This document shows positions 1-57,919 of a stretch of DNA of 57,919 nucleotides, piece after piece. Source of the stretch: Candidatus Zixiibacteriota bacterium. GTDB taxonomy: Bacteria; Zixibacteria; MSB-5A5; GN15; FEB-12. The translations under genes and the position numbers were made by a program. Location of the stretch: the NCBI GenBank assembly GCA_019038695.1, contig JAHOYZ010000005.1, forward strand, positions 1-57,919. Reading direction: 5' to 3'. Position 1 is the stretch's first letter, and every line of letters starts with the position of its first letter. A model generated the notes under the pieces. That model did not search any database and had not been told where the DNA came from. It worked only from the letters and a program-made list of their open reading frames with translations.

Positions 1-608
1 CGAACCTGGACGGCCACCGATGCAAGTGGCAATGTGTCAGCTCCTTGTAGTCAGGATGTAGTCTATGCCTGCGATCCTTGTGACTCAGATGTGATCGTCC
101 CCTCTCTGGTCTGCCAGGCAGATAAGCAAATAGGATGCGACGAATCTGTAGTTTTCGACGAGCCCACAGCTACCGACAATTGTGATCCGTCGCCTGTTAT
201 AGACGTTGTGTCGACAACCGAAAACCCCGGTCCTGGACCTGACGAAATCACTCATACTCGAACCTGGACGGCCACCGATGCAAGTGGCAATGTATCAGCT
301 CCTTGTAGTCAGGATGTAGTCTACGTTTGTAGTGAGCCTGATCCCTGTGACTCAGATGTGATCGTCCCCACTCTGGTCTGCCAGGCAGATAAGCAAATAG
401 GATGCGGCGAATCTGTAGTTTTCGACGAGCCCACAGCTACCGACAATTGTGATCCGTCGCCCGTTATAGACGTTGTGTCGACAACCGAAAACCCTGGTCC
501 TGAACCTGACGAAGTCATTCATACTCGAACCTGGACGGCCACCGATGCAAGTGGCAATGTGTCAGCTCCTTGTAGTCAGGATGTAGTCTATGTTTGTAGT
601 GAGCCTGA
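1..608 (+). repeat. Near-identical tandem coding repeats, 258 and 267 bp
   Basis: The same start motif recurs at 1, 259 and 526. Copies one and two differ by a 9-bp insertion (adding the residues SEP) and a few substitutions; the third copy stops after about 83 bp, where the sequence becomes unique. Such high nucleotide identity implies recent duplication or gene conversion. It also means copy number could be mis-assembled from short reads. Confidence 0.9.
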
Positions 609-1362
609 GAGCTTGATTACAGATGTCAAATCCTGCGATAGCTATGTCGATGGCACTTCGGCTGATATAACCCATCTTTGCTACACATTCAGGAAAGGCA
701 AGATTAGCAAGTGTAGCTCGAGAGAATTCTATTATTATGTAATGGTGACCGCGCCGAGCGGAACCTTCACCGTCGACATAGTACAAACAAGGGACAACGT
801 AGATTTTCCTCTCTTTGATATAGCCAGAAGGGGTGTTACTGCTTATGACAATTGCGTAGTTACTGGTTCAGGATCGTCGAATACCCTCGGCCAGGCTTGG
901 GTGAATATTGACGGCGCCTCCGAGGGACAGAAGTTCGTAATCAGAGTGAAATATTCTACCAGTTCAGTGGTTGGTACCTCAGTTGGTGTTCCCATGCCGA
1001 CTGTGCATTATGACTTTGCCGCCGAAATCGACGGTGTCGTGATCGACTCTGATCTGGACGGACTGGTTCTGTCCAGTTGTACTGCTGGTACTAAAAAGAA
1101 TAGTGTCGTACCTAATGGCAACTTCCCGAATCCCTTTAACCCCACTACCGAAATCCACTTCACCCTTCCGCAGGTTTCTACTGTGAGATTGGATATCTTC
1201 GATATCGTGGGCCGGCGGATAACGACTTTAGCAGATGGTCAATTCGGAACTGGCAGACACAGTGTGTTGTGGGATGCAAGCTCTGAGGCCAGCGGTGTCT
1301 ATTTCTATCGGCTGGCTACGGATTATGGCGTTTTCGGCAAGAAGATGGTACTAATTAAGTAA
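1..1362 (+). CDS. Secreted repeat protein with C-terminal sorting-type domain (3' part)
   Basis: The reading frame is open from base 1, so the gene starts outside the window; 453 residues are visible. It begins with two and a third copies of an 86-89 residue module with conserved motifs TWTATDASGNVSAPC and ATDNCDPSP, resembling HYR/Ig-like adhesion modules. A non-repeated domain of about 160 residues follows. The last 85 residues start at NFPNPFNPTTEI and contain a GRRI segment and a GVYFYRL segment, the FlgD-like/type IX-style C-terminal module used in FCB bacteria for sorting or surface anchoring. The repeats are Cys-rich (DPCDSD, CQADKQIGC). I infer a surface or secreted adhesin. The exact export route is not shown by the sequence. 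Confidence 0.8.
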   Translation, partial: RTWTATDASGNVSAPCSQDVVYACDPCDSDVIVPSLVCQADKQIGCDESVVFDEPTATDNCDPSPVIDVVSTTENPGPGPDEITHTRTWTATDASGNVSAPCSQDVVYVCSEPDPCDSDVIVPTLVCQADKQIGCGESVVFDEPTATDNCDPSPVIDVVSTTENPGPEPDEVIHTRTWTATDASGNVSAPCSQDVVYVCSEPESLITDVKSCDSYVDGTSADITHLCYTFRKGKISKCSSREFYYYVMVTAPSGTFTVDIVQTRDNVDFPLFDIARRGVTAYDNCVVTGSGSSNTLGQAWVNIDGASEGQKFVIRVKYSTSSVVGTSVGVPMPTVHYDFAAEIDGVVIDSDLDGLVLSSCTAGTKKNSVVPNGNFPNPFNPTTEIHFTLPQVSTVRLDIFDIVGRRITTLADGQFGTGRHSVLWDASSEASGVYFYRLATDYGVFGKKMVLIK

Positions 1363-1439
1363 GTGCCCAGCTAAGGGCACGTCAATCTAGTCGGCTGTAA
1401 GGTGCTGACCGGGGCAATTGCTTGTCAGCGCCATAGCGA

Positions 1440-1556
1440 GGAATCGGGCCCGGAGTGGTAACACTCTGGGCCTAAGCGATCCGACAAAATCTCGAAAGGA
1501 GGCGACGCAAACCGGCAGGTCGTAACGTAAGTGAACCTACATGTAGCAGCCGATGC
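1440..1556 (+). ncRNA. Structured intergenic RNA, possible degenerate cyclic-di-GMP-I (GEMM) element
   Basis: A perfect 11-bp hairpin capped by a GTAA tetraloop occupies 1447-1472 and is extended by a flanking stem (ATCG/CGAT) with a bulged TAAG. It is followed by a CTC-GAAAG-GAG mini-hairpin, the GEMM signature GACGCAAA at 1504-1511, an AGGT/ACCT stem and TGTAGCAGCCG, which resembles the 3' part of GEMM aptamers. However, I cannot find a convincing closing stem P1, so it may be a decayed riboswitch or another structured RNA. Confidence 0.27.
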
Positions 1557-1619
1557 CAACTGTTTCCACTCAAAGCGGACATGGAATTGCTCAGACCACT
1601 GTTGCTACATTTCCGAGAT

Positions 1620-1935
1620 TTATCTTAACACAACCTTCCCTAACCATCTGCGAACCTCAGGGATGTTGACGTTGTCATTAGTAGATCCAGTTTTCATTGC
1701 CGGTATTGTACGGCGGATCAATGTAGATACACTTGACTTGTCCCGCGTAGTAGGGGAATATAGCCTTCAGGGCTTTGAGATTGTCACTCTGAACCAGCAG
1801 ATTGCCTACATCAGGGTCGCCCTCCGAAAACTTTCGATCACATTGCAGCAATCGATAAGGAATCTGCCAGTGATGATTGACGACTTCTTTTTTGCCTATC
1901 CACTCCAATGATGGCATGAGCCTTGAATCCTCCAT
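1620..1935 (-). pseudogene. Type III restriction-modification DNA methyltransferase (Mod), N-terminal remnant
   Basis: The minus strand encodes about 85 residues matching the N terminus of type III Mod proteins: a SLEWIGK start, the FxGDN-like motif LLVQSDNLKALKA, and the catalytic motif IV region CIYIDPPYNTGNENWIY. The frame then hits TAA-TGA at 1680. Skipping one base restores the family sequence (NDNVNIPEVRRWLGKVV) down to a stop at 1620, so a single-base insertion is visible. Nothing of the remaining several hundred residues (target recognition, SAM motif) is present, nor a Res subunit. This is a dead fragment, probably a relic of a horizontally acquired system. Family identity is secure; history is inferred. 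Confidence 0.85.
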
Positions 1936-2428
1936 GAAACTCCAGTTATTCGGGTCACCCAGCGGAACTCACGTTTCAGGTTCAACCCTTCCCACTGTCG
2001 GTACACACACCTGTAGCGAGTATGCTAACGTATTTCTAACTGGGAACTACGCGGTACTACACGCTACTACAGCAAACTACTCCGAGTAATATGCTCCTTG
2101 TCCAACTACCAGAGTGAATCTTCTTGCCAAATTCATCAATTGAAATGCATATTTCTGTCTGTTTTCTTCCGCTTTTCGTTTTTACGAAAAGGGAAGGATC
2201 TCCTCAAATCCAACCTCTTTCAATCCGATGCAGATATCAATGAATCCTCAAAACAACCACCAATTCCGAACCCGATGGCTGCCTATGCTCGACAGTAGTG
2301 ATTTCAGCCTCTAGCCAATCAAAAGAATCCCACGCAGAGCTTCCTTCGGTTACCTACATATGTGAGAAATAACCGTCTATTCTTGTTGCGCGTTAGTAGT
2401 CGCTATGTTCGGTCTTGTTGGAGCGATA
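1936..2428. other. Intergenic segment with no recognisable gene
   Basis: Only short frames without recognisable domains or good ribosome binding sites are present on either strand. The segment lies between the methyltransferase remnant and the pilus promoter. I see no transposase, integrase or terminal repeats that would explain the relic. Confidence 0.5.
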
Positions 2429-2445
2429 TTGGCACGAGACTTGCT
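2429..2445 (+). promoter_or_regulatory. Sigma-54 (RpoN) promoter of the Tad pilus operon
   Basis: The sequence TTGGCACGAGACTTGCT matches the -24/-12 consensus TGGCAC-N5-TTGCT exactly, with the invariant GG (2431-2432) and GC (2443-2444) separated by the required 10 bases. Transcription would start near 2456, leaving a leader of about 110 bases before the pilin ATG at 2567. Sigma-54 promoters need an AAA+ enhancer-binding activator, and none is encoded in this window. Confidence 0.85.
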
Positions 2446-2566
2446 TAAATTAAGCTCATTAGAAACGAATAACGTATATCGATTCGAGTTGCTAATTCTG
2501 TGTTTTTTGTTATCTTGTTATTAGTCGCTTGGATAAAACCACTAACCCAAAACCTTGGAGTTCCTT

Positions 2567-2719
2567 ATGCTTTGGAGACTCTTTCATGACGAAGAAGGTC
2601 AGGACATCATCGAGTATGCTCTCCTGGCGTCTCTCATCTCAATCGCAGCGATTGCTGCAATCGTGTTGATCGGCCCTGCTCTTGTATTAATTTACGAAGC
2701 AATCGTGGCCGCGCTTTAA
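2567..2719 (+). CDS. flp: Flp/Fap-type pilin
   Basis: A 50-residue prepilin: short charged leader MLWRLFHDEEG, then QDIIEYALLASLISIAAI and a hydrophobic stretch. The prepilin peptidase would cut after Gly11, leaving Glu at +5 and Tyr at +6, the hallmark of Flp pilins. It is the first gene after the sigma-54 promoter and is followed 32 bp later by the prepilin peptidase gene. The protein is the structural subunit of the Tad (tight adherence) pilus and sits in the inner membrane before assembly. Its length is typical for the family. Confidence 0.93.
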   Translation: MLWRLFHDEEGQDIIEYALLASLISIAAIAAIVLIGPALVLIYEAIVAAL

Positions 2720-2751
2720 CCTTAAGAGTTGGCGTGATCACGTATTAGCGA

Positions 2752-3297
2752 GTGTTCAATATGCCTGAAAATGCTAATTACTTTGGTACAATGGCGTTTA
2801 TGGCGGCGATTATCGTCGCAGCGCTCGCAGTCTACACGGATCTCCGGTGGAGGAAGATCCCGAATAATCTAACCGTTCCAGCCGTCGCGGCAGGTATTAT
2901 TCTTAATATCCTGAGTGGCGGCTGGAACGGTCTCCTTTTTTCCTTGACCGGACTAGTCATTGGTATCGTAGTTTTTATAGTACCTTTTGCGTTGCGCGGT
3001 ATGGGGGGTGGTGATGTCAAACTGATGGGGGCTCTGGGCGCTTTGCTTGGCGGCTATGCCATTGTCAGTATAGCCATCTACACTGCGATTTTGGGTGGCG
3101 TTCTTGCTATTGTGGTAGCGGTATACAACCATCAGATGGGAAGCTCTCTTAGAAAAGTAATGATGTTGCTCGCGAAACTGGTTCCCTTCGTTGGCCGATC
3201 CAAGGAAATTGACAAAACAACAAGCTTGCGTCTTCCGTATGGATTGGCTATAGGTGGTGGAACTATGCTTCTGATTTTAATAGGACAGGTGTTCTGA
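2752..3297 (+). CDS. tadV: Prepilin peptidase, TadV/CpaA type (A24 family)
   Basis: A polytopic inner-membrane aspartic peptidase that trims the Flp prepilin and TadE-type pseudopilins. The two catalytic aspartates are visible in YTDLRWRKIPN (about residue 28) and in GMGGGDVKL (the GxGD motif, about residue 90). At 181 residues it is the short type without the N-terminal methylase domain, as expected in Tad loci. The frame opens with GTG at 2752; an in-frame ATG at 2761 is an equally likely start because neither has a clear ribosome binding site. It lies between the pilin and tadE genes in one transcription unit. Confidence 0.92.
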   Translation: MFNMPENANYFGTMAFMAAIIVAALAVYTDLRWRKIPNNLTVPAVAAGIILNILSGGWNGLLFSLTGLVIGIVVFIVPFALRGMGGGDVKLMGALGALLGGYAIVSIAIYTAILGGVLAIVVAVYNHQMGSSLRKVMMLLAKLVPFVGRSKEIDKTTSLRLPYGLAIGGGTMLLILIGQVF

Positions 3298-3307
3298 GGA
3301 CCATAAT

Positions 3308-3712
3308 ATGGTTAATTTGAGACTAATTGGCAGAGTACGAAGAACTGACGGTAATGCAGTTATTGAGATGGCGCTGCTTCTTCCGATTCTCCTGCTGGTC
3401 ATTTTTGGTATCACTGAATTTGGGCGTGCTGTCATGACGACGAATGTCATAAATTCGGCAGCCCGTGAAGGAGCCCGTTTAGCCGCCGTATCGCAACTAA
3501 GCGATACTCTATCGGTTCAAGCGCGCGTAGAGGAAGTTATGCTGGCGGCTAACGTGACGCCGAAAACTATTACCGTGCAGTATTTCGCGGCAAATAACAG
3601 CGTACGGGTCGAGGTCACCAGTGACTTCGTAGTTTTAAGCGGCGACGTGCTGCAGGTCTTTACGGGCACGATAGAGCTTTCCGGCACCGCTGTAATGCGC
3701 TACGAATTGTGA
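3308..3712 (+). CDS. tadE: TadE-family pseudopilin
   Basis: A 134-residue protein with the TadE-like N terminus: a short basic leader, GNAVIEMALLLPILLLVIFG as the single membrane helix, then EFGRAV and NSAAREGARLAA, which recur in the family. The C-terminal 80 residues form a small periplasmic domain. GAGGA lies seven bases before the ATG. TadE proteins are minor pseudopilins processed by TadV and needed for Tad pilus assembly. The gene follows tadV by 10 bp. Confidence 0.9.
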   Translation: MVNLRLIGRVRRTDGNAVIEMALLLPILLLVIFGITEFGRAVMTTNVINSAAREGARLAAVSQLSDTLSVQARVEEVMLAANVTPKTITVQYFAANNSVRVEVTSDFVVLSGDVLQVFTGTIELSGTAVMRYEL

Positions 3713-3826
3713 TCTGCGGAAATCATGATGAATATGAGATCGACGATTCATAGTCAAGAAACTCGTTCATGTAACTCGGACTTGGTATTCGGAATGTTAC
3801 GTTCGATTTGTGGAGAAAATTATTAG

Positions 3827-4717
3827 ATGAGAGCTATTGGTGTAATTCTGATCGTTATAGTGGCACTTACGTGTGGTGCCTTTGCGAGCGTCCTCGCTTA
3901 CAATTACCTCAGGGATAATCGGGCAAATCAAGGACCCGAATTAGTTCCCCTTGCTGTTTCTGTAAGGGATATCACTTTCGGTACTACATTGACCAAAGAG
4001 GATATGGAGGTAGTGCTGTATCCGATTGGGAGTGTCCCTGATGGAGCATACGAGAACATCGACAGTCTGGTTGGACAGTCAACCAAAGTGTTCCTGAAGA
4101 AAAAGGAACCGATCCTTGACTCCAAGTTGTCGTCAATTGGTGGTGGATTATCATTGCTGATAGGTGATAACCAGCGTGCGGCGTCTATTCTAGTCGATAA
4201 AATCTCCGGCGTATCAGGCTTCGTGCTTCCTGGGGACAAGGTTGATATCATTGCAACAATAGCGCGCGTTGGTAGTAAAAGGGAATCCATAGCCAAGACC
4301 ATTCTTCAGAATACCGAGGTGCTGGCGGCAGGTGAAAAGATTGAGCGCAAAGGTGATAAGGTGATCGCTGTTCAGTCAGTAACGCTATTGGTCGACCCGG
4401 ACGGAGCACAGGCTCTTGCCTTGGCCTCGATAGAGGGCAAACTGCATTTGTCTCTTCGTAATCCAAATGATTCAATCACTGTTCAGGTTGATCCGGTGAG
4501 CAAGTCCGGGATTCTTGCTGCCGAGAAGAAGAAATCCAAACCGCAGCCCAAGAAATCAAAGCCACGTGTAAAAAAGACTCAAGCAAAGAAGAAAATTGAG
4601 CCACCCAAGAAACCGGACTCGGTGGTTGTTTTCCGAGGTACAGACAAGACTGAAGAACTTCCTGTAATGGACGGGCAAGACAGCACTATAGATTCGACAT
4701 CAACTACCAAACCGTAA
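3827..4717 (+). CDS. cpaB: Flp pilus assembly protein CpaB/RcpC
   Basis: A 296-residue protein with an N-terminal membrane anchor (residues 3-24), an SAF-like domain (about 40-100) and the RcpC/CpaB domain with GFVLPGDKVDIIATI (about 128-142). CpaB is thought to act in the periplasm, linking the secretin to the rest of the machine. The C-terminal 70 residues are unusual: a Lys/Pro-rich stretch (about 226-265, KKKSKPQPKKSKP) and then an acidic Ser/Thr tail, which could contact peptidoglycan or another polyanion; that role is inference. A gap of about 114 bp separates it from tadE. Confidence 0.9.
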   Translation: MRAIGVILIVIVALTCGAFASVLAYNYLRDNRANQGPELVPLAVSVRDITFGTTLTKEDMEVVLYPIGSVPDGAYENIDSLVGQSTKVFLKKKEPILDSKLSSIGGGLSLLIGDNQRAASILVDKISGVSGFVLPGDKVDIIATIARVGSKRESIAKTILQNTEVLAAGEKIERKGDKVIAVQSVTLLVDPDGAQALALASIEGKLHLSLRNPNDSITVQVDPVSKSGILAAEKKKSKPQPKKSKPRVKKTQAKKKIEPPKKPDSVVVFRGTDKTEELPVMDGQDSTIDSTSTTKP

Positions 4718-4753
4718 AGCAGCGTAGACGATTTTCATAAGGAGTGTGATACA

Positions 4754-5965
4754 TTGCGCAGACCAAATATAGCTTGGACTACTTTGATGCTGACCTTAGG
4801 CCTAATAGTCACTTTGACGATATCCCTGGCCCCTAGCAGTAGCGCCCAGGAGCAAGAGGTCCGTGTTGCAGTAGGTAAATCTACGGTGCTTCGTCATGTA
4901 GAGCGGATGGAAACAGTCTCTTTGGCCAACGAGGAGATTGCGGACTTTGTACTTGTTACACCTACTGAACTGGTCCTCATCGGAAAAGAAGTTGGAATAA
5001 CGACTCTCTTTATCTGGGGTGAATCAGGAGCTTATCACGAATTCAACCTGGTGGTAGAAAGAGCTGTGGTCGGTCGCCAGATCATCATAGAAGTCCAGGT
5101 GGCGGAGGTCAATCGTTCGGGTTTGTCTGAACAAGGTGTGGACTTCCTTGTTATTGATCAAGACAATGACGCTATAGCATCTGGAACCCAGACAGTCGGA
5201 TCGTATGCCGGCCAAGTTAGCCCGGTGGATCCATTCTCTAATGATATCTTGGCGCAAGAAGGAGCCACAGCGGTTCTTAAATGGATCGGGGACAAACAAC
5301 ATGTTGCCGGTGTGATTCGCGCTCTAAAGAAGAAGGGGGTCCTTAAGCTGCTGGCTCATCCGCGTCTCTTGTCGCTGAGCGGAGAAAAAGCGAGTTTTCT
5401 GGTCGGAGGTGAGATACCGATTCCAGTTTCTCAGTCAGTATCAGGTGCCGGTGTTAACGTCTCTGTCGAATGGAAAGAGTACGGCGTTAAGCTTAATTTC
5501 GTACCGACAATCATTGATTCTAACCTAATCAGATTGAAAATAGCTCCTGAGGTATCCAGCCTGGACTGGGCCAATTCTGTGACTTTTGCAGGCTTCGACA
5601 TACCAGCTCTGCGTTCGCGAAAGGCCGATGCTGTAATTGAGCTAAATTCAGGCCAGTCGGTTGTTCTAGGCGGGCTGGTGTCCTCCGAGACAATAGAGAC
5701 TATTAGCAAGGTACCAATACTAGGCGACATACCAATTATCAATTTCTTTTTCCGACGCAAGGAGCGAACATCATCGGAAACCGAACTACTGATCATTGTC
5801 TCACCGCGTATAATTGACGATATAGCTAGTGAAGTGATTCCCCCTCTCCCTGGTGTTGTCTATGACTCGACCAAATTTGAGGAGAAACTGACACCAGTTG
5901 GAGTGGAACAGGGACGACCAGATGATACTTCCAAAGAACCGGATCAACAGATTCGGGAGAACTAG
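4754..5965 (+). CDS. cpaC: Tad pilus secretin (CpaC/RcpA)
   Basis: A 403-residue outer-membrane secretin through which the pilus leaves the cell. It has a signal peptide ending near SSSAQ, the pilus-type N-terminal domain (about 35-110, with LANEEIADF), and the secretin core with VIELNSGQSVVLGGLV, VPILGDIPIINFFF and ELLIIVSPRII (about 295-350). The start is TTG at 4754: AAGGAG lies about nine bases upstream, and no better in-frame start exists. The C-terminal tail after residue 355 is polar and unlike the family. Confidence 0.92.
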   Translation: MRRPNIAWTTLMLTLGLIVTLTISLAPSSSAQEQEVRVAVGKSTVLRHVERMETVSLANEEIADFVLVTPTELVLIGKEVGITTLFIWGESGAYHEFNLVVERAVVGRQIIIEVQVAEVNRSGLSEQGVDFLVIDQDNDAIASGTQTVGSYAGQVSPVDPFSNDILAQEGATAVLKWIGDKQHVAGVIRALKKKGVLKLLAHPRLLSLSGEKASFLVGGEIPIPVSQSVSGAGVNVSVEWKEYGVKLNFVPTIIDSNLIRLKIAPEVSSLDWANSVTFAGFDIPALRSRKADAVIELNSGQSVVLGGLVSSETIETISKVPILGDIPIINFFFRRKERTSSETELLIIVSPRIIDDIASEVIPPLPGVVYDSTKFEEKLTPVGVEQGRPDDTSKEPDQQIREN

Positions 5966-5979
5966 GCGGGAGTTGTGTT

Positions 5980-7080
5980 ATGAATACATGGCGTGTTTTG
6001 AAACGAGAAGAGAGGGGAGCAACTACTGTAATGGTTGCGTTTGCGATGGTCATGATATTGGGGTTTGCAGTTGTGGCTATTGATATGTCGATTGTAATGC
6101 TTGCCAAAAACCAGCTGCAAATAGCAGCCGATGCGGCTGCTCTCGCTGGAGCGCTTTCGATGGGATATACTAACGGGGATCAAGGAGCTGCCGAGAGCTC
6201 GGCAATAGAAGTCGCTGGCCTGAACGTTGCCATTCAAGATGTTAACCAGCCGGTAATAATTGGTCCTGACGACGTGACTTTCCCTGAATCCAACAAAATT
6301 ACCGTGGTCACTCACCGTAAGATTGAGACCGGTGATCCAATCAGTCTCCATTTCATCAACGTTCTGGACGATTCATACAATAAGCAAGGTGAAATGACCG
6401 CTAGGGCATCGGCTGCGGTTTATCCAGTCTCAGGTACGGACTGCATTAAGCCCTGGTGTTTCCCGGATCAGTGGGATGATACAAACAACGACAGCCTTTA
6501 TGATCCAGGAGAGTTCTACGATCCACTGCTCACCGGATACGTCGTGCCGGACGATGTTGGTACTCAAATCGTTCTTAAATTGAACAAATCCTTTGATCCT
6601 GCCCATATGGGCTGGTATTATGCCGTTGACTTTGGTCCTATCAATACTGGCGATCCGGTAATAACTGGCGCCGACGCTTATCGCGAGTGGATCGGACACT
6701 GCGAACCGTACCTGGTTTCGATTGGGGACCAATTGCAGATGGAACCGGGAAACATGGTCGGGCCAACCGCGCAAGGTATCGCAGACCTTATTGATCTCGA
6801 CCCGTATGCCGAGTGGGACCCTGCTACCGGAACGGTCATAAACTCTGATTACCCAACTTCGCCGCGAGTGATAAAGGGGACAGTATTCGATCCCAGCGTT
6901 GGTGTCCAGACCGATGGGACTGGACGAGACTATCTCACGGTAGTTAAAATAGTTGTATTATTCCTGGAAGAACATCACAGTGACGAAGTGACCGGGCGGT
7001 TTATGCGTCGTGCCTCCGGAGGAGAGCCTTGCCCTGATTGCCCTCCGGGGTTCGTTTTCACACCGGTGTTAGTGGAATAG
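5980..7080 (+). CDS. tadG: TadG-like pilus-associated protein
   Basis: The N terminus has the Flp-pilus-associated TadG_N region: EERGATTVMVAFAMVM..., a membrane helix (about 15-40), then QLQIAADAAALAGAL, which is diagnostic. The rest (366 residues in total) is a periplasmic region without a von Willebrand A domain that I can recognise, unlike longer TadG proteins. It ends in a Cys cluster, CPDCPPG. GGGAG precedes the ATG by seven bases. It follows the secretin by 14 bp. The role in Tad assembly is by family and context. Confidence 0.85.
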   Translation: MNTWRVLKREERGATTVMVAFAMVMILGFAVVAIDMSIVMLAKNQLQIAADAAALAGALSMGYTNGDQGAAESSAIEVAGLNVAIQDVNQPVIIGPDDVTFPESNKITVVTHRKIETGDPISLHFINVLDDSYNKQGEMTARASAAVYPVSGTDCIKPWCFPDQWDDTNNDSLYDPGEFYDPLLTGYVVPDDVGTQIVLKLNKSFDPAHMGWYYAVDFGPINTGDPVITGADAYREWIGHCEPYLVSIGDQLQMEPGNMVGPTAQGIADLIDLDPYAEWDPATGTVINSDYPTSPRVIKGTVFDPSVGVQTDGTGRDYLTVVKIVVLFLEEHHSDEVTGRFMRRASGGEPCPDCPPGFVFTPVLVE

Positions 7081-7103
7081 CGAAATTCTGAAGGAATCGA
7101 TGT

Positions 7104-8258
7104 ATGTCAGAGCAAATCCGAATATTGACTGCCGAGTTTGACGATACTCTCCGTCTTAGCGTCCAGGATCTTGTCAGAAGACTAGAATTTGCCGATTTGC
7201 TACCGTCGACAGAGCTTGAGGGAGAATGGTCTGCCACAGCCAGAGCTGTAAAACCGGATATTCTTATGGCCGTGCTGGATACAGCTAATGACTATGGCCA
7301 TACTCTGAGCTTGGTCGAGGACCTAAAATCCGAGTTGCCACATATGGCTGTGTTCTTTTGCTCGGCCAATGATTCGGCCGAGCTCGTTTTGTCGGCCATG
7401 CGAGCCGGTGGTCAGGAATTCCTAAATGTGCCTATAAACGCTCAGGATTTTGAGCGAGCCATAAGGAAAGCCTACCGGGCTCACGAGCAACGCCATATGA
7501 ACAAAGTCAAACTGGGTGCAGCAATCTCCGTGTTCAGCGCTAAAGGAGGTCAGGGCTCATCTTCGTTAGTAGTAAATCTTGCCATCGCAATGGGGCGACT
7601 TGATCAGGTCGAGTCCGCCATTTTGGATCTAGACCTATTTGTCGGGGATATCCCAGGGTTCATGGATATCACGCCTCAGTATGATCTTCTCGATGCCCGC
7701 GATGCTAATGGAAACATTGATGTCGCGCGGCTTCAAAGTTGCATGACCAGACATGATAGTGGTGTATCAGTTATGGCGGGGCTTATGAACGCGGGCCGTA
7801 TCAATGAGATCAGCGCGTCTCTTGTCAAGCAAGCTATCGCCTCACTCAGGACCATGTCCTCTTATATATTAATAGATACAGCTCATGGCTTTGATTCCCG
7901 TACTCTAGCTGCTCTGGAGTCATCGAATCTGATTCTCGTGCCAGTAATACCTAGCGTTTTATCTGTGCGCGCCGCTCGACGCTCACTAGACCTACTGGGC
8001 GGCTTGGGCTACGACCGAACCAGGATAATGGTGATCATCAATCGTGTTTCCAGAAGAGATACAATTAAATCGGCAGATATTGAGAAGGCTCTGGACTACC
8101 CGGTTTTTTGGAAAATTCCCAACGACTACAAGACAGTAGGCAGTGCCGTAGACACAGGACGTCCGTTCACTGTCGGAAAGAGACTGTCTAAGGTTGGCAA
8201 GAACTTCCTGGAACTGGCGGATCGCATTGATAGATATTTCTACCCTGATGAGGATTGA
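7104..8258 (+). CDS. tadZ: Pilus localisation ATPase TadZ/CpaE
   Basis: A 384-residue two-domain protein. Residues 1-130 form an atypical receiver-like domain. Residues 140-370 form a ParA/MinD-type ATPase with the deviant Walker A KGGQGSSS (about 150) and the DLD switch region ILDLDLFVGD. TadZ recruits the TadA motor to its site at the cytoplasmic face of the inner membrane. The order TadZ-TadA-TadB-TadC is the usual Tad core. AAGGAA precedes the ATG. Confidence 0.92.
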   Translation: MSEQIRILTAEFDDTLRLSVQDLVRRLEFADLLPSTELEGEWSATARAVKPDILMAVLDTANDYGHTLSLVEDLKSELPHMAVFFCSANDSAELVLSAMRAGGQEFLNVPINAQDFERAIRKAYRAHEQRHMNKVKLGAAISVFSAKGGQGSSSLVVNLAIAMGRLDQVESAILDLDLFVGDIPGFMDITPQYDLLDARDANGNIDVARLQSCMTRHDSGVSVMAGLMNAGRINEISASLVKQAIASLRTMSSYILIDTAHGFDSRTLAALESSNLILVPVIPSVLSVRAARRSLDLLGGLGYDRTRIMVIINRVSRRDTIKSADIEKALDYPVFWKIPNDYKTVGSAVDTGRPFTVGKRLSKVGKNFLELADRIDRYFYPDED

Positions 8259-8334
8259 CCAGACGTACTTAACCAGCACGCTGGAGTTATCTTGGGTTAA
8301 ATCATGAACTCTGAATAGGAAGAAAAAATTTAAC

Positions 8335-9648
8335 GTGGATCCGCTAGAACACAACGATAGTCAATCGAGGTCAAAAGCTCGAGACAGTTTCCAGGAACTC
8401 AAGTCAAGATTGCATGCGAAGCTAATAGCCCGAGTTGATTTGACCGCCCTCCAGAATTTGGATCCTTCCTCCCTGATAGACCAAGTTCGCGAGATCACCG
8501 AGTTGCTGATAGCTGAAGAGAATCTGCTCCTTAGTCCAGAAAGTCGCAAGCAGCTCATCCTTGAGATTCAGAATGAGACTCTTGGCCTCGGACCACTTGA
8601 GCAGTTCTTGGCCGACAATGACATCTCCGACATTTTAGTCAATACACACAAACAAATTTATATTGAGAAATTCGGTAAGTTGGAGTTGACAGGAACCAAG
8701 TTTCACGACGACAATCATCTCATGCTAATCATTGAACGTATCCTCTCACGGGTGGGCAGGCGTGTTGATGAATCCTCACCAATGGTCGATGCCCGCCTGC
8801 CTGACGGTTCCCGAGTCAATGCCATCATTCCTCCGGTTGCCCTGGATGGACCTTCGCTCTCAATCCGCAAGTTCCGGACCGATATTCTCAGCATGGATGA
8901 TCTTCAGCGGGGAGGAAGCGTTGCTGGTCCCATGATTCAATTCTTGAAGGCCGCCGTTGCATGTCGTCTGAATATCCTGATCTCAGGAGGAACTGGAGCC
9001 GGTAAGACGACGTTGTTGAACATTCTCTCCGGCTATATCTCCTCTGGCGAGCGGATAGTTACGATTGAGGACTCAGCTGAGCTTAGGTTACAGAAACCCC
9101 ACGTTATCAGATTGGAAACACGCCCTCCCAACATTGAGGGAAAGGGAATCGTAGATCAACGCGCTTTGGTGCGTAATGCTCTGCGAATGAGACCCAACCG
9201 CATTATCATCGGTGAAGTTCGCGGGGCAGAAATCTATGATATGCTTCAGGCCATGAATACCGGACACGACGGATCGCTAACGACTGTACATGCAAATGGT
9301 CCTCGCGATGTATTATTGCGGCTGGAAACCTTGATGCTTTTGTCAGGGGTCGCCATACCTATACGCGCTATACGTGAACTTATTAGCACATCTATTGATA
9401 TTGTGATTCAGATTAATCGATATAGCGATGGGTCTCGTAAGGTGGCCAGTGTTTCTGAGATCGTTGGTATGGAACACGATACCATAACTATGCAGGAGAT
9501 ATTCCGGTTCAACAAGACCGGAGTAGGAGAGTTTGGGGAGACCCTTGGCAACTTCGAGGCAACCGGCATACGTCCTCAATCGTTGATTCGCATAGAAAAT
9601 TCCGGTATACATTTACCCCCAGAGATGTTCAAGGAGATGGACCACTAG
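8335..9648 (+). CDS. tadA: Tad secretion ATPase TadA/CpaF
   Basis: The hexameric type II/IV secretion-type ATPase that drives Flp pilus extrusion and retraction from the cytoplasm. Motifs: Walker [13 protein letters not shown] (about residue 217), Asp box IEDSAELRL (about 243), Walker B region [11 protein letters not shown] (about 285) and the His box [13 protein letters not shown] (about 310). Length (437) is normal. The start is GTG at 8335, with AGGAAG about ten bases upstream. The stop codon abuts the tadB start at 9649, so translation is probably coupled. Confidence 0.95.
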
Positions 9649-10620
9649 GTGATGTTAGAGTATGTGGCCATACTTGTGTTTGCGGCTGTGTTTCTCAGCA
9701 CCTTGGCGCTCTATTTGCTGCTTCGCGATCGTGTAAGTTCCCATAATCGGCAAGTTCGAAAGCGTTTGGGAAGTCTTGCTTCTCAGTCTGACGAAGATCG
9801 ATTTGTGTTTAGCATCCTGAGAGATAGCCGGCTGAGCAAAATCCCAGTGCTACACCGTTTGCTGGCGAAGACGAAGTTCTCTCGTGTTTTACAAAGAATG
9901 ATAGAGCAGGCAGGTGTCAATGTGAATACTGGCACCGTTGTCCTGGCTATGGCTTCCCTGGGTGGTTTGTTTCTGCTCGTAGTAAACATGTTGACGGGGA
10001 ATATTATTTTAGCGACATTGGCTTGTCTTGCAGCAGTGGCTTTGCCCTATTTGTTTCTTGTTCACAAACGCACGAAAAGAATTTTTCAATTTGAGGAAAC
10101 ACTGCCGGATGCGATTTCTATGGTCGTCGATGCCTTACAATCCGGCTTTTCATTCGAGTCGGCATTACGGCTGGTGGCACAGGAAATGCCTGACCCACTC
10201 GGCACGGAGTTTGGAATCACCTTCGAGGAACAGAATCTCGGAGCCTCCTTTTCCTCAATTCTTACAAATCTCCGCCAACGAGTTCCCAGCGAAGACCTTG
10301 ATCTCTTCGTCACCGCCCTTATGATCCATCGCAAAACCGGCGGTAATCTTGCAGAGGTACTCACCCGAACCGCAGATACTATTCGGGAGAGATTTACATT
10401 TAGGGGTGAGGTTAAGACCAAGACAATTCACAGCCGCTTCTCAGGCTTAATTCTGATCCTACTTCCAATCGCAATTATCGGCGCAATGATGTTGTTGAAT
10501 CCAAGCTACTTCATGATTTTAGTTGAAGATAAGACAGGTAACTACCTTCTTGGGGGAGCTTTTATTATGCAACTAGTTGGAATTTGGATCATTAAGCGTA
10601 TAGTGGACATTAAGATATAG
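9649..10620 (+). CDS. tadB: Tad inner-membrane platform protein TadB
   Basis: A T2SSF-domain protein of 323 residues with paired N-terminal helices, a cytoplasmic helical domain (about 160-270, with LPDAISMVVDALQSGFSFE and IHRKTGGNLAEVL) and C-terminal helices. It forms the membrane platform on which TadA works, together with TadC. The start is GTG at 9649, directly after the tadA stop, followed by an ATG at 9652. Confidence 0.93.
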   Translation: MMLEYVAILVFAAVFLSTLALYLLLRDRVSSHNRQVRKRLGSLASQSDEDRFVFSILRDSRLSKIPVLHRLLAKTKFSRVLQRMIEQAGVNVNTGTVVLAMASLGGLFLLVVNMLTGNIILATLACLAAVALPYLFLVHKRTKRIFQFEETLPDAISMVVDALQSGFSFESALRLVAQEMPDPLGTEFGITFEEQNLGASFSSILTNLRQRVPSEDLDLFVTALMIHRKTGGNLAEVLTRTADTIRERFTFRGEVKTKTIHSRFSGLILILLPIAIIGAMMLLNPSYFMILVEDKTGNYLLGGAFIMQLVGIWIIKRIVDIKI

Positions 10621-10630
10621 GGAACGTGAC

Positions 10631-11539
10631 GTGGATGTGAGAATCATATCGGCTCTGGCCTTCATTTCAATATTCCTGTTGTCATTTGCGGTGCTTTACT
10701 TTGTTTCTTCCCGTAAGCATCATACAAAAAAACGTCTCTTTGAGCTCGCAGCTGGCACTGAGAAAAATGCTACGCAAAAGACAAAGCTAACACTATTGCA
10801 GAAGAGCCTGTCCGTATTACACTTTGGAACCGGGCCGGAGTCACACCTAAAGCACTGGCTGGCCAGGGCAGGGTACTATGGTCCCCAGGCAATTTATGAT
10901 TATTATGCGCTGAAGGTGGCCTCGGTCATCGTTCTGAGTGCACTTGTTGCGATCGCATCATTCTATGGTCATCTACCACTTCCCCAGGTGCTTCTATTCG
11001 TTGGCCTAGCGGTAGTGGTGGGAGCGCTTATTCCGCACTTCTGGATTAGCAATAAGATTATTCAGCGCAGTGAACAGATTCGACGAGCAGTTCCAAACAT
11101 GCTCGACTTACTGGTCGTTTGTGTGGAGGCGGGATTAAGTCTCACTGCCGCGATTCAGAAGTTAGCTGTAGAATCGGAGCATAATTGCCCACCTCTGGGT
11201 CATGAATTACACATAGTTACGAGAGAAGTCCTAATAGGAAAGTCCAGAGGAGAAGCTTTCCGTAACTTGGCTGACCGAACCGGAGTTCCGGAATTGCGTT
11301 CTTTGGCAATCACGCTCATTCAAGCTGACAAACTGGGAACAAGCGTCTCCAAAGCACTCCGAGTGCTGTCTGAATCGATGCGTATTAAGCGACGACAACG
11401 AGCAGAAGAAATGGCAAACAAGGCCTCTGTAAAGCTTGTATTCCCCCTTGTGTTTTTGATCTTTCCAGAATTGCTGGTGGTCTTATTAGGACCAGCAATG
11501 TTGAATTTTCTTAAAATGTTCCCTGGTGTGGACAAATAA
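10631..11539 (+). CDS. tadC: Tad inner-membrane platform protein TadC
   Basis: Second T2SSF-domain protein, 302 residues, with the family signature VPNMLDLLVVCVEAGLSLT (about 155) and LIQADKLGTSVSKALRVL (about 235), and four predicted membrane segments. It partners TadB. The start is GTG at 10631, 10 bp after tadB. No TadD/TPR gene follows, so the operon is shorter than some Tad loci. Confidence 0.93.
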   Translation: MDVRIISALAFISIFLLSFAVLYFVSSRKHHTKKRLFELAAGTEKNATQKTKLTLLQKSLSVLHFGTGPESHLKHWLARAGYYGPQAIYDYYALKVASVIVLSALVAIASFYGHLPLPQVLLFVGLAVVVGALIPHFWISNKIIQRSEQIRRAVPNMLDLLVVCVEAGLSLTAAIQKLAVESEHNCPPLGHELHIVTREVLIGKSRGEAFRNLADRTGVPELRSLAITLIQADKLGTSVSKALRVLSESMRIKRRQRAEEMANKASVKLVFPLVFLIFPELLVVLLGPAMLNFLKMFPGVDK

Positions 11540-11560
11540 AAGCCACAAGGAGGTGAGCTG

Positions 11561-11671
11561 ATGGATTTCTGGACAGTAGTACTCATTGTCGCACTCGTTA
11601 TCATTGGGATTGCCTATTTTGCTAGGCGAAGCAGTCGCATCCGCAAAGAAGGCAAGCGTCGAGGCAAATGA
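11561..11671 (+). CDS. 36-residue single-pass membrane microprotein
   Basis: A small frame, too short for usual gene calling: MDFWTVVLIVALVIIGIAYF forms one membrane helix, then ARRSSRIRKEGKRRGK is a strongly basic cytoplasmic tail. A near-perfect ribosome binding site, AAGGAGGTGA, lies at the right distance before the ATG. It begins 21 bp after tadC in the same orientation. I do not recognise a family. The site strength and position suggest a real last gene of the pilus operon, perhaps an accessory of the TadBC platform. Confidence 0.65.
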   Translation: MDFWTVVLIVALVIIGIAYFARRSSRIRKEGKRRGK

Positions 11672-11694
11672 AGACAGAGTTTCGTGTGTATCAG

Positions 11695-11724
11695 CCTTTC
11701 CGAGGCATGAAGCGCCTCGGAAGG
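11695..11724 (+). terminator. Hairpin after the Tad operon
   Basis: An 11-bp stem with one bulged T (CCTT-T-CCGAGGC paired with GCCTCGGAAGG) and a 7-base loop sits 24 bases after the microprotein stop. It lacks a clear T-tract, so it could be an imperfect terminator or an mRNA 3'-end stabiliser. Confidence 0.4.
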
Positions 11725-11744
11725 TTGTCAAACGTGCATTTGTG

Positions 11745-11838
11745 ATGGGGGGTAAAGTGCCACGGCGGATGCGACGTAAAACTGGACCGGTGCCTAGGCT
11801 GAGCCGGTGTAGGGCTGTACTTACCGGTAAGAACAGCC
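11745..11838 (+). ncRNA. Candidate cyclic-di-GMP-I (GEMM) riboswitch with alternative hairpin
   Basis: Elements occur in GEMM order: GGTAAAG (11751-11757), a short stem-loop, GACGTAAAACT (signature GACGCAAA with one change, 11773-11783), a CCGG-TGCCTAGGC-CCGG stem region, GTAG, and CTTACC (11820-11825), which can pair back to GGTAAAG as P1. CTTACC can instead join the downstream hairpin GGCTGT-A-CTTA-CCGG-TAAG-A-ACAGCC (11813-11838). This is the mutually exclusive pairing expected of an expression platform. The P2 loop is not GNRA, which lowers certainty. The downstream gene is the membrane protein at 11914. Confidence 0.55.
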
Positions 11839-11913
11839 GTACGCAATTATTATAACCGTTGGAACTAGTGTAATTTTCAATTGCGACTTAACGCCAGATA
11901 ATAGGATGTAATT

Positions 11914-12270
11914 ATGAAGCTTACTATCAAATGGGTTGCTAGCATTGTAACCATTCTGCTTTTAACTGTTATATTTGTGGAGACGGTACCCCCCACATAT
12001 AAATACAGCCAAGTAGATGTCCCTGGTCAGTCGAATCTGTTCGAGGGCAAATCAGATCATCAGTGGAGTATTGAGCAGTTAACGCGTGCCCTATTATTGG
12101 CTTTGAGCACAATCGTTATAATCATGGCCATTTGGGTTTCGCCGGAGAGATCTTGGCCGGGGCTTTACATGGAAAGAAAACGAGCCGAGCAAAGGGCAAA
12201 AATCGCGGAAGCCGAAGCGCAGATTGCTAAGCTTAAGATGGACAAAGCTAGAAACATTACGAATCCTTAG
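11914..12270 (+). CDS. Two-helix membrane protein with basic coiled-coil tail
   Basis: A 118-residue protein that I do not recognise. One hydrophobic helix covers about residues 7-25, followed by a polar loop of about 40 residues and a second helix (about 66-85). The tail from about residue 95 is charged and heptad-like (ERKRAEQRAKIAEAEAQIAK), probably a cytoplasmic coiled coil. AGGAT lies eight bases before the ATG. The gene directly follows a candidate c-di-GMP riboswitch and the pilus operon, so a link to surface attachment is plausible, but this is inference. About 280 bp after it contain no gene I can see. Confidence 0.7.
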   Translation: MKLTIKWVASIVTILLLTVIFVETVPPTYKYSQVDVPGQSNLFEGKSDHQWSIEQLTRALLLALSTIVIIMAIWVSPERSWPGLYMERKRAEQRAKIAEAEAQIAKLKMDKARNITNP

Positions 12271-12553
12271 CTTGCAGCAGAGCCCATGCTCGACTTATTT
12301 TGAGAGATATAAACGAGCCCAGCTCCCTTGATCAGCGGAGAGCCAGAGCGTCATGGTACCTCACACCCGGCCGTGGTTCGTCTTGGAATATTGAGTCACC
12401 AAATTGCATGATCTTGCCACCTTCGATTGATACCTCTCATAACTGAGTTAGATTGATTCCAGGAAGTATCTTGGGATGTCATGGGCGGAGCGAGATGGCA
12501 GGCGGAAATTGCGAGTACTTCGCCAGGAAGTAGCCTTATGATGCAACCCATGA

Positions 12554-12973
12554 TTGGAGCATAGCCTGGGCAAAGATTGCAAAGATACCGACCAACCCGA
12601 TATCTCTTTGAAGGCGGTCAATGTCTCCAAGGGAGGTAGGATTTTGGCGAGTTCCGTTGAGTGGGCGGGGACCAGCGATGAACGACGCCGAGGACTATTG
12701 GGCCGTAGCGGGATGGACTTTATGCATGGTATTTACATAGTTCCGTGCCAATGTGTCCACACATTTCGGATGAAGTTCCCGATTGATGTGGCTTTCGTAG
12801 GTTCAGACGGATGTCTTTTAGCTGTACAACACAACTTGAAGCCAAATCGGATTTCAAAGCTCATCTTTCGTGCTGAGGGAGTATTGGAACTGGCTTCAGG
12901 CAGGCTTCACGACACCGATACTGACATCGGCGACATAATCAAGTTTCAGGAAGTGGATTCGACGGAGGAGTAA
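12554..12973 (+). CDS. DUF192 family protein
   Basis: A small protein of the DUF192 fold. Recognisable pieces are RRRGLLGRSGM, the HTFRMKFPIDVAFV core that is diagnostic of the family, and VLELASGR near the end. The longest frame starts at TTG 12554 (139 residues). Another TTG at 12608 (giving MKAVNVSKGG) would yield the more usual family length; neither has a strong ribosome binding site. Many homologues carry a signal peptide, which is not visible here. Function is unknown; homologues occur in diverse bacteria and archaea. Confidence 0.8.
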   Translation: MEHSLGKDCKDTDQPDISLKAVNVSKGGRILASSVEWAGTSDERRRGLLGRSGMDFMHGIYIVPCQCVHTFRMKFPIDVAFVGSDGCLLAVQHNLKPNRISKLIFRAEGVLELASGRLHDTDTDIGDIIKFQEVDSTEE

Positions 12974-13079
12974 CCTGTTCTCCTCATCTGTGGCATAATT
13001 CCGGTGCAATCTACCATAATATCTGAACATAGTATAAAATTCGGTTATTCCGCACAATGACGAGCTGAAACGAACCGGC

Positions 13080-13825
13080 CTATTTGACCTTGATCCGAGC
13101 CATCATGTATTCACGGTTGAGCTTGGCGATGGTATCGACGCTAATCTCCTTGGGACAGACCGCTTCGCACTCAAAGAAATTGGTGCAACCACCAAACCCT
13201 TCCGCGCTCATTTGAGCCACCATGCTACGAACCCTCGAAGTTCTCTCAACCTTACCCTGTGGTAAATGTGCAAACTGGGATACTTTGGCTGCGACAAACA
13301 GCATTGCTGACGCATTCTTGCAGGAGGCAACACACGCCCCGCAACCGATACACGACGATGCATCCATCGCCTTGTCAGATTCTGATTTGGGAATTGGGAT
13401 AGCGTTGGCATCGACAGTAACACCAGTATTGACCGAAACAAATCCCCCGGAGTACATTATGCGATCAAGAGCAGTACGATCAACAACAAGGTCCTTGATG
13501 ACCGGGAACGCCCTGGCGCGCCAGGGTTCAATGTAGATAGCGTCGCCGTCCTTGAAATGGCGCATGTGCAACTGGCATACAGTCGTACCCGGTTCGGGTC
13601 CGTGGGCTGTACCGTTGATCATCAGGGAACAGGTACCGCAGATGCCCTCGCGACAATCGTGGTCAAAGGCGATGGGGTCCTGGCCTTTCTCAGTGAGGTC
13701 TTCATTGACCACATCAAGCATCTCCAGAAATGACATGTGGGAGTTGATTTCTTTGGCCTCATACCGTTCCATCCGGCCTTTATCTTCGGCATCCTTTTGC
13801 CGCCAAACGAAGAGCGTGAGATTCA

Positions 13826-13826
<1 letters not shown>
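13080..13826 (-). CDS. sdhB: Succinate dehydrogenase/fumarate reductase iron-sulfur subunit
   Basis: A 248-residue subunit with a ferredoxin-like [2Fe-2S] site (CREGICGTC, about 59-67) and the two bacterial ferredoxin-type sites [11 protein letters not shown] (about 158) and [12 protein letters not shown] (about 213), which hold the [4Fe-4S] and [3Fe-4S] clusters. It carries electrons from the flavin of SdhA to the quinone site in SdhC, on the cytoplasmic side. Its ATG overlaps the sdhA stop by one base (TAATG), so translation is coupled. This is the last gene of sdhCAB. Confidence 0.96.
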
Positions 13827-15739
<1,913 letters not shown>

Positions 15740-15740
15740 G

Positions 15741-16466
15741 TTAGTGCCCTCCTGCCGAAGTTGTGATTTGCCCTAGTAGTACAGCCACCGGCAAGGAACA
15801 GTACCCGAAAAATAGTACCAGGGCAACCAGATTGCCAAGTCTCTTGAGAGCGTTTCGCCAGCGAGTGTGGCTCAGGCCAAGAGTCTGCAGAAAACTCGGA
15901 ATGGCATGGTTGACGTGAAAGGCAAGAGCCACCATAGCGAGAATGTAAACACCAGAGACCCACGGGTTGAGAAAGCCCAGCACAACCATAGAATAAACAT
16001 CATGCAGGCCGTTAGGATCGTGTAGATCGGCAAACTCGGGGTTGGTCACCAGCATAGTGAAGTGAAGAATATGATAGATGACGTACAGAAACATAGCGCC
16101 GCCGGAGTATATCATTGTACGTGATGAGAAGCTGGCCTCCAGTGTTTCCTCTTTGGCGTAACCGACCGGTCGTGCCTTGTAATTATCCCAAAAGAGCCTT
16201 AGCCCAGTCCAGACATGAACGACCAGCAAAGCCAGGAGGGTGAATCGGACGATCCAGATTATCGGTCCCAAACTCTGAAGTGCGGCCGCGTAGCCGTTGT
16301 ACTGAGCCTGGCCAAGGAATAATTGGAGGTTGCCGATCATGTGACCGCCGGCAAAGCCCACAAATGCCAGACCGGTGATAGCCATCAGAATCTTGCGACC
16401 GACTGTAGGTGCAGCTACGCTCGAAACTTCGGGCATCTGCACTATGGCTGTTCCACGATTGTTCAT
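15741..16466 (-). CDS. sdhC: Succinate dehydrogenase cytochrome b558 subunit (type B)
   Basis: A 241-residue membrane anchor with five predicted helices and several conserved His residues in helices ([38 protein letters not shown]), as in the di-heme b558 family. This single large subunit replaces separate SdhC and SdhD. I chose ATG 16466 because AAGGGAG lies seven bases upstream; the frame extends further upstream to 16517 without support. It is the first gene of sdhCAB. The two hemes in type B enzymes link menaquinone to the flavin. Confidence 0.92.
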
Positions 16467-16484
16467 TGTTATCTCCCTTACACA

Positions 16485-16513
16485 AGAATTGGACAGGGAG
16501 GGAAGCATGTCAA
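16485..16513 (-). promoter_or_regulatory. Possible sigma-70-type promoter of sdhCAB
   Basis: On the minus strand TTGACA (16513-16508) is followed after 17 bases by AATTCT (16490-16485), just upstream of the sdhC ribosome binding site. The leader would be very short. The rest of the 310-bp gap before the response regulator gene (16777) holds one palindrome and no gene. Confidence 0.4.
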
Positions 16514-16619
16514 CCAAAATTGCTTCTATATTCTGACCAAACCATTAGCATAGTTGAAGATAATCCCCGCACAGGATCAGGAGTTTGCAGACATCTCTCG
16601 TCCCCTACGCCAGACAAAC

Positions 16620-16635
16620 TAGTCTGACCAGACTA
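16620..16635. promoter_or_regulatory. 16-bp palindrome TAGTCTGACCAGACTA
   Basis: Seven-base arms around a two-base centre, located between the converging leader of sdhCAB and the 3' end of the response regulator gene. It could bind a dimeric regulator. No repeat-associated function is evident. Confidence 0.3.
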
Positions 16636-16776
16636 TTCCAATACGGCAAGAAGTGAACAGTCATGAGGTCGTAGTTGAGATGTGCATCTGCTTTCTCAAT
16701 CTGATCAAGTAAATACTTGGTCCGTTTCATCAATGAAAGACCGCTGATAATCAGACGGCCACAGAGCCCGTGGGCA

Positions 16777-17226
16777 CTAGTCTCCGATAAGCTCTTTGAC
16801 TTTAGAAATGACGAGTTCGGGGTCAATCGGTTTGTCGATAAACATCTCCGGTTTCACCAGTCCCTCCTCGCGCATCTCTTTGATGGCCTGCCGCATCTTT
16901 TCGCGCAAGGCATCATACGGCCGCTCATGAGTATCGTCACTCTGGGTATCAAGATCACCAAGAACCTCCGCCACGGCCGTCAACATAATAACCGGAATAT
17001 CCTTGTATTCTTCATTCCTACGAAGCTGCTTGAAGAGTACGAAACCTGTTTTCTTAGGCATCATAACGTCTAGAAGAACCAGGTCTGGTTTTTCGATTCC
17101 TATCTTCTCCAGCGCTTCCTTTCCATCGCATGCTTGTATCGGTACGTAGCCATTCTCTTCGAGGGCGACCGAAAGAAACTTCCGTGTGATTTCCTCGTCG
17201 TCAACTACCAGAACTTTTTTTGCCAT
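16777..17226 (-). CDS. Stand-alone response regulator (receiver domain)
   Basis: A 149-residue receiver domain with VLVVDDEE at the start, the phospho-acceptor Asp in LVLLDVMMPKKTG (about 54) and the conserved Lys in MFIDKPID near the C terminus. A 30-residue insertion between beta4 and beta5 (about 90-120: DTQSDDTHERPYD...) is longer than usual. There is no DNA-binding domain, so output must be by protein contact. I chose ATG 17226 (AAGGAG upstream), which overlaps the end of the kinase gene by 26 bases; the pair is surely co-expressed. Confidence 0.9.
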   Translation of the reverse strand: MAKKVLVVDDEEITRKFLSVALEENGYVPIQACDGKEALEKIGIEKPDLVLLDVMMPKKTGFVLFKQLRRNEEYKDIPVIMLTAVAEVLGDLDTQSDDTHERPYDALREKMRQAIKEMREEGLVKPEMFIDKPIDPELVISKVKELIGD

Positions 17227-19033
17227 CACTACTCTCCTTTGTACTGCCAGTTCCGCCAACGGGAAGGATGATACGAAAAAGCGCACCCTGGTTGGGCTCA
17301 GACTCAACCTCAATCTTTCCCTTGTGGATATTAATCATTCTTGATGTAATGGACAAGCCTAATCCGGTTCCCGCCTTACTTTTCGTGCTGAAAAACGGAG
17401 TGAAGATGTCTGCTTTCACTTCTTCAGTCATGCCGATTCCGTTATCTTTGATTTCGATGATCGACTCCTGGCCATCTTCAGACAGGCGTGCACTCATTTC
17501 CACGTTCGGCTTTTCGTCATCTCCGTAATCCTTCCAGGAGCAGGCATCCAGGGCGTTGGATACAATGTCCATCACCGCCGAATGTATCATCGGGCCATCG
17601 CACACAATGGTCGGTAAGTCAGCGGCAATACTCAGTTCGAAGGCTATTCCTCTCCCAGCCGCAGTTTCTCTGACAACCCGGTAAATGTCGGACAGAGTTT
17701 GACTCAGATCAATTCGGTCGGGTCTCGGCTTCCACTCCTTCACATACTTGAGCATATCTGACGACATATCTTTCATTCTGTTTATCCCCTCCTGAACCAT
17801 CCCCCATCCTTCCTCAAGCATCTTTCGGTTGTCCTTGGCCAAACCGATCCTGACCATGTAAGCCCCACCGGTGCAGGCATTCAACATGTTCTTCATTGAG
17901 TGTTGAATGCCCGTAAAGACCTCTCCGATCGCGGCCAGACGCTGAGATTGGACCAGTTTTTTCTGAAGACGTTTCTCCTCGGTGAGATCCTTGCCAATCC
18001 CGATAGTGCCGATAACTTCCCCGGCCGCATTCCGGAGCCTTGACAGTGATAGCAGTATGTCTCTGACTTCTCCGTCTTTGGTTCGAAATTGAGTTTCATA
18101 GTTTGAGACATTGTCGGAGAACTTCAGTTTTTCAATAGCCACGTATCTTTCCTGGGGATCGGCAAAGAGCATCTCAATCGGTTTCCCGATTACGTCCATT
18201 CGCCAATAGCCCAGTACAACCTCCGCACCGGTGTTGAACGTCCGGATCTTGCCGGAGGAGTTTACCGTTATGACAACATCGGCGGAGCTATCCAGTATGC
18301 CCCGCAGGTAATTCTGCGTCTTATGCAATTCCAGCATTGCCGAGGAGAGCAAAGCAGCAACATCATTGAAGGATGAGGCCACCGAGCCAAATTCGTCCTC
18401 TCCGTCTTCCTCCACACGAATATCCAGTTTCTTGTCAGCCAGCTGGCTCATGGCCTCCGCCAAACCGGCCATAGGCCGCTTGATGAACAGAACTATGAGG
18501 AACCAGGTGATGGAGTAACTGAGCAGGATAGCAATCACGATGGCTAACAAGGTCAGTTGATTGCTGCGGGTGATGCGGTCATCAACCTCCTTCAACGGAA
18601 AGTCCGTAACCAGGAGTCCCAGTACGGAAGAAACATCAGCCTGGACATGACAGCCCGCTGTCCGGCAGCCTTCATCATTGATAGCGGGCATAGAAACTGA
18701 CACAGTCCTTTCGTCCGTGCCAGGTTCGGTGAACAGATTGATCGTTTGAGTTCTCGGTTCACCTTCTCCAGAGATCAGGTGGAAGCTCTTGCAACGGGGA
18801 TTGCCTTCTGCCAGTGATCGAGCAAGCGTTTGGATACTGGTTTTGTCGTGGGTGCTATCAGAGATCAGATAGTTATGGACAGTTGTGTGGTACGCTAAAG
18901 CTGTTTCCTGCGCCCGGAGTATGGCATCATTCTCTTCAGCTCGATTATTGACATAGCCCATCGTTGCCAGGGCCAAGGTAATGATAAGGGCGAGAACAGC
19001 GCCAAGTTTCCAAAATAGTTGCATCGGTTTCAT
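17201..19033 (-). CDS. Membrane sensor histidine kinase with CX4CH motif in its periplasmic domain
   Basis: 610 residues in this order: helix 1 (about 8-27), periplasmic sensor (28-158), helix 2 (159-184), HAMP (about 185-240), PAS (about 250-360), dimerisation domain with the phospho-His in GIQHSMKNMLNA (about 385), and an HATPase domain with N box SNALDAC, DNGIGM and GTGLGLSI. The sensor contains C123-RTAG-C128-H129, a CX4CH spacing that can bind a c-type heme, so it may sense redox state or a gas ligand. Its partner is the receiver gene that overlaps its 3' end. It sits 157 bp downstream of the qmo/dsr operon on the same strand and could control respiration genes; that is inference. Confidence 0.9.
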   Translation of the reverse strand: MKPMQLFWKLGAVLALIITLALATMGYVNNRAEENDAILRAQETALAYHTTVHNYLISDSTHDKTSIQTLARSLAEGNPRCKSFHLISGEGEPRTQTINLFTEPGTDERTVSVSMPAINDEGCRTAGCHVQADVSSVLGLLVTDFPLKEVDDRITRSNQLTLLAIVIAILLSYSITWFLIVLFIKRPMAGLAEAMSQLADKKLDIRVEEDGEDEFGSVASSFNDVAALLSSAMLELHKTQNYLRGILDSSADVVITVNSSGKIRTFNTGAEVVLGYWRMDVIGKPIEMLFADPQERYVAIEKLKFSDNVSNYETQFRTKDGEVRDILLSLSRLRNAAGEVIGTIGIGKDLTEEKRLQKKLVQSQRLAAIGEVFTGIQHSMKNMLNACTGGAYMVRIGLAKDNRKMLEEGWGMVQEGINRMKDMSSDMLKYVKEWKPRPDRIDLSQTLSDIYRVVRETAAGRGIAFELSIAADLPTIVCDGPMIHSAVMDIVSNALDACSWKDYGDDEKPNVEMSARLSEDGQESIIEIKDNGIGMTEEVKADIFTPFFSTKSKAGTGLGLSITSRMINIHKGKIEVESEPNQGALFRIILPVGGTGSTKESSDGKKSSGS

Positions 19034-19190
19034 GGTGACTAAGATGAACCTGACATTTGATAATGCTCAGCAATCATGAGGTGACAGTAATGCGTTCAAG
19101 TGATGGCACGAAGGACTCAGAGAGCCAACTCTCGAACACATCTCCAGTTGTTTTTTCGCATTCAGATCAACTACCGATCCGTATCTCCCG

Positions 19191-20405
19191 TCATGTCTTA
19201 TTACCTGCAGAATCGCTGGTCGATGAGCTATGAAGCACTCTTGCTTCGGAGGGCAACAGCTTCAAGTATTTCAACCCCCAGCCAAACATGAAGGCGACTA
19301 CACCAAATACTCCCAGCGCCTGAAGTACTTCAACGTAGCTGATGTCGTAGGAAGCAATTCCTTCCTCAACGACTGACTGAGTAATATGCATACCGGGGAA
19401 AATCTCCGACCCGTGGGTTAGACCCGGCAAGACAATAACGTAGCGCTCACACAGGATTCCGAAGATCACCAAACAGGAAGCAAATACAATCCACGGCACT
19501 GATTGTCCGGTTGTTTTTCGGAAGAGAATTAACAAGGGCGTTACCAGGCCAACGAGAATCAGACCAATCCAGAAGAGCACACTATGAAAACCGCCGAATA
19601 GATAATAGATGGCAGCAGGACGCAATTCTACAACGTAGGCGCGATAAGCATTCTCTACAAACAGGAAATACAGAACAACAATGACGCAGATGGCCAGGAA
19701 TCTCCCCAACCAGACTATCAGTTCGTCATCAAGGTGGCGCTTTGTGAATCTGAACAACCCCACAATCAGGACAATCATCAGGGCCGTCCCGGAAGCCATA
19801 GCAGCGGCCACAAAAGCTGCCGGTAACAGTGGCGATTCATACAGGACTCTCGCTCCGAAGCCGAAAATCGCCCCGGTTCCAGTATGGACACAGAAAGCCC
19901 AGCCAAAAGCCAGCGTCGCAATTACCTTGGTCAGTGTTTTCTTCTCGTAAAACAGAGCCCACAGATATACGATGCATATCAATATGTGTCCGATGTACAG
20001 GATCGGGTTGATAGAAAACATGGATTGAAGATTAAAATACACAAACGGTTCAACGAAAACTCGATCCATCCTTCCCTGGTCAGTGAGGATTGAGAGTAGA
20101 CCGGCTATCAGAAACAGAGTAGCTACATAGACGGCGATTCGAGCAAACGGTTTGTACTCCTGTTTTCCAAAGACACCGTACAGTCCCGAGATTACCAGCG
20201 ATCCAGCCGACAGACCGATGTAGTAAACCGCCATGACGATCTGAAGACCCCAGGGAACGCGGTTGTACATTCCAGTGACCCAGAGTCCTTTCTCGATGGC
20301 CCACCAGGTGGAGCCCACGCCCGCCACGGCCATAGCCGCAAAAACGATCATCAGCATCCGATACTGGGCCGAGTCTCCCTTAATGCTATCGAATTTCATA
20401 TCCAT
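19191..20405 (-). CDS. dsrP: DsrP-like quinone-interacting integral membrane protein (NrfD/PsrC family)
   Basis: A 404-residue polytopic protein with about ten hydrophobic segments and NrfD-family features (VPWGLQIVMAVYYIGLSAGS near residue 52; FGGFHSVLFWIG and a conserved ERYVIVLPG late). Proteins of this family exchange electrons between menaquinone and a periplasmic FeS partner, here the DsrO-like protein encoded 22 bp upstream. The order J-O-P matches the end of dsrMKJOP operons. It could also be called a polysulfide reductase-type subunit; the neighbours favour DsrP. Confidence 0.85.
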   Translation of the reverse strand: MDMKFDSIKGDSAQYRMLMIVFAAMAVAGVGSTWWAIEKGLWVTGMYNRVPWGLQIVMAVYYIGLSAGSLVISGLYGVFGKQEYKPFARIAVYVATLFLIAGLLSILTDQGRMDRVFVEPFVYFNLQSMFSINPILYIGHILICIVYLWALFYEKKTLTKVIATLAFGWAFCVHTGTGAIFGFGARVLYESPLLPAAFVAAAMASGTALMIVLIVGLFRFTKRHLDDELIVWLGRFLAICVIVVLYFLFVENAYRAYVVELRPAAIYYLFGGFHSVLFWIGLILVGLVTPLLILFRKTTGQSVPWIVFASCLVIFGILCERYVIVLPGLTHGSEIFPGMHITQSVVEEGIASYDISYVEVLQALGVFGVVAFMFGWGLKYLKLLPSEARVLHSSSTSDSAGNKT

Positions 20406-20427
20406 GCAATTCCTCGCCGGTCCCGGC

Positions 20428-21162
20428 CTAAAGGCCGATGTAATAGACCTTAGGTTCCGTACCCAAATCCTCTCTGATACGTTTTACAGCCCCAGTTGTC
20501 ACAATCTTAGAGATGTTGCTGTCAGGATCATTTATGTCCCCCACCAGCAGAGCCCCAGCCCCCACCTGTTCGCACGCCTCGACACAGGCGGGCATGCGGC
20601 TGACATCAAGACGATGGGCGCACAAAGTACATGACTCCGCCACTCCATGGGACCTTTTGGGACGATCTTTATTGGGCCATTCTTCGTTATCTCTAAAATT
20701 GAACTGCCGGGCGTTATAGGGGCAGGCGATCATACAGTACCGGCAGCCGATGCACCGGTGATGATCGATGATAACAATGCCGTCATCACGCTTGTAGGTG
20801 GCCTGGACGGGACAAACCTGGGCGCAGGGAGGATTATCGCAGTGATTACACAGCAACATCACGTTCTTCTCCATGGTTTTGTGACCGACTTGACTCTCCA
20901 CCTTGACTTTCTTGATCCAATGAATATCCCACCGTTCATCCCCGAAATGGGCGACGTTGTTCTCGTGCCGACAAGCATCCATGCAAGCAGTACAGCCCTC
21001 CCGGCATTTTGTGAGATCAACAATCATCCCCCACTTCTTGCCGGACGATGGAATATCCGCACTTGCCCAGCCAGCTGAGGTCAGGAAGCGGAAGGCATAG
21101 GCACATGACGTCCCCGCCAATAAAGTGCCTCCCGCCGTCTTAAGAAAATCCCTTCTGTCCAT
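20428..21162 (-). CDS. dsrO: DsrO-like periplasmic 4x[4Fe-4S] protein
   Basis: A 244-residue ferredoxin-type subunit with a twin-arginine signal (RRDFLKTAGG at residues 3-12), so it is exported folded. Four cysteine clusters are visible: CREGCTACMDAC, CNHCDNPPCAQVC, CIGCRYCMIAC and CTLCAHRLD...CVEAC. It should wire the DsrJ cytochrome to the DsrP membrane subunit. The gene is 31 bp after dsrJ. The family (NrfC/PhsB/DsrO) is broad; the DsrJ neighbour makes DsrO the best name. Confidence 0.87.
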   Translation of the reverse strand: MDRRDFLKTAGGTLLAGTSCAYAFRFLTSAGWASADIPSSGKKWGMIVDLTKCREGCTACMDACRHENNVAHFGDERWDIHWIKKVKVESQVGHKTMEKNVMLLCNHCDNPPCAQVCPVQATYKRDDGIVIIDHHRCIGCRYCMIACPYNARQFNFRDNEEWPNKDRPKRSHGVAESCTLCAHRLDVSRMPACVEACEQVGAGALLVGDINDPDSNISKIVTTGAVKRIREDLGTEPKVYYIGL

Positions 21163-21193
21163 TCTTTATCTACTTTCTCATGAGCCGAATTGT

Positions 21194-21574
21194 TTACGGA
21201 TAGTAATGACATTCGAAACAATCAGGCGTCAAACTAGTTGCATCATGACAACTGTTACAAAACCGCTCCCGGCTCGTGTGACACTCCTGGCACTTATCGA
21301 GGCTCAGGTCTTTTCTAAAGCCGAATCGCACCACTTCCTCTCTAATCTGCCGCAGCAGTTCCCAATGATGGTAGCGCATATAGTCAGTATCTTTGACGCA
21401 ATTCTTATATTGGGGATCAGGCATCTCGAGAAACAGCTCACTACTCTCAGCCTGCTCGGTAGAGACAAACGATACGACGCTGAAAACCAACGGCAGCAGA
21501 ATAACCACCAGAATGACTACGGTCAGGAGAGCCTGTCTATCTTCGAATGCGTTTTTCGTTGGATTATCAGGCAT
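21194..21574 (-). CDS. dsrJ: DsrJ-like triheme cytochrome c
   Basis: A 126-residue protein with an uncleaved N-terminal helix (about 14-37) and three CXXCH sites: CQECH (95-99), CNSCH (106-110) and CFECH (119-123). Cys59 in KNCVKDTDYMRYHH matches the distal Cys ligand region that gives DsrJ its unusual His/Cys heme, and the spacing SREKFC-like RERFCNSCH...CFECH is characteristic. The ATG at 21574 has AAGGAGGA upstream and lies inside the qmoC end (8-base overlap), so it is translationally coupled to qmoC. DsrJ sits in the periplasm and may do sulfur chemistry or electron transfer. Confidence 0.88.
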   Translation of the reverse strand: MPDNPTKNAFEDRQALLTVVILVVILLPLVFSVVSFVSTEQAESSELFLEMPDPQYKNCVKDTDYMRYHHWELLRQIREEVVRFGFRKDLSLDKCQECHTSRERFCNSCHDATSLTPDCFECHYYP

Positions 21575-22874
21575 GCACTTCCTCCTTTCCAGATGTCTTA
21601 CCCTCAACGCTAATAACACGCTGCTCCGAATTGTCGCGGCCAGTGTATTCGGCGAAAACGAGAGCGGTGGTGCGATAGACAATGTGGGCGAACTTGGAAT
21701 ACGGCAGATACATCAACAACATGAAAACACAGACCAGGTGCACGAAATAGATCAAGTGTCGGTGTGGCTCCAAACGAACATAGTGCAGCGCTTCAGTGAA
21801 GAACCCGCTGAACAATACCGCCAGCAAAATCGCGATAAGCGACCAATCGAAATAGGAACCTGCTCCGTACTTCTCAGCGTTCTTGACCCGATCACGAATC
21901 ATCAGCACCAAACCAATTATCATGGCCAGACCGCCAGCATTGGCAAGCACTTTCCACGGATTAAAGAAGCTGAAGGGGTAAATGAAATTACCCTGAATAA
22001 GCGGGTTGATTCTGGCGGTGATCACCCACAGCGTCACTAATGTCAGAGCCAGGAATCCGAAGAAAACAAACGTGTGTGACCAAAGTCGAATGTGCGCTTT
22101 GTCGCAGGTAGAGAACTTATCGTGGGTGAAGATATTTTTAATCACCGTAACGATACTTGGCCATAGCCCTTTGACCGGTGGATAGACCGCACCCATCGCA
22201 GTTGAACTATTCATCGCGAGCCAGAAACGATTCACCCCGACCACGACGGTAAAGATCATCAGTGCCGTGAACAGACCAAAGAAACTGTTGAGCAACCAGT
22301 GGGGAAACATGTGAGAGTAGGCGAACACAATTTCGTCACCGGTACCCCTCGACATACCCAATAGCTTCTCGACCGGACCTCTCAGATACAGCGCCAGCGC
22401 CAGCAACGCAATTGGAATACCCGCCAGCAACGGCAGACACTGGGGCTGATTAACCCATCGGCCAAGAAAGCGAGGGAAGGCGAAGTGCTGAACACATTCC
22501 TGCCGGAGTGCCCCCATAACATATCCCGGTTTGGCTCCACGCGGGCATCTGGTCGAGCAATCATTGCACTGGTAACAGAGCCAGATGTCAGGATCGATCA
22601 TCAGACGCTCTTTCATTCCCCATGCGGCCCAGGCCATCTCCTTACAAGGGAAAGCATTCTTGTCGGGGGAGATCATACAAGTTCCCGCGCAGGTACCGCA
22701 TTGGATACACTGCTTGAGAGTCTGGCCGCCCTGTTTCTCCAGCGCTTGGATGAAACCCAAATCCGGTTCGATCAAGACCGGTGCGTTGACAGCAGAGGTT
22801 TCGTCAGTTGTGTTAAGAACCTCGTGGGTTCCGGCTTCCGGCTTTTCTTGCGAACTGTTCTCGGCAGTATCCAA
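21567..22874 (-). CDS. qmoC: QmoC: HdrC-like ferredoxin fused to cytochrome b membrane domain
   Basis: 435 residues. The N-terminal half has two CX2CX2CX3C sites (CIQCGTCAGTC about 57; CYQCNDCSTRC about 99) like HdrC. The C-terminal half has about six helices with paired His residues (HMFPHWLLN, IRLWSHTFV, HLIYFVHLV), as in the NarI/HdrE type cytochrome b. QmoC binds quinone and passes electrons to QmoA/QmoB. An N-terminal extension of about 50 residues (low-complexity Glu/Thr) is longer than in classic sulfate reducers, as I recall them. It lies between qmoB and dsrJ. Confidence 0.9.
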   Translation of the reverse strand: MDTAENSSQEKPEAGTHEVLNTTDETSAVNAPVLIEPDLGFIQALEKQGGQTLKQCIQCGTCAGTCMISPDKNAFPCKEMAWAAWGMKERLMIDPDIWLCYQCNDCSTRCPRGAKPGYVMGALRQECVQHFAFPRFLGRWVNQPQCLPLLAGIPIALLALALYLRGPVEKLLGMSRGTGDEIVFAYSHMFPHWLLNSFFGLFTALMIFTVVVGVNRFWLAMNSSTAMGAVYPPVKGLWPSIVTVIKNIFTHDKFSTCDKAHIRLWSHTFVFFGFLALTLVTLWVITARINPLIQGNFIYPFSFFNPWKVLANAGGLAMIIGLVLMIRDRVKNAEKYGAGSYFDWSLIAILLAVLFSGFFTEALHYVRLEPHRHLIYFVHLVCVFMLLMYLPYSKFAHIVYRTTALVFAEYTGRDNSEQRVISVEGKTSGKEEVHA

Positions 22875-22938
22875 TGTCTCATGTCCTCCGGCCGCTCAAA
22901 CGAGCGACCCCATTTGTCAGACTACTGCTACCTGTCAA

Positions 22939-25215
22939 TTACATTCCCTTAAACGGATTCGGGCCAAACTTCTCGATTACTTCCTCCTGGAACTTTGCGA
23001 AAATCTCAGGGAGTTCTTCGTACTCGGAGATTTGTAGTTGATGGAGTTCCACTCGTTCATTCTCCATGGCCATTTGGGTCAGCTTCTCTCTAATATTCTC
23101 ACCCCGATAGTCGGCCAATTCACTACCCTTGATGAAATGACATTGATAATCATCACCGTACTTGCAGCCAATCATAACCACACCGTCATACCCGGCCGAT
23201 ATAGCCTCTGTGACCCACACCGAGTTAACAGAGCCGAGACATCGCACCGGTATGATTCGTACATACGGGTTGAATTGCAGGCGGTGTTGCCCCACCAGGT
23301 CCATGGCCGGGAAGGCGTCATTCTCACAAAGGAGCGCAAGTATCCTCGGCTTTTCATCGAATTCCTCGGGTACATTGACGGCCTTGATCATGGAAGCGAC
23401 CATATCGACAGAGAAGTCCTTAAATGAAACAATCCGCTCCGGGCAGGCACCCATACAGGTCCCGCACCGACGACATCTGGTTGCCCATAATTGTGGTGTA
23501 CCCTTTTCGTCTTCGTCGAGAACGCCGAAAGGACACTCTTCGGTACAACGCTTGCATTGAGTACATCTTTGCAGGAAGAAGTCCGGCAAGGATTTATCGC
23601 ATGCGCGTGGATGGACTGACTCACCGCGGGAGGTTATCTCAACACACTGAATTGCCTTCAGCGCTGCACCGGTGGCGTCATCCCGACTGCCAAGACCGTC
23701 CATAGGTTGTCGGACGCATCCGGCGGCGTAGACGCCGGTACGTCGAGACTCATAAGGAAAGCAGATGAAATGCGAATCAGGAAAACCGTATTCAAGGACC
23801 GGTAAATCAGGTCCCTGGCGATATACGAGGTTGAGTATTTCGGTACCTTCGTGATGCTTGAGTTCCTCAACCTTTTCGGCTGCGGCCGCCCGCTGGATAT
23901 CGGATTCTCCCTTGGCTGCGGTAAGTTTCGCATCCTCAAACGCTCGAATAGCCTCACCGTCCGCAGAATTGGGTACCATTCCGGCGGCCAGGACTACCAG
24001 ATCAACATTTACCTGGATGTTCTCACCGGGCATGGTATTCCTGGCTGTTACAACGAGTTTACCGTCTTCACCGCGAGTTACATCAGCGACATCTCCCTTG
24101 GTCAGAAAAACCCCGGGGTCCTCCTGTACTCTGCGGTAGAAATCTTCATACTGCCCGGGAGTGCGAATGAACTCGTAGAAAATGTACGCTTTGGCGTTCT
24201 CATCGCTTTCCCGCAGGTATATGGCTTGTTTGAGCGAAGTAAGGCAACAGATCGATGAACAATGGGAGTGATGCTCTTTGACACGAGAACCACCGCATTG
24301 GATAAAGGCAATGCTCTTCACTTCCTTGCCGTCCGAGGGACGAGTAATACGCCCCTGGGTCTTGATCATCTCCTCCAAATCCACATTCCGGATGACATCG
24401 TCGACCTTGCCATAGGACAGGTTCTCACGGGGATCGGATGCCCTCCAACCAGTGGCCTGAATGATAGAACCAACCCGGAAGCTATCGAGAACCGCACCTT
24501 CAGAACCGCCGTTGTCAGCTGATTTCAGCGTGACATCAAACAGCCCCGGCGCACCTGTTATCGCATTCGTACTGGCCGACATATATGTCTTGATGAGTGG
24601 ATTCCCTTCGATCTCGGCGACAAGCGCTTCGATACCGGTATCTTCAAGATCGCGGAAAGGTGGTTTGGTTGGGACCGATTTGTGCTGTTTGCCCAGCCAT
24701 CCTCCCAGTCTGTCGGTTCTCTCTACGAGGCGGACCTCGTACCCGGCTCGGGCAGCCTCCAGTGCCGAGGTCATTCCGGTTATTCCGCCTCCAACAACCA
24801 GGATGCTCTTGTCGATTGTTTCCTCCGCCTGAAATGGTTCCAACAGGGCCATCTTCTGAACCTTGGTGATGTACATGCGGAGATAATCCTCGGCCAACAT
24901 CTGGGTGTCTTCCTCATTAGGTGGCTGACACCACACCACATGCTCACGTAGTGCGAATTTCTCCACAATCACACCCTTGGCAAAAGCGTCACCCTCATAG
25001 TGACGGGGAGAAACTCCGGCAATCACGGCCTTAGTAAGGCCTTCCCTCTTTATGTCTTCACGGACGGATTCAAGATCATGCGGTTCGCACGAGCTTATCA
25101 TTTTGCAATACGGCACGCTGAATTCTTCGGTGGCTACTTTGCTCAGGGCATCAATATCAAGGGCCTCAGCAATTCCGTATCCAGTGCAGATGAAAACGCC
25201 GATTTTGTCATCCAT
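22939..25215 (-). CDS. qmoB: QmoB: HdrA-like flavoprotein with ferredoxin and MvhD-like domains
   Basis: 758 residues, close to the family length. Domains: N-terminal HdrA-type segment (1-140), FAD-binding ILVVGGGITGMTSALEAA (about 138), the HdrA-type cysteines SHCSSICCLTSLKQA (about 315), two [4Fe-4S] sites CTQCKRCTEECP and CRRCGTCMGACP (about 575-615), and a C-terminal MvhD-like domain with VRCLGSVNSVW and GVVMIGCKYGDDYQC. This combination is specific to QmoB. QmoAB are cytoplasmic and, in sulfate reducers, pass electrons to or from APS reductase. No aprAB occurs in this window. Confidence 0.93.
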   Translation of the reverse strand: MDDKIGVFICTGYGIAEALDIDALSKVATEEFSVPYCKMISSCEPHDLESVREDIKREGLTKAVIAGVSPRHYEGDAFAKGVIVEKFALREHVVWCQPPNEEDTQMLAEDYLRMYITKVQKMALLEPFQAEETIDKSILVVGGGITGMTSALEAARAGYEVRLVERTDRLGGWLGKQHKSVPTKPPFRDLEDTGIEALVAEIEGNPLIKTYMSASTNAITGAPGLFDVTLKSADNGGSEGAVLDSFRVGSIIQATGWRASDPRENLSYGKVDDVIRNVDLEEMIKTQGRITRPSDGKEVKSIAFIQCGGSRVKEHHSHCSSICCLTSLKQAIYLRESDENAKAYIFYEFIRTPGQYEDFYRRVQEDPGVFLTKGDVADVTRGEDGKLVVTARNTMPGENIQVNVDLVVLAAGMVPNSADGEAIRAFEDAKLTAAKGESDIQRAAAAEKVEELKHHEGTEILNLVYRQGPDLPVLEYGFPDSHFICFPYESRRTGVYAAGCVRQPMDGLGSRDDATGAALKAIQCVEITSRGESVHPRACDKSLPDFFLQRCTQCKRCTEECPFGVLDEDEKGTPQLWATRCRRCGTCMGACPERIVSFKDFSVDMVASMIKAVNVPEEFDEKPRILALLCENDAFPAMDLVGQHRLQFNPYVRIIPVRCLGSVNSVWVTEAISAGYDGVVMIGCKYGDDYQCHFIKGSELADYRGENIREKLTQMAMENERVELHQLQISEYEELPEIFAKFQEEVIEKFGPNPFKGM

Positions 25216-25219
25216 GATA

Positions 25220-26482
25220 TCATTCCCCTCCGTTGAGGCACTGTATCGCTCTCAGTGCGGCCGCCGTGGAACCTTTTGTCGTTCGGGAGACATCACACGG
25301 TTGCCGACTACAACCGGTGGCATAAATGCCTTCCATCTTGGCCGAGTCGTCAAAAAAACCATACTCATCAAACTTCAATTCGAACGGTACTTTGAAATCG
25401 ACACCGTTAGGCACCATACCAGTCGCCAGAACTACCATATCGTACTTCTCGTGCAGATTGTCACGCGACATAGTATCCTGGACATCAAGTAGCAAGTCCT
25501 TGCTGCCGGCGTCTTCACTGATCTTGGCGACCTTGCCCTTCACAAAGGACACATTATCATCTTCCAGGAGATCGTAGTAGAACTTCTCTTCGCGACCGAT
25601 TGTACGGACGTCAATGTAGAAAATAGTGGCTTTTGCGTTTTCGTTCTTCTCCCGGAGATATCTGGCCTGTTTCAATGAAGCCATGCAGCAGACCGCCGAA
25701 CAATATGGGAGATGGTCTTCATCCCTCGAACCCGCGCACTGCACGAAGGCCACATTCTCGGCCGGCTTGCCATCCGATGGCCTGAGAATCTTGCCTTCGG
25801 TGGGACCATTACGGGAGGCTAGCCTCTCCATCATGACGTTGGTAATCACATTCCGACATTGTCCGAACCCCAAGTTGTCGAGCTTGGTTGCATCATAAGG
25901 ATGCCAGCCGGTTGCTACGATAACGGCCCCAACGTCTACCTTTATCTTCTTTTCTATCATGTCGAGATCAATCGCACCGTCCGGAAATGTGTCAGTGAGT
26001 TTAGCCGCATCCTCTTCAGACAGCGCCTCGCGATCAAGAACATAGGTTGATGGATAGGCCATATCATGGGGCGAGTAGAGCGCTTTGGTCTTATCCATCC
26101 CGTAGTTGAATGAATTCAATCGTTCGGATGACAACTGGTCAACCATAGAATCGTCCAGAGCAACTTTCCCTGTCACAAATCTTGGCTTGACTTTGATGAT
26201 GGCTCTGAAGTCACCCACCTCGCCGGTAATCTCTTCTACTGTAGCGAGCGTGTGAACCGTTATCCTGGGGTTCTGTCTGATCCTGCGAATGTTGACTTCA
26301 TACCCACATGTGGGGGGGCACATCTTAGGGAAATATCGATACATGCGCACAATGCGCCCACCCAGATAGGCCTCTTTTTCCACCAGGATAACGCGATAGC
26401 CAACCTCAGCTGCTTCCAGGGCCGCAGTCATTCCTGCTATGCCCCCTCCAACTACAAGAATAGGACTTGCATCAGCATTCAT
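25220..26482 (-). CDS. qmoA: QmoA: HdrA-like flavoprotein
   Basis: 420 residues. It has an FAD site near the N terminus (ILVVGGGIAGMTAALEAAE, about 8-26), CPPTCGYEVNIRRIRQNP (about 55), and the HdrA cysteine region YCSAVCCMASLKQARYLRE (about 265). QmoA is the short HdrA homologue of the quinone-interacting membrane-bound oxidoreductase. It is the first gene of the six-gene minus-strand operon and ends four bases before qmoB starts. A purine-rich AGAGGCG sequence lies upstream of its ATG. Confidence 0.93.
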   Translation of the reverse strand: MNADASPILVVGGGIAGMTAALEAAEVGYRVILVEKEAYLGGRIVRMYRYFPKMCPPTCGYEVNIRRIRQNPRITVHTLATVEEITGEVGDFRAIIKVKPRFVTGKVALDDSMVDQLSSERLNSFNYGMDKTKALYSPHDMAYPSTYVLDREALSEEDAAKLTDTFPDGAIDLDMIEKKIKVDVGAVIVATGWHPYDATKLDNLGFGQCRNVITNVMMERLASRNGPTEGKILRPSDGKPAENVAFVQCAGSRDEDHLPYCSAVCCMASLKQARYLREKNENAKATIFYIDVRTIGREEKFYYDLLEDDNVSFVKGKVAKISEDAGSKDLLLDVQDTMSRDNLHEKYDMVVLATGMVPNGVDFKVPFELKFDEYGFFDDSAKMEGIYATGCSRQPCDVSRTTKGSTAAALRAIQCLNGGE

Positions 26483-26991
26483 GTTATCGCCTCTCGGTCT
26501 ATTTTTGTCCTAACAGAAACAACCCCGGGAAGGAACGTCAAGGGAGTCTGCACTTGGGGTTACCAGAAGATAATTAGTGTTGACGGCCATCGCAAGATTT
26601 TTCCTGCAGTTTTCTTACCATTGATTTTCTGATGAGTTGACAGTCGGTTCCACTTTATCAGGAGTAAGAATGAATGGGAGATGGCATCTTCACGCCGGAG
26701 ACTTCTCCACAACTCAATGAGTAATTACTGTGCGGGTGTGATCGCGGCTTGACTTCTACGCTCACCAGACACCTGATCATCTGACAGACGAGGTTGACAA
26801 ACTACTGTTTAGTATGTTGTATTGCGACCTGTTTAATTGTCATCCTCCGCAACAGCTCAACCTCAATTCGAGTTTTCTGAAAACAAACAACCTCTTTACT
26901 AAAAAATCAGGTGTTTACGAGATATTTATTGGACGGTATTTCCAGATCGATGTCGGGCGTAGTAGAGATCGACAAGTTCTGTTTTTTTGAG

Positions 26992-27020
26992 TTGACACTT
27001 GTGATCTGATTCACTAAGTT
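26992..27020 (+). promoter_or_regulatory. Promoter of the TetR-family gene
   Basis: TTGACA (26992-26997) and TAAGTT (27015-27020) are separated by 17 bases, and the ATG lies about 35 bases further on. The palindrome at 27010-27026 covers the -10 element, as expected for an autoregulated repressor. Confidence 0.55.
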
Positions 27021-27026
27021 AGTGAA
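27010..27026. promoter_or_regulatory. Palindromic operator TTCACTAA-G-TTAGTGAA
   Basis: Perfect 8-base arms around one central base, 29 bases before the TetR start codon and over the predicted -10 box. This is the size and place of a TetR-dimer operator. I saw no second perfect copy in the leader of the cytochrome gene or of qmoA. Confidence 0.6.
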
Positions 27027-27055
27027 CGATAACTAACCACGTCTGGAATTGTGAA

Positions 27056-27655
27056 ATGAATAGCCAAGGCGGTTCACGAAAAGACCTGATCCTCAAACAA
27101 GCAACACAGTTATTCGCTGAGCAGGGTTATGACAAAACTACGGTCAGACATATCGCCACCGCCTGTGACATAACAGAGCCGGCTCTGTACCGCCATTTCG
27201 CTTCGAAGGATGATATTTTCAAGTCTGTACTACAGCAAATACCAGCCCGTGCTAGATGTGATGAGTTGTTTCAGCGACTCCAATCAGAAACTTCTCTGGA
27301 GGCCATACTCAGTGGTCTGGCCAAACATATTCTAAGTTTTTTCACCACCAACCAGGACTTATATCGCCTGCTACTCTATTCGAGCTTGAGTGGACATAAG
27401 GAAGCAGAGAAGGTCTACCGGGTGATCCGTGGCAACTTAGCATCGTTTCTGAAAGACCAACTTGATCGTCTGGCGATGCAGAAGCTGGCTAGTCCCGGTC
27501 GAAGCGAGATTACGGCTCGTTGTTTCATTGGTATGGTTTTCGATTGTTCATTATCAGACACCCTGTGGAAGGGGTATCAGAGACAGACGTTCAAACCTGA
27601 AGAAGTTGTTGCCAACAACATTCCCATTTATGTGAAAGGATTGAGTGTGGAGTGA
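27056..27655 (+). CDS. TetR-family transcriptional regulator
   Basis: 199 residues. The N-terminal helix-turn-helix domain is clear: ILKQATQLFAEQGYDKTT, VRHIATACDITEPALYRHF and SKDDIF (about 11-56). The C-terminal ligand domain (about 75-195) is helical and not assignable to a subfamily. An operator-like palindrome lies over its own promoter. It is followed after 85 bp by the multiheme cytochrome genes in the same direction and diverges from qmoA. It may control either set; the ligand is unknown. Confidence 0.9.
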   Translation: MNSQGGSRKDLILKQATQLFAEQGYDKTTVRHIATACDITEPALYRHFASKDDIFKSVLQQIPARARCDELFQRLQSETSLEAILSGLAKHILSFFTTNQDLYRLLLYSSLSGHKEAEKVYRVIRGNLASFLKDQLDRLAMQKLASPGRSEITARCFIGMVFDCSLSDTLWKGYQRQTFKPEEVVANNIPIYVKGLSVE

Positions 27656-27740
27656 GCACCTGATTGGCTCTTTCTCCGGCCAAATTGACTAATTGTCACA
27701 ATGAAACTATAGATACATGCAAAGGTTGCGGAGGTAATAA

Positions 27741-28697
27741 ATGACAATCGCTAACAAAGCTGGCCCAAGATTCGGGACAGCGGTCCCTATCATACTTCTC
27801 ATTGTCGTGGGAAGCGTGTTGTGCTGTGCCATTACGTCTGTGGGTGGAGTGCCGGACGAAACATGTGCGGATTGCCACGACGAATTGGTCGCAGCCTTTG
27901 AACAAACGACTCACGGGACTTATTTTGGAGAAATAGGACGCATGGAGGGTCAGAGTTGTGAGTCTTGCCACGGTTCAGCGCTTGAGCACGTTGAAGAAGG
28001 TGAGCCAGAGAGTATCATCAATCCTGCCAAACATGATGAGTTTGGCGGCACCCAGTTGTGTCTTACTTGTCACGACGGACATACTTTCGACAACTGGATG
28101 TTCAGTGGTCACAGTGCCGCCGGAGTAACCTGCGCCGACTGTCACACAGTTCACCAGGCACACAGCTCCAAGACCAGCACGACGACCACCGAACTATGCT
28201 ATGGTTGCCACACTCAGGTCCGCGCAGAGTCATTTATGCCTTCAAGACATCCCATTGCTGAAGGTAAGATGTCCTGTCTGGACTGCCACGGTGTCCATGG
28301 AGAAGATGCGCCGCTGGCGCAAAACGGGACTGGTCGAGAACTCTGTTTCGGCTGCCATGCTGAAAAGGAAGGTCCATTTGTCTTCGAGCACGCGCCTGTT
28401 AGCGAAGACTGTATGATGTGTCATACGGCCCATGGCTCAGTGGCCAACAACCTTCTCAAGCAGAACGAGCCGGCTCTGTGTCTCAATTGTCATCCGATGC
28501 ACTTCCATGCCACGGTTGATGGCCTTGATGGGTCCTTCACGCCACCTGCCACCGCACCAGACAGGACCACCATGTCTACGCCGGACGGTTGGAAAACTGG
28601 CATGCTGACCAAATGTACACAGTGCCATACTACGGTTCATGGGACAGACCTGCCGTCCCAGTCAATTACAACCGGCGGCGGCGCCTTAACCAGATAG
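27741..28697 (+). CDS. Decaheme c-type cytochrome, DmsE/MtrA type
   Basis: 318 residues with an N-terminal hydrophobic export segment (about 13-36) and ten CXXCH sites: CADCH, CESCH, CLTCH, CADCH, CYGCH, CLDCH, CFGCH, CMMCH, CLNCH and CTQCH, with many extra His residues as distal ligands. Ten hemes in about 280 residues and a barrel gene 9 bp downstream are the pattern of MtrA/DmsE decahemes, which carry electrons through an MtrB-type outer-membrane barrel. GGAGG precedes the ATG by six bases. The export segment may stay as a membrane anchor. Confidence 0.88.
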   Translation: MTIANKAGPRFGTAVPIILLIVVGSVLCCAITSVGGVPDETCADCHDELVAAFEQTTHGTYFGEIGRMEGQSCESCHGSALEHVEEGEPESIINPAKHDEFGGTQLCLTCHDGHTFDNWMFSGHSAAGVTCADCHTVHQAHSSKTSTTTTELCYGCHTQVRAESFMPSRHPIAEGKMSCLDCHGVHGEDAPLAQNGTGRELCFGCHAEKEGPFVFEHAPVSEDCMMCHTAHGSVANNLLKQNEPALCLNCHPMHFHATVDGLDGSFTPPATAPDRTTMSTPDGWKTGMLTKCTQCHTTVHGTDLPSQSITTGGGALTR

Positions 28698-28706
28698 GAG
28701 CAGAAC

Positions 28707-30425
28707 ATGAAGAAGACAATTACATTGCTAAGTGTCTGCCTGACCGTTCTGGTTTTATCCGGTTCGGTTCTGGCAGGCGAAACGGACCAGGCCGTGACTA
28801 ATTACTCGGTCTGGATTGGTTCGCACTACACGGAGTTTACGGACAACGCTAAGAAGATCGGCGAGTATAACCTCGGCAATACTGAGATGTTGCCCGAGGT
28901 TGGTTTGGACTTGATGTCCCGATCAAAAGGCAAACTACTGAGCTTTAGCAGTTACTATTTCGATGATCAGAATATGAGAGCCATTCTTCACGCCGTATCC
29001 GGTGATCGGCTTAGTTTCGAGTTGAGCTACCGTTCAATGGTAATTCAGAACGGACAGGACCTTCTGACCAATATTGCCGCCAAGGAAGCTGCCGCTGCCA
29101 AGATGCTAACCCATGATATTACCGATCCCGGAGCCGACTACAACTACACCCGACAGGAAATCCTGAGCAAGGTTAGCCTGCTTCTCTCAGAAAAGGGAAA
29201 GGTCCGTTTCGTTGCCGCTCATCGGAGTATTCTGAAAAACGGCACCGAGCAGGCGATCGCTTCCACTCACTGTTTCAGTTGCCACCTAACATCCGAGACG
29301 GTGGCGGTTGACAAGCGGACCCATACGGTCGAGGCCGGTCTTGAGGCTGAGGTAAGCAATTTCGATGTTGGATACACCGTTGGGTATCGGCTTTTCGAAT
29401 CAGGCATGGCCGATCCTGAGGCTCGGTGGGATGAAGCAGTACATCCCTGGAATATAGATGCAGAGCCGTACCTTTCTGAATTTCCTACCCGGTTAGTGTA
29501 TTCAGACACTACTCAACCTTACGCTGCTCTGCCCAGAACAGAGAAGATATCGCACAAGGTGCGGTTAAAAGGCAAAGTGGGTAAAGGGCGCCTGGCTTCA
29601 TCGTTTGGCTACAGCAAAGCGACCAACGACAGGACCGACCTGTCCACTGACGCCTTGTCGGGGGCATTAAGCTATGCGGTGCCGTTGTCTCCCAAGTCGC
29701 GGCTGATTGCCAAGGCTTCGATGGTGCGACTAACCGCTGATGATATATTCATCGATCTGCCGACCTTCCGCGAAGGGCGCCCCGGTTGGACCGAGGACTT
29801 TGATCACACGAGATACTCTTCTTTGGATCGTAGTGTGGCGAAGGTTTCAGCGGAGTTCATAAGTCGTATTACGCCGAAGATGACCCTTTCGATTCTGGCC
29901 GGTTATGACCGTGTCGATCGTGACGACTACCCGGTACCTGATGAAGGCTGGACAACCAGCACTCTTAGGGGTCAGGCCAAGCTGCGCTACCGCAAAGGTC
30001 TGAAATACTCGACGTCTCTGAAATACCGTTTTGAAAAGACGACGGATCCCTTTATGTCCGGTCGTGGGTTCTTTGAGGATGTCGGTCGCGATCTGCTCAC
30101 CCCGGCCGGTGGTGGTTCTACTATATTCTATCACCAGCGCGAGGAGATCCGGTACCAGAACATCACAACCGAGCCAACTGTAGCTCACAAAGTTGAATGG
30201 AGTTCTTCCTGGCGTCCAACTTCGAAGGTAAATGTAAACTTCGGGGTCAAAGGATCCTATGACAAGAATAACGATCTTGACTCCCTGGACGTCAATCATC
30301 TCAGTGTTCAACCGAATCTTTTCCTGAACTTGATACCCAACAGCAGAACAGTAGTGACAGCCGGGTTCACTCTCTCGCATCAGAAATCGAGAGGTCCGAT
30401 TACGGTCGCTCTCTTCGATGGCTGA
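28707..30425 (+). CDS. MtrB/PioB-like outer-membrane barrel, part before the in-frame UGA
   Basis: 572 residues with a signal peptide (about 1-23) and alternating amphipathic strands typical of MtrB-type decaheme-associated barrels. It carries one CXXCH site (CFSCH, residues 189-193), which is unusual in a barrel protein and suggests a bound heme. The frame ends at a UGA (30423-30425) in the middle of the strand pattern, and the same frame continues open to 30881 with matching strand-rich sequence ending in Phe. Either the gene is broken here, the stop is read through, or the base is a sequencing error. TAGGAGC precedes the ATG. Confidence 0.78.
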   Translation: MKKTITLLSVCLTVLVLSGSVLAGETDQAVTNYSVWIGSHYTEFTDNAKKIGEYNLGNTEMLPEVGLDLMSRSKGKLLSFSSYYFDDQNMRAILHAVSGDRLSFELSYRSMVIQNGQDLLTNIAAKEAAAAKMLTHDITDPGADYNYTRQEILSKVSLLLSEKGKVRFVAAHRSILKNGTEQAIASTHCFSCHLTSETVAVDKRTHTVEAGLEAEVSNFDVGYTVGYRLFESGMADPEARWDEAVHPWNIDAEPYLSEFPTRLVYSDTTQPYAALPRTEKISHKVRLKGKVGKGRLASSFGYSKATNDRTDLSTDALSGALSYAVPLSPKSRLIAKASMVRLTADDIFIDLPTFREGRPGWTEDFDHTRYSSLDRSVAKVSAEFISRITPKMTLSILAGYDRVDRDDYPVPDEGWTTSTLRGQAKLRYRKGLKYSTSLKYRFEKTTDPFMSGRGFFEDVGRDLLTPAGGGSTIFYHQREEIRYQNITTEPTVAHKVEWSSSWRPTSKVNVNFGVKGSYDKNNDLDSLDVNHLSVQPNLFLNLIPNSRTVVTAGFTLSHQKSRGPITVALFDG

Positions 30426-30881
30426 GGCGGCGGTCTATCACGCGACTCAGTTGGAGACGCTAAACATTACGGTTCCATGTATACCATGGCCGATTATAAG
30501 ACCGACGTTCAGAATTTGTATCTTAGCACCAGCTGGCAGGCCTCACCTAAAGTAAACATCAATGGTATGGTTCGCTATACTATGTCGAAAGCAGAATATG
30601 AACAGGTGATAATGCCCGATGTCGAAGACCGGCTGGTCAATGATCTGGGTGATCCGGAACTTGGCCACCAGGATTTCACTTTCGATGAAATGGACCAGTA
30701 CTCAAACCTTGAGTACAAACTACTTGGCTTCTCAGCCGGCATCCAGTATCGTATCGCATCCGATGTTACTATCACACTTGATGGTGATTTTGCTGATCTC
30801 AAGGACGATGCCGGTTATGTTTATGGAGACGAAACCGGACAGATGTTTATGATCCGAACCGGTGTAAAGATGGACTTCTGA
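30426..30881 (+). CDS. C-terminal part of the MtrB/PioB-like barrel, after the in-frame UGA
   Basis: 151 codons in the same frame as the upstream part. It contains more amphipathic strands (NLYLSTSWQ, KVNINGMVRYTMS, SAGIQYRIASDVTITLDGDF) and ends in GVKMDF, an outer-membrane C-terminal Phe signature. In-frame ATGs at 30477 and 30486 lack ribosome binding sites, so independent translation is unlikely. The piece makes sense only as the end of the barrel that begins at 28707. Confidence 0.75.
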   Translation, partial: GGGLSRDSVGDAKHYGSMYTMADYKTDVQNLYLSTSWQASPKVNINGMVRYTMSKAEYEQVIMPDVEDRLVNDLGDPELGHQDFTFDEMDQYSNLEYKLLGFSAGIQYRIASDVTITLDGDFADLKDDAGYVYGDETGQMFMIRTGVKMDF

Positions 30882-30910
30882 TCGAAGGATTAGTGAGTTG
30901 TTCCATATTG

Positions 30911-30935
30911 TTGGGCCGCCATCTCGGCGGCCCAA
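30911..30935 (+). terminator. Strong GC-rich hairpin after the barrel gene
   Basis: A perfect 10-bp stem (TTGGGCCGCC with GGCGGCCCAA) and a 5-base loop lie 29 bases after the barrel stop. No long T-tract follows, but the position and strength suit a terminator or 3'-end stabiliser separating the barrel from the next cytochrome gene. Confidence 0.55.
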
Positions 30936-31028
30936 CTTGTAAATGATCGACCCTCGGAGCGTCACTTCAGTTTATCGGAACGCGGCGCGGTTAGCTCTGT
31001 TGTGGTCGGCAATCTGCGGTTTCCAAAT

Positions 31029-33056
31029 ATGAAGGTAACACTTACAAAATCATTGGCGATTGTGTTTGCAGTCCTTCTGATCTGTCCTGTGATAGCTAAC
31101 GGGCAGATCGAAAATGCCGACTGCTTGGATTGTCATGAAGAGGCTTCCGGGGAGCGAGCACCTCAGTATGATTCCTGTCTCGTGTCCTCAGTGCACAACG
31201 ATTTTTTGTGTGTTGATTGCCACAGTTCGATAGTAGAGCTTCCGCACGACGAAGAACCGACTGCTCTCGTAGATTGTGGGGAATGTCACGACACTGAGAC
31301 AGAGGTCTATCAGTGGCACGGTCGTATGAAAGTTTCTGATAGGGGAGAAGGTATCCCAACGTGTGCTGATTGCCATGGCAGACATGATATCCTGCCTGTG
31401 ACTGACATTGATTCGCGGGTCAATGTCCGAAATGTCCCGGAGACTTGTAATCGGTGTCATGAAGATCAGGACATGATTGAACAGCACGAATTACTTTACA
31501 GCAGACAAGTATTGACTGCGTTCAAGACCAGTGTGCACGGCAAAGCCTCAGGCGGCGGCGTGAGTCTCGCTGCTACTTGTAATGACTGCCATTCGACATC
31601 GGGTACCGCTCACAGGATTCTGGGTCCGGGACACCATGAATCATCAATCAACCATTTTAACATTCCAGAGACGTGCGGCAAATGTCATCCGGGAGCAAGA
31701 GATGACTTTCATGCCGGAATCCACGGCATACTGGCGACCCAGGGAGAAACAGATCCACCGGTCTGCACGAACTGTCACGGTGAGCATGGAATTCTTTCCG
31801 CTTCCGATCCGCGTTCCTTAGTAAGCCATGCACGAGTAGCAGAAGCAACCTGTTCCCCCTGTCATGAATCAGCTCGCCTCAATGCGAAGTATGGACTACC
31901 GACTGACCGCCTCAAGAGTTGGGTTGATAGCTACCACGGTTTGAAAAGCAAGGCCGGAGATGTGGCTGTGGCCAATTGTGCCTCGTGCCACGGCGCGCAC
32001 AAAATCCTTCCCAGTAGAGATCCGGAATCGCCCGTCAACGCGAATAATCTGCAAGCCACTTGCGGTGAATGTCATCCCAACATCTCCGAAAAGCTGGCCC
32101 AAACACCTGTCCACGGTACTCCCGGGATCTCGACAACACCAATTGCCGGTGTTGTGGCTGACATCTATGTCATAGCTATCATAGTTATCATTGGGGCTAT
32201 GGTGGTACATTGGCTGGCTGATCTTCGCAAGCAGATTCATCTCATCATGCTCCGGCGACAGATCCGCCGCATGACCAGAAACGAAACAGCTCAGCATTGG
32301 TTCCTGATGATTAGTTTCATCTTGCTCGTGATAACTGGATTCTCCCTGAGATTTTCTGATGCTTTCTGGGTAGAGTGGTTCTTTGGCTGGGATGGCGGAT
32401 TTCCTATGCGTGGCATATTACATCGTGTGGCTGCTGTCATATTTACGCTTTCCGCGCTCTGGCATCTGATCTTTCTGGCAACGCGCCGCGGACGCGATTT
32501 TCTCCGGGATATGTTCCCGAAATTCAGTGACTTCCGTCATTTCATGCAAATGATGAAATATAATCTGGGGTCGAAACACAAACGACCGCGCGCAGGACGA
32601 TTCAGCTATGTGGAGAAGGCCGAGTACTGGGCGTTGGCTTGGGGATCAGTTGTGATGATTGTCACCGGATATCTCCTATGGTTTGACAATGTAGCAGTGG
32701 AGTTTTTTCCCAAGGGCTTCCTTGATGTCATGCTCGTAGTCCATTACTACGAAGCTTGGCTGGCTGCCCTGGCTATTTTGGTATGGCACCTGTACTCGAC
32801 TGTGTTCAGCCCTGCGGTCTATCCCATGAACCCGGCCTGGATTAATGGCAAGATGCCGCTGGATTTCTATCAGCATGAGCACCCCGATGATCCTGCTCTC
32901 GCTGAGTACCTGTCTGAGGTATCGAACGACGATATTGTTACAATCGACGGTGATGTTCCTGGAGTAGAATCATCGGAATCTGAGAGTACCAAATCAAGTA
33001 ATGACGCTACAGTTGTTGACAAGCAAGAGGACAATGATTCACAGTCACCTGATTAG
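31029..33056 (+). CDS. 11-heme cytochrome c fused to a cytochrome b membrane domain (CbcL-like)
   Basis: The ATG at 31029 gives a good signal peptide (MKVTLTKSLAIVFAVLLIC...); the frame is open further, with GTG at 31002. Eleven CXXCH sites fill residues 30-360 (CLDCH, CVDCH, CGECH, CADCH, CNRCH, CNDCH, CGKCH, CTNCH, CSPCH, CASCH, CGECH). Five membrane helices with His pairs follow (about 375-610), like the FdnI/HydC cytochrome b. An acidic Ser-rich tail ends the protein. A similar fusion, CbcL, oxidises menaquinol for extracellular electron transfer in Geobacter. Here it would feed the decaheme and barrel encoded upstream. Confidence 0.88.
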   Translation: MKVTLTKSLAIVFAVLLICPVIANGQIENADCLDCHEEASGERAPQYDSCLVSSVHNDFLCVDCHSSIVELPHDEEPTALVDCGECHDTETEVYQWHGRMKVSDRGEGIPTCADCHGRHDILPVTDIDSRVNVRNVPETCNRCHEDQDMIEQHELLYSRQVLTAFKTSVHGKASGGGVSLAATCNDCHSTSGTAHRILGPGHHESSINHFNIPETCGKCHPGARDDFHAGIHGILATQGETDPPVCTNCHGEHGILSASDPRSLVSHARVAEATCSPCHESARLNAKYGLPTDRLKSWVDSYHGLKSKAGDVAVANCASCHGAHKILPSRDPESPVNANNLQATCGECHPNISEKLAQTPVHGTPGISTTPIAGVVADIYVIAIIVIIGAMVVHWLADLRKQIHLIMLRRQIRRMTRNETAQHWFLMISFILLVITGFSLRFSDAFWVEWFFGWDGGFPMRGILHRVAAVIFTLSALWHLIFLATRRGRDFLRDMFPKFSDFRHFMQMMKYNLGSKHKRPRAGRFSYVEKAEYWALAWGSVVMIVTGYLLWFDNVAVEFFPKGFLDVMLVVHYYEAWLAALAILVWHLYSTVFSPAVYPMNPAWINGKMPLDFYQHEHPDDPALAEYLSEVSNDDIVTIDGDVPGVESSESESTKSSNDATVVDKQEDNDSQSPD

Positions 33057-33103
33057 ACTCAAACCTTTGTCAACACTGCTCATCCGCGCATATGAAGCAA
33101 TAG

Positions 33104-33133
33104 AAAAAGCGCCCCCCAATGGGGGCGCTTTTT
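33104..33133. terminator. Bidirectional rho-independent terminator
   Basis: AAAAAGCGCCCCC-(CAAT)-GGGGGCGCTTTTT: a perfect GC stem flanked by A5 and T5 tracts. It lies between convergent genes, ending the cytochrome fusion gene on the plus strand and the small cytochrome gene on the minus strand. Confidence 0.95.
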
Positions 33134-33161
33134 AAATTTCACTATAAACGAAAACCGAAAG

Positions 33162-33674
33162 CTATTTACCCTCTGGCTTCTTCATATCAGCGTGAATACC
33201 GGTGAGTTTCATTTTCTCAAAGTTGAAATCTTTGGCGGTCGTGCCCAACACTCCAGGGGCTTTTTCATTGTGGCACACCATGCAGCTGGTGCTGTCGGGG
33301 ATTATCAATCCAGCTGCTACTGCCTTGTCACGGTCTTTCATGACGGTCTTCTTCTTATAATCTGAACCTGCACCATGACAAGCTTCGCACTGGACACCCG
33401 TCAATAGTACATCTTTGGCCGTTGTGCCCGTAGTGTAGAAGGGTGCCAGAGCCTTGTTCTTCTGATCTTCGGCCGAAAGGCTGTCCCAGGCGGTAGCGTG
33501 TTTTGTAGCCAGCCAACTCTCATGGATACCATCTTTCTTATGGCACATCTTACATTTCTTGACGCCTACATACTCATGCGCGGCCCCCTTGTCTTCCTTG
33601 GCCTCGTCAGAGCTGACTGTGGCGCAGAAAATAAAGGCCATTGCTGCAGCGAATAAAATCAGCAGACGTTTCAT
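33162..33674 (-). CDS. Small periplasmic multiheme cytochrome (cytochrome c554-like)
   Basis: 170 residues with a cleavable signal peptide (MKRLLILFAAAMAFIFCATV) and three CXXCH sites: CKMCH, CEACH and CMVCH. The pattern VGVKKCKMCHKKDGIHESWLATKHATAWDSL (quoted in pieces: KKCKMCHKK, then a His in ATKHATAW) resembles the cytochrome c554 family, which normally has four hemes, so this is a three-motif version. AAAGGA precedes ATG 33674. It faces the large cytochrome gene across a shared terminator. Probably a soluble electron shuttle. Confidence 0.85.
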   Translation of the reverse strand: MKRLLILFAAAMAFIFCATVSSDEAKEDKGAAHEYVGVKKCKMCHKKDGIHESWLATKHATAWDSLSAEDQKNKALAPFYTTGTTAKDVLLTGVQCEACHGAGSDYKKKTVMKDRDKAVAAGLIIPDSTSCMVCHNEKAPGVLGTTAKDFNFEKMKLTGIHADMKKPEGK

Positions 33675-33898
33675 AGGAAATCCTTTCTCAGAACGAGTCA
33701 GTTCAAACACTTGTACATATCAACTCATACAAATTGCCGTCAATATGATCTATTGTCGAGGGAAATTTCAAGAATCTTCCTGCTTTGGAAAACCCAGTAT
33801 ACAAAATATTCTCATATGGCAACGTTCTGTAGTATGTGGATAAAGACTCAGATTCGGGATGTGATAGTGAATTACGCGTATTTGGTGTGACGCTCTGT

Positions 33899-33929
33899 GC
33901 CAAAAGCCACTCAGATTGAGGCTTTTGGC
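33899..33929 (-). terminator. 10-bp hairpin downstream of the zinc-ribbon gene
   Basis: GCCAAAAGCC pairs perfectly with GGCTTTTGGC around an 11-base loop, about 43 bases beyond the minus-strand gene ending at 33972. There is no T-tract after the stem, so the terminator call is tentative. Confidence 0.35.
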
Positions 33930-33971
33930 CGTACGTTATCGGTCAGGCGGCACAGATATTCGAGGGGTAGA

Positions 33972-34286
33972 CTAAGAACTAGTTTCCTCGACAACCATCA
34001 CTTCGTAGGTCGCAAAATTCCAGAATACCAACTCGTAACACAAAGCGGCTGCAACCCATACGACAAGAGAGAACGCTACGTTGTCTGAGCTGAACAGATT
34101 GTCCAATAGAGCGTGAAGTGTACCCAAAACGAACGCCACAGCGATGGAGACCCAGAAAGTGGATACCCATTGGTGCGACAATTTCAGTTTGGCATCGCAA
34201 TTCCGGCAACGAATACGCCTCGGGTCGAATATAACCAGACATTTGCCGAATGACATTGCGTTGTACGAACATTCAGGGCATTTCAT
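33972..34286 (-). CDS. Small zinc-ribbon membrane protein
   Basis: 104 residues. The N terminus has a CPEC...CRNC pattern (MKCPECSYNA, then IRCRNCDAKL) suited to a zinc ribbon. Two hydrophobic helices follow (about 43-62 and 70-92). GGGAGATGG lies upstream of the ATG. Homologous small proteins are common and unstudied; the function is unknown. It is followed upstream on the same strand by the PH-like gene, 67 bp away. Confidence 0.72.
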   Translation of the reverse strand: MKCPECSYNAMSFGKCLVIFDPRRIRCRNCDAKLKLSHQWVSTFWVSIAVAFVLGTLHALLDNLFSSDNVAFSLVVWVAAALCYELVFWNFATYEVMVVEETSS

Positions 34287-34353
34287 AGCTTACCATCTCC
34301 CTTCAACTATCTTCAATACCAGATACGAAAACCATTATTGCCGTTTACTACCG

Positions 34354-34707
34354 CTACCGTTGCTTGTGCGCTGCAAGAAGCTTATCCAGAACCTCTTTGA
34401 ACTCACTTGGGTTTTCTGGAGTGAAAAGGAACCTCTTGCAGAAGCCTTCATTCCTGTCCAGGACCACATGCTCCAGGAAATTTGCCCAGTCTATTTTTAT
34501 TGCCGGCTTGAAATTCTTCAGTCTGAGATCACCCTTCAAGAGACCTTTCACATCAGATTCCTGAACATCAACATTTTCGATGGCGTCAAGCGGTATGGAG
34601 ACAAGACCGAGATGCGTAGCAAACTCAACATGGTCTTCATATATCCTATATTCTTGCCAGAGACTCCTGGTCGTAGACTTAGATGTATATAGTACCTCGC
34701 TACTCAC
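34354..34707 (-). CDS. PH-domain-like protein
   Basis: 117 residues with the pattern of bacterial PH-like domains: RSLWQEYRIYEDHVEF, then LVSIPLDAIENVDVQES and LKNFKPAIKIDWANFLEHVVLDR as successive strands, and a C-terminal helix with PENPSEFKEVLDKL. The PENP...F..L ending is typical of these domains. No membrane segment is present. The role is not known; it may be transcribed with the zinc-ribbon gene. Confidence 0.65.
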   Translation of the reverse strand: MSSEVLYTSKSTTRSLWQEYRIYEDHVEFATHLGLVSIPLDAIENVDVQESDVKGLLKGDLRLKNFKPAIKIDWANFLEHVVLDRNEGFCKRFLFTPENPSEFKEVLDKLLAAHKQR

Positions 34708-35163
34708 GACTTACTCCTTGCTATTCGGTTTCATTATTGTCATTAGGCTGCAAGCTCAAGAAAGATAACAACAATACAGATATGATCTGTTCCCGGTTGT
34801 TGTGCTGCTTGCTAAAATTAGTCACGATAGGTCCTCATGTCAAGATTGTTATTGTGCTGGGATAATCATCGAGAGTCGGAAAGGGGATCACATCCCGAAT
34901 AGGGATCCCGCGTTCACAGAAAACAAAGTTTCGTATCTAAGATGCAACACCAACTTCTCTGAGATTCAGTTGTACTTTCGTATAGAGCGAGGCATCAAAT
35001 GGAAAGACCTCTCAAGCTAAGCATAGTGAACCGAAGTGTTGCCACTTCAAGCTGAGGAGAGCGGTATCAGTCAGAAAATTTACAATCAAACTGTGAAATA
35101 TGCGTTGCGTTTGGCACGGAAGGCGAGCATATTGAACACATCGTCATTTAATAGGAGGTAGTT
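34708..35163. other. Intergenic segment upstream of the nonapeptide-repeat gene
   Basis: 456 bp between divergent genes. I see a strong ribosome binding site (AGGAGG, just before 35164) but no convincing promoter. A TTGGCAC at 35111 looks like the -24 box of a sigma-54 promoter, but no -12 GC lies at the right distance. No gene is recognisable. Confidence 0.5.
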
Positions 35164-36354
35164 ATGGCTACGAAGATGAGTGGATCCCCGCGCAAGAATA
35201 CCTGGGTATTCCTTGGCGGCGGACTGGCAGTTGTGGTCATCTTGGTCTTGTTTGTCGCTTTTGGCGGACAGGGGCCATCTGATGATGAAGCTCGCGGTAC
35301 AATCGGAGTTGCCGAGACATATCGCGCCGAGCAAATATCTGAAGACGACGTCATTCTTGACGATCCCGAATTGCAGTCAGTATTGCAGAGTGACGACTTC
35401 CAGCGACTGATTGCTGATGAGGACTTCCAGGAATTGATGGGACACCAGGACTTCCAAATGCTCCTGGCCGATGAGGTTTTCACGGAGATGCTTGGTAACG
35501 CAGGCTTCCAGGAATTGATGCTACACCAGGACTTCCAAATGCTCCTGGCCGATGATGTTTTCGCGGAGATGCTGGGTCACGCTGGTTTCACAGGAATGGC
35601 TGGTCATGCTGGCCTTGTTGGCCTTGCCGAGATGATGAGTCATGCTGGGGCCAGCACAATTTTGGTGGACAAGGGCGTCCAAGACTTGCTCAACCACCAG
35701 GGATTTGGCGAGGCCATGACGCATTCGGGGTTCCCGGAGATGTTGGGAAACGCCGGCTTCCAGGAGATGATTACCCACGAGGGATTTCAGGTGATGATGG
35801 TCCAAGAAGACTTCTCTGAGATGTTGGCCAAACATGGAATGTCTGAGATGCTGTCACACGCCGGCATTAACTTGCAACTCGCCGACGAGAATTTTTTCCA
35901 GATGCTGAATCAGTACGGCTTCGACAGATTGATATCACACGCCGGCACCCGCGAAATGCTCAGTCATGCCGGCATAAATACAATGCTTAGCCATGCCGGA
36001 CTCGCCACGAGTCTTTCCAACCAGGATTTTGTTAAGATGCTTAACAACCAGGGTTTCCTCGAGTTGCTTACCAATGCCGGCTTTCAGGAGATGTTAAATA
36101 ACGCTGGATTTGGCGTGATGATGAAGCACTCCGGATTCCCGATAATGCTTGGCTATGCTGGCTTGGAGAGGACTCTTTCACACCAGGGTTTATTAACTAA
36201 GATGCTCGGCAACCAGGGTCTCCTGAAGGCTTTGAGCAATACCGGTTTCCAGAAGGCTATGACCCACGCTGGATTCAAACGCTCCTTAGCTCATCAGGAA
36301 TTCATGAAGGAGATGATTGCCCATGCCGGTAAGGCCGCGACGATCGAGAAGTAA
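35164..36354 (+). CDS. Membrane-anchored protein of 35 nonapeptide repeats
   Basis: 396 residues. A short basic N terminus and one helix (14-34, WVFLGGGLAVVVILVLFVAF) predict an inside N terminus with the rest in the periplasm. After an acidic linker (35-76), residues 77-396 consist entirely of 35 repeats of nine residues with consensus (A/Q)-G-F-x-E-M-L-x-(H/N/D). Three units carry one to three extra residues. Position 2 is Gly in 25 units, and position 9 is His in 17 and Asn in 8. The array is rich in Met and His and has no Cys. I do not recognise a family. The regular His/Met pattern could bind metal or heme or form a solenoid; this is inference. AGGAGG precedes the ATG. Confidence 0.85.
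   Translation: MATKMSGSPRKNTWVFLGGGLAVVVILVLFVAFGGQGPSDDEARGTIGVAETYRAEQISEDDVILDDPELQSVLQSDDFQRLIADEDFQELMGHQDFQMLLADEVFTEMLGNAGFQELMLHQDFQMLLADDVFAEMLGHAGFTGMAGHAGLVGLAEMMSHAGASTILVDKGVQDLLNHQGFGEAMTHSGFPEMLGNAGFQEMITHEGFQVMMVQEDFSEMLAKHGMSEMLSHAGINLQLADENFFQMLNQYGFDRLISHAGTREMLSHAGINTMLSHAGLATSLSNQDFVKMLNNQGFLELLTNAGFQEMLNNAGFGVMMKHSGFPIMLGYAGLERTLSHQGLLTKMLGNQGLLKALSNTGFQKAMTHAGFKRSLAHQEFMKEMIAHAGKAATIEK
35392..36351 (+). repeat. 27-bp coding repeats (35 units), with an 81-bp recent duplication
   Basis: Unit length is nine codons throughout, with extra codons only in units 9, 30 and 34. Most units differ in sequence, so the array is old, but units 2-4 and 5-7 share long identical stretches exactly 81 bp apart (for example TTCCAGGAATTGATG at 35425 and 35506), showing growth by three units at a time. 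Confidence 0.9.
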
Positions 36355-36441
36355 GTAGCGACAACTCCGCGGAGTACAGAGCTCTGATGTAGCTTTGTGA
36401 CAATCAGACGTACTCCGGTTGGCATCGAATAATCTGGGATA

Positions 36442-36472
36442 GGATGCACATCTGAGCTGCAGATGTGCATCC
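36442..36472 (+). terminator. Perfect 13-bp hairpin
   Basis: GGATGCACATCTG and CAGATGTGCATCC flank a 5-base loop. It lies between the repeat-protein gene and the metalloprotease gene, 88 bases after the former's stop. A T-tract is missing, so it may be a terminator, a stabiliser or a protein-binding palindrome. Confidence 0.45.
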
Positions 36473-36514
36473 GTCTCAGATACTTGTATAAGGGTCTGTA
36501 CTCAGAATATTCAC

Positions 36515-39448
36515 ATGTCTAAATACATTATTGCTCTCGTAGCGGCGATTGTCCTGGTAATTGGCCCTGGAACCCGTGCCCAGTTCCAATCTCTCGAAAC
36601 CGAGAACATGCGTTTGTTGTACAACGAGGTTACACAAGCCTACCTTGCGCCTCATGTAGCCCGGTGTTTCGAAAACGCAATGAAGTTCCACCGTGAACTG
36701 CTAAATTACACACCATCCGAAAAAGTCACTGTAACTATGTTCGATATTGCTGACTATGGGAACGCCGGGGCAGCGGCGGTTCCGGAAAACAGGATATCGT
36801 TATTGGTGGCGCCTATCAGCTACGCCTACGAGACTTCACCGGCGAATGAACGGATGAATACATTCATGAACCACGAGTTGGTTCACATTGTGGCACTGGA
36901 CCAGGCAACCGGCCGAGACAAGTTCTTCCGCAAGATGTTCTTTGGAAAAGTGAGTGAGACTTCGGATAATCCCCTGTCAATACTTTACGGTTATATGACC
37001 AACCCTCGCCAGGCAGCCCCGCGTTGGTTCCATGAAGGGATTGCTGTCTTTTTAGAAACCTGGATGGCCGGCGGCATCGGACGTGTTCAAGGGGCTTACG
37101 ACGAGATGGTGTTCCGAACCATGGTGTTGGATAGCAGTTCGTTCTATGACCCTATCGGGGTTGAATCACATGGATCCCAGACGGATTTTCAGGTTGGAGT
37201 TGTATCGTATCTATATGGAACTCGGTTTTTCAGTTACCTCGCCCTGCACTATGGTCCGGAAAGTCTTATTGACTGGGTGGCAAGAGTTGGAGGTAGCAAA
37301 GCATATGTCATATCACAGTTCAAGCAAGTCTACGACATGGGACTGGGTGACGCCTGGAACCAGTGGATTGATTGGGAACACGAGTTTCAGCAGGTCAACC
37401 TGGATAGTATTCGGCAATATCCGATAACTCCCTATCGTGACCTCTCCCCAATAGCTCTTGGCTCTTTGTCTCGTGCTCAGTATGACTCAGTGTCAGGTGA
37501 GATATATGTAGCCGTGAACTATCCCGGGGAAGTAGCTCACATAGCTGCGATAAGTATCAGTGATGGATCGATACGGAAGTTGTGCGATATCAAAGGGGCA
37601 GCTCTTTACTATGTGTCGGCCATGGCCTTTGATCGTCACCGACATCAACTTTTCTACACAACAGACAATGACGACTGGCGCGATCTGAGAGTTATTGATA
37701 CCAGAACCAAGCAGACCCGCACCCTGCAGAAAGACCTCAGGATGGGTGATCTTGCCTTCAATGAGAATGACAGCTCCTTATGGGGGGTTCGACATTACAA
37801 CGGCATCTCCACGCTGACCCGTGTCCCCTATCCCTACGATGACTGGAATCAGATATATTCGTGGCCCTACGGTAAGGACATCTATGACCTGGATATTTCC
37901 AGTGACGGCAAGATTGTGACCGCCGCACTTTCGGAAATCTCCGGACGACAATCTCTGATTGCCATGAACATAGACTCTCTTGTGGCCGGTGACTCGTCGT
38001 ACTCCACACTATTTGAGTTCGGTCACAGCATTCCAGCCGGTTTCGTGTTCTCTGACGATAATCGATTCCTGTATGGCTCCTCGTACTACTCGGGGGCTTC
38101 CAACATATTCCGCTATGACTTCAAGCTTGATTCGATGGAAGCCTTGAGCAACTGCGAGACCGGGTTGTTCCACCCGATCCCTGTCTCACAAGATTCCATG
38201 ATCGCATTCAGATATACTAGAGATGGATTCCTGCCGGCTATCCTTCCCCACCGACCATTGGAAGACATTAGCGCCATCACATTTCTTGGTCATAAAATCG
38301 CCAGGGAATATCCGATTGTGCGAGACTGGAATGTCGGTTCTATGGCCGACATCAATCTCGATTCTCTCACCGTCAGCACAGGGAACTATCATGCTCTGGC
38401 AAATTTCCGGTTGGTGTCAATGTATCCCATCGTTGAAGGTTATGGCGAGTATCCAGCTTATGGTTTTCGGGTCAATCTCGAAGAGCCGGTTGGATTCCAC
38501 AGTTCCGATATGACCGTTTCATATACTCCGAATCAAAGCTTGCCCCAGGAGGAACGGTGGCATGTTGGCTGGCACCATATTTATCTGAACTGGCAATTCT
38601 CGTTTAATTACAATGGAGCTGATTTCTACGATCTATTCGGACCCACCAAAACAAGCCGCAAAGGATACTCGGCGGGTCTCCTATACAAAAGGACGCTCCT
38701 GTACGATCTGCCGCGTGTGATGGACTATCGGCTGAGTTTGACCGGCTTCGGTGGCCTGGAGAAAATGCCTGATTACCAGAATATTGCGACTACTTTCGAT
38801 GAGTTCGTTACCCTTAATGGTGCCTGGACCTACAAGAACCGGAAAGCCTCTTTGGGAGCGGTGGATCACGAGAAGGGAATACTGTGGAATCTCACTTCGA
38901 ACAACACCTATGTAAATCGCAAACTCTACTCCAAGTTTGCTACTCGATTTGATTTCGGGATTCCCTTGTCCCTGCACCATAGCTCCATCTGGTTGAGGAC
39001 CTCAGCAGGCTATGCACCGGGAGACAGGGACAACCCGTTCGCCAATTTCTTTTTTGGAGGATTTGGCAACAACTGGATTGATTATAAAACCGAAAAACGC
39101 TATCGTCAAACTCATGCTTTTCCAGGGGTTGAGTTGAATGCCATAGGCGGCACCAATTTCGCACGGGCCGTCCTAGACTTGAATCTACCTCCAATCCGTT
39201 TCCGTCATCTTGGCTGGCAGGCGCTTCATATCATGTGGATCAGGTGTTCACTTTTCTCAACAGTTTTAAGCACGAATCTGGACAACGAGGAGTATCGCAC
39301 CACGTATTTCAATGCCGGTACTCAGCTTGATCTGAGGTTCAAGCTGCTTTCCCGACTGAAATTGACTTTCTCGGTTGGTTATGCAGCAGGTTTTGATGAA
39401 CAAGAGTACTTGTCCGATGAGTTGATGGTCTCTCTGAAGGTGCTTTAG
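36515..39448 (+). CDS. Outer-membrane metalloprotease with propeller and barrel domains
   Basis: 977 residues. A signal peptide (about 1-22) is followed by a gluzincin-type peptidase domain with the zinc site H120-E-L-V-H124 and a third ligand in WFHEGIAVFLE (Glu174). Residues of about 310-640 show repeated propeller-like blades (YYVSAMAFDRHRHQLFYT, DLDISSDGKIV). The last 300 residues are strand-rich with aromatic belts and end in LMVSLKVL, like a surface-antigen/BamA-type barrel. The whole would be an outer-membrane-anchored protease with a sensing or docking propeller. Substrate is unknown. No strong ribosome binding site is seen at ATG 36515. Confidence 0.8.
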   Translation: MSKYIIALVAAIVLVIGPGTRAQFQSLETENMRLLYNEVTQAYLAPHVARCFENAMKFHRELLNYTPSEKVTVTMFDIADYGNAGAAAVPENRISLLVAPISYAYETSPANERMNTFMNHELVHIVALDQATGRDKFFRKMFFGKVSETSDNPLSILYGYMTNPRQAAPRWFHEGIAVFLETWMAGGIGRVQGAYDEMVFRTMVLDSSSFYDPIGVESHGSQTDFQVGVVSYLYGTRFFSYLALHYGPESLIDWVARVGGSKAYVISQFKQVYDMGLGDAWNQWIDWEHEFQQVNLDSIRQYPITPYRDLSPIALGSLSRAQYDSVSGEIYVAVNYPGEVAHIAAISISDGSIRKLCDIKGAALYYVSAMAFDRHRHQLFYTTDNDDWRDLRVIDTRTKQTRTLQKDLRMGDLAFNENDSSLWGVRHYNGISTLTRVPYPYDDWNQIYSWPYGKDIYDLDISSDGKIVTAALSEISGRQSLIAMNIDSLVAGDSSYSTLFEFGHSIPAGFVFSDDNRFLYGSSYYSGASNIFRYDFKLDSMEALSNCETGLFHPIPVSQDSMIAFRYTRDGFLPAILPHRPLEDISAITFLGHKIAREYPIVRDWNVGSMADINLDSLTVSTGNYHALANFRLVSMYPIVEGYGEYPAYGFRVNLEEPVGFHSSDMTVSYTPNQSLPQEERWHVGWHHIYLNWQFSFNYNGADFYDLFGPTKTSRKGYSAGLLYKRTLLYDLPRVMDYRLSLTGFGGLEKMPDYQNIATTFDEFVTLNGAWTYKNRKASLGAVDHEKGILWNLTSNNTYVNRKLYSKFATRFDFGIPLSLHHSSIWLRTSAGYAPGDRDNPFANFFFGGFGNNWIDYKTEKRYRQTHAFPGVELNAIGGTNFARAVLDLNLPPIRFRHLGWQALHIMWIRCSLFSTVLSTNLDNEEYRTTYFNAGTQLDLRFKLLSRLKLTFSVGYAAGFDEQEYLSDELMVSLKVL

Positions 39449-39548
39449 AACGATAGAACTCAAGTCAGAAATTCTTTGACTTCGCATTAGTCGGCACCTT
39501 AGCTTGACATAACAGTGAATCAGAGAACACTATCATGACCGGCGGACT

Positions 39549-39953
39549 ATGGAACGCGAGTTTCGCAGAAGCATTGACAGTCTTGATGACGTATTCAGTT
39601 TCGTCGAGGAATGTGCCTCCGCCTACAGTCTGGACGATACAATCAGGCTCCCCCTCAGTCTAGCTATCGAGGAGGCATTCACTAACGCTGTCAGGCACAA
39701 TTTTAGCTCACATCAGAGCCTCTCACTTAGTATTGTTACTGATGATCGAACCATTGTCGTTAACTTGATCGACCGCGATGCCAAACGATTCGATGTTGTG
39801 TATCCCGGGCCGGAGGACATCGATTCTCGCCTTCGGCAGGGAAATCCGGGAGGCCTGGGATTGCATTTAATTCGGGTTTTCATGGACAGCGTCGATTTTA
39901 CATACAAGAATGGAAACAGCATAATCACCATGACAAAGAACGTGGATAAATAA
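39549..39953 (+). CDS. Anti-sigma-factor-type serine kinase (RsbW/SpoIIAB-like)
   Basis: 134 residues of GHKL ATPase fold. The N box is LAIEEAFTNAVRHN (about 40-53), and the G boxes are DRDAKRFD and GGLGLHLIRVFMDSV (about 100-115). Such kinases bind a sigma factor or a STAS protein and phosphorylate the latter. The STAS partner gene begins two bases after its stop codon. It is the first gene of a regulatory block that also has an ECF sigma factor, though RsbW-type kinases usually act on other sigma types. Confidence 0.88.
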   Translation: MEREFRRSIDSLDDVFSFVEECASAYSLDDTIRLPLSLAIEEAFTNAVRHNFSSHQSLSLSIVTDDRTIVVNLIDRDAKRFDVVYPGPEDIDSRLRQGNPGGLGLHLIRVFMDSVDFTYKNGNSIITMTKNVDK

Positions 39954-39954
39954 C

Positions 39955-40239
39955 ATGTTTGATATCACGATGACAGATGATGGAAGCGTATCACTCGTGG
40001 GCAGACTGGACGCTGCTCAAGCCAGAAAGGCAGAGGAAGTACTCGCCAAAATATCCAGTCCACTTCGAATAGACTTTACCGGACTTGAGTACATTTCCAG
40101 TGGTGGCTTGTCTGTTCTGCTGATTACATACAAGCGATTGAGTGATCAGGGCCACAGCCTGAAACTGGTGAACATGAGCCCTCATGTCCGCGAGGTGTTC
40201 CACTATGCGCGTCTGGACAAGGTCTTTGACATTGAGTAA
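39955..40239 (+). CDS. STAS-domain anti-anti-sigma factor (RsbV-like)
   Basis: 94 residues. The STAS signature is present: VGRLDAAQARKAEEVL near the N terminus and IDFTGLEYISSGGLSVLL, where one of the two Ser residues (about 48-49) is the expected phosphorylation site. It would be inactivated by the kinase encoded just upstream and released by a PP2C phosphatase, which is not in this window. Confidence 0.92.
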   Translation: MFDITMTDDGSVSLVGRLDAAQARKAEEVLAKISSPLRIDFTGLEYISSGGLSVLLITYKRLSDQGHSLKLVNMSPHVREVFHYARLDKVFDIE

Positions 40240-40319
40240 TCAGGTAATGATCCGTTTTTACGTATATTTGACCGGAGATTCATATTTCTCACCAACCTCC
40301 CTGTCGGAAGATGGTATTT

Positions 40320-40877
40320 ATGACAGAAGCTGATAATGATCATGATAGAACCTTGGTACAGGATTGTCTCGCAGGCGATCTGAAAGCCTTCGAGGTGCTC
40401 GTTGATAAGTATCAGAAACCGGTATTCAATGCCGCTCTGAGGATCGTAGGTAATGGTGATGATGCCCAGGATGTTTCGCAAATGGTATTTACTAAGGCGT
40501 TTGAGAAACTTCAGAGCTACGACCCGAAATACAAGTTCTTTAGTTGGGTGTATCGAATGACTATTAACGAATCTCTTAACTGGATCAAATGCCGGAAGCC
40601 TCAGAGTGAGATTCCAGAGAACTTGGCATCCACGGCTCGCACGCCCGAGGAACAATATCGTCGGAAAGAGATTGATCAGGTGGTTGAGGATGCCGTTGGC
40701 GAACTCCCTCTTGATTATCGTATGGTCGTAGTCTTCAGACATTTCGTAGACCTCACATATCGGGATCTGAGTTTCGTACTTGGTATTCCCGAGAAAACGG
40801 TTAAGTCACGCTTATTTTCCGCGCGACGACTACTGGGCCAGGTGCTTCGCAAACGAGGGATGGTAGGATATGATTGA
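40320..40877 (+). CDS. ECF-type RNA polymerase sigma factor
   Basis: 185 residues from ATG 40320, chosen because GGAAG lies nine bases upstream (the ATG at 40311 is too close). Region 2 is NAALRIVGNGDDAQDVSQMVF and FSWVYRMTINESLNWIK; region 4 is LPLDYRMVVVFRHFVDLTYRDLS followed by the helix-turn-helix IPEKTVKSRLFSARRLL. There is no region 1 or 3. The next gene overlaps its end by eight bases and encodes a membrane anti-sigma candidate. Confidence 0.94.
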   Translation: MTEADNDHDRTLVQDCLAGDLKAFEVLVDKYQKPVFNAALRIVGNGDDAQDVSQMVFTKAFEKLQSYDPKYKFFSWVYRMTINESLNWIKCRKPQSEIPENLASTARTPEEQYRRKEIDQVVEDAVGELPLDYRMVVVFRHFVDLTYRDLSFVLGIPEKTVKSRLFSARRLLGQVLRKRGMVGYD

Positions 40878-41673
40878 TGACAAAATTGTTGAACTGATGA
40901 ACAAGGTGATTGACGGAAGCGGATCTGCTGACGACAAAGAGGACTTGGAGAAGCATCTGGCAGAAAACGCAGAGGTCCGAAAATACTACGACGATCTCAA
41001 GGCCACCGTCTGTATTCTTGATCAAGTGGGAGCAGTGGAGCCCCCTTCAAATCTCAAGTCCAATGTCATGCATTCGGTTCGTCAGCACTATCAGACCAAT
41101 TCCAGAGAAGAATCTTCTCCGCGACAGACGATCGTTGAAATCGTGCGGAGTGTATTGAACCCACGCTATGGGCTAAGTTTCGCTGCCGGCGCAGCGGCAG
41201 CGCTCCTGGTCTTTTCGTTGTGGACCGGAAGCTCCCTGGAGGGAATGAAAATGGACCCCTCACATCTGGCTGGTACTCTTATGCTTGATGGCATTTCCGA
41301 GGGACTGGTAGCGCTTGACCGGGACGCCTTCGATCTGGACGGTGTGAGTGGCTCAATTGAATCACGCGTAACCGGCAAGGCTCTGTTGATTGATATCAAA
41401 GCTCTGGCAGTCAGGCCAAATGAAATTATCCTGGAGTTCGACCCGGAACAATACAGATTTGACGGCTTCCGACAGCACGACAATCCTGAGAGTCAGATTG
41501 CTGTCAAGAGTGGGCTCGTAACAATGAATCTGGTCGCTCAACACCAATACACTCTCATCTTTGAAGTTCTCGTGGACGAACCGACCGAGACTATGAATTG
41601 TCGTGTTTGCAGCGAAGGCTTGATGTATGAGGAACAACTGGAAACCAGAGCCCAGCAGAAGAAGAACAAGTAA
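40870..41673 (+). CDS. Membrane anti-sigma factor candidate
   Basis: 267 residues. The cytoplasmic N-terminal part (1-95) is acidic and helical like an anti-sigma domain (LMNKVIDGSGSADDKEDLEKHLAEN...), but it has no HxxxCxxC zinc motif. One helix (about 99-117, LSFAAGAAAALLVFSLWTG) is followed by a periplasmic domain of 150 residues ending with CRVCSEG. The eight-base overlap with the sigma gene supports the pairing. Release may need proteolysis, and a PrsW-like gene lies next downstream. Confidence 0.75.
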   Translation: MIDDKIVELMNKVIDGSGSADDKEDLEKHLAENAEVRKYYDDLKATVCILDQVGAVEPPSNLKSNVMHSVRQHYQTNSREESSPRQTIVEIVRSVLNPRYGLSFAAGAAAALLVFSLWTGSSLEGMKMDPSHLAGTLMLDGISEGLVALDRDAFDLDGVSGSIESRVTGKALLIDIKALAVRPNEIILEFDPEQYRFDGFRQHDNPESQIAVKSGLVTMNLVAQHQYTLIFEVLVDEPTETMNCRVCSEGLMYEEQLETRAQQKKNK

Positions 41674-41898
41674 TTGGATTAATATGCGACCAGCGACAAG
41701 AAACACACCAACATCCATCTGGTTCGAATGTAATTTAGTCAAACAGCTACTGGCACATCGAGTCGGTCAGTCGGCACCGACCAGCCCTCAGGGGCAGGAT
41801 ATACTGGCTTGATTGGAAGTGTCGCGCTGAAATGTCGTTAAACGTATTCGACATGACATATTGAGACGGACGGGGAAACGGTGCTCAGGTAGTTAGTT

Positions 41899-41936
41899 GC
41901 AAGAAATGCTGTCGAGATAATCGACAGCTTTCTTGC
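41899..41936 (+). terminator. Rho-independent terminator after the sigma operon
   Basis: GCAAGAAA-T-GCTGTCGA, loop GATAA, TCGACAGC-TTTCTTGC: sixteen base pairs with one bulge and A/T-rich flanks. It ends the sigma/anti-sigma unit and lies just before the PrsW-like gene, which argues that PrsW has its own promoter and a start downstream of the longest frame. Confidence 0.75.
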
Positions 41937-41999
41937 GTGCTGTTCTATAACATAGATTTGGATCAATCATATGTCTTATGCCGCAACGGGAGTCAGCTC

Positions 42000-42995
42000 T
42001 TGAACATCGCGGTTGGCCTTGTACCGGTATGTCTGTTCCTGGTGGCATTGATTTTCTTGGACAGCTTCAGACTCGTGAGACCCCGGACAGTAGGACTGTC
42101 TCTCCTGGTCGGTGGGATTGTGGCCATCGTATGCATGTTTCTCAATCGCTGGTTGATTGATCTTCTACCGTTATCCACTTCCACCTTCTCAAGATACCTG
42201 GCGCCAATTGTTGAGGAAGGACTCAAGGCGGTGTTCGTTGTTTGGATGCTTCGTACCCAGCGGGTTGCCTTCGCTGTCGATTGTGCAATCGTCGGCTTTG
42301 CGGTTGGAGCAGGCTTTGCCCTTGTCGAGAACATCTACTATTTGCAGAATCTCTCTGTCGCAAGCCCGTTCGTCTGGGTCGTTCGTGGACTCGGTACTGC
42401 CGTCGTGCATGGCAGTACGACCGCAATCCTCGCGGTACTGGCAAGGATTCTCTTGCAACAACACCCGGATCATTTCCGATCAATGATACTGATTAGCCTC
42501 GGTCCGCCAATATTCATACATGCCGTTTTCAATCATTTTCTTCTCCCACCATTGTTCATGACAGCGGTTATTTTGATCGTTCTGCTGCCGCTGACGGCGA
42601 TTGTATTTGCTCAAAGTGAACGAGCCACCCGCCAATGGCTGGGCGTCGGCTTCGATACTGATATGGAACTTCTGGAGTCGATTACATCAGGCGATATCCG
42701 AAACACTCGTGTCGGAACCTACCTGGCATCTCTGAAAGATCGGTTTCCGGGAACTGTTGTGTCTGACATGTTGTGTTTGCTCCGTCTGCAATTGGAGTTA
42801 TCTCTGGGCGCGAAAGGGATCCTCCTGATGCGGCAAACCGGTATAAAAGTACCCCCCGATCCTGAGGTCAAAGCCAAGCTCATTGAGTTGGAGTACCTGG
42901 AAAAGAGCATTGGACGCACCGGTCAGCTGGCCATGACCCCGATGTTGACATCAAGTCGCCGCGACCTATGGCAAACGTATATGCTCAAAGAGTAA
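42000..42995 (+). CDS. prsW: PrsW-family intramembrane metalloprotease
   Basis: About 331 residues from TTG 42000, chosen because GGGAG lies eight bases upstream and the first helix then begins at once; the frame is open back to GTG 41937, but that start abuts a terminator hairpin. The family motifs are visible: APIVEEGLKA (EExxK), FALVENIYY, and FIHAVFNHFLLPP. Seven or eight helices cover residues 5-220; a soluble tail of about 110 residues follows. In Bacillus, PrsW cuts the anti-sigma factor RsiW. Here the anti-sigma candidate just upstream is a plausible substrate. Confidence 0.82.
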   Translation: MNIAVGLVPVCLFLVALIFLDSFRLVRPRTVGLSLLVGGIVAIVCMFLNRWLIDLLPLSTSTFSRYLAPIVEEGLKAVFVVWMLRTQRVAFAVDCAIVGFAVGAGFALVENIYYLQNLSVASPFVWVVRGLGTAVVHGSTTAILAVLARILLQQHPDHFRSMILISLGPPIFIHAVFNHFLLPPLFMTAVILIVLLPLTAIVFAQSERATRQWLGVGFDTDMELLESITSGDIRNTRVGTYLASLKDRFPGTVVSDMLCLLRLQLELSLGAKGILLMRQTGIKVPPDPEVKAKLIELEYLEKSIGRTGQLAMTPMLTSSRRDLWQTYMLKE

Positions 42996-43264
42996 TCGAT
43001 CACGATTCCCTGACTACATTGCAATCGAGCGTTAACCTATATCGTTTCCAAGCAAGAGATCATATTGAAACCAAGATGTTGTTGTTGAAATGACATAAAA
43101 TGGTAGTCGCAAATTGATCACGATAGACTGTAAGTTCTCATATTTCAAGACAAGTCAAGGGTTCGCTCCCGCCTCGACCGAGGTCTCGGCATCGCTTGAC
43201 ATCCTGGTGGGTGCGAAGTATCGTACAGATATCTCAATCAGGTCATGAACCGGGAGAGTGTACT

Positions 43265-44476
43265 TTGACAGGGTTCTACCGATCACAAATCAGATTGTCG
43301 AGATATCGCAGAACCAGCCACACCTCGCATTATCTCCTCGGCATCTCCATCGGCTTTGTTCTCCTCATCATCGGAGTTTCACTATTCACAATTTCCTGTG
43401 ATTCGAGCGTCGATCCGCCTCCACCTCAAGATCCATGCCAGGGATTTACAGGTAACGTATCAGGAGAACTTGCACTCCCATACTATACTGAAATACTATA
43501 TACCGTTGAAGGTATCATTCGCGATCACTACGACGATAGCCCTGTCCCCAATGTTTCAGTTTCAATCGACTGGATTGATTCAGCGGTTGTTGTTACCTCT
43601 GACTCTTATGGTTACTTCTACATTCCCGGACCAATCTGTCCGGGAGAGTACGAGATCGTTTTCACGGCACCAGGTTTTGCGGTTCAAACTATCTCCGCTT
43701 ACGCACCCAGTCTGGATGAGCTGAAAGGAGACATTGATGTCAGTCCATCCGGTTCCATTTTATACCCGCTCGAACTGGATGTAGAGATATACGGCCTGAC
43801 GGGATCTGTTTCCGGCGTGATCCTGGATGCCTGGTGGGAGTTGTTAATTTGTCCGGATGGCTCGGTCATCATCCCTCCGGTGATGGGCGCTGAAGTCGAG
43901 TTGAAATTCCGAGGGCAGGATCATCTCGGTCAGGAGAATGTTACCCTGGTTCCGGACCTATACTGGGTAATGTCAAATGTGGAAGGGTACTTCGCCTTTG
44001 TTGATCTTCCTCTGACAGACTCTGCATCACTGACTGTCCCGCCATTCGTTGCGGGCGACAGCAGCTATGGCGGATGCCAGATCGTTGTACCTGTTCCATC
44101 AGCAGGTCTGGTGCTGGTGCCTGGAATGGACACAGTGTTTCAAGTTGCCTATCAGTATTTTGGATACGATAGTTCGGGTTTCCTCGAAGTTTCCGGATGG
44201 CTTGCATGGAACTACGTTAATTCAACGTATCTCACTGGTATATGGCGGATCAGCAATGCGGGCGGCATGGACACCACTTTCCACATGGTAGACAGCGGAA
44301 GGCTGGCGGGGATACATGAGGACGGACATATTTTCATCGACTTGAATCCCGGATTCGCCGATGCCAATACTCTACTGAGTGGCACTGTCTCCGAACAGTC
44401 AATATCCGGGACCTGGCAGACCGTGGGATTCATAGGTGTCCTTGATAGCGGGTCGTTTATCGCTGTAAGGAAGTAG
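43265..44476 (+). CDS. Lipoprotein with carboxypeptidase-regulatory-like domain
   Basis: About 403 residues from TTG 43265, with GGGAG nine bases upstream; the frame is open to 43196. The basic N terminus and helix (about 24-42) end in a lipobox-like SLFTISC, then a Pro-rich linker (DSSVDPPPPQDPC). Next comes a CarboxypepD_reg-like segment (VEGIIRDHYDDSPVPNVSV, SYGYFYIPGPICPGEYEIVF). The rest is strand-rich and unassigned. Probably anchored in the inner or outer membrane facing the periplasm. The function is unknown. Confidence 0.72.
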   Translation: MTGFYRSQIRLSRYRRTSHTSHYLLGISIGFVLLIIGVSLFTISCDSSVDPPPPQDPCQGFTGNVSGELALPYYTEILYTVEGIIRDHYDDSPVPNVSVSIDWIDSAVVVTSDSYGYFYIPGPICPGEYEIVFTAPGFAVQTISAYAPSLDELKGDIDVSPSGSILYPLELDVEIYGLTGSVSGVILDAWWELLICPDGSVIIPPVMGAEVELKFRGQDHLGQENVTLVPDLYWVMSNVEGYFAFVDLPLTDSASLTVPPFVAGDSSYGGCQIVVPVPSAGLVLVPGMDTVFQVAYQYFGYDSSGFLEVSGWLAWNYVNSTYLTGIWRISNAGGMDTTFHMVDSGRLAGIHEDGHIFIDLNPGFADANTLLSGTVSEQSISGTWQTVGFIGVLDSGSFIAVRK

Positions 44477-44742
44477 TCGTCTTTGAACAATCGTCCTGCT
44501 GCCCAAAGGATTGCTTTTAATCGTCATATTCCAGCAAAATCGCAAAGAACGACAGGACAATCAGGAATATGAACTCGAGATTTAGAAACCGGGGTTTGTC
44601 TCATCGTTGCTAAGAGCAATCTCTTATTAAGTTTTTTTCTGTCCGACACTCGAATCATCCCCTCTCCTCCCCTGCAACCTTCCGACCACTCTGGCCGTAG
44701 ACAGTTATAGCAATTGCGAATATACGAACAACCGGAGGATAC

Positions 44743-45432
44743 ATGCGAAACTACAAATTGTACTTTGTCGCCCTGTGTATGCTGATGATGATCGCTACCT
44801 CGGTCTCAGCCGGCAACTGGTTCACCGACATTTTCGGTAGCACCCGGGGAATTAGAGGCTCCGGCGATCTCGTATCCGAAGATCGGGATGTCAAAGCATT
44901 CAGTAAAATCAGAACTTCCGGGTCATACGACATTGTCGTCGTCGTCGGTAGAGAACAATCAATCAAAGTGACTTTTGACGACAACCTTATAGACATCATT
45001 GAAACCGACGTGAAAGGGAGAACCCTGCGTATCTACTCGGACGAATCGTACCGCACTCGCAGGGACTGTCTCATAGAGATAACGGTGCCCGAGCTTAAGG
45101 GATTCGTGGCCAAGGGTTCGGGAGATATTGAGATTCGGAATATGGACGGCGAATTCTTTGAGTTCGATCTGAAAGGATCGGGGGATATCGAGATGGAAGG
45201 CATGATTGACGAGCTTGAGATCAATCTGGCCGGTTCGGGTGACATAGATGCCCGCGATCTAATTGCCAGGGATGCAATCGTAGTCATCAAAGGATCGGGT
45301 GATATACGCGTCCATGCTACCGAGATCCTCGACGCTGCTATATACGGCAGCGGTGATATCGATTACTACGGCAAGCCCGACGATGTTTCCAAACATGTAG
45401 CCGGTTCTGGCAACATCAAGAGGCGGAAATAG
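44743..45432 (+). CDS. DUF2807 (GIN) domain protein
   Basis: 229 residues with a signal peptide (MRNYKLYFVALCMLMMIATSVSA). The body is a right-handed beta-helix-like GIN domain in which the motif GSGDI or GSGDL recurs six times at spacings of about 18-20 residues (RGSGDLVS, KGSGDIEI, KGSGDIEM, AGSGDIDA, KGSGDIRV, YGSGDIDY), plus a final GSGNI. The family is common in Bacteroidetes and related bacteria. It is probably periplasmic or attached outside; its function is unknown. CGGAGG precedes the ATG. Confidence 0.88.
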   Translation: MRNYKLYFVALCMLMMIATSVSAGNWFTDIFGSTRGIRGSGDLVSEDRDVKAFSKIRTSGSYDIVVVVGREQSIKVTFDDNLIDIIETDVKGRTLRIYSDESYRTRRDCLIEITVPELKGFVAKGSGDIEIRNMDGEFFEFDLKGSGDIEMEGMIDELEINLAGSGDIDARDLIARDAIVVIKGSGDIRVHATEILDAAIYGSGDIDYYGKPDDVSKHVAGSGNIKRRK

Positions 45433-45693
45433 CCAAAGATCGGCGTAGCTGGTTTCTTTCCATATTCAGAGTCTGTACGATAGAGGAAGTAGTAACTACA
45501 TACGGTCTGAAAAGCCTGTCGGGATGTAGCAAATTCATCGCTTTTCGTATGCGGGGATAACGGTATCGACGTTTGATCTGGAAGGGACGGTTTCAAGCCT
45601 GAACGCCTACCATAATCCTATCGTATCCAACGGGTTACGTTACCTTTTTTCCTTGCAATTCATTCAACAAATCAGTATCTTAATATCCTGAAT

Positions 45694-46047
45694 ATGATGA
45701 TGGAGAAACAAGGAAACCGATCGCCTGAAATGGGTAGATTCGACCAACATAGAAACGTTCCTCGCCTGTCGGGAGTGATTGACGCTGTAATCGGTTCGCT
45801 GGGACTGACACGGAAATATCACGGCTGGCAGGTAGTCAATAACTGGCCGGAGATAGTCGGTCGGCAAGTAGCAAAGGTGGCAACCGCCACTCGTTTTGAG
45901 GATACAACTCTCTATGTCGCTGTGGCTGATGATGCCTGGCGGCAGGAACTGGTAATGCAGACCGAATCGATTCTGGAGAATATTCGTCAGTACCCATATG
46001 GACAAGCTGTAAAACAGCTTCGATTCGTACGGGGTGAGAAAGGCTAA
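45694..46047 (+). CDS. dciA: DUF721/DciA-family protein
   Basis: 117 residues with the DUF721 core: VVNNWPEIVGRQVAKV (about 48), a strand TLYVAVADDAWRQELVMQ, and a C-terminal YGQAVKQLRFVRG. DciA is the helicase-loading protein for DnaB in bacteria without DnaC. The gene lies nine bases before gyrB, a common pairing. Three ATG codons in a row make the precise start uncertain. A 228-codon frame on the opposite strand here is not a gene. Confidence 0.85.
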   Translation: MMMEKQGNRSPEMGRFDQHRNVPRLSGVIDAVIGSLGLTRKYHGWQVVNNWPEIVGRQVAKVATATRFEDTTLYVAVADDAWRQELVMQTESILENIRQYPYGQAVKQLRFVRGEKG

Positions 46048-48000
<1,953 letters not shown>

Positions 48001-48116
48001 AACCTGCGCCCCATCATGTCACCATGTGTGGAGTCGAAGGGTAGTGGCGGATGGCACACTTAACTTCGTTTGAGTGTGAATATGGATGACGTTTTATCGC
48101 CCCAATAAAAAAGTAA

Positions 48117-48190
48117 TACCCCCGGCAGGACTCGAACCTGCTACCCTCTGCTTAGAAGGCAGATGCTCTATCCAGATGAGCTACGGGGGC
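48117..48190 (-). tRNA. tRNA-Arg (anticodon TCT)
   Basis: A 74-base cloverleaf on the minus strand: acceptor GCCCCCG/CGGGGGT with a G-U first pair, D arm with AGCTCATCTGGATAGAGC, anticodon loop CTTCTAA with anticodon TCT, T arm with GGTTCGAGTCC. The discriminator is A and CCA is not encoded. It reads AGA codons. It lies between gyrB and an acetyltransferase gene. Confidence 0.95.
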
Positions 48191-48332
48191 ACAGACTTTT
48201 TCTGCTCTACAGTCTCTTAATCAAGGATACTGTAGATTCTTTCGGTTTATCAAAGTAAAGATATGCTTCACAAGCTCAACCGGCAACCCAAAAATTGGCT
48301 CGGTTTCCCGGCCAAATCAGCTATATTGCCAC

Positions 48333-48893
48333 ATGTTAGATATTGTCTTCCAGACGCCGCGGCTTGTGATTCGTAAGGCTGTCCCCTCTGATCACGATGT
48401 TGAGTTGTACTACGCCCTGTGGAGCAATCCGAAAGTGATGACCTTCGTTGGATTCCCAGAGGGTCTAAAAATGACTCGCGAGGATATCCGGAACCAGCTC
48501 GCTGGCTGTAACGAGACCGAATATGACCGGCTGCTGATCGTCGAGTTGAAGGATACTAACCAACCGATCGGTGAATGCAAACTTGGATTGCCCAACTCCG
48601 ATGACATAGCCGGCACTGATGTCAAACTCCTGCCGGAGTTCTGGCGCAATGGGTACGGCAGCGAAGTCAAACGCGGCCTGGTTGAGTACCTACTTGCCCA
48701 CACCGACTGCAAAGCGATCAAAGCTACCCCCAACAAACTCAATATCGCCTCGCAAAAAATGCAGGAGTCGGTAGGCGGAAAATGTGTCGGTGAGGACACC
48801 TATCATTTCCCCGAGAAAATGCGCTCGTACACTGTTGATCTGGACCTCTACATTTATCATGTCTCACGAACCGACTACGAGCGCAACAAGTAG
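48333..48893 (+). CDS. GNAT acetyltransferase (RimJ/RimL type)
   Basis: 186 residues. FQTPRLVIRKAVPSDHD at the start, IGECKLGL in beta4, and an acetyl-CoA binding segment LLPEFWRNGYGSEVKRGLVEYL (quoted in part) are typical. NKLNIASQKMQESVGGK is the later helix that RimL-like enzymes share. The substrate cannot be read. Neither the ATG at 48333 nor its surroundings have a clear ribosome binding site. Confidence 0.85.
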   Translation: MLDIVFQTPRLVIRKAVPSDHDVELYYALWSNPKVMTFVGFPEGLKMTREDIRNQLAGCNETEYDRLLIVELKDTNQPIGECKLGLPNSDDIAGTDVKLLPEFWRNGYGSEVKRGLVEYLLAHTDCKAIKATPNKLNIASQKMQESVGGKCVGEDTYHFPEKMRSYTVDLDLYIYHVSRTDYERNK

Positions 48894-48912
48894 GCACCTT
48901 GCCTAGCGTCCT

Positions 48913-49386
48913 CTATGGTATCATATGGGCGCAGCCGTTACCGACTTCGTAGCAAGTCCAGAACTCTACTTCAAGACCGCACTTGTTGTTTTCGTCGCAT
49001 TGTCGGTCGTTGTGAGGACCATCGACGGCCAATCCAGGCAGAGCATGTTTGTCGAATGTCACGATAATCGCATCCAGAATCGGTCCCACTGTTTTTAGGT
49101 CATCGGCGAAGTAATCACCCCGAGTGGAAACCACAACCACAGCCAGTCCGTTGAGTGCTTTGGCCGCTGCGGTCTTGTCCTCTGCGCCAAGGTGTTTCTC
49201 GGCTGCTACTATGATATCCAACATGGTCGCATTCAGGTCCGCGTTCGCTATTGCCATGCTGGTGAAAGACGCACGAACCTCCTCCAGCTTAATCTTGACC
49301 TCACATATGTCTGTGCAGCATCCCACAGACAGAACAACGAGTGCCAGCAAAGTTAATACAAAAACAACAGATCGTAGCTTTTCCAT
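48913..49386 (-). CDS. Small lipoprotein
   Basis: 157 residues. The N terminus is a lipoprotein signal (MEKLRSVVFVLTLLALVVLSVGC, with lipobox LSVGC and Cys about 23). The middle (30-115) is helical and Ala-rich. The C terminus has four further Cys residues (RQCDENNKCG, WTCYEVGNGC), which may form disulfides. I recognise no family. Confidence 0.7.
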   Translation of the reverse strand: MEKLRSVVFVLTLLALVVLSVGCCTDICEVKIKLEEVRASFTSMAIANADLNATMLDIIVAAEKHLGAEDKTAAAKALNGLAVVVVSTRGDYFADDLKTVGPILDAIIVTFDKHALPGLAVDGPHNDRQCDENNKCGLEVEFWTCYEVGNGCAHMIP

Positions 49387-49471
49387 TTCACTCTCCTTGG
49401 TTTATTCCTTCAAATCAATTGATGTTCATTAGGGATATTTAGTGAATTCAAGACGAGAAAAGCTATATAAA

Positions 49472-52243
49472 TTATTCCGGACCGGAAGACGGCTCGGTTA
49501 GGATGCCGACCGCCTCACCAAGCTCAGCATTCAAAAGCACTTTTAGTATTTGCCCATCCGTTGATTTGGGAACATCAATTAACCGTATCGTGTCCGCCAG
49601 CGAAGCATACTTTGGTAATACTTCGGGAAGAATATTGCGCTGGCCCAAGAGGAAGTCTTCATTAAAAGCTATACCGTCATCGTCGGGGTATAGGGGGATA
49701 TAGCGAATATCAGCCTCAACAAGGTCCTGGAAAAAATGTGTCCCGAAAGAAAGATCGGGGACATAGTTGCCCTTCTGTCGGGCGATCTCAATAAGCGCGG
49801 CTGTGTTGTTAATGTCGGAATAAATCACACTAACACCCAATCGGATATCCCCACGACTGCCCCACCGTCCCGGCCCCATCAGAATGAATTGTCGTCTGGG
49901 CAGGAGCTTATTAAGCTTCCCTACGGCACGACCCACATCAATCATTTCCGCGCGAGAACCCAGCTCGCCGTAGGCTGTCGGGTTGACGTAAACAATATGG
50001 GTAATGTCCGGCACAAGGCCGTTCGAAATATACTTGCGTGCCGAGAAAATCATCTTGTCGCGGGGCGTGTCTTTGGGAATCGGCGATGGGGCACTTAGGT
50101 CGCTATGACTCTGCGAACGGCACTGTAGGAGATAGAAGTGTTTTCCGTTGGACGCAAACTCGATATCAACAGGCACGCCCATAGTCTCCTGTAGTATATT
50201 CAAGATCGCCCCGACCTGTTTCACAAACGGAGTTCGTGTGATTAATCCTTCAAAGGTAATGGCCAGATTATCCCGATCGGGATCAAGACTCAGCCCCGAC
50301 GGCAACCGTAGATGACCGTCTTCGTAAATTGAAGCCATTTGATTGATTCCAGGAATTTCAAAGGCCACATCCCTGAGGAATCTATTAATCTCGATAGTTT
50401 CGAAAGTGTTGGATTCCAAGTTGATCACGTCAATCATCTTAGGGGAATACCTGGCTGTTTCTTCGGGACTGGCATTAACTCTCAGTCCGGGTTGACCGGG
50501 GGCAATCAGAACCGGGTAATCATCGCTGAGACGATCGACAGCCCGCGTTCCGAGGCCTGGTACCAGCCTGATTAAGCCATCTTCACGCTTAATTCTGGGG
50601 GACCAACGGAACTCGTTCTGGCTGAATGCCACCCCCGCAAAGGATGGCAGAAAGTAGTTGCCCACCCGTGAGCCTACAACCCGTTGAATCATAATGCCCA
50701 TTTCCTCGCCGAAATCAATCAGCCCCCGCTCCGTCCTGTACTCAATCGGATCAGGGCCGAAAGTGGATGCGTAGACTTCGGCGACGGCATCAAGTAACGC
50801 CGCCAGTCGTTGTCGCCGGGGACCCTGGTTGGCCACGAACAGGCTCTTGTACTTGCCGGAGAACACGGCCCCAATGCGATCTTCGAGAATACTGGAACTA
50901 CGAACAATGAGTGGATGATCGCCCAAGTCACTCAGAGCGGCGGACAGGCCATTGACGATATCCGGGGGGAATCGAGCACTCTTGAAAGTTTGTACGATAT
51001 ACGGATATTCAAACCGAACTTGATCGATTGGTTTGTATTTCTGCTCAACAACCTCGTCGAAGTTGTTGTAGTGCATAAAATGAAGGAGAACGTCGGAAGT
51101 TATGTGATATGTCTTGGGGATTTTCACGTTGCTCAGCAGCGGGATTTTTTTGGCCTTCTTCTTGAGAATCTGTCTGGCCAGGTACAGTCCAGCACTCTTG
51201 CCGCCCAACTTGCCTTGCGAATCAGAACTGAACACCACTCTGTTGAGCAGGCCGTAGAAATCACTCACTTCAATGAAGTGTTTCGCCACGATGATATACT
51301 GGAGTTGATCTGAGAGAAAGCGTCGAATGAGTGATACGCCAATCCCGCGCTTATTAGGTGATTCGATCTCCGGATCTTCTGAAGCCAGATGATGATAGCG
51401 ACGTATGGCATCAGCCACCTCGGCGAGTGACATATTCCGATTAACCACCTGCACCAGGAAACTAAGCTTGTCTTCCTGAATCCATTTTTGAATCAGCGCC
51501 AGGATTTCATCATCGCTCAGATTATCAGCGGCTATCTTGAAAACATCCGTACCTAGTTCGGCCGTGAAACCGGTTGCTCGGGTTTGATGCGGCTGATTCC
51601 AGTCCGCAGGTCGTTCTTCATTAATCGCCACTTCAGTTGGCATAAATGTCTGAAAAAGGCGTTCTGCCTCAGCTACTCCGCCCCAGCAAAGGTGATTGAG
51701 CATCTTGCGAGCTACATTTATATACAGATTACGATCTGTTTGTTTGAGCATCCGTAGCACCACCCGCCACCCCTCAAGAGAATCACTAGAATCGTCTTGC
51801 TGTCCATTCTGCCACTCGCTGACAATATGACGCATCTTCTGGTGCATTATGCGGTGTCCGATGCGACCGGCGATAATGTGAATCAGCTTCCTCTCTCCAT
51901 TGAGAAAAGGGCCCTCATCACATCCCGGCATCTCTTTGGTGTAGTAAACGGAAATGGTGCCAAATACAATATCACCGGCAACGATATCGGCAGTCTGAAC
52001 CCACTTGCTTTCAGAAAAATCAGGGGATGTCCAGACCCTGTCCTCCAAACTGAATTTCACCCTACAAAGGCTGGGGTATTGCCACCCGGCAGGAATGGCT
52101 GCGACAGTCTTCTTAACAATCTCGTCTGTGCTGGCATCCGGCTCTCGCAGAATTTCTTCTACCTGGTAAAGACAGTTGAGTTCCTTGGCGCGTTCCTGCA
52201 AAGCCTCGAAAAGCTTATCAACTGATTTCTTCTGGTCGCTCAT
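49472..52243 (-). CDS. PEP/pyruvate-binding domain protein with N-terminal sensor-like region
   Basis: 923 residues. Residues 1-150 resemble a coiled-coil/GAF-like sensor (ERAKELNCLYQVEEIL; GDIVFGTISVYYTKE). The middle (about 340-720) is a PPDK/PEP-synthase N-terminal ATP-grasp domain: GKLGGKSAGLYLARQIL, PLIVRSSSILEDRIGAVFSG, and an ending HFYLLQCRSQS. The phosphohistidine swivel domain (GGxTSHxA) and the PEP-binding barrel of true PPDK are absent. About 190 further residues contain FILMGPGRWGSRGDIRLG. Such proteins are widespread but have no established function; a nucleotide-dependent phosphotransfer or sensor role is inference. Confidence 0.8.
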   Translation of the reverse strand: MSDQKKSVDKLFEALQERAKELNCLYQVEEILREPDASTDEIVKKTVAAIPAGWQYPSLCRVKFSLEDRVWTSPDFSESKWVQTADIVAGDIVFGTISVYYTKEMPGCDEGPFLNGERKLIHIIAGRIGHRIMHQKMRHIVSEWQNGQQDDSSDSLEGWRVVLRMLKQTDRNLYINVARKMLNHLCWGGVAEAERLFQTFMPTEVAINEERPADWNQPHQTRATGFTAELGTDVFKIAADNLSDDEILALIQKWIQEDKLSFLVQVVNRNMSLAEVADAIRRYHHLASEDPEIESPNKRGIGVSLIRRFLSDQLQYIIVAKHFIEVSDFYGLLNRVVFSSDSQGKLGGKSAGLYLARQILKKKAKKIPLLSNVKIPKTYHITSDVLLHFMHYNNFDEVVEQKYKPIDQVRFEYPYIVQTFKSARFPPDIVNGLSAALSDLGDHPLIVRSSSILEDRIGAVFSGKYKSLFVANQGPRRQRLAALLDAVAEVYASTFGPDPIEYRTERGLIDFGEEMGIMIQRVVGSRVGNYFLPSFAGVAFSQNEFRWSPRIKREDGLIRLVPGLGTRAVDRLSDDYPVLIAPGQPGLRVNASPEETARYSPKMIDVINLESNTFETIEINRFLRDVAFEIPGINQMASIYEDGHLRLPSGLSLDPDRDNLAITFEGLITRTPFVKQVGAILNILQETMGVPVDIEFASNGKHFYLLQCRSQSHSDLSAPSPIPKDTPRDKMIFSARKYISNGLVPDITHIVYVNPTAYGELGSRAEMIDVGRAVGKLNKLLPRRQFILMGPGRWGSRGDIRLGVSVIYSDINNTAALIEIARQKGNYVPDLSFGTHFFQDLVEADIRYIPLYPDDDGIAFNEDFLLGQRNILPEVLPKYASLADTIRLIDVPKSTDGQILKVLLNAELGEAVGILTEPSSGPE

Positions 52244-52328
52244 CAGGTCTCAACACCTCTTCCAATTCCATTATCAACACCCGACTGATCGCCACTGAGG
52301 ACGTCCAGCCAGGCATGAAAACTCGATA

Positions 52329-53612
52329 TTACACCCATCCACGGTCGCGACACGCATGGGCAACGCGATCAATGGCAATTGCATAGGCAGCGTCGCGCAT
52401 AAACAGTTTGCGCTTGCGGGCCAATTCGCTGACCGAGGCAAAAGCCGAAGTCATCTTGGTGTCCAATTTTTCAAGGACTTCGTTTTTTTCCCAAAAGTAG
52501 TTGGTGTTGGACTGCACCTGTTCGAAATAGCTGCAGGTAACACCGCCAGCGTTGGCCAGAAAGTCCGGAATGATAAAAATGCCACGTTCCTTAAGAACAG
52601 CATCCGCCTCGGGAGTGGTCGGACCATTGGCACCCTCGGCAACAACTTTGACTTTCGAACTAATCCGGGTAACGGTTTCCCCGGTGATCTGGTTCTCCAG
52701 AGCAGCCGGAATCAAGATATCGACATCCTGGTCAATCCAGGCATCACCGTCCTGAACCTCATACCCAAGATCACGGGCCTTATCCTTGTCTATCCCGCCA
52801 AAGCGATCAGTAATCTCCAGCATTGCCTTGAGTTTGATTCCATCTTTTTTGACAAACGCATACGATTTCTGGTCAGCCTGATCCCAGCTGGACACACAGA
52901 TCACTTTGCCACCCATCTGTTCGTAAAGCTTGATTGCATACTGAGAGACATTCCCAAAACCCTGGACCGATGCGCAGGTATCTTCTGGTTGTATCCCAAG
53001 CTCTTTCAGTGCTTCACGGATAGTGAAGACAACTCCAAATCCAGTGGCCTCGGTACGACCCTGCGAGCCACCCATTCCAATTGGCTTACCAGTTATGAAT
53101 CCAGGGAATTTGCCACCGTGGATGTGTTCATATTCATCCAGCATCCAAAGCATATGTTGAGCGTTGGTCATTACGTCAGGAGCGGGAATATCCGCCACCG
53201 GCCCGACATTCCTGGCCAGTTGGCGTACCCAGCCCCGGCATATCGCCTCTTGTTCACGCGCACTGAGATTATGCGGATCACAGATCACACCACCCTTGCC
53301 ACCGCCGAGTGGAATGTCGACTACAGCACATTTCCACGTCATCCACATCGACAAAGCGCGAACGGTATCGACTGTTTCCTGGGGATGAAATCGAATACCG
53401 CCTTTGCATGGTCCCCGGGCATCATTGTGCTGTACGCGGAAGCCTCGGAAAACCTGTACCGTGCCGTCGTCCATTCTGACCGGGATGCTGAAATGGTATT
53501 CTCTCAACGGATTGCGCAACAGGTCACGAACGGGAGCTTCCAACTCCAAGGCATCAGCAACGTGATCAAACTGAGCCTGAGCCATTTCAAATGCGTTAAA
53601 CGCCTTGCTCAT
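52329..53612 (-). CDS. gdhA: Glutamate dehydrogenase (Glu/Leu/Phe/Val family)
   Basis: About 427 residues from ATG 53612 (GAGGGTGAAGTG upstream); the frame opens further upstream without support. Key motifs: PCKGGIRFHP with the substrate-binding Lys, GGGKGGVICDP (catalytic Lys region), PAPDVMTN, the NAD(P) site QGFGNVSQYA and ANAGGVTCSYFE. The length fits the hexameric short GDH. It interconverts glutamate and 2-oxoglutarate with ammonia. Cofactor choice is not certain from the sequence. A 423-codon frame lies opposite on the plus strand and is an artefact. Confidence 0.94.
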   Translation of the reverse strand: MSKAFNAFEMAQAQFDHVADALELEAPVRDLLRNPLREYHFSIPVRMDDGTVQVFRGFRVQHNDARGPCKGGIRFHPQETVDTVRALSMWMTWKCAVVDIPLGGGKGGVICDPHNLSAREQEAICRGWVRQLARNVGPVADIPAPDVMTNAQHMLWMLDEYEHIHGGKFPGFITGKPIGMGGSQGRTEATGFGVVFTIREALKELGIQPEDTCASVQGFGNVSQYAIKLYEQMGGKVICVSSWDQADQKSYAFVKKDGIKLKAMLEITDRFGGIDKDKARDLGYEVQDGDAWIDQDVDILIPAALENQITGETVTRISSKVKVVAEGANGPTTPEADAVLKERGIFIIPDFLANAGGVTCSYFEQVQSNTNYFWEKNEVLEKLDTKMTSAFASVSELARKRKLFMRDAAYAIAIDRVAHACRDRGWV

Positions 53613-53907
53613 CACTTCACCCTCTGAACAATGTGTGGGTCTGAATTCAGGCGACGGAAAGCCGCGCCGTGTATAGTGGATCGTAATAGATGGCACTGAC
53701 TCACTCCTGCCTGGGGAAGGCTACGAAATCTGCAATTGAAGCGACTCAACATCTGTCACAACTCACAAAAGAATGTTACCTATTCCACAGGCGATCATAC
53801 CTTGGCACCCTAATTCTGTCAAGCCGAATCGGAGCCTAAAGTAACGATTTATCCGGGTTCAGGCCAGCAGGTAGCCGCAGAAAAGGACGAGAATGGGTGT
53901 TGAGAAT

Positions 53908-54354
53908 TCAGTAGGTTAAGTTGCTAGCTCTTGTTCGCTGATCATTGACTTTCAGCCTCATTCCTGGAGCGTCCTCAGGACGCTCTACAAAACCTCGGTT
54001 CAGGTAGAAGGACGTTTTACCACTTGCTGAGAATAGCTGGATGTCCCTCAATCCAGCGGATTTGCATTCTTCCACTAACATGCGAAGGATGGTTGATCCT
54101 ACTCCTTTACCTTGGTGCGACGGTCTTACGATCATGTCATAGATCATGCCATAGAGGACACCGTCCGACACAACTCGCCCAACCCCCACGAGTTGATCAC
54201 CATCATATGCCACTACCAGATACCAACTATTCGCCAGCGCGTGTGACAATTCTACCGAATCCACTCGATATTTAGAATTCCAACCCGTGGTCTCGAAAAG
54301 CTCCAGATACTCGACGGGATCAGGTACTTCATTCTTGTAAGAAATTTCTGTCAT
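53908..54354 (-). CDS. GNAT acetyltransferase
   Basis: 148 residues from ATG 54354 (GGAAGAG upstream); the frame extends upstream with no family resemblance. It shows LVVAYDGDQLVGVGRVVSDG, then IVRPSHQGKGVGSTILRMLV with the acetyl-CoA P-loop QGKGVG, and a late FYLNRGFVERPE. This is a single-domain GNAT enzyme with an unknown substrate. The 295 bp between it and the dehydrogenase gene contain no gene that I can see. Confidence 0.88.
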   Translation of the reverse strand: MTEISYKNEVPDPVEYLELFETTGWNSKYRVDSVELSHALANSWYLVVAYDGDQLVGVGRVVSDGVLYGMIYDMIVRPSHQGKGVGSTILRMLVEECKSAGLRDIQLFSASGKTSFYLNRGFVERPEDAPGMRLKVNDQRTRASNLTY

Positions 54355-54416
54355 ATTGCTCTTCCAGTGAACGTGAAGCGCAGGGTGTCTGCGTCTGCCG
54401 CAGCCGATTGTTATCC

Positions 54417-54863
54417 CTATTCGTCTATATGGCTTAGAAGCAACGGCTCTTCCTTCGCGTTGCTTCTGCTGAAATGCACGATGCGTCCAATCAGAAGTTG
54501 CTCGTACTCCGGAAGAGTGTCGTTGACGACTTCGCACTCAGACGTCTTCAAAGAACCGGGCAAGAGAGGAACTCCAAGCTGACCTGTTTCAATCTGCAAG
54601 CCATCAAACTTATCAACATCGGCGCTATGGCCTTCGCCAAAGCGAAGAGCGAGATCCTTTTGACTTTCAGAGAGAACACTTACCCCAAACACTCTACTCT
54701 CGATAATTGCCTTCCGGGTGGTGCTCTGTTTGCCTAAACAAAGCATTATCTTATCGGAGTCTACCTGGGTCGCCCAACAGCAGGTCATACCGTAGCGGCG
54801 GCCATTTAAGATGGTTGTGACGATATAACAACCGTAGGTCAACGCTTCGCATCTCTCAGCCAT
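54417..54863 (-). CDS. Flavin reductase-like FMN-binding protein
   Basis: 148 residues with the flavin reductase-like split-barrel pattern: LTYGCYIVTTILNGRRYGMT, the segment KIMLCLGKQSTTRKAI, and FGVSVLSESQKDLALRFG, followed by EYEQLLIGRIVHFS. It binds FMN by family resemblance. An inverted repeat lies 61 bp upstream of its start. Confidence 0.85.
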   Translation of the reverse strand: MAERCEALTYGCYIVTTILNGRRYGMTCCWATQVDSDKIMLCLGKQSTTRKAIIESRVFGVSVLSESQKDLALRFGEGHSADVDKFDGLQIETGQLGVPLLPGSLKTSECEVVNDTLPEYEQLLIGRIVHFSRSNAKEEPLLLSHIDE

Positions 54864-55212
54864 CAGTTTCTTTTCTCCTCGATTAACGTTTTAGGTAACA
54901 GGCATAACGTCATGAATGTCTTGTTGACCCAATGGTCAAATGTTAGCTCGCTAATCAATTGAATATAACTCGAAATCTATGTAGTCTTCCCATTATTAAG
55001 ACCAGATGCAAGTTAGTGATTCTGTCTTTGTCTTGTCAAAGTATTTAGGTTTCTGTTCAACGGGTGTCTGCTGATCAACATAAAATGGATATTCGGTGGT
55101 TATGGGATTTATGTATAGCCTGGGGATTTGGATATGACAGCGGGACCGCGGCTCAGGCGATTGTGCTGAGGCTGGTCGTGGTACTGACGACATAAACAGC
55201 AGATGGCCTCAG
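54864..55212. other. Intergenic segment with one inverted repeat
   Basis: 349 bp without a recognisable gene. It holds TTGACC-CAAT-GGTCAA at 54924-54939. The rest is AT-rich with no clear promoter or RNA. Confidence 0.5.
54924..54939. promoter_or_regulatory. Inverted repeat TTGACC-CAAT-GGTCAA
   Basis: Perfect six-base arms with a four-base spacer, 61 bases upstream of the flavin reductase-like gene. The minus-strand half TTGACC could also serve as a -35 box, so this may be an operator over a promoter. Confidence 0.4.
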
Positions 55213-55932
55213 CTACTTCAGATATTCCAGGGTCATCTTGCCGTCAGACAATTTCGCATAACTGAAGTGATTGATAAAATCCCCTGTGTTCAGATAGACG
55301 CCGTTGCCAAACTCTTTGATGACCGGGATATGAAGATGCCCTATAGCTACAAAGTCGTATCCTTCAGTCAGTTGCGCCTCGGCGTACTCTTCGTAGTCTT
55401 TGGCAAAAACGTGATCGCGACGGGCAGTGTAACGACGTGATGATCCAGAGACTTTTTTCGCCAGCGGCATAGCCCAGTCGGGTGGCAATTTGCGATAGAG
55501 CCAGATGTTCACCGGGTGGCGGAGAATTCGTTTGAGAAAACGATAACCACGATCAGCTTTCGCTAGGCCGTCCCCATGTATCAAATGCAAACGCTGACCT
55601 TCGTGCGAAAGGTCCAGAGTATCGCGATGAACCCTCAGGTGCAGCTGTTTCTCGAAGAAATCACCCATCCAGAAATCATGGTTGCCACTGACATAATCGA
55701 CTGTGATCCCCTGTTCCACCAAGCGACTTAGCCAACACAGGACGTCATGGTACTCTTTGGGGATGGCATGATGATACTCGAACCAGAAGTCGAATAGATC
55801 TCCCAGTATTACCAACCGCCCTCCATCGGCTCTGATCAGTTCGAACAGAGAAGCGATCTTATCTCGCTTGAGTTGCTCTTGCTCGGGACTGCCACAACCC
55901 AAGTGGGCATCTGAGAAAATATACAGTACCAT
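55213..55932 (-). CDS. lpxH: UDP-2,3-diacylglucosamine diphosphatase
   Basis: About 239 residues from ATG 55932. The calcineurin-like metallophosphoesterase motifs are complete: FSDAHLG, GDLFDFWFEY, GNHDFWMG, HGDG and GHLHIP, with the family-specific W and FWFEYHHAI pieces. LpxH removes UMP from UDP-2,3-diacylglucosamine in lipid A synthesis, so the organism has an LPS outer membrane. No strong ribosome binding site is visible. Other lipid A genes are not in the window. Confidence 0.87.
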   Translation of the reverse strand: MVLYIFSDAHLGCGSPEQEQLKRDKIASLFELIRADGGRLVILGDLFDFWFEYHHAIPKEYHDVLCWLSRLVEQGITVDYVSGNHDFWMGDFFEKQLHLRVHRDTLDLSHEGQRLHLIHGDGLAKADRGYRFLKRILRHPVNIWLYRKLPPDWAMPLAKKVSGSSRRYTARRDHVFAKDYEEYAEAQLTEGYDFVAIGHLHIPVIKEFGNGVYLNTGDFINHFSYAKLSDGKMTLEYLK

Positions 55933-56132
55933 AGGGTGCAATATACACCAAAACCAAGCGCTGGTCAGGAAGTTTATCAATCAGATTTCTGGCGTTGATT
56001 TACACGGTTAACTTGACAAACGGCCTACTTCGTGAGGTTTTTTTTAGCTTTCCCGCATCTTCCCCAATCAATCATATTGGACTAGTCAAACTTGTCCGTC
56101 TGCCATAAGCAGACAATACGGAGACCAAATAG

Positions 56133-56699
56133 ATGGCTGAGGAGAAAAAAAAGAAAGAGGTGTTTCTCACCACTCCTTCACTAGTCGGCAAAAAAATGTA
56201 CTTGAGGACAGCAACCGCTGAAGACGTAGTAAACTTTCAGAAGTGGCGACTGCTTGGTGAACCGCAGTCAATGAGCTGTCGAATGGCCAGCCTGATTACT
56301 CCCGCTCAGGCCGCAGAGAGATACGCAAAGAAAGAAGCCCCCTTCGATAACCTGGAACTTGCGGTAGTCCTCAAAAAGGATCACATTCTTGTTGGCAAAG
56401 CAGTATCTTTCGATTACAATCACCTCAACCGTTCTGCCGAACTGGGACTGATAATCGATCCCGATGAACATGAGAAGGGGTACGGCAAGGAGGCGTTGCA
56501 TTTACTCTACAAGTATCTCTTCAAACAACGCGGTCTGTACAAGGTCTATGCCCAGACGGCGGAGTTTAACAAACCGGCTATGAAGTTACTTGAGAGTCTG
56601 AGATTTAAGAAAGACGCCACACTGCGTAATCACTATTTCTACGACGGTAGCTTTCACGCCGGACTGATCTATTCCCTGCTTCTCTCCGAGTTCGAATAA
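56133..56699 (+). CDS. GNAT acetyltransferase (RimJ/RimL or SpeG-like)
   Basis: 188 residues. After a Lys-rich start (EEKKKKEVF), the fold is clear: VGKKMYLRTATAEDVVNFQKW, LVGKAVSFDYNHLNRSAELG, then DEHEKGYGKEALHLLYKYLF with the acetyl-CoA loop, and FNKPAMKLLESLRFKKDA. This is typical of ribosomal-protein or polyamine acetyltransferases; the substrate is unknown. GGAGA precedes the ATG. Confidence 0.87.
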   Translation: MAEEKKKKEVFLTTPSLVGKKMYLRTATAEDVVNFQKWRLLGEPQSMSCRMASLITPAQAAERYAKKEAPFDNLELAVVLKKDHILVGKAVSFDYNHLNRSAELGLIIDPDEHEKGYGKEALHLLYKYLFKQRGLYKVYAQTAEFNKPAMKLLESLRFKKDATLRNHYFYDGSFHAGLIYSLLLSEFE

Positions 56700-56718
56700 G
56701 GATCACTAAGCCGGGGCA

Positions 56719-57744
56719 TTACGAGTCTTCTGGGGGCGACGGGGGTGGCGAAGACGGCTCAACCGAAGTAGCAGATTCTTCCGGGACTGATTCAGCATTA
56801 TTTAAAGCGGGTGGCTGCGGTAACGGCTCAACCGAAGCAGCAGGTTCTTCCGGGCTTAATTCAGCGCTTACCGACACAACTGTACCAGACGAGGTTGAAC
56901 CTGGTGAAACCGGCTCCGATGGTGGTGCCACATCCCCGCCCCTAATATGGCTCACGGCGGAATTGAGCTTGATCAGTTCCGCCCGAGCCTTCGTGGCGAA
57001 GTCCTGATCTTTGGAGGCATACAGCACGGAGCGGGATACATTGATTACAGCTGGCTTGTTAAAGCCATCAGTTCCATACTCAGCTGCCTGCTCCAATGAT
57101 CCTCCCTGCGCACCAACACCGGGGATAAGTAACGGCATATCGTCAGCAACTGCCCGGATCTCCTTTAGCTGTTCAGGCGCAGTAGCACCGATCACCAACC
57201 CACAGTTGCCAGTCTTGTTCCAGTAAGCAACTTTCTCAGCTACCACATGATAGAGTGGCTTACCGCTTACATCAAGCATCTGGAAATCCTTCGATCCTGA
57301 ATTCGAGGTAAGACATAAGATGAAAACCCCTTTGTCCTTGTACTCGAGGAACGGTCGCAGGGAATCGTAACCCATATATGGGCTTAGCGTGACCCAGTCC
57401 CCTCCCAACCCTTCGAAAACAGCCTTGGCATAATGGCTAGCCGTATTACCTATGTCGCCCCGCTTGGCATCAATAATCACCGGTACATCCTTGGGAATAC
57501 GATCCACGATCATTCGCAAAAGCGAGATTCCATCGTAACCATAGGATTCATAGAAAGCAAGATTCGGCTTATAGGCACAAACAACATCTTTGGTGGCCTC
57601 CACAATCTGGAGCGCGAAATCGAACATCCCCTTGGCATTCCTTGTATATTCGGAAGGCATACGTTTGGGGTCAAGGTCTAATCCCAGACAGATCATCGAT
57701 TTGGCTTTTGACTGAGCATTCAGCAACTTATCCAGCGCGTTCAT
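56719..57744 (-). CDS. pyrF: Orotidine 5'-phosphate decarboxylase with disordered C-terminal tail
   Basis: 341 residues from ATG 57744 (GAGGA upstream), which overlaps the pyrD stop as ATGA. The catalytic DAKRGDIGNTASHY lies at about 92-105, with MICLGLDLDPKRMP before it and LIPGVGAQGGSLEQA later; this is the long type 2 OMP decarboxylase. It makes UMP. After about residue 262, an unusual tail of about 75 residues rich in Pro, Ser, Glu and Val (PEEPAASVEP, PEESATSVEP) is added, with two near-identical 30-bp coding repeats 69 bp apart. The tail is not needed for the known fold; its role is unclear. Confidence 0.93.
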   Translation of the reverse strand: MNALDKLLNAQSKAKSMICLGLDLDPKRMPSEYTRNAKGMFDFALQIVEATKDVVCAYKPNLAFYESYGYDGISLLRMIVDRIPKDVPVIIDAKRGDIGNTASHYAKAVFEGLGGDWVTLSPYMGYDSLRPFLEYKDKGVFILCLTSNSGSKDFQMLDVSGKPLYHVVAEKVAYWNKTGNCGLVIGATAPEQLKEIRAVADDMPLLIPGVGAQGGSLEQAAEYGTDGFNKPAVINVSRSVLYASKDQDFATKARAELIKLNSAVSHIRGGDVAPPSEPVSPGSTSSGTVVSVSAELSPEEPAASVEPLPQPPALNNAESVPEESATSVEPSSPPPSPPEDS

Positions 57745-57919
57745 TCGTATTTCCTCACTTTGCCCTTCAGGTCGGCAATGGATGTCAGTTTCTTGCGTTT
57801 CAGGTACTGCCTCAGATCGCTTACAATCCTGACCGGGAGAGACGGCTCCACAAACAGGGCGGTTCCAATTTCGACCGCTGTCGCGCCGCACAGTATGAAC
57901 TCAATCACGTCCTCTGCAC
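57741..57919 (-). CDS. pyrD: Dihydroorotate dehydrogenase, C-terminal part
   Basis: The last 58 residues of a gene that continues beyond the window. EDVIEFILCGATAVEIGTAL, then FVEPSLPVRIVSDLRQYL matches the C terminus of class 1 PyrD enzymes, where GATAV and GTALF line the FMN phosphate site. The stop overlaps the pyrF start (ATGA), so the two pyrimidine genes form an operon in the order pyrD-pyrF. Confidence 0.85.
   Translation of the reverse strand, partial: AEDVIEFILCGATAVEIGTALFVEPSLPVRIVSDLRQYLKRKKLTSIADLKGKVRKYE

What the first reader, a model, noticed from the sequence alone, without database searches (positions are those of the whole stretch)
35164..36354. Membrane protein made of 35 consecutive nonapeptide repeats, (A/Q)GFxEML x(H/N/D)
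From residue 77 to the C terminus every residue belongs to a nine-residue unit, with only three small insertions. His, Asn or Asp recurs every ninth position and Gly/Asp-Phe opens each unit. It has a single membrane anchor and a predicted periplasmic repeat domain. The period equals that of RTX beta-rolls, but the sequence is unrelated and looks helix-prone. I know no family with this consensus. It sits beside multiheme cytochrome genes, so a metal, heme or scaffold role is possible.
Basis: partly seen in the sequence, partly recalled or inferred. Interest (0 to 1): 0.8.

Follow-up and report, generated by a model that had tools for sequence, protein, structure and literature searches.

The report
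Stress-operon membrane protein with helix repeats
The protein is a membrane-anchored chain of about 36 short helices that belongs to a seven-gene envelope-signalling cassette shared by several bacterial phyla, in which the anchor is conserved but the repeat type (8, 9, 11 or 12 residues) changes from lineage to lineage.

Summary
The repeat is real: residues 67-395 are 36 nine-residue units with three small insertions. The metal/heme reading is not supported. Histidine is frequent only in this species, and the cytochrome genes are not conserved neighbours.

The gene belongs to a conserved cassette: RsbW-like kinase, STAS protein, ECF sigma, membrane anti-sigma, this protein, an outer-membrane metalloprotease, and a PrsW-type protease. 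I found it in about a tenth of Zixibacteria genomes and in four other phylum-level groups.

An ECF-type promoter (CAACTT-N14-TGTAWT) lies upstream of the repeat gene in 19 of 40 loci (shuffles: mean 0.06, maximum 1) and directly before the sigma gene in 11. The sigma therefore most likely autoregulates and drives this gene.

Across the family only the membrane anchor and a GTIG...KYRAEQIT..DV stretch are conserved. The array is made of 9-mers here, of 11- or 12-mers elsewhere, of 8-mers in one genome, and is nearly absent in another. Units look like short capped helices. Some 9-mer relatives match the STI1/DP chaperone-domain profile above cut-off, but that score is inflated by the repeats.

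Best reading: a dedicated envelope-stress switch whose main output is a membrane-tethered helical array plus an outer-membrane protease. The holdase role is inferred, not shown.

The parts
35164..36354 (+). Repeat protein gene, 396 aa: membrane anchor + juxtamembrane module + 36 nonapeptide units
35203..35262 (+). Single membrane anchor (about residues 14-33), N-in by the positive-inside rule
   Evidence: sequence; conserved hydrophobic segment in all relatives
35275..35358 (+). Conserved juxtamembrane module, residues 38-65 (P..D..G.IG.A..Y.AEQ.T..DV.L): the most conserved part of the family
35362..36348 (+). Array of 36 nine-residue units, family consensus [DNSTH][PAE][EAGD]F[ARQ]x[LIAM][LMAF]x
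   Evidence: 7-residue helices every 9 residues in a low-confidence AlphaFold2 model
34950..34977 (+). ECF-type promoter candidate CCAACTT-N14-TGTACTT, 187 nt before the repeat gene
36515..39448 (+). 977-aa predicted outer-membrane protein: gluzincin-like metalloprotease domain (H120 E121 H124, E174 invariant in 4 aligned homologues), PD40/TolB-like propeller, C-terminal barrel; always directly downstream of the repeat gene
39549..39953 (+). RsbW-like HATPase (partner-switching kinase)
   Evidence: HATPase_c_2 3.3e-18; conserved in cassette
39955..40239 (+). STAS-domain (RsbV-like) protein
   Evidence: STAS_2 6.6e-15
40311..40877 (+). ECF sigma factor (sigma70 regions 2 and 4 only); the start is probably 40320
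40292..40319 (+). Imperfect copy of the promoter motif directly before the sigma gene (CCAACCT...TGGTATTT)
   Evidence: perfect copies stand at the same place in 11 relatives
40870..41673 (+). Membrane anti-sigma factor, overlaps the sigma gene
41700..41735 (+). ECF-type promoter candidate GAAAC-N5-AAC..TGTAATT between the anti-sigma and PrsW genes (in most relatives the repeat gene stands here)
41937..42995 (+). PrsW-type intramembrane protease, EE93-94, E131-N132, H158, H195 and H200 invariant in 5 aligned homologues
   Evidence: PrsW-protease 2e-20

Best explanation
The protein is the main output of a self-contained ECF-sigma envelope-signalling cassette. Shown by computation: it is one of seven co-conserved genes (RsbW, STAS, ECF sigma, membrane anti-sigma, repeat protein, outer-membrane metalloprotease, PrsW); an ECF-type promoter motif precedes both the sigma gene and the repeat gene; its membrane anchor and juxtamembrane module are conserved across phyla; its array is kept at the protein level. 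Inferred: the sigma is held by the anti-sigma and released by PrsW-type cleavage and/or partner switching on envelope stress, then transcribes itself and the repeat-protease(-PrsW) operon. The repeat protein sits in the inner membrane with its array in the periplasm, the module docking on a membrane partner. The array is a string of short N-capped helices (STI1/DP-like) that offers hydrophobic, in this species Met-rich, surfaces. The most likely job is a membrane-tethered periplasmic holdase or scaffold working with the outer-membrane protease. My probability for the cassette and sigma control is about 0.9, for the helical array about 0.8, for the holdase step about 0.35.
For: Cassette synteny in Zixibacteria and in other phylum-level groups. 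In the window's family all 10 genomes with the module also have the outer-membrane protease, which is in 11 of 54; the 11th lies at a contig start; the same-genus genome G001 lacks both (chance 5e-10 if genomes were independent). Promoter motif upstream of 19 of 40 repeat genes, shuffle mean 0.06, maximum 1, and directly before the sigma gene in 11 loci. Genome-wide there are few other sites, near control level, so the regulon looks confined to the cassette. In the rearranged window locus both separated target genes carry a copy (34950, 41700). PrsW family 2e-20 with catalytic residues invariant; protease HExxH+E invariant. Helices of about 7 residues every 9 in two low-confidence models. STI1-HOP_DP is the only family that recurs across 9-mer members: 5 of 8 in Zixibacteria and 4 others above cut-off, best 1e-24; STI1/Hop structures are among the weak PDB profile hits. 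Met is 8.8% in the window array against 2.5% in neighbouring proteins, and a ubiquilin STI1 groove is Met-rich (PMC13083928).
Against: No experiment. AlphaFold2 confidence is low (mean pLDDT 44-45), so the fold is not established. STI1 scores on repetitive proteins are sums of short matches with no single stretch significant, and unrelated families also score (Ribos_L4 1.6e-15). The window protein itself does not match STI1. Met enrichment is not general (0-3% in L105, L143, L109). The other repeat periods (11, 12, 8) do not resemble STI1, so a holdase groove is not obviously conserved.
Confidence: 0.6

Rival explanations
1. Regulated-proteolysis substrate or sensor: the conserved juxtamembrane module is the recognition site of PrsW or of the outer-membrane protease, and the array is a sacrificial or force/length-sensing extension. 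Cleavage reports envelope state to the anti-sigma.
For: The only conserved part is the anchor plus about 30 juxtamembrane residues; two proteases are co-conserved; topology resembles single-pass anti-sigma substrates of PrsW (RsiW is cleaved by PrsW, PMC3498285); array type and length vary freely, 203-1135 aa.
Against: The repeat gene is a predicted output of the sigma, more typical of an effector; L106 keeps the repeat-protease pair with no sigma or PrsW beside it; the units are under purifying selection, unexpected for mere filler.
Confidence: 0.25
2. Envelope-spanning tether: the array is a rod that links the inner membrane to the outer-membrane protease/barrel encoded next door.
For: Inner-membrane-anchored array gene is always directly upstream of the outer-membrane protein gene; 36 short helices could be long enough.
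Against: Array length varies more than fivefold, and G209 has three short paralogues with only a few units, so no fixed span is measured.
Confidence: 0.2
3. Trimeric alpha/beta coiled coil of nonads, as in Tcar0761, forming a membrane-anchored fibre.
For: Best PDB profile hit is 5apz, the nonad construct (E 0.023); nonads there are IANMATKDD (PMC4786415), similar hydrophobic spacing.
Against: The beta-layer central residue there is Ala, while unit position 8 here is mostly Leu/Met/Phe (Ala 16%); cassette relatives with 11- and 12-residue units cannot share that geometry.
Confidence: 0.1
4. Metal- or heme-binding repeat domain linked to the neighbouring multiheme cytochromes.
For: His at position 1 in 17 of 36 units; cytochrome genes within 2-8 kb.
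Against: His is not conserved in any relative; cytochrome genes are absent from the loci of relatives; no Cys.
Confidence: 0.03

Closest known systems
STI1/DP domains (Sti1/Hop, ubiquilin, SGTA)
   Same: Short helices with Asn/Asp-Pro caps, about 9-10 residues apart, hydrophobic and often Met-rich face; profile matches in 9-mer members
   Different: A single domain of about 55-70 residues in soluble eukaryotic co-chaperones, not 20-60 tandem units on a bacterial membrane anchor; window protein itself is not matched
GerD spore germination protein
   Same: Membrane-bound helical protein with related short-helix pattern; weak profile hits
   Different: Short lipoprotein, trimeric rope (PMC11841064), no cassette context in common
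Nonad alpha/beta coiled coils (Tcar0761)
   Same: Many consecutive 9-residue units
   Different: Different residue at the beta-layer position; no anchor module; not in this cassette
SigW-RsiW-PrsW envelope-stress system of Bacillus
   Same: ECF sigma, membrane anti-sigma and a PrsW protease
   Different: Here joined to RsbW/STAS partner-switching genes, a repeat protein and an outer-membrane protease in one cassette, in Gram-negative phyla
MgtE_N-like short-helix solenoids
   Same: 12-residue relatives of the cassette match MgtE_N above cut-off
   Different: No transporter; different anchor

Membership tests
STI1/HOP DP domain (PF17830) | Profile match above gathering score by the window protein | tested here: not met
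   Not listed for P0001
STI1/HOP DP domain (PF17830) | Profile match in close relatives | tested here: inconclusive
   L142 1e-24, L144 1e-17, L143 2e-14, L145 9e-10, L041 1.9e-7, but no single stretch significant
STI1/HOP DP domain (PF17830) | Helical-hand fold with client-binding groove | not testable with these tools
   AlphaFold2 pLDDT 44-45, Foldseek without significant match
RTX beta-roll nonapeptides | GGxGxDxUx calcium-binding consensus | tested here: not met
   Consensus is different and helix-prone; no RTX profile
Nonad alpha/beta coiled coil | Small residue (Ala) at the beta-layer centre in each unit | tested here: not met
   Position 8 is Leu/Met/Phe/Ile in most units
Nonad alpha/beta coiled coil | Parallel trimer | not testable with these tools
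   No multimer prediction available
ECF-sigma signalling cassette | Sigma with regions 2 and 4 only, co-encoded membrane anti-sigma | tested here: met
ECF-sigma signalling cassette | Autoregulatory promoter with AAC in the -35 box | tested here: met
   criterion as in PMC8103513; in the window the sigma-gene copy is imperfect
PrsW intramembrane proteases | PF13367 profile and conserved EE / EN / H motifs | tested here: met
   2e-20 against cut-off 23.5 bits; residues invariant

The most novel reading that the evidence does not exclude
A widespread trans-envelope signalling system in which the same operon slot is filled by unrelated tandem short-helix arrays (8, 9, 11 or 12 residues per unit) on one conserved membrane module, so that what is selected is a physical property of the array (helical string, hydrophobic surface, extensibility) and not its sequence.
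Probability: 0.3. Interest if true: 0.85.

Novelty: new variant of a known kind. Interest (0 to 1): 0.68.

Why it matters
No description of this cassette turned up in the papers searched here (an open-access library only). It joins two anti-sigma control logics (partner switching and PrsW-type proteolysis) and points to a stress output made of a repeat protein plus an outer-membrane protease. The swap of repeat period in a fixed operon slot is an unusual natural experiment on what tandem helical arrays are selected for, and the sigma-promoter prediction can be tested directly.

Tried and rejected
Metal/heme role and a link to the cytochromes: rejected by non-conservation. Phage and plasmid tblastn hits: 19-27% identity, low-complexity style matches, not pursued. 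Viral contigs: none. Pfam hits of P0001 to CofH_C, Sulfatase and others: below cut-off, each in one member only. AlphaFold2 on two members gave pLDDT 44-45; Foldseek returned TAL effectors without significance. Search for further sigma targets: sites outside the cassette mostly fall inside ORFs. A strict nonapeptide definition of the family was dropped once 11- and 12-mer members appeared. An Rfam accession tried for a SECIS-type element in the neighbouring gene was the wrong family and uninformative.

Full report
OBSERVATION. The ORF at 35164-36354 is as described. Similarity between residues k apart peaks only at multiples of 9 (z about 30 pooled over lags 9, 18 and 27). Segmentation gives 36 units over residues 67-395 with three small insertions. 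The DNA units are mostly diverged, and amino-acid changes between units are fewer than synonymous ones: pN/pS is 0.64 here and 0.12-0.5 in relatives with regular arrays. So the repeat is selected as protein, not a DNA slippage product.

RELATIVES. P0001 matches no Pfam or NCBIfam family above cut-off and no solved structure. In related genomes the N-terminal 110 residues are conserved and the array is not. The invariant part is the membrane anchor plus G.IG.A..Y...Q.T..DV.L.....Q.LLQ.D. In 132 genomes of the window's phylum 14 match, one of them weakly. The named loci found by a separate collection scan are mostly Candidatus Zixiibacteriota MAGs. A wider set of genomes adds hits outside the phylum: the phylum of G320 (16 of 82 genomes), of G302 (21 of 80), of G188 (1 of 1), and G209 (loci).

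CASSETTE. tblastn of the window genes on the flanks of relatives shows a conserved set: RsbW-like HATPase, STAS, ECF sigma, anti-sigma, repeat protein, 977-aa outer-membrane protease, PrsW. In the window the order is changed: repeat protein and protease come first, then RsbW, STAS, sigma, anti-sigma, PrsW. The repeat gene is directly upstream of the protease gene wherever both ends are present, even in L106 where the rest is missing. In the window's family the module is in 10 genomes and the protease in 11 of 54; all 10 coincide, and the eleventh protease sits at a contig start. The same-genus genome G001 lacks module, protease and PrsW. G098, with PrsW but no module hit, has its contig start inside an array of 9-mers. 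L105 has a GAF-SpoIIE (RsbU-like) phosphatase upstream. The protease keeps H120, E121, H124 and E174 and gives sub-threshold matches to Peptidase_MA_2, PD40 and Omp85_2. The PrsW homologue scores 2e-20 and keeps its EE, EN and His residues.

REGULATION. A motif was first seen by eye upstream of the repeat genes. CAAC[AT]-N-[TG]GTA[ATC]T occurs in the 260 bp before 19 of 40 repeat genes; dinucleotide shuffles give a mean of 0.06 and at most 1, and the rest of the same loci predicts 0.005 per region. The motif was derived partly from the Zixibacteria members, so the independent support is its recurrence in loci of the other phyla (L139, L141, L143, L144, L145, L148, L152, L153, L155, L156, L109). 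The same motif ends 1-11 nt before the ECF sigma start codon in 11 loci, the usual mark of autoregulation; an AAC -35 box is typical of ECF promoters (PMC8103513). In the window it stands at 34951 before the repeat gene and at 41709 before PrsW, with an imperfect copy at 40292 before the sigma. In nine genomes few other sites exist and most checked ones lie inside ORFs. The sigma therefore seems to serve mainly its own cassette.

WHAT THE ARRAY IS. Over 427 units of Zixibacteria members the consensus is [DNSTH][PAE][EAGD]F[ARQ]x[LIAM][LMAF]x: a helix N-cap, often Pro at N1, and hydrophobics at i, i+3, i+4. Two AlphaFold2 models show helices of about 7 residues with 2-residue breaks in this register, but at pLDDT 44-45. 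A continuous helix would turn the hydrophobic face by 180 degrees per unit, so breaks are expected. In other lineages the same slot holds units of 12 (RATLQEKAAIFG, KPEERFAIFERF), 11 (VDAATIEAVKS), 8 (QVIPALER) or hardly any array. 9-mer members match STI1-HOP_DP; 12-mer members match MgtE_N. Scores on repetitive sequences are inflated and other families also appear, so I treat these as hints to a short-helix solenoid, not as membership.

MECHANISM. The best-supported picture is an envelope-stress switch: PrsW-type cleavage of the anti-sigma, perhaps gated by the RsbW/STAS pair, frees the sigma, which transcribes itself and the repeat-protease operon. The repeat protein then acts in the periplasm beside the outer-membrane protease. 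Holding hydrophobic or unfolded segments is the likeliest role, by analogy with the Met-rich STI1 groove that binds transmembrane segments (PMC13083928) and with chaperone-protease pairs of other envelope responses (general knowledge). Being a cleavage-dependent sensor, or a tether, are live rivals. None of these steps has been tested at the bench.

NOVELTY. The components are known kinds; the cassette, the anchor module and the exchange of repeat period within a fixed slot were not found in the literature searched, which covers open-access papers only.

Noticed in passing
28707-30881 (+): The GSU2204-family CXXCH (seleno)protein ORF ends at an in-frame TGA (30423-30425, codon 573); reading it as Sec joins it to the in-frame ORF 30477-30881. 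The strand just downstream folds no better than shuffles (z -0.35), so the selenocysteine reading rests on the family name and frame only.
   Followed up: partly
27741-28697 (+): GSU2203/DmsE-family decaheme cytochrome (1.1e-97) directly upstream of the GSU2204-family porin-like protein, and a cytochrome b561-multiheme fusion at 31002-33056: an extracellular electron transfer type cluster.
   Followed up: no
L108:6339-8473: Three tandem paralogues of the module protein (203-215 aa) with only a few 9-residue units, beside the same protease and PrsW: possibly the ancestral short form.
   Followed up: partly
L105:5378-5818: An extra 146-aa membrane-anchored protein between anti-sigma and repeat gene, with its own copy of the promoter motif (5295).
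   Followed up: no
L106:4232-8429: Second repeat-protease pair in G320 without sigma, anti-sigma or PrsW nearby.
   Followed up: no
L104:3859-4770: DUF4097-like beta-helical exported protein in the window's genome with a looser form of the motif about 130 bp upstream; may be chance.
   Followed up: no
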